Assembly: GCA_947626845.1 (NCBI GenBank)
Contig: CANQTW010000022.1
Location: 1 to 41,561 of the forward strand
Direction of reading: 5' to 3'
Source: an uncultured Oscillospiraceae bacterium
Lineage (GTDB): Bacteria > Bacillota > Clostridia > Oscillospirales > Oscillospiraceae
Length of the DNA: 41,561 nucleotides
Under the pieces are notes generated by a model. That model did no database searches. It was not told the DNA's origin and was given only the letters and a program-made list of their open reading frames with translations. The position numbers were made by a program, and so were the translations under genes. Shown here in pieces: positions 1 to 41,561 of the stretch (positions within the stretch are counted from its first letter, which is position 1; each line of letters opens with the position of its first letter).

Positions 1-113
1 GCGATCGGGTGACCGGGCCGGCGACGGCCGGAACGGCGCTTTAATGGGAAACCGCCTTCACGGCAACGGAAGGCAGCGCCGGGGGAAAACCAACCCGACC
101 TAAGCCGCAAGAT
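1..113. other. left-edge non-coding stretch, foldable, unidentified
   Basis: No gene was recognised here. One frame reads 13 residues from the window edge to a stop at 42-44 and could be the tail of an upstream protein. The bases can also form several helices: GATCGGGT near 3-10 against ACCCGACC near 102-109 with one mismatch, CCGGGCC against GGCCGG, GGCGCT against AGCGCC, and GCCTTC against GAAGGC inside that. A structured leader or RNA 3' part is therefore possible. I could not match it to a known riboswitch, RNase P, tmRNA or SRP consensus. The left window edge may cut it. Confidence 0.25.
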
Positions 114-125
114 TTATCCTGTTCG

Positions 126-173
126 CTGCCGCTTTTTTGCGGAAAACCCTGGTTTTCCGCAAAAAAGCGGCAG
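126..173. repeat. perfect 23-bp inverted repeat, 2-nt spacer
   Basis: The arm at 126-148 (starting CTGCCGCTTTTTTGCGG) is the exact reverse complement of 151-173, separated only by CT. It lies 49 bp before the start of the membrane-protein gene. Such a long perfect hairpin could be a bidirectional terminator, because a T6 tract lies in one arm and an A6 tract in the other. It could also be a palindromic repeat element. A second, ordinary terminator hairpin follows at once. Confidence 0.85.
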
Positions 174-185
174 GGAAAATACGTT

Positions 186-207
186 ATGCCGCGAAGCGGC
201 ATTTTTT
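186..207 (+). terminator. intrinsic terminator or attenuator before the first gene
   Basis: ATGCCGC (186-192), loop GAA, GCGGCAT (196-202) and then a T run form a compact Rho-independent terminator on the + strand. It ends the upstream transcript or attenuates the gene starting at 222, whose Shine-Dalgarno AAGGGG lies at 211-216. Confidence 0.7.
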
Positions 208-221
208 GTTAAGGGGAATAT

Positions 222-758
222 ATGAAGAAAAAAGCTGACGTAAAATGGCTGATAGAGATCATTGTACTGTCCGTCACCATGTCGGTGATCTTCTCGCTGA
301 CAAGCTCGGAGATCCTGGATGGGGCGGGGTACATCGTGGCCTTTGTCCTGCTTTTCGCGTTCATCGCCCTGGGCATCGTCTTTGACGTCATCGGCGTGGC
401 GGTCACCTCCGCCACCGAGACGCCCTTTCACGCCATGGCCTCCCACAAGGAGCGGGGCGCCAAGGAGGCCCTGCGGCTTCTTCGGAAGGCCGAGCGCGTC
501 AGCTCCGTTTGCAACGACGTGGTGGGCGATATCTCCGGCATCATCTCCGGCGCCACCGCGGCCACCATCGCCGGGAACCTGACAAGAGATTTTGGCCTGA
601 ACAGCATCGTCATGTCTCTGCTGGTGACCGGCGTCGTGTCGGGCCTGACCATCGGGGGCAAGGCCGTGGGCAAGACCGTCGCCCTGACCAAAAATACACA
701 GATCATTTTCACGGTGGGGAAGCTCATGTCCCTTATGCCCCATCTCAAGAAAAAATAA
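222..758 (+). CDS. small membrane protein resembling the DUF21/CNNM (CorB-like) segment
   Basis: The 178-residue protein has a Lys-rich N-terminus and hydrophobic segments at about 8-26, 35-60 and 128-150, so it is integral to the membrane. The stretch from about 65 to 118 (small residues, a KERGAKEALRLL helix, then a Gly/Ala-rich segment) recalls the DUF21 domain of CorB/CorC/CNNM proteins. The CBS and CorC domains of those families are absent. Similar short Firmicutes proteins are often labelled Mg/Co transporter CorB-like; transport is unproven. The ATG at 222 follows AAGGGG with a 5-nt gap. Terminator-like hairpins precede it, and dxs follows after 38 bp on the same strand. The final charged HLKKK tail suggests a cytoplasmic C-terminus. 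Confidence 0.7.
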   Translation: MKKKADVKWLIEIIVLSVTMSVIFSLTSSEILDGAGYIVAFVLLFAFIALGIVFDVIGVAVTSATETPFHAMASHKERGAKEALRLLRKAERVSSVCNDVVGDISGIISGATAATIAGNLTRDFGLNSIVMSLLVTGVVSGLTIGGKAVGKTVALTKNTQIIFTVGKLMSLMPHLKKK

Positions 759-796
759 ACTATTTCTATAGAAATAATCCATGGCGGTAGATATTT

Positions 797-2683
797 GTGA
801 GCATACTTGAAAAAATCAACTCCCCGGAGGACGTGAAGCGCCTCAGCGAGGCCGAGCTTGCTGGCCTGTGCCGGGAGCTTCGCGAGACGGTGGTGAACAC
901 CACGGCCAGGACGGGCGGACATCTCAGCTCCAACCTTGGCGTGGTGGAATTGACCGTGGCCATCCATCTGGTGTTCGACACCTCCCGCGACAGGCTCCTG
1001 TTCGACGTGGGACATCAGAGCTATATCCATAAGCTGTTGACAGGGCGCAGGGACAGCTTTGGCACACTGCGCTCTTTTGGGGGAATCTCCGGCTTCCCCA
1101 AGCCCAACGAGTCCGTCCACGACGCCTTTGTGGCGGGACACGCCTCCTCGGCGGTCTCCACGGGCCTCGGCATGGCCAGGGCCAGGACGCTGTTGGGAGA
1201 GGAGTATAACGTTATCGCCGTAGTGGGCGACGGCGCCCTGGCAGGGGGACTGACGTATGAGGGATTGTGCGACGCCGGAGCAAGTCCGGAGCCCTTCATC
1301 GTGGTCCTCAACGACAACGGCATGTCCATTGACAAGAGCGTGGGCGGTATGGCGCTGTACCTTTCCCGCCTGCGGCTCCGTCACGGGTATATCGCCTTCA
1401 AAAACGCCTACCGGAGGTTCATGAACCGCTTCTCCGGCGGGCGGTGGCTCTACAACATCTTCCACCGCATCAAGCAGGGCGTCAAGGAGGCCGTTTTCAA
1501 CTGCTCGGTCTTTGAGGATATGGGCTTTATGTACATCGGGCCGGTGGACGGGCACAATATAAAGTCCCTGACCGCGGCGCTGAAGATCGCCCGCGACGCC
1601 AAAGGGCCCGCCCTGGTCCATGTGATCACGAAAAAGGGAAAGGGCTATCAGTACGCCGAGGCCAACCCCGACGCCTTCCACGGCGTCAGGAGCTTCGATC
1701 CGGCCACCGGCGTCATACCGGCCTCCGGGGCGTGCTTTTCATCCGTGTTCGGGGAGGAGCTGTGCAAGCTGGCCGCCGCGGATGAAAGGATCATGGCGGT
1801 GACCGCCGCCATGCCCTCCGGTACGGGGCTTTCGGAGTTTGCCGCCAGATACCCGAACCGCTTTTTCGACGTGGGCATCTGCGAGGGCCACGCCGCCAGC
1901 ATGATCGGCGGGGCCGCGGAGCGCGGGTGCGTGCCGGTGTTCGCTGTATACTCCACTTTTTTGCAAAGGAGCTACGACATGCTCCTGCAGGACGTGGCTA
2001 TGGGGCGCGAACATGCCGTCCTGGCGGTGGACCGGGCGGGCCTGTCCGGCGAGGACGGGGAGACCCATCAGGGGAGTATGGACGTGAGCTTCCTGACGTC
2101 CATGCCCAACATGACCGTCTGGTCCCCCGCCAGCTTTGCGGAGCTGCGGGATATGCTTCGACACGCCGTTTTGGAGGAGACAGGTCCCGTGGCCGTGCGT
2201 TACCCCAAGGGGAGCGAGGGCGGCTATACCCAGGGCGGCGCGGAACCGGCCCTGAGAGTACGGGAGGGCGATGATTTTACCATTGTCACCTACGGCATCA
2301 GCGTCAATACGGCGCTCAGCGCCGCCGAACTGCTGGAAAAGCGGGGGATTTCCGTCGATATCATCAAGCTTGGACGGATCAAACCCATTGATTACGGGCC
2401 TATTGAGGAATCCGCGCGGCGCACAGGGCGGCTTCTCGTGTTGGAGGAGGCCGTGGCGGGCGGCTGTATCGGGCAGCAGGCGGCGGCGGAGCTGACCGCC
2501 CGCGGAGTATCTTTGAAGACGTTGATCTTGAAAAATCTTGGGGACCGTTTCATCCCCCACGGCACGGTGGAGGAGCTTCGGCGCTTCGTTGGCATTGACG
2601 CCCGGAGCGTGGCGGAGGCCATAGCGGCGAACAGCGGCAAACAGGCGGACTTGGGGGGCGACCATGGCAAAGACGAGACTTGA
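797..2683 (+). CDS. dxs: 1-deoxy-D-xylulose-5-phosphate synthase
   Basis: The 628-residue enzyme condenses pyruvate and glyceraldehyde 3-phosphate, with thiamine diphosphate and Mg, to give DXP for the MEP isoprenoid pathway; it is cytosolic. Visible landmarks are His42 in GGHLSSNLG, the TPP/Mg motif GDG at 144-146 with NDN at 172-174, and the transketolase-fold glutamate Glu363. The segment YSTFLQRSYD and the C-terminal transketolase domain (FIPHGT near the end) are also present. The Glu363 motif reads ICEGHA where many DXS proteins have IAEQHA. The start is GTG at 797; the only nearby ATG (781) is out of frame, and the Shine-Dalgarno is weak (GGCGGT). The 3' end overlaps tlyA by 20 bp, so the two are translationally linked. 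Confidence 0.96.
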   Translation: MSILEKINSPEDVKRLSEAELAGLCRELRETVVNTTARTGGHLSSNLGVVELTVAIHLVFDTSRDRLLFDVGHQSYIHKLLTGRRDSFGTLRSFGGISGFPKPNESVHDAFVAGHASSAVSTGLGMARARTLLGEEYNVIAVVGDGALAGGLTYEGLCDAGASPEPFIVVLNDNGMSIDKSVGGMALYLSRLRLRHGYIAFKNAYRRFMNRFSGGRWLYNIFHRIKQGVKEAVFNCSVFEDMGFMYIGPVDGHNIKSLTAALKIARDAKGPALVHVITKKGKGYQYAEANPDAFHGVRSFDPATGVIPASGACFSSVFGEELCKLAAADERIMAVTAAMPSGTGLSEFAARYPNRFFDVGICEGHAASMIGGAAERGCVPVFAVYSTFLQRSYDMLLQDVAMGREHAVLAVDRAGLSGEDGETHQGSMDVSFLTSMPNMTVWSPASFAELRDMLRHAVLEETGPVAVRYPKGSEGGYTQGGAEPALRVREGDDFTIVTYGISVNTALSAAELLEKRGISVDIIKLGRIKPIDYGPIEESARRTGRLLVLEEAVAGGCIGQQAAAELTARGVSLKTLILKNLGDRFIPHGTVEELRRFVGIDARSVAEAIAANSGKQADLGGDHGKDET

Positions 2684-3461
2684 TGTGCTTATGACGGAGC
2701 GGGGCCTCTGCGAGAGCCGTGAGAAGGCCAGGGCGTTCATCATGGCCGGCGAGGTTTTTGTAAACGGCCAGCGGTCAGACAAGCCGGGAAACGCCTGCGC
2801 CCAGGACGCGCGGATCGAGATACGCGGCACGGGACTGAAATATGTCTCCCGCGGCGGCCTGAAGTTAGAGCGGGCGCTGGACGTCTTCGGGGGGAGCCCG
2901 GAGGGGAAGGTATGCCTGGATTGCGGCGCCTCCACCGGCGGCTTTACGGATCTGATGCTCCAAAGAGGGGCGGTGAAGGTCTACGCCGTGGACGTGGGCT
3001 ACGGGCAGCTGGCCTGGAGCCTTCGGAACGACGGGCGGGTGGTGGTCATGGAGAAGACCAACGCCCGATACCTGACGCCGGATATGTTCCCGGAAAAGCC
3101 GGAGCTCGCCTCCATCGACGTAAGCTTCATCTCCCTCGCCCTCATCCTTCCGGCGGTGCGGGGGGTGTTGACCGAGGACGGGGAGGTCTTTTGCCTGATC
3201 AAGCCCCAGTTTGAGGCGGGGCGCGAGAAGGTGGGCAAAAAGGGCGTCGTCCGGGAGCCTGAGACGCATATCGAGGTGCTGGAGGCGTTTTTGGAAAACG
3301 CCGGAAACGCCGGATTTTATGTGGAAAACATCACCTGGTCCCCTATCCGGGGGCCTGAGGGGAATATTGAGTATCTGGGCCATCTGGTGAGCGCGCCCTG
3401 CGAAAATCGGGCGGATGTGCGCGCCGTGGTGGCCGAATCCCACGCGGTTTTGAACGGGTGA
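2664..3461 (+). CDS. tlyA: TlyA family rRNA 2'-O-methyltransferase (hemolysin A family)
   Basis: The 265-residue protein has an N-terminal S4 RNA-binding domain (about 4-65: RLDVLMTERG, SREKARAFIMAG). A Rossmann-type FtsJ/RrmJ methyltransferase domain follows. The SAM-binding motif LDCGASTGGFTD is near residues 89-100, followed by AVDVGYGQL, SIDVSFISL and KPQFEAGREKVGKKG. Characterised members methylate cytidines in 16S and 23S rRNA; older annotations call them hemolysins, which the sequence gives no reason to adopt. Its start lies inside the end of dxs and nadK begins 4 bp after its stop. It therefore belongs to the dxs-tlyA-nadK-argR run that is common in Clostridia. Confidence 0.93.
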   Translation: MAKTRLDVLMTERGLCESREKARAFIMAGEVFVNGQRSDKPGNACAQDARIEIRGTGLKYVSRGGLKLERALDVFGGSPEGKVCLDCGASTGGFTDLMLQRGAVKVYAVDVGYGQLAWSLRNDGRVVVMEKTNARYLTPDMFPEKPELASIDVSFISLALILPAVRGVLTEDGEVFCLIKPQFEAGREKVGKKGVVREPETHIEVLEAFLENAGNAGFYVENITWSPIRGPEGNIEYLGHLVSAPCENRADVRAVVAESHAVLNG

Positions 3462-3465
3462 GACG

Positions 3466-4284
3466 ATGGAAAAGGTCATACTGTTTGCGAATCCCAAGCG
3501 GGACCCGGAGCTGAAAACGCTGGAACGGGTCAGGAGCATAGCGGAGTCCCTGGGCATCGACTGCGGCGTGGGGAACCTGCCCTGTGAGCTGGACACGCTG
3601 GCGAAGGGGGCCGGAATGGCCGTCACCTTCGGCGGCGACGGCGCCATTTTACGGGCGGCCAGGGCCCTTTGCGGCATGGATATCCCTATCCTCGGCATCA
3701 ATCTGGGCCATAAGGGCTTTATGGCGGAGCTGGAGGCCGGGGAGGTGGAGCTGGCCAGGACGGCTTTTGAGGGGAAATTCATCCCGGAGAGCCGCATGAT
3801 GGCGGATATCACCGTCTTTCGGGAGGGGAAGGCCGTGTACAGGGACTTCGCCCTCAACGAGGCGGTTGTGAAGGGGATGTCCAGGGTCATCGGCGTCAAC
3901 GTCTACGGCGACGGGCGCAGGATCATGGGCTTTGACGGGGACGGCGTGATCGTCTCCACGCCCACCGGCTCCACCGCCTATTCCCTCTCCGCCGGCGGCC
4001 CCATCGTGGAGCCTACGGCCCAGAGCCTGATTGTCACGCCGGTCTGTCCCCACATCCTCAGCGCCAGGAGCTACGTCCTGGCCCCGGAGAGGACCGTTAC
4101 GGTGGAGCTCCACAGGCTGGACAGTAAGACGGCCTACTTCTCCGTGGACGGCGGGGAGAGCGTGGCGCTCCAGGATCAGGACAGGATCGAGGTCCGCCGC
4201 TCCGCCACCGTGACCAAGCTTGTGCGGGTCACCGGCAGGAGCTTTTATGAGAAGGTCAGCAGTAAGCTGGGGGAGGCACTTTGA
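3466..4284 (+). CDS. nadK: NAD kinase
   Basis: The 272-residue cytosolic enzyme phosphorylates NAD to NADP. The ATP-NAD kinase signature is intact: GGDGAILRAAR near residues 57-67 (Asp of GGDG is catalytic), GINLGHKGFMAE, the NEAVVKG motif that contacts NAD, and DGVIVSTPTGSTAYSLSAGG. The length is normal for Gram-positive NadK. It starts 4 bp after the tlyA stop and its TGA overlaps the TTG start of argR. NADPH made from its product would serve the GOGAT and GDH enzymes encoded later in the window, although there is no genetic linkage beyond the chromosome. Confidence 0.95.
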   Translation: MEKVILFANPKRDPELKTLERVRSIAESLGIDCGVGNLPCELDTLAKGAGMAVTFGGDGAILRAARALCGMDIPILGINLGHKGFMAELEAGEVELARTAFEGKFIPESRMMADITVFREGKAVYRDFALNEAVVKGMSRVIGVNVYGDGRRIMGFDGDGVIVSTPTGSTAYSLSAGGPIVEPTAQSLIVTPVCPHILSARSYVLAPERTVTVELHRLDSKTAYFSVDGGESVALQDQDRIEVRRSATVTKLVRVTGRSFYEKVSSKLGEAL

Positions 4285-4727
4285 GAAACGAACGGCAGGA
4301 AAAGATAGTTGACATCATATCGAGAAAGCCTGTGGGGACCCAGGCGGAGCTGGCCCGCGAGCTGGAAAAAGAGGGCATACACACCTGTCAGGCCACCTTG
4401 TCCAGGGACATAAAGGCCCTGCGGCTGACACGGGAACGCACGGCCCAGGGGCGCTGCCGGTATACCATGCCGCGGGAGCGGACGGTGGATGTGGAGGCGC
4501 GGCTGAGAAATATTTTCTCCCAGTGCGTCACCGGCATTGACCGGGCGCAGAACCTGGTGGTCATCAAGACACTTCCGGGGCTGGCGTCGGCTGCCTGCGC
4601 CTCCATCGACAAAATGGCCATTCGTACCCTGGTGGGCACCATCGCCGGGGACGACACGGCCTTTTTGGCCATGCGGGACGACGACGCGGCGGAGGAGCTG
4701 TGCCGCCGGATGCGGAAGCTGATCTGA
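4281..4727 (+). CDS. argR: arginine repressor
   Basis: The 148-residue protein has the ArgR layout. The N-terminal winged helix covers about 1-70 (QEKIVDIISRKPVGTQAEL, TLSRDIKALRL). The C-terminal oligomerisation and arginine-binding domain covers about 80-148 and holds the GDDT motif (TIAGDDTAFLAMR). With arginine as corepressor the hexamer represses arginine synthesis genes and can activate catabolism. The start is TTG at 4281, sharing TTGA with the nadK stop, and is supported by GGGAGG at 4271-4276. No arginine gene lies nearby; the position before recN is the conserved clostridial and Bacillus arrangement. I saw no clear ARG box in the adjacent gap. Confidence 0.94.
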   Translation: MRNERQEKIVDIISRKPVGTQAELARELEKEGIHTCQATLSRDIKALRLTRERTAQGRCRYTMPRERTVDVEARLRNIFSQCVTGIDRAQNLVVIKTLPGLASAACASIDKMAIRTLVGTIAGDDTAFLAMRDDDAAEELCRRMRKLI

Positions 4728-4856
4728 CGTTTCGCGCGCGCCGGTGCGGTATGGTTTGGATTATATCACACTGACGCACGTTTGTCAAGTAAAAATATAA
4801 TAAAAATAATTAAATTTTTGTGAACATTTTAAACCGCCGGAAAAGGAGGTAAAAAG

Positions 4857-6533
4857 ATGCTCTCCCTTCTTCATATTGAGAATATCGCCGTGGTGGAACG
4901 GGCGGATATCGAATTTGGGCCGGGGCTTAACGTTCTGACCGGCGAGACGGGCGCGGGCAAATCCATCGTTATCGACGCGCTGGAGGCGTCCCTGGGCTGG
5001 CGGACGAGCCGGGAGCTTGTGCGCACGGGGGCGAAGTCGGCCCTGGTCACCGCCACCTTCTCCGAAACGGATATGACCGGCTGGTGCGAGGAAAACGGGG
5101 TGGAGTATGACGGGGAGCTGGTGCTGACCAGGCGCATCTCCGAGGACGGCAAGAGCACCTGCCGGGTCAACGGGATGCCCATCTCCGCCGTCCAGCTCCG
5201 GGAGCTGGGCCTGCGGCTCATCGACATCCACGGCCAGGGCGACGGCCAGAGGCTGACCAACGAGCGCTGGCATCTTGCCTATCTGGACGGGTTCGGAGGC
5301 CTTGAGGCGGCGCTGGCGGAGTACAGGGCGGCTTATCAGACCATGAAGGCCCTGCGCGACGAGATCGAAGCGCTGACCCTTGACGAGGGCGAGCGGGAAC
5401 GGCGTGTGGATATGCTGGAATTTCAGGTCAAGGAGATCGGGCGGGCCGGTGTCACACCGGGGGAGTACGAGGAGAAATCAAAACGCCGGGACTTTCTCAA
5501 GGCCGCCGGGAAGCTTTCGGATTCCGTGCGGGACGCCGGCGCGTGCCTGATGGGCTCCGAACGCAGCGACGGCGCGGTGAATCTCATCGAATCCGCCGCC
5601 GGGACCATCGCCTACGCCCTTCGCTGGTCCGAGGAGCTGGGGGCGCTGTCCCAAAAGCTGACGGACCTGAAGTACGCCGCCGAGGACGCGGCGGAGGAGC
5701 TGCGGGATATCCGAGAGAGGCTGGAGTTCTCCCCAGAGGAGCTGGACGAGCTGGACGCGAGGCTCGACACCCTGAAGCGCCTGATGCGCAAGTACGGCGG
5801 CAGTGAGGAGGCCGTACTGGAGACCTACGAGAGCGCCAAGCGGGAGCTGGAGGAGATCGGGTTCTCCGACGAGAAGCTGAAAAAGCTGGAGGTCAAGCTG
5901 ACCGCGGCGGAGAAAAACGCCAGGGCCCTGGCGGGGACGGTCTCCCAAAAGCGGCGGAAGGCCGCGGAGGCTCTCTCCCAGGCCATCGAGCGGGAGCTGC
6001 GGGAGCTGAGTATGTCCGGAGCGGCCTTTAAGGTTGACATAACGCAGAAAGAGCTGGGGCCGGAGGGGGCCGACGAGGTGCGGTTCCTGATGGCGGCCAA
6101 CGCCGGGGAGAGCTTTGGACGCATTGCCCGCGTGGCCTCCGGAGGCGAGCTTTCGCGGGTCATGCTGGCCATGAAAACCGTGCTTTCCAGGGCGGACACC
6201 GTGGAGGCCATGGTCTTTGACGAGATCGACACCGGCGTTTCCGGCATCGCCGCCCAGCGGGTGGCGGAGAAGCTGGCGGTCATCGGACAGGGCAAGCAGG
6301 TCATCTGCGTGACGCACCTGCCACAGATTGCCGCTATGGCGGACGAGCACTTCTCCATCGCCAAGCGGGTGGAGGGCGGCAGGACGTACACCAGCGTCAC
6401 GAAGCTTGACGAGGAGGGCCGCCAGGGAGAGATCGCGCGGCTCACCGGCGGGGACAACGTGACGAAGACCACGATCCTGGCCGCCGCGGAGCAGTTAGAG
6501 GCGGCGGAAAAATATAAGGAGGGCCTGAAATGA
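4857..6533 (+). CDS. recN: DNA repair protein RecN (SMC-like ATPase)
   Basis: The 558-residue protein is close to the usual RecN length of about 555. The Walker A motif GETGAGKS is near residues 30-37. A central coiled-coil region follows (about 150-370, rich in Glu, Lys and Leu). The C-terminal ATPase half has the ABC signature ASGGELSRVMLA and Walker B VFDEIDTGVSG. RecN acts early at double-strand breaks. A textbook AAAGGAGG precedes the ATG. The 129-bp gap after argR becomes very AT-rich at about 4780-4835 and has a TATAAT at 4796-4801 without a well-spaced -35, so a separate promoter is possible but unproven. Its stop overlaps the next gene (ATGA). Confidence 0.95.
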   Translation: MLSLLHIENIAVVERADIEFGPGLNVLTGETGAGKSIVIDALEASLGWRTSRELVRTGAKSALVTATFSETDMTGWCEENGVEYDGELVLTRRISEDGKSTCRVNGMPISAVQLRELGLRLIDIHGQGDGQRLTNERWHLAYLDGFGGLEAALAEYRAAYQTMKALRDEIEALTLDEGERERRVDMLEFQVKEIGRAGVTPGEYEEKSKRRDFLKAAGKLSDSVRDAGACLMGSERSDGAVNLIESAAGTIAYALRWSEELGALSQKLTDLKYAAEDAAEELRDIRERLEFSPEELDELDARLDTLKRLMRKYGGSEEAVLETYESAKRELEEIGFSDEKLKKLEVKLTAAEKNARALAGTVSQKRRKAAEALSQAIERELRELSMSGAAFKVDITQKELGPEGADEVRFLMAANAGESFGRIARVASGGELSRVMLAMKTVLSRADTVEAMVFDEIDTGVSGIAAQRVAEKLAVIGQGKQVICVTHLPQIAAMADEHFSIAKRVEGGRTYTSVTKLDEEGRQGEIARLTGGDNVTKTTILAAAEQLEAAEKYKEGLK

Positions 6534-7558
6534 AAAAAATACGGCTTGGCAAGACGGAGCTTATGGTGACGCGCACGGCCTTCGGCGCTCTGCCTGTGCA
6601 GAGGCGCACAAAAGAGGACGGGGCGAGGCTTCTCAGAATGGCGTTTGAGGCCGGTATCAACTTCTTTGACACGGCCAACGCCTACACGGACAGCGAGGAG
6701 AAGATCGGCATGGGCCTCTCCGACGTGCGGGAGGACATCGTTATCGCCACCAAGAGCGGCGGGAGCGACTACAAGACCGTCAAAGAGCACATCCAGCTGA
6801 GCCTGGAGCGAATGAGGACCGATTACATAGACCTCCTCCAATTCCACAACCCCGCTGTCCTGCCCGACCCGAATGACCCTGACGGGCCCTACGCCGCGGC
6901 GGCGGAGGCCAAGAAAAAGGGGTACGTCCGCCACATCGGCATCACCAACCACCGCCTCAGCGTGGCCCACGCGGCCATTGAAAGCGGCAACTTTGAGACG
7001 CTCCAGTTCCCCTTCAGCTATCTGGCGGGCGAGCAGGAGCTGGAGCTGGTGAGAAAGTGCGGGGAGCACGACATGGGCTTCATCGCTATGAAGGGCCTGG
7101 CCGGCGGCCTGCTCACCAACGTGACCCTGTGCCGGGCGTTCATGAACCAGTTTGACAACGTGGTGCCCATCTGGGGCATCCAGTTTGAGGATCAGCTGAA
7201 GCAGTGGATCGAGGCCGAGGAGGCTGAGCCGCGGATGACACCGGCGCTTCAGGCGGAGCTGGAGCGGGAGAAGAAGGCCCTGGCCGGGTCCTTCTGCCGG
7301 GGCTGCGGGTACTGCCTGCCCTGTCCGGCGAATATAGAGATATTCACCATGGCGCGGCTGGATATGCTCCTTCTGCGCTCCCCCTGGCAGCAGTACATGA
7401 CCGATGCGTTCCACGAAAAGGCCATGAGGATGGCGGACTGCGTCCACTGCCGCGCCTGCGCCTCCCGGTGCCCCTACGGCCTGGACACCCCGGCGCTTAT
7501 CGAATATAACCTTAAAAATTACGAGAAATTTTACGCGGAGCATATAAACCAAAAATAG
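6530..7558 (+). CDS. aldo/keto reductase with C-terminal 4Fe-4S ferredoxin-like domain
   Basis: The 342-residue protein has an N-terminal AKR TIM barrel (about 1-245) with the expected tetrad Asp47, Tyr52, Lys75 and His106 (FFDTANAY, IATKSG, LLQFHNP). It then carries two cysteine clusters: C256-x2-C259-x2-C262-x2-C265 and C304-x2-C307-x2-C310-x3-C314. That pattern fits one or two 4Fe-4S clusters and defines an anaerobe-rich AKR subgroup whose substrates are mostly unknown. NAD(P)H-dependent carbonyl reduction coupled to an Fe-S electron path is inferred. The ATG overlaps the recN stop, so it is probably cotranscribed with recN. No terminator was seen before the tyrS promoter that follows directly. 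Confidence 0.9.
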   Translation: MKKIRLGKTELMVTRTAFGALPVQRRTKEDGARLLRMAFEAGINFFDTANAYTDSEEKIGMGLSDVREDIVIATKSGGSDYKTVKEHIQLSLERMRTDYIDLLQFHNPAVLPDPNDPDGPYAAAAEAKKKGYVRHIGITNHRLSVAHAAIESGNFETLQFPFSYLAGEQELELVRKCGEHDMGFIAMKGLAGGLLTNVTLCRAFMNQFDNVVPIWGIQFEDQLKQWIEAEEAEPRMTPALQAELEREKKALAGSFCRGCGYCLPCPANIEIFTMARLDMLLLRSPWQQYMTDAFHEKAMRMADCVHCRACASRCPYGLDTPALIEYNLKNYEKFYAEHINQK

Positions 7559-7560
7559 AA

Positions 7561-7589
7561 TTGACAAATCCGCGTTTCGATAGTAAAAT
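7561..7589 (+). promoter_or_regulatory. sigma-A type promoter of the T-box/tyrS unit
   Basis: TTGACA (7561-7566), a 17-bp spacer and TAAAAT (7584-7589). The -35 starts 2 bp after the aldo/keto reductase stop. Transcription would begin near 7596, just before the T-box Stem I. Confidence 0.85.
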
Positions 7590-7596
7590 CAGCTTG

Positions 7597-7909
7597 TCAA
7601 CGCGATGAAGGGCGCAAGTAGCCCGGACTGTCCCGCGCAGAGAGACCCCGGTTCGGTGGAAGGGGGAGGGGACGCCGGTGTGAATACGGCCCGGAGCGGC
7701 GGGGTGAACGGGATTCTCAGTAGCCTTCGACGGGTGCGCCCGGTACAGCGCGTGGGGTCATCGACCCCGTGAGGCGGTGTCCGCGAGGGCGCCGCGACCA
7801 GAGGTGGTACCGCGTATAAAGGTGACGGTAGTTGAACCCGTCGCGGGTTCAGCTTCCGTCACCTTAAGGCCCTCTGTCCGGTTTTTCGGGCAGAGGGTTT
7901 ATTTTTTGG
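7597..7909 (+). promoter_or_regulatory. T-box riboswitch (tyrosyl-tRNA sensing leader)
   Basis: The 366-bp gap between the aldo/keto reductase and the zinc-ribbon gene is a T-box leader. The diagnostic T-box bulge sequence AGGTGGTACCGCG is at 7802-7814, and the Stem I features GAGAGACC and GGTGGAAG occur near 7640-7665. The segment GTGAATACGG near 7680-7690 holds a TAC that would be a tyrosine specifier; this assignment is inferred. A long hairpin follows (GGTGACGG at 7821-7828 with CCGTCACC at 7856-7863, enclosing TGAACCCG/CGGGTTCA), then the terminator. Uncharged tRNA-Tyr should favour antitermination and allow transcription of the zinc-ribbon gene and tyrS. Confidence 0.93.
7870..7907 (+). 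terminator. T-box regulated terminator
   Basis: CCCTCTGTCC (7870-7879) and GGGCAGAGGG (7888-7897) form a ten-pair stem with one G-U pair, followed by TTTATTTTTT. The CCTCTG of its 5' arm could alternatively pair with the CAGAGG that begins the T-box sequence at 7799-7804, which would give the mutually exclusive antiterminator. Confidence 0.85.
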
Positions 7910-7924
7910 AGGGGGTGATAAGCT

Positions 7925-8230
7925 ATGGAAAAGGATGTTTGCTTAAAGTGCGGCGGGCACATGAAATTTGCGGGGTGCGAAAAGATACAAAAGGGCAAGG
8001 CCGGATTTTTCGTGGGCGTATGGCCCAACATTCTGTCCGGGGCCTATGAGGTGGAGGCGTATGTATGCGAGAAATGCCACAGGATAGAGTTTTACGCCGC
8101 GGAGGAATCCATGGAGGCGGAGATAGCTGATGGCGGCATCGCCAGAGTCCTCTGCCCGTACTGCGGCATCGAGCATGATCTTGACGACGCGGTCTGTCCG
8201 CGCTGTGGGAGAAGGTTACAGGAGCTTTGA
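7925..8230 (+). CDS. small zinc-ribbon protein between T-box and tyrS
   Basis: This 101-residue protein has no recognised family. It shows C6-x2-C9 and a second cysteine at 19, then VCEKCHR near 48-53. The C-terminal pair CPYC...CPRC (about 80-97) resembles a zinc-ribbon of the kind found at the ends of membrane or nucleic-acid-binding proteins. The middle (FFVGVWPNILSGAYEVEAYVC) is a beta-like region between the two metal-binding ends. The start ATG follows GGAGGGGGTG. It lies inside the T-box controlled transcript and tyrS starts 44 bp later, so its expression should rise when tyrosyl-tRNA is uncharged. A role linked to tyrosine or translation is possible but not shown. Confidence 0.75.
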   Translation: MEKDVCLKCGGHMKFAGCEKIQKGKAGFFVGVWPNILSGAYEVEAYVCEKCHRIEFYAAEESMEAEIADGGIARVLCPYCGIEHDLDDAVCPRCGRRLQEL

Positions 8231-8274
8231 TGCCCCTGAAGAATCGAGAAATTAACTTTTTTAAGGAGATATAT

Positions 8275-9483
8275 ATGGAAATCTATGAGGAGCTGGTGGC
8301 CAGGGGATTGATCGCCCAGGTCACCGACGAAACCGAAATCAAAAAGATGATCAACGCCGGTAAGGCCACCTTTTACATCGGCTTTGACTGCACGGCGGAC
8401 AGCCTGACGGCGGGGCACTTCATGGCGCTGACGCTGATGAAGCGGCTCCAGATGGCGGGCAACAGGCCCATCGCCCTGATCGGCGGCGGCACCACCATGA
8501 TCGGCGATCCCTCCGGGCGCACGGATATGCGCAAGATGCTCACAAGAGAGGACATCGAGCACAACGCCGCCTGCTTCAAGCGGCAGATGGAGCGGTTCAT
8601 CGAGTTCGGCGAGGGCAAGGCGCAGATGGTGAACAACGCCGACTGGCTGTTGGATTTAAACTATGTGGACCTTCTGCGGGAGGTGGGCGCCTGCTTCTCC
8701 GTCAACAACATGCTCCGGGCCGAGTGCTACAGGCAGAGGATGGAGAAGGGGCTTTCATTCTTAGAGTTCAACTACATGATCATGCAGTCCTACGACTTCT
8801 ATTACCTGTTCCAGCACTACGGCTGCAACATGCAGTTTGGCGGCAACGACCAGTGGTCCAACATGCTGGGCGGCACGGAGCTCATCCGCCGCAAGCTGGG
8901 GAAGGATGCCCACGCCATGACCATCACCCTGCTGACCGACTCCAACGGCAACAAGATGGGCAAGACCGCCGGCAACGCCGTGTGGCTGGACCCCGACAAG
9001 ACAAGCCCCTACGACTTCTACCAGTACTGGCGGAACGTGGGCGACGCGGATGTGATCAAGTGCCTGAAGATGCTGACCTTCCTGCCCTTAAGTGAGATCG
9101 CCGAGATGGAGACCTGGCAGGACAGCCGGATCAACACCGCCAAGGAGATCCTGGCCTTTGAGCTTACAAAGCTGGTCCACGGCGAGGAGGAGGCCCAAAA
9201 GGCCCAGCAGAGCGCGCGGGCCCTGTTCGGCGGGGCCGCGGGGGGAGACATGCCCACGGTGGAGATAACCGAGGACGACGGCAGGGACATCATGACGCTT
9301 TTGGTGAAGGCGGGACTTGTGGCCTCTAAGAGCGAGGCCCGCCGGAACATCCAGCAGGGCGGCGTCACCGCCGATGAGGAGAAGGTCACGGACATCGGCA
9401 AGACCTTCACCGAGGAGGAGCTGCGCGCCGGCGTGGTATTGAAGCGCGGCAAGAAGAGCTTCATGAAGGTGATTTTGAAATAA
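8275..9483 (+). CDS. tyrS: tyrosyl-tRNA synthetase
   Basis: The 402-residue class I synthetase charges tRNA-Tyr. The HIGH-equivalent sits in FDCTADSLTAGHF (about 37-49). The KMSKS-equivalent is K227-M-G-K-T231. The tyrosine-binding region contains NYMIMQSYDFYYL and GGNDQWSNM. A C-terminal S4-type RNA-binding domain (about 340-402: LVKAGLVASKSEARRNIQQGGV) completes it. An in-frame ATG exists at 8227, but the consensus AAGGAGATATAT places the start at 8275, giving the conserved N-terminus. The gene is the expected target of the upstream T-box, so it is induced when tRNA-Tyr is uncharged. Confidence 0.97.
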   Translation: MEIYEELVARGLIAQVTDETEIKKMINAGKATFYIGFDCTADSLTAGHFMALTLMKRLQMAGNRPIALIGGGTTMIGDPSGRTDMRKMLTREDIEHNAACFKRQMERFIEFGEGKAQMVNNADWLLDLNYVDLLREVGACFSVNNMLRAECYRQRMEKGLSFLEFNYMIMQSYDFYYLFQHYGCNMQFGGNDQWSNMLGGTELIRRKLGKDAHAMTITLLTDSNGNKMGKTAGNAVWLDPDKTSPYDFYQYWRNVGDADVIKCLKMLTFLPLSEIAEMETWQDSRINTAKEILAFELTKLVHGEEEAQKAQQSARALFGGAAGGDMPTVEITEDDGRDIMTLLVKAGLVASKSEARRNIQQGGVTADEEKVTDIGKTFTEEELRAGVVLKRGKKSFMKVILK

Positions 9484-9530
9484 ACGCCGCTTACGCGGAC
9501 AGATTTGAAAACAGTCAGGGAGGTACAAAA

Positions 9531-10049
9531 ATGGACGTATTAAAAGCCATCGCCAGCCGCTGTTCCACAAGGGGCTACACGGCGGAAAAGCTCACAAAGG
9601 AGGAGCTGGACACCCTTTTGACCGCGGGGCTCCAGGCCCCCACGGCTACCAACCGGCAGGAGCTTCATTTCACGGTCCTGGACGGACAGGACCCCATCCT
9701 TTTTGACATCCAGGAGGCCATGGGGGCGAGGACCAGGCCGGCAATGAATTTCTGGTACGACGCGCCCACGGTGATCGTCATCAGCGGCGAGACGGATTTC
9801 CGCTGGACCGCCGTGGACGCGGGCATCGCGGTGGAGAACATCGCCCTGGCCGCGGAGGCGCTGGGGCTTGGCAATGTGATCCTGGGCTGTCTCAAAGCCG
9901 CCATGGACGGCGAGAACCGGGCAAAATTCGCCGGAGCGCTCCGCTTCCCCGATGGATACAGCTTCCAAATCGCCATTGCCGTGGGCCGCAAGGCCACGGA
10001 GAAGGAGCCTCACGGCTTTGACCGGGAGAAACAGGTGACCATCCTTTAA
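9531..10049 (+). CDS. nitroreductase family FMN oxidoreductase
   Basis: The 172-residue protein starts with the nitroreductase signature RCSTRGYTAEKLTKEEL and LQAPTATNRQELHF, where the Arg and Ser/Asn residues bind the FMN phosphate. It continues with the AVDAGIAVENIALAAEALGLGNV segment that shapes the dimer and flavin site. NAD(P)H-dependent reduction of nitro groups, quinones or enones is usual for the family; the natural substrate cannot be told. It has GGGAGG seven bases before its ATG and starts 47 bp after tyrS. It may be read from the T-box transcript or be independent. A strong terminator follows 11 bp after its stop. Confidence 0.9.
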   Translation: MDVLKAIASRCSTRGYTAEKLTKEELDTLLTAGLQAPTATNRQELHFTVLDGQDPILFDIQEAMGARTRPAMNFWYDAPTVIVISGETDFRWTAVDAGIAVENIALAAEALGLGNVILGCLKAAMDGENRAKFAGALRFPDGYSFQIAIAVGRKATEKEPHGFDREKQVTIL

Positions 10050-10060
10050 CGCAATGCGAT

Positions 10061-10089
10061 CCCCCGCGCTTCGGCGTGGGGGAAATTTT
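10061..10089 (+). terminator. intrinsic terminator after the nitroreductase gene
   Basis: CCCCCGCGC (10061-10069), TTCG-type loop, GCGTGGGGG (10074-10082) with one G-U pair, then AAATTTTTT. It ends the tyrS/nitroreductase unit. Confidence 0.9.
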
Positions 10090-10165
10090 TTGCTTTTTAA
10101 CGGAACATTTTCCTCTCCCCGTGGATATTAAGGGTGAATGGACCATTCGGAAGCGAGGTGAGACG

Positions 10166-10633
10166 GTGACACACCGGGAATTTGCCGTGGCCGTGGAGAC
10201 ATACGGCGATATGGTCTTTCGGGTCGCGTTCAGCTCCCTTGGGCGAAGGGAGGACGCGGAGGACGTGACCCAGGAGGTACTTTTGAAGCTGTGGCGGGCG
10301 GACAAGAGCTTTGCGTCCGAGGAGCACACACGGTTCTGGCTGATCCGCGTCACCGTCAACGAGTGCCGCAGGGCCGCGCGGTGGTACCGGCGCAACGTGC
10401 CCGTGGAGGAGGTGCCCGAAAGGGCGGACGCGCCGGAGAGCCGGGAGCTTTTGGACACGGTAATGGGCCTTCCGGAAAAGCTTCGGGTGGCGGCGTATCT
10501 CTTCTACTACGAGGGGTATTCCACCCGCGAGATCGCGCGGCTGGTGTCCGTGCCGGAGGCCACGGTCAGGTCAAGACTTTCAAGGGCGCGGGAAAAACTG
10601 CGGTCTATTTTGAAGGAGGAGGAAAATCTATGA
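10166..10633 (+). CDS. ECF-type RNA polymerase sigma factor (sigma-70 family)
   Basis: The 155-residue protein has region 2 (about 10-60: YGDMVFRVAFSSLGRREDAEDVTQEVLLKLW) and region 4 (about 105-150: STREIARLVSVPEATVRSRLSRAREKL). It lacks regions 1 and 3, as expected for group 4 (ECF) factors. An open frame extends upstream to a GTG inside the preceding terminator, so I chose the GTG at 10166, which follows GAGGTG with a five-base gap. Its TGA overlaps the ATG of the next gene. That partner has one membrane segment near its N-terminus and is likely to control this sigma factor. A similar pair occurs at 28426-30530. Confidence 0.9.
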   Translation: MTHREFAVAVETYGDMVFRVAFSSLGRREDAEDVTQEVLLKLWRADKSFASEEHTRFWLIRVTVNECRRAARWYRRNVPVEEVPERADAPESRELLDTVMGLPEKLRVAAYLFYYEGYSTREIARLVSVPEATVRSRLSRAREKLRSILKEEENL

Positions 10634-11718
10634 AAAACAAGGCTTTTGAGGAGGCGTTTTCGGACTTGAAGCTGTCCGGGGAAGCGCGGGAGCGAATCTT
10701 GGACGCGGCCCTGGAGGACGGCGGTAAGGCGGAGATACGCCGGAGCGCGTTCAGGCCCGCGCGGGCCGCGCTGGCGGCGGCGCTGATTTTCTGCCTGCTG
10801 ACGGGCGTCACCCTGGCGGCCAGCCCGTCGTTGCGGGACCGGCTGTGGGGCGATTTCAGCGGGATCAAGCAGGATATGGAGCCCGGCGGAGAGAACATGG
10901 CCGTATACGACGGCATCGAGGCGTGGATAGATTCCGCGCTCACCGACGGCTACATTACGGTAGTCCATGTGGCGGTGCGCGATACCCAGGGAGACCGGTT
11001 GGGCAGTATCTATAACGACGTTGTGGCAAGCGGGGGTAAGCTGTACTGGACGGATAGAGGCGCCCTCAACCACTGCATGTTTTACGACAGCGGCGAGGGG
11101 GTGGGGATGAGCACAGGCTACCCGCCGGAGATCCTGGGCTTTGACAGGGACACGGGGACGCTGATGCTGGAATACCGGACCTTCAACATGGGGTTCAGCG
11201 GCGGCCCGTCGCAGGTGAGCGTCACCATCAGCACCGGGGCCTTCGGGACAGAGAGAATCCCCATCGAGAGATTCCCCATGGAGGACGAGACGGTAATCGA
11301 GCATGGAGAGCAGTTTGTCTTTGCCGACGGGTCCGGGTGCGTTGTGGATACGACCTATGATTTTTCGGTTGATACCTCCATGTTCACCTCCATGTTCAAT
11401 AATATCAACAGTAAGACGGGCTGGGTGCTGGTCTCCGACGTGGAGACGCTGCCCCTGAGAGAGGGGACGGTGGGCGAAGCGTCCGTGTTCCTCTCGGATA
11501 TCGGGGTCACCCTCCGGGGCAAGAGCAGTACGGCGGGGCAGATATCCATAACGCTCCGCGACGGCTCGGAGCCCACGGCGGCGGAGGGTTGGATGGCCGA
11601 TGAGCAATTGGGAGGCGTCTATGACGAGATATTCCGAACGGTGAGCTTTGCGAAGCCCATACCGGCGGAGGAGGTGGAGAGCTTCACCGTGGGCGGCGCG
11701 GCGGTCACCTTTGAATAA
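10630..11718 (+). CDS. membrane-anchored partner of the ECF sigma factor (anti-sigma-like, DUF4179-type)
   Basis: The 362-residue protein has a cytosolic N-terminus of about 43 residues (KAFEEAFSDLKLSGEARERIL) and one transmembrane helix near 44-64. A large external region starts ASPSLRDRLWGDF and continues as beta-rich sequence with no recognised catalytic motif. This layout, and its ATGA overlap with the sigma gene behind GGAGGAGG, suggest an anti-sigma factor or surface sensor. The short N-terminal domain does not show the classical zinc-binding HxxxCxxC anti-sigma motif, so the mechanism is uncertain. The best label I can offer is a DUF4179-like extracellular protein. A large inverted repeat follows 25 bp after the stop. 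Confidence 0.75.
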   Translation: MKNKAFEEAFSDLKLSGEARERILDAALEDGGKAEIRRSAFRPARAALAAALIFCLLTGVTLAASPSLRDRLWGDFSGIKQDMEPGGENMAVYDGIEAWIDSALTDGYITVVHVAVRDTQGDRLGSIYNDVVASGGKLYWTDRGALNHCMFYDSGEGVGMSTGYPPEILGFDRDTGTLMLEYRTFNMGFSGGPSQVSVTISTGAFGTERIPIERFPMEDETVIEHGEQFVFADGSGCVVDTTYDFSVDTSMFTSMFNNINSKTGWVLVSDVETLPLREGTVGEASVFLSDIGVTLRGKSSTAGQISITLRDGSEPTAAEGWMADEQLGGVYDEIFRTVSFAKPIPAEEVESFTVGGAAVTFE

Positions 11719-11742
11719 AAAACGCCCCGCGGGATAGCGAAA

Positions 11743-11776
11743 TTCAGCCCATCCGGCAAAAACCGGATGGGCTGAA
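11743..11776. terminator. perfect 14-bp hairpin between converging genes
   Basis: TTCAGCCCATCCGG (11743-11756) and its exact reverse complement (11763-11776) flank the loop CAAAAA. It sits between convergent genes and probably stops transcription from both sides, although the T tracts are poor in either direction. Confidence 0.6.
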
Positions 11777-11812
11777 CGGTTTACGGGATTTAAGCGCGTG
11801 AGCGGGAGCGCA

Positions 11813-12154
11813 TCAAAACAGGCTACCGTCCCAGGCCCAGGTGTCCACCGGATGGAAGGTGATGTAGATGTTCTCGCCGGGGATGGAAAGCTCCTCGTTT
11901 AAAATTTTGTTGAGCTCCGCGGCCATTTTGGCGCAGCCGGTTCTCGCGGGACTGCCAAACGCGGAGACGGAGACGTAGGCGCCTTTGTCCAGCTTTTTGC
12001 CGGCGAACCACAGGTCGTGTTGGTCCTCGATGTCCACCATCAGGTAGCTCTCCGGCTTGCCGATCAGGGTTACGGCCTTGCCGAAGCGGGATTTGAGGAC
12101 TTCTTTTTTCTCCCCGTCCAGGGGCAGGGAAATCTTGGCGTTAATAAAGGGCAT
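11813..12154 (-). CDS. tautomerase/MIF family protein
   Basis: The 113-residue protein begins MPFINAK, so the conserved catalytic proline becomes the N-terminal residue after Met removal, as in MIF and phenylpyruvate tautomerase. The family pattern continues with the GKPESYLMV segment, SAFGSPARTG and the C-terminal ITFHPVDTWAWDGSLF, matching the MIF end. Keto-enol tautomerase activity is likely; the substrate is unknown. The reading frame is open for 12 more codons upstream. However, GGAGG before this ATG and the need for Pro2 fix the start at 12154. A sigma-A promoter precedes it, so it appears to be its own unit. Confidence 0.88.
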   Translation of the reverse strand: MPFINAKISLPLDGEKKEVLKSRFGKAVTLIGKPESYLMVDIEDQHDLWFAGKKLDKGAYVSVSAFGSPARTGCAKMAAELNKILNEELSIPGENIYITFHPVDTWAWDGSLF

Positions 12155-12180
12155 GGAAATTACCTCCTTCAGATAGTACG

Positions 12181-12209
12181 ATTTTAGCACAAACCGGTCT
12201 TTGGCGCAA
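12181..12209 (-). promoter_or_regulatory. promoter of the tautomerase gene
   Basis: On the - strand TTGCGC, a 17-bp spacer and TAAAAT preceded by TGC (extended -10). It lies 27 bp upstream of the tautomerase start. Confidence 0.6.
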
Positions 12210-12225
12210 CGTCCCAGGCGTGATT

Positions 12226-12819
12226 TTACGCCCTGTTCCCGAAGCTGACAAGCGAAAAGGAGCCGTTTTCATAGGTCAATTCCGTCACGGTGGCGTAGTC
12301 GTGGGCAAAATCGGGCCAGCGGGCGATGGGCGTGCCGGTCAGCCGGCAGAGAAAGCCGCAGGTGACGGCCTGGTGGGCGGCCACGGCGATATCTCCGTCG
12401 GCGGTGGATAGAATCTCCCGCAGAGCGGCCTCAAACCTGGCTCCCGCCGCGCCGTAGTCCTCCCCGCCGCCAGGGGGGATGGACATGTCGGCCTCCCGAC
12501 GCTCCCACTCGCCGGGGGCTTTTTGCCGAATCTGGGCCGGGGACAGGCCTTCCCATTCGCCGATATAAGCCTCCCGCAGGCCAGGATGGGTGTGAATCGG
12601 GGTTTGTCCGCCCGTCATCAGCGCCGCCGTCTCCACCGCCCGCGCCAGGGGGCTGGACCAGAGGGCGGATACGGGACGCGCCTCAAAGAAGGGCCGCAAC
12701 GCGGCGGCCTGCTCCCGGCCCCTGGCGCTCAGGGGCAGGTCGGTGCCGGAGCCGATGCACAGCCACACGCCGCCGGGAAAGTCCGGCTCGCCGTGGCGGA
12801 CGATGTAAAGCTTTCGCAT
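12226..12819 (-). CDS. histidine phosphatase family protein (phosphoglycerate mutase-like)
   Basis: The 197-residue protein starts with the phosphohistidine motif IVRHGEPD (Arg8, His9, Gly10). It has the second-half arginine and acid residues in SSPLARAVETAALM and REAYIGEWEGLS, and the second catalytic histidine in AAHQAVTCG. This is the branch 1 histidine phosphatase fold. Alpha-ribazole phosphatase and broad small-molecule phosphatases have this size; no cobalamin genes are near, so I leave the substrate open. The start lies one base after the stop of the amidohydrolase gene upstream, so the two are translated together. Confidence 0.88.
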   Translation of the reverse strand: MRKLYIVRHGEPDFPGGVWLCIGSGTDLPLSARGREQAAALRPFFEARPVSALWSSPLARAVETAALMTGGQTPIHTHPGLREAYIGEWEGLSPAQIRQKAPGEWERREADMSIPPGGGEDYGAAGARFEAALREILSTADGDIAVAAHQAVTCGFLCRLTGTPIARWPDFAHDYATVTELTYENGSFSLVSFGNRA

Positions 12820-12820
12820 C

Positions 12821-13663
12821 TTACCCCTCCCATCCCAGAAGCTTTGCCCCGTTGCCGCCCAGGACGGCGGAGAGCTCGCCGCCGGTGAGGCCGGAGGCGC
12901 GAACGGCGCTCAGGGCCTCGCCCTGGTCGGACCAGGGGCTGTCCGAGCCGAAGAGCACCCGTTCCGCGCCGTGGGCTCGGACGGCCCTGACAAATCCGGC
13001 GCTGTCCATGGGAGCGGCGGGGGAGGGCTGGCCGTTTCGCCGGCGCCAGGGGCCCATGGCCACGGCGGTGTCGATATAGCAGGGGGCGCCCCAGAGGGCG
13101 GCGGCCTCGTCCCAGTTATCAAAGCCGGCCATATGGGCCAGAATGATCTTCCTGTGGGGCACACGCTCAAGAAGCGCCAAAAGCCGCCGGGGGGAGGCGT
13201 AGTCCAGGCCGGGGTAGTTGGGGTCGGCTCCGGCGTGGATGAGGACGATCATATCCAGGGAGGCGGCATACTCCACGATGCGGACATTGCGCTCGTCGTC
13301 AATGGGGACGCCCTGAAAGAGGGGGTGGAGCTTGATGCCGAAAAATCCCTGGGCGGCGAGGCTTTTCAAAACCTTTTCCGGGCTTTCCGTGTCCGGGTGG
13401 ATGCCGGCCAGGGAGATAAGGCCGCGCCCTTGGAAGGCGGCATTGACCGCCGCGGCGGCCCGGTTGATGTCCTCGGTCTGGCGGGGCTTTGTGACCACCG
13501 GGGCCAGGACGGCGGCGTCAATGCCGGAGCGGGCCATAGAGGCCAAAAGACCAGACGCGGTGCCGTCGGAGTAGTTCATCATATCCGCCGCGGCGGCCAT
13601 CCCGGCCACGGCGCGGGGGGCCAGGGCGTCGGGGAAGGTGTGGGTGTGGAAGTCGATTATCAT
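12821..13663 (-). CDS. amidohydrolase family protein (metal-dependent TIM-barrel hydrolase)
   Basis: The 280-residue protein has the amidohydrolase layout: N-terminal HTHTF metal motif (His6, His8), GIKLHPLFQG, a histidine in VLIHAGAD, ILAHMAG, and the C-terminal metal-binding aspartate in LFGSDSPWSDQ. That matches the amidohydrolase-2 (PF04909) group, which includes decarboxylases and lactonases; the substrate is unknown. GAGGTG lies five bases before the ATG. It is the first gene of a two-gene unit with the histidine phosphatase. Confidence 0.85.
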   Translation of the reverse strand: MIIDFHTHTFPDALAPRAVAGMAAAADMMNYSDGTASGLLASMARSGIDAAVLAPVVTKPRQTEDINRAAAAVNAAFQGRGLISLAGIHPDTESPEKVLKSLAAQGFFGIKLHPLFQGVPIDDERNVRIVEYAASLDMIVLIHAGADPNYPGLDYASPRRLLALLERVPHRKIILAHMAGFDNWDEAAALWGAPCYIDTAVAMGPWRRRNGQPSPAAPMDSAGFVRAVRAHGAERVLFGSDSPWSDQGEALSAVRASGLTGGELSAVLGGNGAKLLGWEG

Positions 13664-13715
13664 GGGATCACCTCATACCGCCATTTTACCGCGAATAAGC
13701 CGCAAATGCAAGAGC

Positions 13716-13740
13716 GGGGGCCGGCAAAATACCGGCCCCC
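13716..13740 (-). terminator. GC-rich hairpin after amtB
   Basis: On the - strand GGGGGCCGG, loop TATTTTG, CCGGCCCCC, 40 bp after the amtB-PII stop. The following U tract is weak (GCTCTTGC), but the stem is a perfect nine pairs. It is the probable end of the nitrogen-assimilation transcript. Confidence 0.7.
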
Positions 13741-13779
13741 ATACGGAGAAAATAGGGAAGAAGTTTAATTTGAGCTGGT

Positions 13780-15477
13780 TTACTGAAGAGCGTCGTAGCC
13801 CTCCTGGCCGGTGCGGACCTTGACCACGTTTTCCACGTCGAAGACGAAAATCTTGCCGTCGCCGATGTTGCCGGTGTAGAGGATCTTGCGGGCGGTGTTG
13901 ATCACGTCGCTGACGGGGACCTTGGAAACAACGATGTCCACCTGGACCTTGGGCAGAAGCTGGATCTCCACGGGGACGCCGCGGTAATAGCGGCTCTGGC
14001 CCTTCTGGATGCCACAGCCCATGACGTTGGTGACGGTCATGCCGGTGACGCCGATTTCCTCCAGGGCGTTCTTCAGCGGCTCGAAGCGGTTCATGTTCAT
14101 GATGATCTCCACCTTGCTGATCTTCTCGCCGGGCTTGGAGTCGGACTTCCGGCCATAGACGGGGACAGCCGCCTCCACGGGGACGCCGCCATCGGCCTTT
14201 GCCACCACGTCCGTGGGGATAGAGGAGGCGCCCAGGGAGTAGACGGACAGGTTCTGGGGCGTCACGAAGTCGGCGTAAGCGGAGACCAGGCCGTGCTCGG
14301 CGATATCCAGGCCCTCGATCTCCTCCTCAGGCTTTACACGAAGGCCGTTGGTCTTCTCGATGACCTTAAAGACAATGAACATGGTAACGATGGTCCAAGC
14401 AAGGATGCACACCGCGCCCAGGCACTGTACGCCCAGCTGACGGAAGCCTCCGCCGTAGAAAAGCCCCTTGGTGCCGTATTTTTCATTGCAGGCGAAGAGG
14501 CCGACGGCGATGGTGCCCCACAGGCCGTGGACACCGTGGACGGAGAAGGCGCCTACGGGGTCGTCGATCTTCACCTTCTGGTCGATGAAGTTGACGGACT
14601 CCACCACCAGCACGCCGGACACCGCGCCGATGACGGCGGAGCCGATGGCGTCAACGCTGGCGCACCCGGCGGTGACGGCCACCAGGCCCGCCAGGGAGGC
14701 GTTCAGGCACATGGAGACATCGGGCTTGCCGGTGCGGGCCCAGGTATAGCACATGCACACCACAGTGGCGACGGAGGGAGCGATGGTGGTGGTGCCCAGA
14801 ATCTGGGCCATCTCCGTGACATCGGCGGCGGCAGCCGCGTTAAAGCCGTACCAGGCAAACCAGAGCATGAACACGCCCAGGGCCGCCAGGGTCATGGAGT
14901 GGCCGGGGATGGCGTTGACCTTCGTCTTGCCGTCCTTGTCCTTTGTGTATTTGCCGATACGCGGGCCCACAAGAGCCGCGCCGATAAGGGCCGTCCAGCC
15001 GCCGACCATGTGGATGACGGCGGAGCCGGCAAAGTCGATGAACTGGAGCTTGGAGAGCCAGCCGCCGCCCCAGGCCCAGCCGGCCTCAATGGGGTAGATC
15101 ACAAGGGAGATGACGGCGGAGTAGATGCAGTAGGACGAGAATTTGGTGCGCTCGGCCATGGAGCCGGACACGATGGTGGCGGCGGTGGCGCAGAACACCA
15201 GCTGGAATACGAAGCTGCGCCAGTCGGCGCCGTCAAAATCGGTGAACAGCTGCCAGTTGGGCTTGCCGATGAGGCCGAAGAACACATGCTCGCCCATCAT
15301 GATGCCGTAGCCCAGAAGGGAGAACACCACGGTGCCGATACAAAAGTCCATCAGGTTTTTCATAATGATGTTGCCGGCGTTTTTGGCCCTGGTGAGGCCC
15401 GTCTCCACCATGGCGAAGCCGCCCTGCATGAAGAACACTAAGACAGCGCCCACTAAGTACCATACAGACATATCCAT
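13780..15477 (-). CDS. amtB: ammonium transporter fused to a C-terminal PII signalling domain
   Basis: The 565-residue protein is a fusion. Residues 1 to about 395 form an Amt/Mep/Rh transporter of about 11 helices, with the family landmarks FFMQGGFAMVETG, HMVGGWTALIGA and the pore-region histidines in VHGVHGLWGT. A linker of about 60 residues follows. Residues 454-565 are a complete PII (GlnB/GlnK) domain: KVEIIMNMNRFEPLKNAL, a T-loop holding QKGQSRYYRG (Tyr498 aligns with the modifiable Tyr51 of GlnB), the B-loop TGNIGDGKIF and the C-loop VRTGQEGYDAL. PII normally plugs Amt according to ATP, ADP and 2-oxoglutarate, so here the regulator is tethered. AGGAGG lies nine bases before the ATG. 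It follows gltD downstream of a MITE-like element. Confidence 0.95.
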   Translation of the reverse strand: MDMSVWYLVGAVLVFFMQGGFAMVETGLTRAKNAGNIIMKNLMDFCIGTVVFSLLGYGIMMGEHVFFGLIGKPNWQLFTDFDGADWRSFVFQLVFCATAATIVSGSMAERTKFSSYCIYSAVISLVIYPIEAGWAWGGGWLSKLQFIDFAGSAVIHMVGGWTALIGAALVGPRIGKYTKDKDGKTKVNAIPGHSMTLAALGVFMLWFAWYGFNAAAAADVTEMAQILGTTTIAPSVATVVCMCYTWARTGKPDVSMCLNASLAGLVAVTAGCASVDAIGSAVIGAVSGVLVVESVNFIDQKVKIDDPVGAFSVHGVHGLWGTIAVGLFACNEKYGTKGLFYGGGFRQLGVQCLGAVCILAWTIVTMFIVFKVIEKTNGLRVKPEEEIEGLDIAEHGLVSAYADFVTPQNLSVYSLGASSIPTDVVAKADGGVPVEAAVPVYGRKSDSKPGEKISKVEIIMNMNRFEPLKNALEEIGVTGMTVTNVMGCGIQKGQSRYYRGVPVEIQLLPKVQVDIVVSKVPVSDVINTARKILYTGNIGDGKIFVFDVENVVKVRTGQEGYDALQ

Positions 15478-15551
15478 TTTTTGTTTCCTCCTGAAATTGT
15501 TTTGCTTCCGAAGGCCCCCACCCTTGTGGGTCCGCGGAGAGTTGATATATC

Positions 15552-15712
15552 ATACTAATATCTAATTAAAATAAGACATTTGCGCCGGTCTTTTTCGCGC
15601 CATGCTGCGTCAGTCACCTTGGGAATACACAAAGTATTCCCTGCGGCATCTTCCTTGCCTGACACGAAAAATCCTCGCCGCTCGGTGTCTCATTTTAAAT
15701 AGATATTAGTAT
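15552..15712. mobile_element. 161-bp MITE-like palindromic element
   Basis: The left end (15552-15578) and the inverted right end (15686-15712) match at 25 of 27 positions, starting ATACTAATATCTA. Inside, the two halves remain roughly self-complementary. Near the left arm TTTTTCGCGCCA faces TTTTTCGTGTCA read from the other side, and the centre is a hairpin, GGGAATAC/GTATTCCC with loop ACAAA. No coding sequence fits. AT-rich terminal inverted repeats around a GC-rich palindromic body are typical of miniature inverted-repeat elements. I could not find a clear target-site duplication. It separates gltD from amtB and may carry amtB promoter sequence. Confidence 0.7.
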
Positions 15713-15750
15713 AAAAAGAGCGGCGGTAAAAAAGCACCGTCGCTCTTTTT
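15713..15750 (-). terminator. terminator after gltD (bidirectional form)
   Basis: AAAAAGAGCGGCGGT (15713-15727) pairs with ACCGTCGCTCTTTTT (15736-15750) with one mismatch around an eight-base loop. On the - strand it has a T5 tail and lies 24 bp after the gltD stop. Confidence 0.85.
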
Positions 15751-15773
15751 GTCCATAGCATTATTGAGAAGCT

Positions 15774-17251
15774 TTATACAAGGTTTGTATACCCCATCAG
15801 AAATTCGTCGACCTTCATGGCCGCGGAACGGCCCTCGGCGATGGCGTGGACCACCAGGGACTGGCCCCGCCGGACGTCGCCGGCGGCGAATATCTTGGGA
15901 TTGGACGTCCGGTAACCGCCGTTGGCGGCGATGTTGCCGCGGGCGTCGGTCTCCACGCCGAAGGACTCCGCGATATAGCTCTCGGCGCCCACAAAGCCGG
16001 CGGCGATGAGGAGAAGCTCACAGGGGATACGCTCCTCGGAGCCCTCTACCGGGACCATGACCGTCCTGCCGTTTTCCTGACGGGGCATCAGGGATACGAT
16101 CACAAGCTCGCTTACGCTGCCATCTTCGCCGGTGAGGATTTCCTTCACCGTGCGCTGGTAGAGCCTGGGGTCGTGACCGAAAAGGGCGATGGCCTCCTGC
16201 TGGCCGTAGTCTGTCTTTTCCACCCGCGGCCACTCCGGCCAGGGGTTATCTTCGGCGCGTTCTTCCGGGAGACGGGGCATCATCTCCAGCTGTGTGATTC
16301 CGGCGCACCCCTGACGGATGGCTGTCCCTACGCAGTCATTGCCCGTGTCGCCGCCGCCCACGACGACAACGCGCTTATCCTTCGCGCTGATATGAGCCTC
16401 AGACTTGAAGCCGGAGTCCAGAAGGCTTTTTGTGGCGGCGGTCAGATAGTCCACGGCGAAGTACACGCCCTTGGCGTCCCTCCCGGGGACATTCAAATTT
16501 CGGGGATTTTTCGCGCCGCAGCACAGGATCACCGCGTCAAAAACGGAGGTGAGGCCCCCTGCGGGGACATCCCGACCCACATCCACGCCGGTTTTGAATT
16601 CTACGCCCTCGTCCTTCATGAGCTGTACCCGCCGGTCAATGACGGATTTCTCCAGCTTCATGTTGGGGATACCGTACATCAGAAGTCCGCCCACCCGGTC
16701 CGCCCGTTCAAAGACGGTGACCGTGTGGCCGCGGCGGTTCAGCTGGTCCGCCGCGGCCAGGCCGGCAGGGCCGGAGCCGACGACGGCGACGCGCTTTCCG
16801 GTGCGTACCGTTGGGGGCTGGGGAGTGATGATGCCGTCCTCGTAAGCCTTCTCCACAACGAACAGCTCGTTCTCCCGAACGGTCACCGGATCGCCGTGGA
16901 GGCCGCAGGTACAGGCCGCCTCGCAGAGGGCGGGGCAGACCCGACCTGTAAATTCGGGGAAGTTGTTGGTCTTTCTAAGACGCTTATAGGCCTCCTCAAA
17001 ATTGCCGTGGTAGACAAGGTCGTTCCACTCCGGGGCCATATTGTGCAGGGGACAGCCGGTGAAACCGCCGCCCAGACGGATGCCTGACTGGCAGAAGGGA
17101 ACGCCGCAGTCCATGCACCTGGCCGCCTGCTTTTGCCGCTCGGACAGCTCCAGGGGCGGGTGGAACTCGTTCCAATGCCGGACCCGCTGGACTGGGGACT
17201 GGGAGGAGTTCACATGCCGGTCATATTCAAGAAATCCCGTGGGTTTTCCCA

Positions 17252-17252
<1 letters not shown>
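15774..17252 (-). CDS. gltD: glutamate synthase small (beta) subunit
   Basis: The 492-residue protein transfers electrons from NADPH to the large subunit. The N-terminal region has the cysteine sets for 4Fe-4S binding (CMDCGVPFC, GCPLHN, CPALCEAACTCG). Two Rossmann motifs follow: GSGPAGLAAADQLNRRGH for FAD and VVVGGGDTGNDCVG for NADPH. The C-terminal FAD-binding motif reads IFAAGDVRRGQSLV. The length matches bacterial GltD. Its ATG overlaps the gltB stop by one base (TAATG), so the subunits are made in step. The complex makes two glutamates from glutamine and 2-oxoglutarate and works with the glnA product encoded upstream. Confidence 0.96.
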
Positions 17253-21781
<4,529 letters not shown>

Positions 21782-21878
21782 ATCCCATCACGTCCTTGTT
21801 GTGGGGTAATCGTCGCGGAACACGCTTTTCTTCGGACTTCCGCTGGCCGTCCTCAGGCGCGGTGTTCGCTCCTGCTTG

Positions 21879-22409
21879 TTACATCTCTAAAATCTGCCGC
21901 GCGGTCTCGGCGAGCTTGGCGCCGGTCTCCATGCTCCGTTTCTGGAGGTATCTGTGGGCCTGGGCCTCGGTGAAGCCGCGGGACTCCATCAGAAGCTCCT
22001 TGGCCTTGGCGATGACGTGCTGCTCCTCCTCGCTTCTCTGCGGGATTTGATCGCGGGAGGCGATCTCGTCCAGCTGGATGAGGATATTCACGCTCCCCCG
22101 CAGCTCCGCGGCGGAGATTGGTATTTGCAATTTAAAAATGTCCGGGTCGTTGAGAAGCTCCAGCTGTGACTGCTTGGCCAGAACCAGGAATTTGGCCTGG
22201 CCGCGCAGATCGTGGGCCAGATGCTCCGCCGGCATATCCGCCAGCTTGTGGCCGCAGATGACCACCCCGGAGCCCATGGTTTTGACGGCTCTCAGCACCT
22301 CCGCGCCTGACCGGCACCGGAAGCGCACCGTCACGCCGGATCTCTCCAGCATATCCGCGATCTTGTTGCGGGAATCGTCTTTTTCAAAGGCGACGACTGT
22401 GCGTATCAT
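21879..22409 (-). CDS. ANTAR-domain transcription antiterminator with a degenerate receiver domain
   Basis: The 176-residue protein has an N-terminal receiver-like domain (1 to about 112) and a C-terminal ANTAR domain (about 120-176: RSEEEQHVIAKAKELLMESRGFTE and AHRYLQKRSM). ANTAR proteins bind paired RNA hairpins and prevent termination, often in nitrogen or ethanolamine genes. The expected phosphoacceptor aspartate at the end of strand 3 is missing: the region reads VVICGHKLADMP. Control by phosphorylation is therefore unlikely. The frame is open further upstream into glnA, but GGGGGTGAG before the ATG at 22409 and the domain boundary fix the start. It lies between glnA and gltB on the same strand, so it probably regulates nitrogen genes. 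Confidence 0.92.
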   Translation of the reverse strand: MIRTVVAFEKDDSRNKIADMLERSGVTVRFRCRSGAEVLRAVKTMGSGVVICGHKLADMPAEHLAHDLRGQAKFLVLAKQSQLELLNDPDIFKLQIPISAAELRGSVNILIQLDEIASRDQIPQRSEEEQHVIAKAKELLMESRGFTEAQAHRYLQKRSMETGAKLAETARQILEM

Positions 22410-22437
22410 GGGATTCTCACCCCCAAAATATACCCGT

Positions 22438-22459
22438 GGGCCGCCGTAGGCGGCGGCCC
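22438..22459. repeat. palindromic GTACGGGCCGCCG intergenic repeat, copy A
   Basis: GGGCCGCCG, loop TAGG, CGGCGGCCC. Read on the - strand with its flanks (GTACGGGCC...GGCCCAC) it matches the copy at 39744-39771 on the + strand at all but one position. It lies 29 bp upstream of the ANTAR start and could act as an RNA hairpin there. Confidence 0.8.
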
Positions 22460-22547
22460 GTACAGATTTCAAAGGAAAATCCGTTCCATATCTTATTCCG
22501 TTTCCGCCGCTTGGACCGCCTTCAGCGGCGCGGGCGGTGTGACGGCA

Positions 22548-22587
22548 GGGAAAACGGCACAAAATTTTAATTTTGGGCCGTTTTCCC
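22548..22587 (-). terminator. 40-nt near-perfect hairpin between glnA and the ANTAR gene
   Basis: GGGAAAACGGC (22548-22558) pairs perfectly with GCCGTTTTCCC (22577-22587). The interior CAAAATT/AATTTTG (22560-22566 with 22569-22575) pairs again, leaving one mismatch. A further perfect hairpin, TTGAAAGGCC/GGCCTTTCAA (22604-22628), sits 8 bp after the glnA stop. Neither has a good U tract, so they may be RNA-stability or partial-termination structures that set glnA against downstream expression. Confidence 0.55.
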
Positions 22588-22635
22588 GCACGTCCCCATG
22601 GCATTGAAAGGCCATTCCGGCCTTTCAAGCCAGCT

Positions 22636-23967
22636 TTAATAGGTGACGATGTACTTGTCGATCTCCCAGTCGGAGACGTATGTGCGGTAGGCGTCCCACT
22701 CCTTGCGCTTGCCCTGGATGTACTGCTCCACCACATGCTCGCCCAGCGTCTGGCAGATCAGTTCATCCTTCTCCATCTCGTCAATGGCCTCGCTGAGGTT
22801 TCCGGGCAGGGAGTGGATGCCGTGGGCGTGGCGGGTCTTACGATCCATGGCGAAGATGTTCTCGGTGATCTCCGCCGGAGGCGTCATGCCCTTCTCGATG
22901 CCGTCAAGTCCGGCGGCCAGGCAGCAGGCCAGCTCCAGATAGGGGTTGCAGGAGGGGTCGGGGCAGCGGAGCTCCACACGGGTGGCCTGACCGCGGGCGG
23001 CGGGGATGCGGATCAGCGCGGAGCGGTTGGAGGCGGACCAGGCCAGATAGCAGGGGGCCTCGTAACCGGGCACCAGGCGCTTGTAGGAGTTGACCAAGGG
23101 GTTGGTGATGGCCGCCATGCCGCGCACATGGGCCAGCAGGCCCGCGATGAAGCTGTACGCCTCCTTGGAGAGGCCGCGGGCGTCGTTGGGATCGAAGAAC
23201 ACGTTCTTGCCGTCCTTGAAGAGGGACATGTTGGTGTGCATACCGGAGCCGTTGATGCCGAAGACGGGCTTGGGCATGAAGGTGGCGTGCAGGCCGTTCT
23301 TCTGGGCCACGGTCTTCACCGCCAGCTTGAAGGTCATGATCTTGTCGGCGGCGCTGAGGGCCTCGTCATACTTGAAGTCGATCTCATGCTGGCCGGCGGC
23401 CACCTCATGATGGCTGGCCTCGATCTCAAAACCCATGGCCTCCAGGTTCAGGCAAATCTCGCGCCGGGTGCCCTCACCGTGATCGAGGGGGCCCAGATCG
23501 AAATAGCCAGCCTCGTCGCCTGTCTTGGTGGTGGGACGGCCCTCGTCATCGGTCTCAAAGAGAAAGAACTCGCACTCAGGGCCAACATTGAAGCTGTAGC
23601 CCATATCGGCGGCCCGCTTCAGGGCCTTTTTCAGAACACCGCGGGGGTCGCCCACGAAGGGGGTGCCGTCGGGGTTGTAGACATCGCAGATGAGCCGCGC
23701 CACCTTGCCGTACTGGGGCCGCCAGGGCAGGACGGTGAAGCTGTCCAGATCGGGATAGAGGTACTGGTCGGACTCATGGATACGGGTGAAGCCCTCGATG
23801 GAGCTCCCGTCGATCATGATCTGGTTATTCACCGCCTTCTGGATCTGGCTCTTTGTGATGGCCACGTTCTTGAGCTGACCGAAGATATCCGTAAACTGCA
23901 TACGGATGAACTCGATGTCCTGCTCCTCCACTAAACGGATGATGTCTTCCTTGGTGTACTTACTCAT
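22636..23967 (-). CDS. glnA: glutamine synthetase, type I (alpha)
   Basis: The 443-residue enzyme makes glutamine from glutamate, ammonium and ATP. Its length matches the GSI-alpha class of Firmicutes. Visible signatures are [20 protein letters not shown] (the flexible loop with the arginine that mediates glutamine feedback in GSI-alpha), [23 protein letters not shown] (metal ligands), [12 protein letters not shown], and [20 protein letters not shown] see no adenylylation-type insertion. GAAAGGAGC precedes the ATG. It heads the block glnA, ANTAR, gltB, gltD, amtB-PII and has two promoters with a terminator-like hairpin between them. Confidence 0.97.
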
Positions 23968-24011
23968 GGGAAAGCTCCTTTCGGCTTTATATTGTGATAT
24001 ATGGTGATGGG

Positions 24012-24040
24012 ATTATATCATACATTCACAAAAAGGGCAA
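24012..24040 (-). promoter_or_regulatory. glnA: glnA promoter P2 (downstream, extended -10)
   Basis: On the - strand TTGCCC (24035-24040), a 17-bp spacer and TATAAT (24012-24017) preceded by TGA, an exact extended -10. Its -35 lies inside the 3' arm of the leader terminator, so P2 transcripts escape that terminator. Confidence 0.6.
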
Positions 24041-24072
24041 TGGCTTCCTTGCGGAAAAGCACCATCGCCCTT
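24030..24072 (-). terminator. terminator-like hairpin in the glnA P1 leader
   Basis: On the - strand AAGGGCGATGG pairs with CCATTGCCCTT (one G-U pair), enclosing TTCC/GGAA with a GCAA tetraloop. A five-T run follows at once. It lies between P1 and the glnA start, a position that suits conditional antitermination, possibly by the ANTAR protein encoded just after glnA. I did not find the two-hairpin A1/G4 hexaloop motif of ANTAR targets here. Confidence 0.75.
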
Positions 24073-24081
24073 ACACGCGCT

Positions 24082-24110
24082 ATTATATGACCGCAAATGC
24101 CATATGTCAA
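24082..24110 (-). promoter_or_regulatory. glnA: glnA promoter P1 (consensus)
   Basis: On the - strand TTGACA (24105-24110), a 17-bp spacer and TATAAT (24082-24087), a perfect sigma-A promoter. Transcription should begin near 24075, giving a leader of about 108 nt. Confidence 0.88.
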
Positions 24111-24201
24111 CCGCTAAAATTGCAAATTTCGTCTTTTTGGAGAGTTATACATAGTGGATTTGCAATATAAGCATATTGTTCGTGCAAATTATTCAATAGA
24201 C

Positions 24202-24233
24202 AAAACCGGCGCTCCCGTATCTGGGAACGCCGG
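24202..24233 (-). terminator. terminator between the AT-rich island and glnA
   Basis: On the - strand CCGGCGTTCCC, loop AGATAC, GGGAGCGCCGG (one G-U pair), then TTTT. It insulates glnA P1 from transcription entering from the island. Confidence 0.82.
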
Positions 24234-24307
24234 CGCGATAAAGCGGCTATGTTATTATGGTTACGCAGCGGCGCCGGACCCATCCGTCCCAACAGGGTAC
24301 ATCTTCC

Positions 24308-24375
24308 AAGTATTTTAAAAATCAAAAAGTATGGTCAAAAAGGAAATCTCTTGACCATACTTTTCTGAAATACTT
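24308..24375 (-). terminator. long AT-rich nested hairpin after the CPCC gene
   Basis: AAAAGTATGGTCAA (24325-24338) is perfectly complementary to 24351-24364. The outer AAGTATTTT (24308-24316) pairs with GAAATACTT (24367-24375). It starts 2 bp beyond the CPCC stop on the - strand and probably ends the island transcript before the GC-rich terminator that follows. Confidence 0.7.
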
Positions 24376-24376
24376 G

Positions 24377-24622
24377 CTATTTAACCTGTTCTTCTACAGT
24401 TGGTTGGCGTGTATATTTAATAAGATCTTCACTTACTGCTCCAAATTGAAGATAATTCCGTTTTGCTTCAATTAGCGTCATTCCTCTATTTTCATCACTG
24501 GGTTCATCATCGCTCTTTATAAACACATCATTTTCCCAATAGCAGACTGGGCAGATATATGCAATTGCACAATTAGAGGGGGCAGGCAAGGTATAGTTAC
24601 CACAGCAGGGACACTTATACAT
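24377..24622 (-). CDS. cysteine-rich CPCC family protein
   Basis: The 81-residue protein opens MYKCPCCGNYTL and continues with ICPVCYWENDVF, then NRGMTLIEAKRNYLQFGA. This is the pattern of the Cys_rich_CPCC family (PF14206), a small presumed zinc-binding module of unknown function. It has no signal peptide and is likely cytosolic. AGGAGAGG lies eight bases before the ATG. It begins 18 bp after the stop of the secreted toxin-like gene, on the same strand. That tight pairing suggests an immunity role, which is inference only. Base composition is AT-rich, unlike glnA and gdhA on either side. Confidence 0.8.
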   Translation of the reverse strand: MYKCPCCGNYTLPAPSNCAIAYICPVCYWENDVFIKSDDEPSDENRGMTLIEAKRNYLQFGAVSEDLIKYTRQPTVEEQVK

Positions 24623-24640
24623 TGTAAGAACCTCTCCTTT

Positions 24641-25402
24641 TCATGGCTTTTTCCCCCCAAAAGTATAAATTGTATCAGTACCATCTCCATAGATGATGAA
24701 TCGGTAATTAGTCTTGTGAGTATATTTATGCGCGGGTTCAAATCCAGGCTGTTCTACTTGCGTAGCAACTTTATAATTGTCGATATTATAGAGTGTATCG
24801 TTAAATGTGTCAATAGCCATTCCTAGATATTGCACAATATTTGAGGTCATAACGCCAATGTCGTTGTGATGTTTATCAAAGTGATGATTTAATGAATCTT
24901 GCCGAGAAGAATAATAACGACCTTTCCCCCAATCCATCAAGGCCAGCCGTTCTTCGGAATATTCAAGGCCGGCAATTCTTGTAAATTGTTGTGTTTGGCC
25001 GCCATCTGTAACAATTACATGAATGTAATATGTCATGCTACATTTTGTCATGGGAATATTAAAACCAAATGTTTTTCCAAGAATAGGGGGAACGTAAGCA
25101 GTTTTTGTCTGTGCTATGTTATGATCTGTTGCAGATACAGATACAGATACAGAGTCCAATCCATCAACACCAAGGTTGCCAACCGTTACGTCTATACCAG
25201 TTCCATCGTTTCGAGGATGGCTTTCAATAGAGATAAGATTAGAAGGTTGGGGATCTGGAGTATGATACTCAACTATGGTTGGTGGCAAAAACTCTATTGG
25301 GGCGTAATTGCCTGATGTTATATAATTTTCTGTTGCAAAGGTAGGGGCAGAAATTGTAAATACCAACACTAAAGAAAGAATAAGGAATAAAAATTTTTTC
25401 AT
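24641..25402 (-). CDS. secreted protein with a possible BECR-fold RNase toxin-like C-terminus
   Basis: The 253-residue precursor has a clear signal peptide (MKKFLFLILSLVLVF, cleavage after about 23 at TFA-TEN). The middle (about 60-160) is beta-rich with Ser/Val repeats. The C-terminal 90 residues contain SLNHHFDKHHNDIG, then IVQYLGMAIDTF, later YRFIIYGDGTDTIYTF. This spacing of HFxKH, an alpha helix and an R-x-I...DGT-x-x-x-TF ending resembles the BECR-type RNase toxin domains at the ends of polymorphic toxins. The match is by eye. The ATG at 25402 follows GGAGG, and the signal peptide supports it over an in-frame ATG 11 codons upstream. It is paired with the CPCC gene. Confidence 0.7.
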   Translation of the reverse strand: MKKFLFLILSLVLVFTISAPTFATENYITSGNYAPIEFLPPTIVEYHTPDPQPSNLISIESHPRNDGTGIDVTVGNLGVDGLDSVSVSVSATDHNIAQTKTAYVPPILGKTFGFNIPMTKCSMTYYIHVIVTDGGQTQQFTRIAGLEYSEERLALMDWGKGRYYSSRQDSLNHHFDKHHNDIGVMTSNIVQYLGMAIDTFNDTLYNIDNYKVATQVEQPGFEPAHKYTHKTNYRFIIYGDGTDTIYTFGGKKP

Positions 25403-25619
25403 AATATGGGCCTCCGTAGATTTTGAGTCGAACAAATTAGCACTGGACTTTTTTTAAAAACACTCTTTTTTGCTTTTTTGTGCAATTGAAAAATTCCGCA
25501 AGCCTTCTTACATACATTCCCAGTAATACTTAAAATATGTCTCCTATCACCCCTCCAATTCCGCACTGGATTCGCTTATTCGCGCAATTTTTGTATCCCA
25601 TTACCGTTTCCGCGAACAT

Positions 25620-26036
25620 TCAGTAGTTGATATACCCGCTCACACTGACAGGGAAAGAGGAGTTATTAACCACGGCGAAATAATATGTTCCCCTTACGCC
25701 TATGGCAAATGTATAGTCGAGAATGCCGCCTTTGGCAGAAATTCCATAAAAGAGACCGTCTGAGGCGACTAACCCATACTTTACGTTTGCGGTGTTCGGA
25801 GAATAGGATGCTTTGACAGTAAATGTTTCTCCTACTTCAAAAGAAAAGCCAGAGTCCACTATTACAGTGGTGTTTGCCGGAATAGATACATGAAATTGTT
25901 TTGAAGAGTTCGTAGATTCAATATTCAAACTGTCATTTTTTGCCGAAAAACTATCTGCCAAAGTTATACCCGGTTCTAAAAGAAACAATAAAAAAGTGAA
26001 CACAAGTATAGTAAGAACTGTTCTTTTGATTTTCAT
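25620..26036 (-). CDS. small secreted protein, unknown function
   Basis: The 138-residue precursor has an N-terminal KIKR, a hydrophobic core to about residue 20 and a likely cleavage near LADS at 27-29. The mature part is Ser/Asn/Val rich and beta-like (FHVSIPANTTVIVDSGFSFE, GTYYFAVVNNSSFPVSV). This suggests a compact beta-sandwich of pre-peptidase C-terminal or Ig-like character, but I recognise no family. The start ATG at 26036 follows AGGAG. The upstream in-frame ATG at 26057 would place the Shine-Dalgarno inside the gene. It starts 13 bp after the stop of the membrane-anchored Xre regulator, so the two form an operon. It is AT-rich like the toxin-like gene. Confidence 0.72.
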   Translation of the reverse strand: MKIKRTVLTILVFTFLLFLLEPGITLADSFSAKNDSLNIESTNSSKQFHVSIPANTTVIVDSGFSFEVGETFTVKASYSPNTANVKYGLVASDGLFYGISAKGGILDYTFAIGVRGTYYFAVVNNSSFPVSVSGYINY

Positions 26037-26049
26037 TTTTTTCGTTCTC

Positions 26050-26553
26050 CTATTCAATATCTTCAGTTATGATGAATATGACTTCATCAATCTCGACTTC
26101 TTCACCCACGATAGCCTTCCCGTCTTCACCGATTACCATGCCAGTTCCGTCAATGTCCTTGAGCGAGCCAGGGGCCTCCCGTGACGGCGTGGACGGACGA
26201 AACAGGAGGAGAACTGCCATTAGAACGGCGATGGCAAGCGCGGCGGAGGAAAGGGCGAGGGCCCAGAGTACGCCGGGCGAGCGGGCGGGCGCGGCGGCGG
26301 TCTCCTCAGCCACGGGTTCCGGCTCTGTCTCCGGCGGCGGAGCGGGCTGCTCCGGCCTCTCCCCGTCGCACACCAGATAATCAAGAGACACGTTGTACAG
26401 GTCTCTTAAGCACCTTAAATTCTCCAGGCTCGGCGCGGCCTCGCCCGTCTCCCATCTTGAGACGGCCTGGCGCGAGACGTTCAACTCCTCGGCCAGCTCG
26501 ACCTGGGAAAGACCTTTCTCCCTTCGGAGCGCGATCAGCTTTTCCGATAACAT
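26050..26553 (-). CDS. membrane-anchored Xre-family regulator
   Basis: The 167-residue protein begins with an Xre helix-turn-helix (about 6-60: LIALRREKGLSQVELAEELN, SRQAVSRWETGEAAPSLENL). A Pro/Glu-rich linker covers 67-92. One transmembrane helix covers 95-118, and an acidic external tail follows to 167 (EIDEVIFIITEDIE). DNA binding inside with a sensor tail outside is the inferred role. The ATG at 26553 follows AAAGGGG; the frame stays open upstream, but that part overlaps the promoter. A promoter and an inverted repeat lie just upstream. The next gene (13 bp on) encodes a secreted protein. Confidence 0.85.
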   Translation of the reverse strand: MLSEKLIALRREKGLSQVELAEELNVSRQAVSRWETGEAAPSLENLRCLRDLYNVSLDYLVCDGERPEQPAPPPETEPEPVAEETAAAPARSPGVLWALALSSAALAIAVLMAVLLLFRPSTPSREAPGSLKDIDGTGMVIGEDGKAIVGEEVEIDEVIFIITEDIE

Positions 26554-26574
26554 CGCTTTATCCCCTTTTATGTC

Positions 26575-26641
26575 ATTATATACCATCTTCCGAAAGGAAG
26601 CAACCGCACCCACTTTACAGTCTGTCAATTTTCGGTTGCTT
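26575..26641 (-). promoter_or_regulatory. promoter and possible operator of the Xre gene
   Basis: On the - strand TTGCTT (26598-26603), a 17-bp spacer and TATAAT (26575-26580). A nine-base perfect inverted repeat, AAGCAACCG at 26598-26606 and CGGTTGCTT at 26633-26641, overlaps the -35. It is the obvious candidate for autoregulatory binding by the Xre protein. Confidence 0.6.
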
Positions 26642-26671
26642 TCCTGGAATGACGCGGTTTTTTGCGTAAAT

Positions 26672-26698
26672 GAAAAAGAGGGGGGACATGCCCCCCTC
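26672..26698 (-). terminator. terminator after gdhA
   Basis: On the - strand GAGGGGGG, five-base loop, CCCCCCTC, then TTTTT. It lies 14 bp after the gdhA stop. Confidence 0.88.
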
Positions 26699-26712
26699 AA
26701 ATATAAGAATTA

Positions 26713-28053
<1,341 letters not shown>

Positions 28054-28090
28054 TTATGAAACCTCCATAAATTAAAAATTTCAACTGAAC

Positions 28091-28168
28091 GGAATAAAAA
28101 ACGGCCAAAAAATAACGGCCTGAACCATCACGGGCAAAAGCCCGCGACGCCCTTGCCGTTTACGGCTA
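28091..28168 (-). promoter_or_regulatory. gdhA: structured gdhA leader with terminator-like element
   Basis: On the - strand, downstream of the promoter, CGGC-AAGGGC-GTCG (28145-28158) is followed directly by the hairpin CGGGC-TTTT-GCCCG (28131-28144). An outer AACGGC (28155-28160) can pair with GCCGTT (28114-28119), followed by ATTTTTT, and a second GGCCGTTTTTT comes next. Conditional termination is plausible. The AAGGGC hexaloop has A at position 1 and G at 4, as in one half of an ANTAR target; the second hairpin has a tetraloop and does not match. Confidence 0.5.
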
Positions 28169-28170
28169 TC

Positions 28171-28199
28171 ATTTTACTGGTTTAAAACGGTGTTGTCAA
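28171..28199 (-). promoter_or_regulatory. gdhA: gdhA promoter
   Basis: On the - strand TTGACA (28194-28199), a 17-bp spacer and TAAAAT (28171-28176). Together with the leader it accounts for most of the 372-bp gap before the divergent sigma-factor gene. Confidence 0.85.
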
Positions 28200-28304
28200 T
28201 GGTCAAACCAGATAAATTTGAATTTTCGCATAAGTAATCTTGCAAAAAATAGACGAAAGGCGCTGTTGCCCCGCCCCAAGACTATCGCGCGCGGACGAAA
28301 AATC

Positions 28305-28313
28305 TGCTATAAT
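28305..28313 (+). promoter_or_regulatory. possible extended -10 for the second sigma-factor gene
   Basis: TGCTATAAT (TGN plus TATAAT) on the + strand, about 113 bp before the start codon, with no recognisable -35 at 17 bp. It is a plausible promoter in the gap that also holds the divergent gdhA promoter. Confidence 0.4.
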
Positions 28314-28425
28314 AATATAATAAGAAAAAATCAGAAAAAGCGAAACCTTCCGGAAAAAACCGTGACTATGGGGGTGAGGGCCTCATAGGCGGCGCGCCAA
28401 AGAGAGGAAGAAGGAGGCGGTTTAC

Positions 28426-28983
28426 ATGGAGGACGCGGATATCGTGGAGCTGTACTTCCGGCGGGATCAGCACGCCCTGGAGGAGACCGCGGCCAAATAT
28501 GGGACGTATCTCAACAGAATATCCATGAACGTGCTGGGGGACAGAGAGGACGCCGGGGAATGTGTCAACGACACCTACCTGGGCGCATGGAACGCCATGC
28601 CCCCCGCAAGGCCCCGGATGCTCAAGGCCTTCCTGGGGAAGATCGCCAGGAGGATCAGCCTGAACCGTCTGCGTGAGCGTCTGGCGGACAGGCGGGGCGG
28701 CGGGGAGACGGCCCTGGCCATCGAGGAGCTGGGGGAGCTCCTGCCCGCGGACCGGGATACCCAGGAGGAGGCGGAGGCGCGGGAGCTGACACGGGCGCTG
28801 AACGGCTTCCTGGCGGGGCTTCCGGAGCGGGAGCGGGACATTTTTCTCCGCCGGTACTGGTATTTCGATCCCCTGACGGATATCGCCAAGGTGTCGGGAA
28901 AATCCGAGGCGGCGGTCAAGTCCCAGCTCCACAGGACAAGGGAGAAGCTTCGCGACTGGCTTTACAAGGAGGGGTGGTTATGA
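28426..28983 (+). CDS. ECF-like RNA polymerase sigma factor (second copy)
   Basis: The 185-residue protein has region 2 (about 5-70: DIVELYFRRDQHALEETAAKY, GDREDAGECVNDTYLGAWNAM) and region 4 (about 125-180: LPERERDIFLRRYWYFDPL, KVSGKSEAAVKSQLHRTREKL). It is longer between regions than the factor at 10166. AAGGAGG precedes the ATG. It overlaps the next gene by ATGA, the same layout as the 10166/10630 pair. The gap upstream shares a divergent promoter region with gdhA. The signal it senses cannot be told from the sequence. Confidence 0.9.
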   Translation: MEDADIVELYFRRDQHALEETAAKYGTYLNRISMNVLGDREDAGECVNDTYLGAWNAMPPARPRMLKAFLGKIARRISLNRLRERLADRRGGGETALAIEELGELLPADRDTQEEAEARELTRALNGFLAGLPERERDIFLRRYWYFDPLTDIAKVSGKSEAAVKSQLHRTREKLRDWLYKEGWL

Positions 28984-30530
28984 GGAACGACGCGCTGATT
29001 TACGCGCTGAACGATGTGAAAAACAGCTTTATCCTGTCGGCGGAGGACTTAAAGCCCCGGCGAATGGGCCGGCGGATAGGTATCGTCGCCCTGGCGGCGG
29101 TCATGGCGGCCCTGTTGACCCTGGGAACCGCCATGGCCGTGTCCGAGGAGGTCCGGGAGGCGGTTTTCAGACTTTTCCGCGTGGAGGGGACCGTGGACGT
29201 GTCCGGGGCAAAGGACCGGCTCGACCAGGGAGGAGACCCGGCGCCGTCGGACCGCACGCCGGATCACAGCCGGGGAGAGTTCATCGTCATGGAGGGCATG
29301 ACAGGGGAGCATTACCGGATCGAGGGCTACTACGAGGAGTGGAATGGCTTTTTCCGTTTCATAGACGAATGGTGGAACATATTGTCGGTGTACTATCCCC
29401 AGAACGGGGAGCTGTGCCAGGTCACCGACTGGCGGCAGGTCAAAACCACAGTGAAGGGCGTGGACGTGGAATTTAAATGGTTCGCTTACGACGGGAACAT
29501 CGTCACGCTGGACAAATACTCCGAGACCCACGATCACGACGTTGTTCCACCCTTTGTGGAGTATTCCAAGCCGGGGATCGCCGACAAGATTTTTATTGAG
29601 GTCTCCGAAGGCGACACCCTGGGCCTTCCCGTGGTGTATGATATCAACACCGGCGAGATCACCGATCCCTTCGCCAACAAAAAGTGGGCGGTGCCGGAGG
29701 GAGAGGAAGAAAAATACAGATGGGATCGGATTACCTTCACGCCTGATCTTCGGTATGCACTCATCAACACGGCGGAATCGGCCAATGTGTCGGGCGACGG
29801 CCTGTATCTGGCCGATCTTGTCAGCGGGGAGCGTTACGACCTTCGGGCGCTTTCGGGAATGGAGAAGGTCAGCGGCGCGTGGCTCTACAAGTCCCAGGCA
29901 ATCGTCTGCTGGTATCTGAGCCGTGAGTACAAGTACGACCTGCGGGTGCTGGAGCTGGGCACCGGCAAGCTCCTTACGGAAATCCGCGGCCCCATGGTAC
30001 ATTCCGAGAACTATTCTAACGATTACACCGCCGAGCTGGAGCAGGGCCTCATCACCCAGGAGGAGCTGAAGGCTTGGGAATATCACGACGCGCTCCGCGG
30101 CCTCACCGACCTGGGCGTGGGGGAGAAGGCGGGCCTCTACCTCATCGAGGGCGCCAGATGCGCCGCCTGGATCGACGAAAACCGGGACGTGGAGCTTTTC
30201 GACCTGCTCACCGGCCAGCGGTTCAGGGTGCCGCTGAGGATACCGGAGAATATGTATGTGAACCTGGAGGCCAACAGCGCGGGGGATAAGCTCTTAAACT
30301 ATGATACAGTCCTGTTGGACGAGACTGAACCCCTGAACCGGAGCTTCCGCGTCCTGGACCTGGAGGCCCAAACCTGCACGGTGGTCAACGTGGAGCGTGC
30401 CGAGGGGGAGGACAGACTGCCGGAGCCGCACTTTTTCGGCGGCGACAAGATCAAGCTGGAGGACAGCGATATCCACTACGAGGACGGCCAGGGGTATTAC
30501 TCCTACGTGTACCTCTACACCCTGAAATAA
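28980..30530 (+). CDS. membrane-anchored partner of the second sigma factor, large external region
   Basis: The 516-residue protein starts with a short cytosolic part (about 1-30), one transmembrane helix at about 31-53, and VSEEVREAVFRLF just outside. It then has a long external region. The external part contains repeated beta-strand units such as YDINTGEITDPF, LADLVSGERYDLRALSG and LELGTGKLLTEIRG, spaced as in a beta-propeller-like sensor; this reading is tentative. It is coupled to the sigma gene by ATGA. ATG 28980 is preferred to GTG 28974 because AGGAGGGG leaves no spacer before the GTG. It is probably an anti-sigma or sensor protein without a recognised anti-sigma fold. Confidence 0.72.
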   Translation: MRNDALIYALNDVKNSFILSAEDLKPRRMGRRIGIVALAAVMAALLTLGTAMAVSEEVREAVFRLFRVEGTVDVSGAKDRLDQGGDPAPSDRTPDHSRGEFIVMEGMTGEHYRIEGYYEEWNGFFRFIDEWWNILSVYYPQNGELCQVTDWRQVKTTVKGVDVEFKWFAYDGNIVTLDKYSETHDHDVVPPFVEYSKPGIADKIFIEVSEGDTLGLPVVYDINTGEITDPFANKKWAVPEGEEEKYRWDRITFTPDLRYALINTAESANVSGDGLYLADLVSGERYDLRALSGMEKVSGAWLYKSQAIVCWYLSREYKYDLRVLELGTGKLLTEIRGPMVHSENYSNDYTAELEQGLITQEELKAWEYHDALRGLTDLGVGEKAGLYLIEGARCAAWIDENRDVELFDLLTGQRFRVPLRIPENMYVNLEANSAGDKLLNYDTVLLDETEPLNRSFRVLDLEAQTCTVVNVERAEGEDRLPEPHFFGGDKIKLEDSDIHYEDGQGYYSYVYLYTLK

Positions 30531-30547
30531 AACCGCAAAACCCATCA

Positions 30548-30575
30548 GGGGCCGGCGAAAACGCCGGCCCCTTTT
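30548..30575 (+). terminator. terminator after the sigma/partner unit
   Basis: GGGGCCGGCG, loop AAAA, CGCCGGCCCC, then TTTT, 17 bp after the stop. Confidence 0.9.
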
Positions 30576-30580
30576 CCCAC

Positions 30581-30610
30581 AAAAAAAGGCGGCGGCTCTT
30601 GCGAGCCGCC
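30581..30610 (-). terminator. opposite-facing terminator hairpin
   Basis: GGCGGCTC, loop TTGC, GAGCCGCC, with A7 before it, so it reads as a terminator on the - strand. No converging gene is present; it may block antisense transcription. The rest of the 327-bp gap to the next gene shows only the promoter at 30774-30802. Confidence 0.6.
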
Positions 30611-30773
30611 AAAAAGGGTTGTGGGATAAAGATATGAGCGTATCCTCTCCGATGGGATGGTCGAAGCCGGGATATGCTGTACTTAAAGAGTAGCACGGAT
30701 GGGACAAATTGTAAATAGGAAGTTTTGGGGAACGGACACTACTTTTGTTGAATTTTGCCGCCGCCGGATGGAC

Positions 30774-30802
30774 TTGCCAAAAATCCCGCTCTATGATAAA
30801 AT
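30774..30802 (+). promoter_or_regulatory. promoter of the first deacetylase gene
   Basis: TTGCCA (30774-30779), a 17-bp spacer and TAAAAT (30797-30802) preceded by TGA (extended -10). The start codon is 55 bp downstream behind GGGAGG. Confidence 0.75.
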
Positions 30803-30857
30803 GAGTTGTTGTGAGAATACTCTTCCTGTGAGAGAAAAAGAGCGGGAGGAATAAGGT

Positions 30858-31982
30858 ATGCGTATAAAAGTCCTGCCGGCGCTTGCGCTGGCGCTGTTGC
30901 TGCTGGCGTCCTGTCACGGGCCGGAGCTTCCGCCGGATACCGGCGCGGCGGACACGGCGGACACTTTGGACACGGCGGATACGGCGGGGGAGACCCTGTC
31001 CGACACAGCGCCGGATACGACGCCGGAGTCAACGCCCGATACCGTCCCCTCCGCGCCGGAGCCGGAGCTGACGCTCACCGGCGACAGGGTCATCGTGGAC
31101 GGATTGCGGCTGGCCGTCTGGGAGGCGGCGGGGCAGAAATATATCGCCCAAAGCGCCCTCCGGCGGGCTTTCGGCAGGGAGCTTGAGGGGGACGCGCTGA
31201 CCGTCAAGGGCATGGGATACCTGCCCTGGCCACAGCTTGCGGAGAGCCTTGACTGTCCCATGCTCACCGATCCCCAGGACGGCACGGTATATTTGTCCCC
31301 CCAGGGGAGCTATGTGATCCCGGAGGACAGGAACGCGGCTGTGCTGATGTACCATGCGGTGGGCGAAAAGCCCTGGGGCCTGGTGAGCCTGTTTGTCCGG
31401 CCCACGGAGCTGGAGGAACAAATCGAGTATATTCTGGATAACGGCTACGACCCCATCTGGTTTTCCGACCTCGCCCATATCGAGGACTACGACAAGCCGG
31501 TTATCCTGACCTTTGACGACGGATACGACAACAATTATACGCAGCTCTATCCCATCCTTCAAAAGTACCATGTCAAGGCCACCATATTCGTGATCACGGG
31601 CAAGGTGGATAAAAACCGCTACCTGACGCGGGAGCAGATCAGAGAGATGGCCTCCTCCGGCCTGGTGTCCATCGAGAGCCATACGGTGACGCACCCGGAC
31701 CTTACGACGCTGAGCGAAGATGAGCTGGCGTATGAGTACGCCCAATCTCGGCTGGATATTGCCCGTATGACCGGACGCATCCCCACCGTCGTGTGCTACC
31801 CGTCCGGGGAGAACAACGATCTGGCCCGGAGCGTGGCGGCGGAGTATTATAAGCTGGGCATCAGGATGACGGGCGGGGTGTGGAACACTTCGTCGGACCC
31901 CATGCGGGTGAACAGGTTTTATGTGCCGAGGGATCTGACGCTGGCGCAGTTCAGGGGAAAGCTGAACCGCCTGGAAGCGTGA
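30858..31982 (+). CDS. lipoprotein polysaccharide deacetylase (NodB fold), copy 1
   Basis: The 374-residue precursor has a lipoprotein signal (lipobox LASC at about 16-19), a Thr/Asp/Pro-rich linker to about residue 70 and a small beta domain (about 70-150: VIVDGLRLAVWEAAGQKYIA). A NodB deacetylase domain follows. Its metal and catalytic residues are Asp220-Asp221 in LTFDDGYD and His275/His279 in SHTVTHPD; CYPSGENN is the usual third motif. It would sit outside the membrane and remove acetyl groups from peptidoglycan or another glycan. The gene at 32051 has the same architecture, so the two are tandem duplicates. Confidence 0.9.
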   Translation: MRIKVLPALALALLLLASCHGPELPPDTGAADTADTLDTADTAGETLSDTAPDTTPESTPDTVPSAPEPELTLTGDRVIVDGLRLAVWEAAGQKYIAQSALRRAFGRELEGDALTVKGMGYLPWPQLAESLDCPMLTDPQDGTVYLSPQGSYVIPEDRNAAVLMYHAVGEKPWGLVSLFVRPTELEEQIEYILDNGYDPIWFSDLAHIEDYDKPVILTFDDGYDNNYTQLYPILQKYHVKATIFVITGKVDKNRYLTREQIREMASSGLVSIESHTVTHPDLTTLSEDELAYEYAQSRLDIARMTGRIPTVVCYPSGENNDLARSVAAEYYKLGIRMTGGVWNTSSDPMRVNRFYVPRDLTLAQFRGKLNRLEA

Positions 31983-32050
31983 GACCGGCGCGGGAAAGAG
32001 CAAGAGACGCGGCCAAAGCCTGACTGCGGGATCATGAGTGGGAAAAGGAC

Positions 32051-33091
32051 ATGAAAAAGAGAGCGCTCGCGGTTTCTCTGCTCCTTGCGCTGTTTCTTGC
32101 CGCTTGCGGCGGAGGCGGGGGACAGGGAAGCGAAAATTGGAGCCATACCCAGGCGCCGCCGGGGACGGAGCCGGTGCTGTGTGCCGGCGCCGTCATCATG
32201 GACGGCGTCAGGTTGGACGTTTGGGATATCGGCGGGAAACAATACGTCGCCCGTGAGGAGGCCGTGGCCGCCGCCGGCGCGGAGCTGTCCGGCGATACGT
32301 TGGCCCTGGACGGGACGGTGTACATGCCCTGTCCGGAGTTTGCCGCCGCCAACGGCTTCCCGGCGCTGACAGACCCGGAGGACGGCACGGTGTATATCTC
32401 CCCCTCCGCCGCGGAGTTTGCGATCTCCGAAAAGACGAGGGTGCCGGTGCTGATGTACCACGCCCTTGGGGACGAGGCCTGGGGGATCGACACGCTGTTC
32501 GTCCGTCCGGCGGACTTTGAGGAGCAGCTCGTGTACCTCCTGCAGAGCGGCTTCGACCCCATCTGGTTTACCGACCTCGCTCATATCGATGACTACGACA
32601 GGCCGGTGATCCTGACCTTCGATGACGGGTATGATGACAACTACACGCTCCTTTTACCCATCCTTCAAAAATACAACGTCAAGGCCACGGTCTTCGTGGT
32701 CACGGGACTGGTGGGGAAGCCCCACTACCTGACGGCGGAGCAGATCAGGGCACTTTCGGATTCCGGCCTCGTCTCCGTCCAGAGCCACACCGTCCATCAC
32801 CGGGAGCTTACGGAGCTTGACCGGGAGGAGCTGGAGCGGGAATTTTCGGACGCGCGGCTCCACATAGCGCGCCTCACCGGGCGAATCCCCATCGCCGTGA
32901 GCTACCCCTCCGGAGAGAACGATCAACTCGTCAGGAGAACGGCGGGGAAGTATTACCGGTTCGGCGTCAAGTCCAACGGCCTTATCTGGAATACCGGATC
33001 GGACCCGCTGCAGGTGAAGAGACTGATCGTGCCGAGAGGGGTGCCGATCCGTGCCTTCGCCAGGATGATGAACGAAATAGGCGAAAAATAA
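32051..33091 (+). CDS. lipoprotein polysaccharide deacetylase (NodB fold), copy 2
   Basis: The 346-residue precursor has a lipobox LAAC followed by a glycine run, a linker shorter than in copy 1, the same small beta domain (VIMDGVRLDVWDIGGKQYVA) and the NodB domain. Catalytic residues are Asp191-Asp192 in LTFDDGYD and His246/His250 in SHTVHHRE; SYPSGEND matches copy 1. The segments around them (PIWFTDLAHIDDYDRPVIL, LQKYNVKATVFVVTG) are nearly identical to copy 1, while the linkers diverge. It starts 68 bp after copy 1, probably on the same transcript. The GTPase-nuclease gene begins 18 bp after its stop. Confidence 0.9.
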   Translation: MKKRALAVSLLLALFLAACGGGGGQGSENWSHTQAPPGTEPVLCAGAVIMDGVRLDVWDIGGKQYVAREEAVAAAGAELSGDTLALDGTVYMPCPEFAAANGFPALTDPEDGTVYISPSAAEFAISEKTRVPVLMYHALGDEAWGIDTLFVRPADFEEQLVYLLQSGFDPIWFTDLAHIDDYDRPVILTFDDGYDDNYTLLLPILQKYNVKATVFVVTGLVGKPHYLTAEQIRALSDSGLVSVQSHTVHHRELTELDREELEREFSDARLHIARLTGRIPIAVSYPSGENDQLVRRTAGKYYRFGVKSNGLIWNTGSDPLQVKRLIVPRGVPIRAFARMMNEIGEK

Positions 33092-33109
33092 TCTAAAGGA
33101 GGTTTTCCC

Positions 33110-35671
33110 GTGTCCAAGACGGTGATCGGAATACTGGCCCACGTGGACGCGGGGAAAACCACGCTGTCCGAGGCGCTCCTGTACTGCGCCGGGGATATAC
33201 GCCGGCTTGGCAGGGTGGATCACGGCGACGCCTTCCTCGATACCTTCGCCCTGGAGCGTCAGCGCGGCATCACCATCTTTTCCAAGGAGGCGCGGCTGAG
33301 CCTGGGGAGCAAGTCCGCCACGCTGTTGGACACGCCGGGGCATGTGGATTTCTCCGCGGAGACGGAGCGCACCCTGGACGTCCTGGACTGCGCCATCCTT
33401 GTGATCTCCGCCCCGGAGGGGGTGCAGAGCCACACGCGGACGCTGTGGAAGCTCCTGCGGGACAGGGACATCCCCACCCTGCTGTTCATCAACAAGATGG
33501 ATCTGCCCGGCGCGGACCGGGCCGGCATCCTGGCGGAGCTGACCCAGCGCCTGGGGGACGGCTTTTTCATCCCCGGTCAGGCCGATTCCGAGGCGCTGGC
33601 GCTGTGCGACGAGGCCCTTTTGGAGGAGCATCTGGAGCGGGGCGAGCTATCAGAAGCCGCTCTTGAAGGGGCCTTCCGGCGGGGCCGCGTCTACCCCTGC
33701 TATTTCGGCGCGGCGCTGAAATTAGAGGGCGTGGAGGCGTTTTTGGCGGGCCTTGAGCGCTTCGCCCCCGCCAGCCCCGCGAAAGCCGGTTTCGCCGCGC
33801 GGGTCTTTAAGATCTCCCGCGACGAGGACGGCAAGCGCCTGACGCACATGAAGATCACCGGCGGGACCTTGCGCGTACGGGACACGGTGACGGGGCCGGA
33901 CTGGGAGGAGAAGGTCACCCAGCTTCGCTTTTACTCCGGGGCCAAATACACCGCCGCCGACGAGGCGGAGCCGGGGGACGTGGTGGCCGTCACGGGGCTG
34001 TCCGCCACCTTCGCCGGACAGGGCCTGGGCGCGGAGGGGGATGGTCGGGCGCCGGCGCTGGAGCCCGTGCTGAGCTACGCCGTCTACCTCCCCGCGGGGT
34101 GCGATCTCCACAAGACCGTGGCCCAGCTGCGCCAGCTGGAGGAGGAGAACCCGGAGCTGAAGCTTGTCTGGGAGCCCCGCGCCCAGTCCCTTCACGCCCA
34201 GATCATGGGCCAGGTACAGCTTGAGGTCATCCGCCAGCTGGTGCGGGACCGTTACGGCTTCGACATCTCCTTCGGGCCTGGGAGCATCATCTACCGGGAG
34301 ACCATCGCCGGCAAAGTGGAGGGCGTGGGCCACTACGAGCCCCTGCGCCATTACGCCGAGGTGCATCTCCTGCTGGAGCCGGGGGAGCGGGGCAGCGGCG
34401 TCGAGATCGGCTCCGCCGTCTCCGAGGACGCCCTGGCCGGCAGCTGGCAGCGGCTGATCCTCACCCACCTCCACGAAAAACAACACCTGGGCGTCCTGAC
34501 CGGCTCGCCCATCACGGATATGAAGATCACCCTCTCCGCCGGACGGGCGCACATCAAGCACACCGAGGGCGGGGACTTTCGGGAAGCCACCTACCGGGCC
34601 GTCCGGCAGGGGCTTATGAGCGCCAAAAGCGTGCTCTTGGAGCCCTGGTACGACTTCCGCATGGAGCTTCCCCAGACCAACGTGGGCCGCGCCATGACGG
34701 ACCTTCAGCGCATGGGTGCCCGGTTCGAGCAGTCCGGGGACGAGGGCGGCATGGCCGTCCTGACAGGCTCAGGCCCCGTGGCGAAGCTGCGGGAATACCC
34801 CGCCGAGGCGGCGGCGTACACCAGGGGCCAGGGGCGCGTCAGCTTCGTCTTTCACGGCTATGAGCCCTGCGCCGAGCAGGACGCGGTGGTGGAGGCCATC
34901 GGCTACGACCCCCTGGCGGACATGGAGAACTCTCCCCACAGCGTCTTCTGCTCCCACGGCGCGGGGGTGCTGGTGCCCTGGAACGAGGTTCCGGCGCGGA
35001 TGCACCTGCCCAGCACCCTGGCCCCGCCCAAAGCCCCCGATCCCGTCCGGGAGGCGGCGGCCCGGTATGTGAAGCTGGTGGCCTCGGACAAGGAGCTGAT
35101 GGACATCTTTCAGCGCACCTACGGGCGGATAGACCGGGGCGAGGAGGCCCTCCGTCCCGCCCCCAGGGAGCCCCGACGGGAACCCTCCCCCCAAAAAAGA
35201 AAGCCCCTCCCCCAGAAGGACGGGCTGGAATTTGTGCTGGTGGACGGCTACAACATCATCTTCGCCTGGGACGATCTGAAAAAGCTGGCCGCCCAGAGCC
35301 TTGACGCGGCCAGGGAGCGCCTCATCGAGCGCCTACGCAATTACCAGGGCTTCCGCCAGTGCGCCGTCATCGTGGTGTTCGACGCCTACAAGGTGAAAAA
35401 CAACCCCGGCAAGGTGGATCACCTGGGCGGGGTCAGCGTCGTCTACACCAAAGAGGCCGAGACGGCGGACATGTACATCGAGCGCGCCACCTACGACCTC
35501 TCCAAACGTCATCACGTGCGCGTAGCCACCTCCGACGGTATGGAGCAGATGATCATTTTGGGCAACGGCGCGTTGCGCGTCCCCGCCTCCGCCTTCGAGG
35601 CGGAGGTCAAAGAGGTGGAGCGCGCCATCAGCGACTATCTGCGCGACTATAATCGGGGCATGGAGCAGTGA
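33110..35671 (+). CDS. Tet(M)/EF-G-like translational GTPase fused to a C-terminal Rae1/YacP-type NYN nuclease
   Basis: The 853-residue protein has the full EF-G/Tet(M) plan. The G domain motifs are AHVDAGKTT (10-18), RGITI (52-56), DTPGH (74-78) and NKMD (128-131). Domain II lies at about 230-300, and domains III, IV and V run to about 665, ending in SPHSVFCSHGAG and WNEVPARM. A basic, Pro-rich linker (about 670-705) leads to an NYN/YacP domain at 706-850. Its acidic residues are Asp712 in VDGYN, Asp758 in VVFDAY, Asp787 in EAETAD and Asp809 in TSDGMEQ. B. subtilis YacP is Rae1, a nuclease that cuts mRNA in the ribosomal A site, the same site that Tet(M)-type GTPases enter. The start is GTG behind AAAGGAGG. 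Ribosome-directed mRNA cleavage is inferred. Confidence 0.9.
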   Translation: MSKTVIGILAHVDAGKTTLSEALLYCAGDIRRLGRVDHGDAFLDTFALERQRGITIFSKEARLSLGSKSATLLDTPGHVDFSAETERTLDVLDCAILVISAPEGVQSHTRTLWKLLRDRDIPTLLFINKMDLPGADRAGILAELTQRLGDGFFIPGQADSEALALCDEALLEEHLERGELSEAALEGAFRRGRVYPCYFGAALKLEGVEAFLAGLERFAPASPAKAGFAARVFKISRDEDGKRLTHMKITGGTLRVRDTVTGPDWEEKVTQLRFYSGAKYTAADEAEPGDVVAVTGLSATFAGQGLGAEGDGRAPALEPVLSYAVYLPAGCDLHKTVAQLRQLEEENPELKLVWEPRAQSLHAQIMGQVQLEVIRQLVRDRYGFDISFGPGSIIYRETIAGKVEGVGHYEPLRHYAEVHLLLEPGERGSGVEIGSAVSEDALAGSWQRLILTHLHEKQHLGVLTGSPITDMKITLSAGRAHIKHTEGGDFREATYRAVRQGLMSAKSVLLEPWYDFRMELPQTNVGRAMTDLQRMGARFEQSGDEGGMAVLTGSGPVAKLREYPAEAAAYTRGQGRVSFVFHGYEPCAEQDAVVEAIGYDPLADMENSPHSVFCSHGAGVLVPWNEVPARMHLPSTLAPPKAPDPVREAAARYVKLVASDKELMDIFQRTYGRIDRGEEALRPAPREPRREPSPQKRKPLPQKDGLEFVLVDGYNIIFAWDDLKKLAAQSLDAARERLIERLRNYQGFRQCAVIVVFDAYKVKNNPGKVDHLGGVSVVYTKEAETADMYIERATYDLSKRHHVRVATSDGMEQMIILGNGALRVPASAFEAEVKEVERAISDYLRDYNRGMEQ

Positions 35672-35680
35672 TCTGTCGGA

Positions 35681-35707
35681 AAAAGCACGGGCATGACCCG
35701 TGCTTTT
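35681..35707 (+). terminator. terminator after the GTPase-nuclease gene
   Basis: AAAAGCACGGG (35681-35691), loop CATGA, CCCGTGCTTTT (35697-35707), a perfect 11-bp stem ending in T4, 9 bp after the stop. Confidence 0.88.
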
Positions 35708-35817
35708 CGCTGTGTTCTTTTTTCGGAGCGGCGTTTTTCAAAATATACGCGCGCTTACGCCGTGCGCCTCTTATCGACCCTCCAATAAAAGCCGGCCTTT
35801 TGATTTGTCAAAGGTCG

Positions 35818-36105
35818 TTACACCTCTTCCGTTGTTTTCCGCATGGAGGCGAGGCCCTCGGTGTACTCGTCCTCGGCGTGGACGATCAGCTTGGCGAAGG
35901 GGAGAAAATACTCCCCGCACTCCGTCAGCTCCACCCGCCTGGTGGAGCGGTTGAAGAGCGTTACGCCCAGCTCCTCCTCCAGCTCCTTGATGTGCCGCGA
36001 CAGCGTCGGCTGGGAGAGGAAAAGCCGTTCAGAGGCTGAATTAAAATTTTTAAGCTCTGACAAAGTCAGAAACTCCCGCATACTTTGAATTTTCAAGTGG
36101 CCCAT
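35818..36105 (-). CDS. truncated LysR-type regulator, DNA-binding domain only
   Basis: The 95-residue product covers only the LysR winged helix-turn-helix (MREFLTLSELKNFNSASERL, SQPTLSRHIKELEEELGVTL, RSTRRVELTECG) plus the start of the linker helix. It then stops. Full LysR proteins have about 300 residues, so the effector domain is missing, and none of its sequence is visible in the 110 bp downstream. It is either a remnant or a small stand-alone repressor. The ATG at 36105 has its Shine-Dalgarno directly adjacent. The in-frame TTG at 36096, nine bases after AAAGGG, is a likely alternative start. Confidence 0.65.
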   Translation of the reverse strand: MGHLKIQSMREFLTLSELKNFNSASERLFLSQPTLSRHIKELEEELGVTLFNRSTRRVELTECGEYFLPFAKLIVHAEDEYTEGLASMRKTTEEV

Positions 36106-36294
36106 CCCTTTTTCTATCTAAAATGTTAGCATTGCTAACTACCTTTCCTGTATTCCAAAAAAAGTATACCACAAAAAACCATTTTGCGCAATAATTCATA
36201 CGAAAGACAAATCAATTTTCCAAAGAAAGTATCAATCGACAGGAAATGACATAATAAAAAGGAACTTGCCCGCCGCTCCGCGGCGAATGATTGA

Positions 36295-36329
36295 ATTGGA
36301 AGGGGAACCCTGACGGTTCCCCTTCCAAT
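36295..36329. repeat. 15-bp perfect inverted repeat
   Basis: ATTGGAAGGGGAACC (36295-36309) and its reverse complement (36315-36329) flank CTGAC. It lies in the 495-bp gap upstream of the LysR remnant and may be a terminator or part of the dispersed repeat family that follows it. Confidence 0.75.
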
Positions 36330-36380
36330 CCCTTCCCTCCGAATATACGAATTCCTGATATATTACGCAAATTGCTCCTT

Positions 36381-36600
36381 GTAGGGGCCAAACCCGCCCA
36401 CCGAATTTCCAGCATATTTCGCACACCGCGTTTGTAGGGGCCAGACCCGCTCGGCCCACACGCCGCACCGTCGAATTTCATATCGCCGAATTTTCACGGC
36501 TTTCGTACAACGTACCCGTAGGGGTGGCCGTCCTCGGCCACCCGTCCATCGAATTCCCGAAAACCTTCCCCCAAACGCCGTAGGAGCCCCATTGCGGCCC
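36381..36600. repeat. cluster of GTAGGGGCC palindromic intergenic repeats
   Basis: At least three units begin GTAGGGG (36381, 36434, 36518). Most continue with an inverted GC segment, for example GTGGCC...GGCCAC after 36524, and end near a CGAATTTC or CGAATTCC motif. The rest of the gap from 36106 shows no coding sequence. The antiporter gene ends immediately at the right side, so the cluster lies downstream of it on the - strand. Confidence 0.75.
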
Positions 36601-37902
36601 CTATTGCGCCTTGTGGTGGCCTAGGTGGAAGATGGCCACGGGACTGTTGGGCCGGCGGGCGTTGGTGCGCCCTTCGGGCTGGATCTCCCCAGCGGCGGTG
36701 AGGGCCTTCTTGGTCAGGGCCGGTCCGATGAGCTCATAGACCAGCACGGAGAAGAGCACCACGTTGCGCACCACGGCCCCGTCCATGAGCTGTGTGGCGG
36801 TCAGGGCCATGCCCAGGGCCACGCCGGCTTGGGGCAGGAGGGTGATGCCGATGTATTTGGTGATGTTGGGGGCGCATTTTGTCATAGCGCAGCTGCTGTA
36901 AGCGCCCACGTATTTCCCCAGGGAGCGGAAGACGATGTAGACAAGCCCGATCAGCAGCACCGTGGGCTGGGAGAGGATACGCATATCCAGCTCCGCGCCG
37001 GAGAGGACGAAGAACAGCACGAAAACCGGCGCCGTCCAGTCGTCGATGCGGCCCATCAGCTCTTGGGAGAAGTCGCAGATGTTGCAGAACACCGTACCGG
37101 CCATCATGCACACCAGCAGGAGGCTGAAGCCGATGTGGACGCCGCCCACCTCAAATTCCGCCATGGAGACGCCCACCGTAGCCAGCACGCAGGTGATGGA
37201 CAGGGAGAGCCGCTTGGAGCGGGAGTGGAAATACTTCTCAAACCGGTGCAGGAGCCACCCGGCCAGAGCGCCCAGCAAAAGCGACAGGACGATCTCGATG
37301 ACCGGCTCCAAAAGGATGGTTTTCAGGCTGATAACGCCCTTCTCGATGGCCGTAGCCACGCCGAAGGAGGCGGAGAACAGCATCAGGCCCACCGCGTCGT
37401 CAATGGCCACCACCAGCAGAAGGAGCTTGGTCAGAGGCCCGTTGGCCTTGTACTGCCGCACCACCATCAGCGTCGCCGCCGGGGCCGTGGCCGCGGCGAT
37501 GGCCCCCAGGGTGATGGCCGAGGGGATAGAGATGAGCTTGGGGGAGATAAAGTGCAGGGCGATCAGGCCCGCGTCCACTAAAACCGTGGTGATCACTGCC
37601 TGCAGGATACCCACGGTGATGGCCTGACGGCCCATGTGCTTGAGCTGCTCCAGACGGAACTCATTGCCGATGGTAAAGGCGATGAACCCCAGCGCCACCT
37701 GGGAGATCAGGTCCAGCCCCTCCACCTCCTCCAGGGACACAAAGCCCAGGCCCTTGATATGGAGAGCGCCCAGGCAGAAGGGCCCCAGCAGCACTCCCGC
37801 CACCAGATACGCCGTCACCGCCGGGAGCTTCAGCACCTTGGCAAGCCGCGACATCATCAGTCCCGCCAGCAAAGCCAGGGACATTTCGATCAGGATATAC
37901 AT
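36601..37902 (-). CDS. CPA2-type monovalent cation/proton antiporter
   Basis: The 433-residue protein is almost wholly hydrophobic with about 12 membrane segments. CPA2/KefB features include the N-terminal VTAYLVAGVLLGP, the crossover-like LGAIAAATAPAATLMVVRQY and LLLVVAIDDAVGLMLFS; the paired acidic residues DD are typical of electroneutral or electrogenic ion binding. The C-terminal tail is short, with no RCK/TrkA-N domain, so it is a stand-alone Na/H or K/H antiporter; the ion is uncertain. GGGAGG lies nine bases before the ATG. Intergenic repeats follow on its 3' side. Confidence 0.9.
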   Translation of the reverse strand: MYILIEMSLALLAGLMMSRLAKVLKLPAVTAYLVAGVLLGPFCLGALHIKGLGFVSLEEVEGLDLISQVALGFIAFTIGNEFRLEQLKHMGRQAITVGILQAVITTVLVDAGLIALHFISPKLISIPSAITLGAIAAATAPAATLMVVRQYKANGPLTKLLLLVVAIDDAVGLMLFSASFGVATAIEKGVISLKTILLEPVIEIVLSLLLGALAGWLLHRFEKYFHSRSKRLSLSITCVLATVGVSMAEFEVGGVHIGFSLLLVCMMAGTVFCNICDFSQELMGRIDDWTAPVFVLFFVLSGAELDMRILSQPTVLLIGLVYIVFRSLGKYVGAYSSCAMTKCAPNITKYIGITLLPQAGVALGMALTATQLMDGAVVRNVVLFSVLVYELIGPALTKKALTAAGEIQPEGRTNARRPNSPVAIFHLGHHKAQ

Positions 37903-38023
37903 TATAATTGACCTCCCATTCTTTTTGGGAAATCAATTCTACACCCCCGCCGTGGAAAAAACAATCTCCAAAGTATCCGGGCTTGGGCCGCGCTTTGTAA
38001 AAAAATTGTACATTTTGCGCCTA

Positions 38024-38052
38024 TTGCTTTACGGGCTGACTAATATTATAAT
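38024..38052 (+). promoter_or_regulatory. promoter of the DUF3298-type lipoprotein gene
   Basis: TTGCTT (38024-38029), a 17-bp spacer and TATAAT (38047-38052). The predicted start lies inside the long palindrome that begins at 38052, so the mRNA would carry most of that hairpin at its 5' end. Confidence 0.65.
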
Positions 38053-38101
38053 GTATAGCTGACGGGAGTCGAACCCGCGTTCGACTCCCGTCAGCTATAC
38101 A
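38052..38101. repeat. perfect 23-bp palindrome made of tRNA T-arm-like sequence
   Basis: The two arms (38052-38074 and 38079-38101) are exact reverse complements around CCGC. The right arm contains GTTCGACTCCCGTCAGCT, which reads like the T loop and acceptor 3' strand of a tRNA gene; the left arm is its inverse. No complete tRNA exists here. The palindrome overlaps the promoter and 5' end of the next gene, so it may act as a leader hairpin. It may also derive from inverted duplication of a tRNA end, a common recombination target. Confidence 0.8.
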
Positions 38102-38128
38102 CATAAAAACAAAAAAGGGGAGAATCGT

Positions 38129-39589
38129 ATGAAAAAGACAGCGGCCCTTCTTCTGGCCCTGCTCCTGGCGCTGTCCCTGGCCGCCTGCGGCGGCGCGGAG
38201 GATTCGGCAAAGGACACGGACAAGTCGTCGGATACCTCAACCGACACCGCGGCGGACACCGCCGGCCCCCCGGACAGCGGCGCCCTCACCGGAACTGACC
38301 CGGCGGAGGACCTGCCAGACCCCGTCCTCTTCAAGACCCTCAATTATATCGGCGACACGGACAAGATCGCCCTCTCCGCCTGTGAGGCGGCGCGGCTGGC
38401 CGGCGTGCTGGAGGAGGAGACCTTGTACGTCACACAGCAGGTGGAGGACCAGCGGTGGTTCGATTCCTCCTACAGCCTCGGGGTCGGCGCCTTCGCGGCG
38501 CTGTTTGACACCGGTAACGGCGTCCCCGCCATGCTCTTTGTGGGCGGCGGCAAGCCCCTGGAGAGCTGGGCCGGCCCCTTCGACATGGAGGCGCCCTATG
38601 TGGCGGAGATTTGGTTCTTCAGCGCCGGCGAGCTTGTGCGTATGCCTGTGGATACCGTTCAGATTTATGAAGATTATCTCCTGCTGGGCGGCTATTACCC
38701 CGACGGCTCCGGCTATGACGCCAGGGTCTATCCGGTCCACGACGGCGTCATCGACAGCGCCCCCTCCACCTACGCCACCGCGGACATGTGGGATGACCCC
38801 TCCTACGGGGTGGACGGCGCCCGTACCGGCGAGGCCGCCTTCGACGCCTGGGTGGAGACCTGGGCGGGGGATTCCCCCGTGGGATTCAGCCACGGCAGCG
38901 ACGTCTCTGCCTGGTGCTGGGGCGTGGATGACGCCGGGGCCGTCCTGCGGGTACTGAGGCTCTGGGCCGGACTGGACGGCACGGAGCGTTCCCAGGGCGC
39001 GGCGCCCTACACCGTGCAGACTCTTACCGCCACGGAAACCCTGGACACCGACTTTGGGGATCGGAAAATGCGGACGTCCCGCCAGTTCGTCCGCTTCGAT
39101 GCGGAGCTTCCCGGTTACAGCTATGTGGACGGACGCGCCGTCGCCGCCCTGGAGAACGCCCGCCGCGACATCGGCGGGACCCTCACCGATGACTTGGGCG
39201 AATATGAGTATTTCGACGATATCACGGTGTCCGTCACCTACGATGACGGCAAGCTCTTGAGCGTCGCCTCCTCCTATGAGTATTTCGGCGGCGGCGTCGT
39301 GGATTTGGGGACCGATGGCCGCGTCTACGACCTCACCCGCGGGGAGCTTCTCACCCTGGGCGACCTGGTGTCCGGCCAGGAGTACGAGATTCGCGAGGCC
39401 GTGCGCCAAAAGCTCATGGAGACCGGCTGGGACAACGACGCCTACGGCAGTGAGCTGGACAGGATGTCCCTGGAGGACTTCGACTTCTATCTGTCCCCCT
39501 CCGGGAGCGTCGTCGTGTGCTTCGACAAATACGAGATCGCCGACGGCGCTTCCGGCTATTTTGAGGTCGAGCTTCCCCGCTCCAAATGA
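38129..39589 (+). CDS. lipoprotein with C-terminal DUF3298-like domain
   Basis: The 486-residue precursor has a lipoprotein signal (lipobox LAAC near residue 19) and a Thr/Asp/Ala-rich linker. A central region of about 250 residues (FDTGNGVPAMLFVGGGKPLE, VYPVHDGVID) matches no family I know. The last 170 residues have the DUF3298/RsiV-like pattern: AALENARRDIGGTL, VTYDDGKLLSV, LTRGELLTLGDLVSGQE, FYLSPSGSVVVCFDKYEIADGASGYFEVELP. RsiV binds lysozyme in Bacillus, but here the domain is on a lipoprotein with no anti-sigma part. GGGGAG lies six to seven bases before the ATG, and a promoter with a palindromic leader precedes it. Confidence 0.8.
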   Translation: MKKTAALLLALLLALSLAACGGAEDSAKDTDKSSDTSTDTAADTAGPPDSGALTGTDPAEDLPDPVLFKTLNYIGDTDKIALSACEAARLAGVLEEETLYVTQQVEDQRWFDSSYSLGVGAFAALFDTGNGVPAMLFVGGGKPLESWAGPFDMEAPYVAEIWFFSAGELVRMPVDTVQIYEDYLLLGGYYPDGSGYDARVYPVHDGVIDSAPSTYATADMWDDPSYGVDGARTGEAAFDAWVETWAGDSPVGFSHGSDVSAWCWGVDDAGAVLRVLRLWAGLDGTERSQGAAPYTVQTLTATETLDTDFGDRKMRTSRQFVRFDAELPGYSYVDGRAVAALENARRDIGGTLTDDLGEYEYFDDITVSVTYDDGKLLSVASSYEYFGGGVVDLGTDGRVYDLTRGELLTLGDLVSGQEYEIREAVRQKLMETGWDNDAYGSELDRMSLEDFDFYLSPSGSVVVCFDKYEIADGASGYFEVELPRSK

Positions 39590-39610
39590 CCGACTTCTAT
39601 TGTTTTGCCC

Positions 39611-39780
39611 GTACGGCCCTCCGAATTTCCAAAAATCTCCCCTGGAACGTTTGTAGGGGCCGATGACCACATCGGCCCACACGCCGCACTGTCGAATTTC
39701 CCTATCCGCCCTTCCGAATTTCCGAAAATCTATTTTAGAAGCCGTACGGGCCGCCGCCCACGGCGGCCCACTGTATTTCG
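39611..39780. repeat. GTACGGCCC / GTAGGGGCC intergenic repeats, second cluster
   Basis: Three units lie in tandem: GTACGGCCC at 39611, GTAGGGGCC at 39653 with GGCCGATG...CATCGGCC as its palindrome, and GTACGGGCC at 39744-39771. The last is the near-identical match to 22438-22459. CGAATTTC follows the first two units. In the 441-bp gap before the PdaB-like gene, the remaining part (39781-39902) is AT-rich with poly-A/T and no coding sequence. Confidence 0.8.
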
Positions 39781-39902
39781 CGCAACCCGCCCGCTTTGGT
39801 TCTTTTTTTATGATTTTGCAACTACTGGGACGTTTTTTCACGTCCCCTTTTCTTTATCCAAAAATTTTTTCAAAAAAATAATTAAAAATATAAAAATAAT
39901 GC

Positions 39903-39931
39903 TTGACAAATGATTAGACATATGGTATAAT
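39903..39931 (+). promoter_or_regulatory. promoter of the PdaB-like gene
   Basis: TTGACA (39903-39908), a 17-bp spacer and TATAAT (39926-39931), a full consensus sigma-A promoter. It leaves an untranslated leader of about 90 nt. Confidence 0.88.
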
Positions 39932-40030
39932 GCCCCCATAAACGGTTCAGAACCGCTTTATATAGCCCTGTTCCCGCGCCCTGTTCATATTTTTCCGCCT
40001 TGTCTCATACCCTTTTGCGGGGTGATGAAC

Positions 40031-40810
40031 ATGCTTGACAAGCTGAAAAAATTCTACGGTACTCTCACGGGAAAGCAAAAGCGGGGGCTTCTGTCCCTTA
40101 CGCTGGTGCTGGTGCTGGCGGCGGCGCTGTTGGCCCTGTCCGCGCCGGCGGCGGTGACGGCGTCCAACACCCGCCAGCTGCCGATATACAGCGTGGAGCG
40201 GGATCAGAAGATGGTGGCTCTCAGCTTCGACGCCGCCTGGGGCAACGAGGACACCCAGACCCTCATTGACATTCTGGGTAAATATGATGTTAAGGTGACG
40301 TTCTTTGTGGTGGGCCAGTGGGTGGACAAATACCCGGAGTCCGTGAAGGCCCTTTTTGAGGCCGGCCATGAGGTGATGAATCACTCCAACGACCACGCCC
40401 ATTTCAACACGCTCTCCGCCGGCCAGATCGCCGAGAATATCAACGCCTGCGCCGATAAGATCGAGGCCGTCACCGGCGTGCGCCCCACGCTGTTCCGGCC
40501 CCCCTACGGGGAGTACGACGACCACGTCATCGCCGCCGTCCGCGCACTGGGCGTAGAGCCCATCCAGTGGGACGTGGACTCCCTGGACTGGAAGGAGCTC
40601 TCCGCCTCCGAGATTTATAAGCGCGTGACCAGCCGTGTCAAACCCGGCTCCATCGTCCTGTTCCACAACGCCGCCCTCCACACGCCGGAGGCCCTGGAGG
40701 ACATTTTAAAATACCTGATCGCCGAGGGCTACCAGATCGTCCCCGTCTCTCGGCTCATCCTCCCCGCCCCCTACACCGTCGACCACACAGGCCGCCAATT
40801 CGCCGGTTGA
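40031..40810 (+). CDS. polysaccharide deacetylase, PdaB-like
   Basis: The 259-residue protein has a Lys/Arg-rich N-terminus and one hydrophobic segment (LLSLTLVLVLAAALLALSAP), which is a signal anchor or cleavable peptide. A NodB domain follows. The first motif reads SFDAAWGNED (Asp67), like the FDISWG of PdaB rather than the usual FDDG. The others are HSNDHAHF (His118/His122), RPPYGEYD, WDVDSLDW and IVLFHN. PdaB-type enzymes act on spore cortex or wall glycan in sporulating Firmicutes. Three in-frame starts are possible (GTG 40022, ATG 40025, ATG 40031); 40031 is best spaced from GGGG. It is the third NodB gene of the window and has a consensus promoter. Confidence 0.9.
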   Translation: MLDKLKKFYGTLTGKQKRGLLSLTLVLVLAAALLALSAPAAVTASNTRQLPIYSVERDQKMVALSFDAAWGNEDTQTLIDILGKYDVKVTFFVVGQWVDKYPESVKALFEAGHEVMNHSNDHAHFNTLSAGQIAENINACADKIEAVTGVRPTLFRPPYGEYDDHVIAAVRALGVEPIQWDVDSLDWKELSASEIYKRVTSRVKPGSIVLFHNAALHTPEALEDILKYLIAEGYQIVPVSRLILPAPYTVDHTGRQFAG

Positions 40811-41326
40811 GGGAGTTTTCCGGCGTCTCCGTCAGAAAAACTGATGGCGTTCGCACTGGCGGTGTGCATGGTGGTGGGCCTGCTATGAGAACAGAAAAGG
40901 GCACCGCGAAGACGACGGAAGGAAGCGGGAAGACAGAGGAAAGCGAGAAGCCCAAGTGGACATATGTGGGCGACGTGAACATCACCCTCAAGAATGAGAG
41001 CAGAACGCCGATCACGGAGGCCGGAGATATTGAAATTACGATCAAGGGCGCCGGAAAGGACGGCGGAGATATTGTCCTTAAGAATGGTGACGAACTTGTT
41101 TTTGGCGAAGATGGGACGATCACCGTTAAAGACTTGCCCTACGGCTCGTATGAGGTCGAAATAAAGAATGGAGAGATAAGCACAAAAAACTGAAACCATC
41201 TATGTTGAAGCGCCTGAGACTGAGGTTCAGTTTGAAGTTGCCACTGTAAAGGTTGACACGAGCGTAAACAAAAGGGAGTTTTTTCGACGCGCATGTCGCC
41301 GGGAAAAATTGAATTTGAGTTTTTGA
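40811..41326 (+). pseudogene. decayed or frameshifted secreted protein gene
   Basis: Three adjacent pieces in two frames look like one former gene. Bases 40811-40888 encode a signal-peptide core (LMAFALAVCMVVGLL) and then stop. Bases 40885-41193 encode a 102-residue acidic piece (MRTEKGTAK, then GDVNITLKNESRTPI, LPYGSYEVEIKNGE) that looks like an Ig- or prealbumin-type beta domain. Bases 41189-41326, in the first frame again, continue TETIYVEAPETEVQFEV and VKVDTSVNKREFF. The second frame change falls in a run of six A residues near 41184-41189. No usable Shine-Dalgarno precedes any piece. Sequencing error at the A run cannot be excluded. Confidence 0.6.
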
Positions 41327-41329
41327 CAA

Positions 41330-41364
41330 ACCAAAGGGACGGGTTTGGAACCCGCCCCTTTGGT
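41330..41364 (-). terminator. hairpin after the SLH-domain gene
   Basis: ACCAAAGGG-CGGGTT and its complement AACCCG-CCCTTTGGT form a 16-pair stem with one mismatch around TGG. It lies 8 bp beyond the stop of the edge gene on the - strand. The U tract is poor. Confidence 0.65.
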
Positions 41365-41372
41365 TGGAAATT

Positions 41373-41561
41373 TTACTCCGCGTCCTCGGCAAGCTGGAAA
41401 TATCTCGTCAGCATCGCGGCCAGATCGGTGCGCTTGGCACTCCCAGCGGGATCGAAGAGATTACCTGGCTTGCCGGTGATCACGCCGTTCATGGTGCACC
41501 AGGCCACCGACTCATAGGCCCAATCGCTCACCTTGGCGCTGTCGGTGAACGCCAGCGGGAA
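41373..41561 (-). CDS. C-terminal end of an S-layer homology (SLH) domain protein, cut by the window edge
   Basis: The last 62 codons of a - strand gene enter from the right edge. They read FTDSAKVSDWAYESVAWC, then GVITGKPGNLFDPAG and KRTDLAAMLTRYFQLAED, the standard SLH pattern (F-x-D, W-A-x-x-A-V, G-x-x-x-G, A-x-x-x-R). SLH domains anchor surface proteins to secondary wall polymers. The rest of the protein and its start lie outside the window. Confidence 0.9.
   Translation of the reverse strand, partial: FPLAFTDSAKVSDWAYESVAWCTMNGVITGKPGNLFDPAGSAKRTDLAAMLTRYFQLAEDAE

Follow-up and report, generated by a model that had tools for sequence, protein, structure and literature searches.

The window analysed here is a stretch of 41,561 nucleotides (contig CANQTW010000022.1, assembly GCA_947626845.1) from an uncultured member of the Oscillospiraceae. 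An intact open reading frame at positions 33110-35671 of the forward strand, 853 amino acid residues in length and beginning with GTG, encodes a ribosomal-type translational GTPase followed by an NYN_YacP nuclease, as a preliminary description of this DNA had stated and as Pfam bears out. A Shine-Dalgarno-like sequence, AAAGGAGG (33095-33102, like all features below on the forward strand), can be read 7 nt upstream of the GTG, and two polysaccharide deacetylase genes precede the fusion gene. In a profile search of the genome, which is 90.9% complete, the fusion is the sole NYN_YacP protein.

Pfam domains scoring above their cut-offs in the GTPase half are GTP_EFTU (residues 5-220), EF-G_D2 (228-304), EFG_IV (392-506) and EFG_C (508-590); EFG_III (318-389), at 23.3 bits, lies just below its cut-off of 27. 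The G domain (33122-33769) carries D13, K16, T17, D74, H78 and N128, and domains II-V (residues 228-590; 33791-34879) match EF-G structures in fold. Pfam, the AlphaFold model and Foldseek agree on a five-domain EF-G fold, the best Foldseek matches being EF-G and related structures (E ~1e-50). Domain IV is the best conserved portion of the fusion (mean identity 0.77). The alignment places its tip loop I, GHYEPLRHYAEV, at residues 404-420 (34319-34369) and its tip loop III, AHIKHTEGGDFR, at residues 476-494 (34535-34591), where Tet(O) has YYSPVSTPADFR.

It had been proposed that the EF-G/Tet(M) plan continues to residue 665. The fold is indeed of the EF-G/Tet type, but the EF-G-like part stops near residue 590. 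According to the alignment, residues 591-640 (34880-35029) constitute an extension exclusive to the protein's own subfamily, containing C614, H616 and H632, with C587 just ahead of it. Next comes a predicted helix (residues 645-671; 35042-35122; AlphaFold model and alignment), the second half of which is of low confidence; it reads ELxxIFERTYG in many fusions, and the matches to unfused relatives end ahead of it. The model, based on a 55-row alignment, has a mean pLDDT of 82.5, with residues 655-705 below 50, and at a pTM of 0.62 it does not fix the placement of the NYN domain with respect to the GTPase. The linker proper, approximately residues 673-707 (35126-35230), is low-confidence in the model, unconserved and mostly basic; among 125 fusions it is 27-57 residues long (median 33), with a net charge of -1 to +10 (median +5). 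Such a linker would give the nuclease a long reach.

The nuclease domain occupies residues 709-845 (35234-35644) and was recognized by Pfam (162.5 bits against a cut-off of 24.6, E 1e-47), structure match and alignment, with D712, N715, D758, D787, S808 and D809. It matches Rae1 (YacP) of Bacillus subtilis (PDB 5mq8 and 5mq9; E 1e-25, 1.1e-25 for 5mq9), which has the same NYN domain and catalytic aspartates, so that the assignment of the C-terminus to YacP/NYN holds, and the four acidic residues pointed out earlier (712, 758, 787 and 809) are all Asp. The domain is not complete, as it had been called, since the match spans positions 1-139 of a profile of 166 and the C-terminal motif that stand-alone YacP proteins carry is missing.

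A scan of named genomes gave 295 stretches encoding a relative, of which the best 80 were taken. In 79 of these 80 loci a single long frame aligns with the window protein, and in the remaining one (L050) the frame is broken; the fusion is thus no assembly accident. Among the best 80 of 295, the genera include Faecalibacterium, Agathobaculum, Anaerotruncus, Caproicibacter and Intestinimonas, as well as many uncultured Oscillospiraceae. The alignment of 125 fusions includes the window; L050, L137 (match too short), L178 (cut by a contig end) and L135 and L146 (both the window itself) were dropped from it. The GTPase motifs, described beforehand as intact, are kept throughout: D13, K16 and T17 in 124/125 (one gap), and D74, H78 and N128 in every row. 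The same is true of the nuclease, with D712, N715 and D758 in 125/125 fusions and D787, S808 and D809 in each of the 124 rows extending that far.

The GTPase half has the domain order and fold of elongation factor G, and has in common with Tet(M) and Tet(O) the five-domain EF-G-like plan, with approximately 30% identity over residues 6-586. It differs from the Tet proteins in its tip loops, in its extra C-terminal extension, in its scores and in its position in the tree. It falls far short of the curated Tet models (NF012153, 400 of 775 bits; NF033148, 271 of 1100 bits) and of the curated EF-G model TIGR00484 (255.5 of 659.4 bits), and the same holds for three unfused relatives and a further fusion. 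An Otr(A)-like control protein does not reach the Tet and Otr(A) thresholds either, although it comes closer to them (684 of 775 and 737 of 900 bits).

Loop III of domain IV plays a role in the action of Tet(M) and Tet(O). For this role we also draw on part of PMC4342817. In the window the loop is AHIKHTEGGDF and not the YYSPVSTPADF of Tet(M) and Tet(O), a position at which the Otr(A)-like row is also unlike Tet(M). The motif H[TS]xGGDF is found in 124/125 fused and 17/17 unfused proteins. Loop I, GHxEPLRHYAEV, is present in 120 of the 125 fused and all 17 unfused proteins, against NPFWASVGL in Tet(O). An EF-G of the same genome, which has separate EF-G-like genes, possesses the unlike tips QSGGxGQYGHV and FHEVDSSEMAF. 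The unfused proteins, approximately 650 residues in length and from other Clostridia, have the tip type of the fusion and C587, C614 and H632 in 17/17; they are without the linker helix and the NYN domain. Two plasmid-borne relatives that are not among the rows of the tree (L201 and L202) show tips similar to that of the fusion, HTVGGDF and HTHGGDF.

A GTPase tree of 60 rows was obtained by a quick search with SH-aLRT support only; L177 and the outgroups sit on long branches in it, and many rows are of uneven composition. The 38 fused rows, a diverse selection of the 125, come together in one clade (SH-aLRT 92), and the 17 unfused rows, from 16 genomes, form its sister (SH-aLRT 84). Together these 55 rows make up one clade apart from the three Tet/Otr rows (SH-aLRT 98 and 99). 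Membership of the tetracycline ribosomal protection proteins is ruled out by the cut-offs, the tip loop and the tree, and a plain EF-G paralogue by the cut-off and the tip loops. The earlier label of a Tet(M)-type protein is thus wrong in detail, the protein scoring below the curated Tet cut-offs, having a replaced tip loop and belonging to its own clade. A single fusion event is the simplest reading of these sequences.

Rae1 of B. subtilis is a free small protein, encoded beside rlmB in the yacO/rae1 operon according to part of PMC6613710, and ends in FEKLRR, while the fusion carries a GTPase. The fusion gene is not located beside rlmB, the sole rlmB match above cut-off lying on contig C13 and the fusion on C22. 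A C-terminal pattern L[EDQ]xxR[RKL], which was drawn after seeing the same 23 tails, occurs in 23/23 stand-alone clostridial YacP proteins and in 1/125 fusions, and is absent from the window. The B. subtilis tail at this site is the FEKLRR that ends at R166, and a portion of PMC6613710 lists R166P among suppressor mutations ascribed to loss of Rae1 function. In 84 of the 125 fusions 33 or fewer residues follow the GALR motif (two of these, L054 and L188, are cut at the locus end); the other 41 keep more than 33, some with a degenerate C-terminal motif. The fused nuclease therefore keeps its active site and has lost an end that seems important in B. subtilis, from which we infer that the GTPase may have taken over ribosome docking. 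Residue 760, two positions after D758, is Tyr in 125/125 fusions and His in 19 of the 23 free YacP proteins (Tyr in four), so that specificity may differ. The NYN tree is noisier and does not separate fused from stand-alone rows cleanly, a fused row (L177) and a stand-alone one (L017) crossing over; the AU test does not reject monophyly of the fused rows (p-AU 0.53).

The preliminary description had called for the fusion to be sought across Clostridia, where it proves to be widespread. Of 291 genomes of the class, 189 have an NYN_YacP match and 122 a member of the GTPase subfamily (E 1e-60), the latter comprising 104 genomes assigned to the fusion, 17 to the unfused form and one to neither. 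Most of the 104 were classed by a frame of at least 840 residues; for G051, G070, G081, G139, G215, G221 and G224, whose frames are shorter, truncated or interrupted, the assignment relies on an NYN match in the same genome, the two halves in G224 running off the ends of two contigs. All 104 fusion genomes have an NYN match and at most three have a second one that may be a free YacP (G136, G201 and G242, counted against the fusion; G133 has two fusions). NYN matches are found in 84 of the 185 other genomes, two contig-cut ones (G131 and G180) having been set aside; a frame of 168-216 residues is seen in 55 of these 84, and 29 are recognized by match only, including G248, which is under the family cut-off. 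The difference, at most 3/104 against 84/185, has a p of 1.3e-16 by Fisher's test, which ignores relatedness. Judged from these genomes, the fused form seems to stand in for free YacP/Rae1 in many Clostridia.

The two halves also come and go together. Among the 81 genomes of the window's family, NYN is found in 50 and the GTPase in 50, with both in 49 and neither in 30; the single cases are G726, with a GTPase frame of 665 residues only, and G699, with an NYN match only, in a frame truncated where the contig begins. The fusion would thus be dispensable in the 30 genomes with neither half, part of which genome incompleteness may explain. In a sample of the phylum, the GTPase occurs in 29/398 genomes, with 23 frames of more than 850 residues and six of 651-676. 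A linkage of the unfused GTPase with free YacP was considered and is not convincing (YacP in 10/17 genomes, against 75/169 of those without the GTPase). The seven of 17 genomes in which the unfused sister occurs without any YacP suggest that the GTPase can serve an independent function, and this counts against the explanation that we favor below.

No convincing shared gene was found among the loci of 98 relatives, and none that ties the fusion to translation genes. The largest neighbor cluster (54 ORFs from 34 loci) was discarded, the 14 ORFs inspected being shadow frames on the opposite strand that overlap the end of the fusion. Two records named "Bacteriophage sp." carry the fusion. In one of these, 6 of 10 neighboring ORFs match PHROGs (E 1e-10), namely a helicase, a protease, a cation efflux protein and three of unknown function; a mobile or phage origin was rejected, as none of the matches among these ten ORFs is named structural and the DNA is therefore probably bacterial.

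No experimental study of the fusion was found among the open-access papers that the searches listed, in keeping with the preliminary description, which knew of none; the architecture itself has nevertheless been in print since Atkinson et al. (2015, BMC Genomics; PMC4342817), part of which describes a Tet/EF-G-like GTPase joined to a YacP-like NYN RNase in ten clostridial species, guesses at a role in antibiotic resistance, and cites an older prediction that the NYN domain matures rRNA and tRNA. The protein described here belongs to that group, as far as that part of the account defines it, by its EF-G/Tet-like GTPase, its C-terminal YacP-like NYN domain and its occurrence in Clostridia; their fusions, from Clostridiales, have the same architecture. 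In the same account they are filed under Tet and counted in ten species, whereas here they form a clade apart from Tet, are far more widespread and appear to stand in for free YacP.

We favor the reading that the fusion is a clostridial form of Rae1, a ribosomal mRNA endonuclease docked by its GTPase, and hold the chances of this to be about even. It is suggested by the YacP match, the conserved catalytic residues, the single GTPase clade, the replacement pattern, the joint occurrence of the halves, the conservation of domain IV and the lost tail. Against it weigh the unfused sisters found without YacP, the family genomes that have neither half, the absence of a shared neighborhood with translation genes, the invariant Tyr at residue 760 and the imperfect NYN tree. 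The GTPase, in its GTP form, would settle in the factor-binding site when the A site of a ribosome is free or abnormal, and the distinctive tip of domain IV would probe the A site. Once GTP has been hydrolyzed or domain IV has withdrawn, the nuclease, tethered by the linker, would cleave the mRNA at the A site or close to it. Docking and timing, which free Rae1 supplies alone, would in this way come from the GTPase. Domain IV of EF-G and Tet-type GTPases is thought to occupy the same A-site space as Rae1. Domain IV and a Rae1-like domain could not share one A site, which calls for sequential steps or for cutting elsewhere on the mRNA, and the order in which the two would act is guesswork. The broad idea put forward at the outset, a GTPase and an mRNA nuclease working together on the ribosome, is plausible, and we infer ribosome binding, GTP hydrolysis and mRNA cleavage by the fusion. 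More tentatively, and with a probability well under one half, it may be a GTP-driven endonuclease in which a dedicated translational GTPase first inspects or empties the A site with a tip of its own that reads this site, after which the tethered nuclease acts. Such a two-step decay of mRNA on stalled ribosomes would have displaced the free enzyme in a broad range of Clostridia, common gut genera among them.

Ribosome assembly is among the processes in which related GTPases take part, and the nuclease might instead act on structural RNA, in rRNA or tRNA processing or ribosome quality control gated by a GTPase that recognizes ribosomes or their subunits. The older maturation prediction cited in part of PMC4342817 agrees with this, and the loss of the YacP C-terminal motif and the fixation of Tyr at residue 760 may mean that the substrate has changed; we nevertheless consider it unlikely, as Rae1, the closest characterized NYN protein, destabilizes mRNA in a translation-dependent manner (from portions of PMC6613710 and PMC10100781), and the absence of the fusion from 30/81 genomes of the family argues against an essential processing step. 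Were the GTPase an anchor only, keeping the nuclease near ribosomes where it cuts nearby mRNA without any remodelling of the A site, the long low-confidence linker with its median charge of +5 would be accounted for, and the lost C-terminal motif would fit docking taken over by the GTPase; the nearly invariant GTPase motifs and domain IV tip exceed the needs of a passive anchor and make this quite improbable.

That the fusion protects the ribosome from antibiotics in the manner of Tet(M), with an added RNase, as Atkinson et al. proposed in part of PMC4342817, has about one chance in ten in our estimation. Its best match by sequence among solved structures is Tet(O) (E 3e-69), and a fusion of 933 residues on an Agathobacter plasmid is annotated as belonging to the TetM/TetW/TetO/TetS family. 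Against this stand the curated Tet cut-offs, far missed (the Otr(A)-like control missing them too, less widely), a conserved tip loop unlike the one that Tet(M) and Tet(O) have in its place, and the separate clade. The fusion is also far commoner than canonical Tet proteins (104/291 against 16/291 genomes), which are similarly frequent in carriers (5/104) and other genomes (11/187), so that it neither excludes nor replaces Tet. The pairing of an RNase with a ribosome sensor would also suit an abortive or anti-phage nuclease triggered by attack on ribosomes; at E 1e-5 neither the fusion nor any of eight other window proteins matches a PADLOC model, and the 98 relatives' loci have no convincing neighbor in common, so that we regard this role as very improbable.

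Within the open-access literature searched, four findings are new: the fusion apparently replaces free Rae1, its GTPase belongs to a separate clade, the two halves are present or missing together, and the YacP tail has been lost. We know of no characterized system that couples ribosomal GTP hydrolysis to mRNA cleavage. If the reading of the fusion as a GTPase-docked form of Rae1 is true, an annotation would have to be corrected, at least one clear fusion being labelled tetracycline resistance in a public record; a single bacterial protein would couple the two reactions, and this would bear on how Rae1-type enzymes find ribosomes.

Around the end of domain V of the EF-G-like GTPase and in the subfamily extension that follows it, the alignment reveals conserved Cys and His residues at positions 587, 614, 616 and 632 (window 34868-35005). 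C587 is invariant in the 125 aligned fusions, while C614 is present in 123 and H632 in 121 of these; all three residues are found in each of the 17 unfused sister GTPases. H616 is conserved in 113/125 fusions, and 12 of the 17 unfused proteins possess Lys at this position. The three Tet/Otr sequences in the alignment lack C587 and are gapped at positions 614, 616 and 632. C587, C614, H616 and H632 might form a metal or redox site.

Two divergent fusions, L176 and L177 (genomes G001 and G232), lie on long branches of the tree, and their domain IV loop III tips read KHTEPPDF and RHTEGGDF, respectively. In genome G243 (loci L017 and L172) the GTPase is unfused and YacP is a separate protein (L017), the NYN domain of which clusters with the fused NYNs in the tree. 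This arrangement may have arisen by fission, or this YacP may be related to the donor of the fusion's nuclease.

A 933-residue fusion with NYN_YacP at residues 795-925 is carried by an Agathobacter rectalis plasmid (L209, 871-3672), where it is annotated as a TetM/TetW/TetO/TetS family tetracycline resistance protein and adjoins a CopG/BrnT antitoxin-toxin pair. The fusion is also present in two fecal records titled Bacteriophage sp. (L199, 12001-14535; MT835563.1, 5424-8012); of these records, MT835514 is marked UNVERIFIED. No named phage structural family occurs among ten neighbours of the fusion in L199.

Elsewhere in the window, closely spaced genes for glutamate synthase, glutamine synthetase and glutamate dehydrogenase (17252-28053) constitute an ordinary nitrogen-assimilation cluster. 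On the minus strand, a 95-aa ORF (35818-36105) has a LysR-type HTH as its sole domain. Nine relatives (L032-L035, L037, L039, L041, L048 and L050) have, close to the fusion, frames of 97-108 aa that begin with the same sequence, so this HTH-only product may be a genuine protein and not a remnant.
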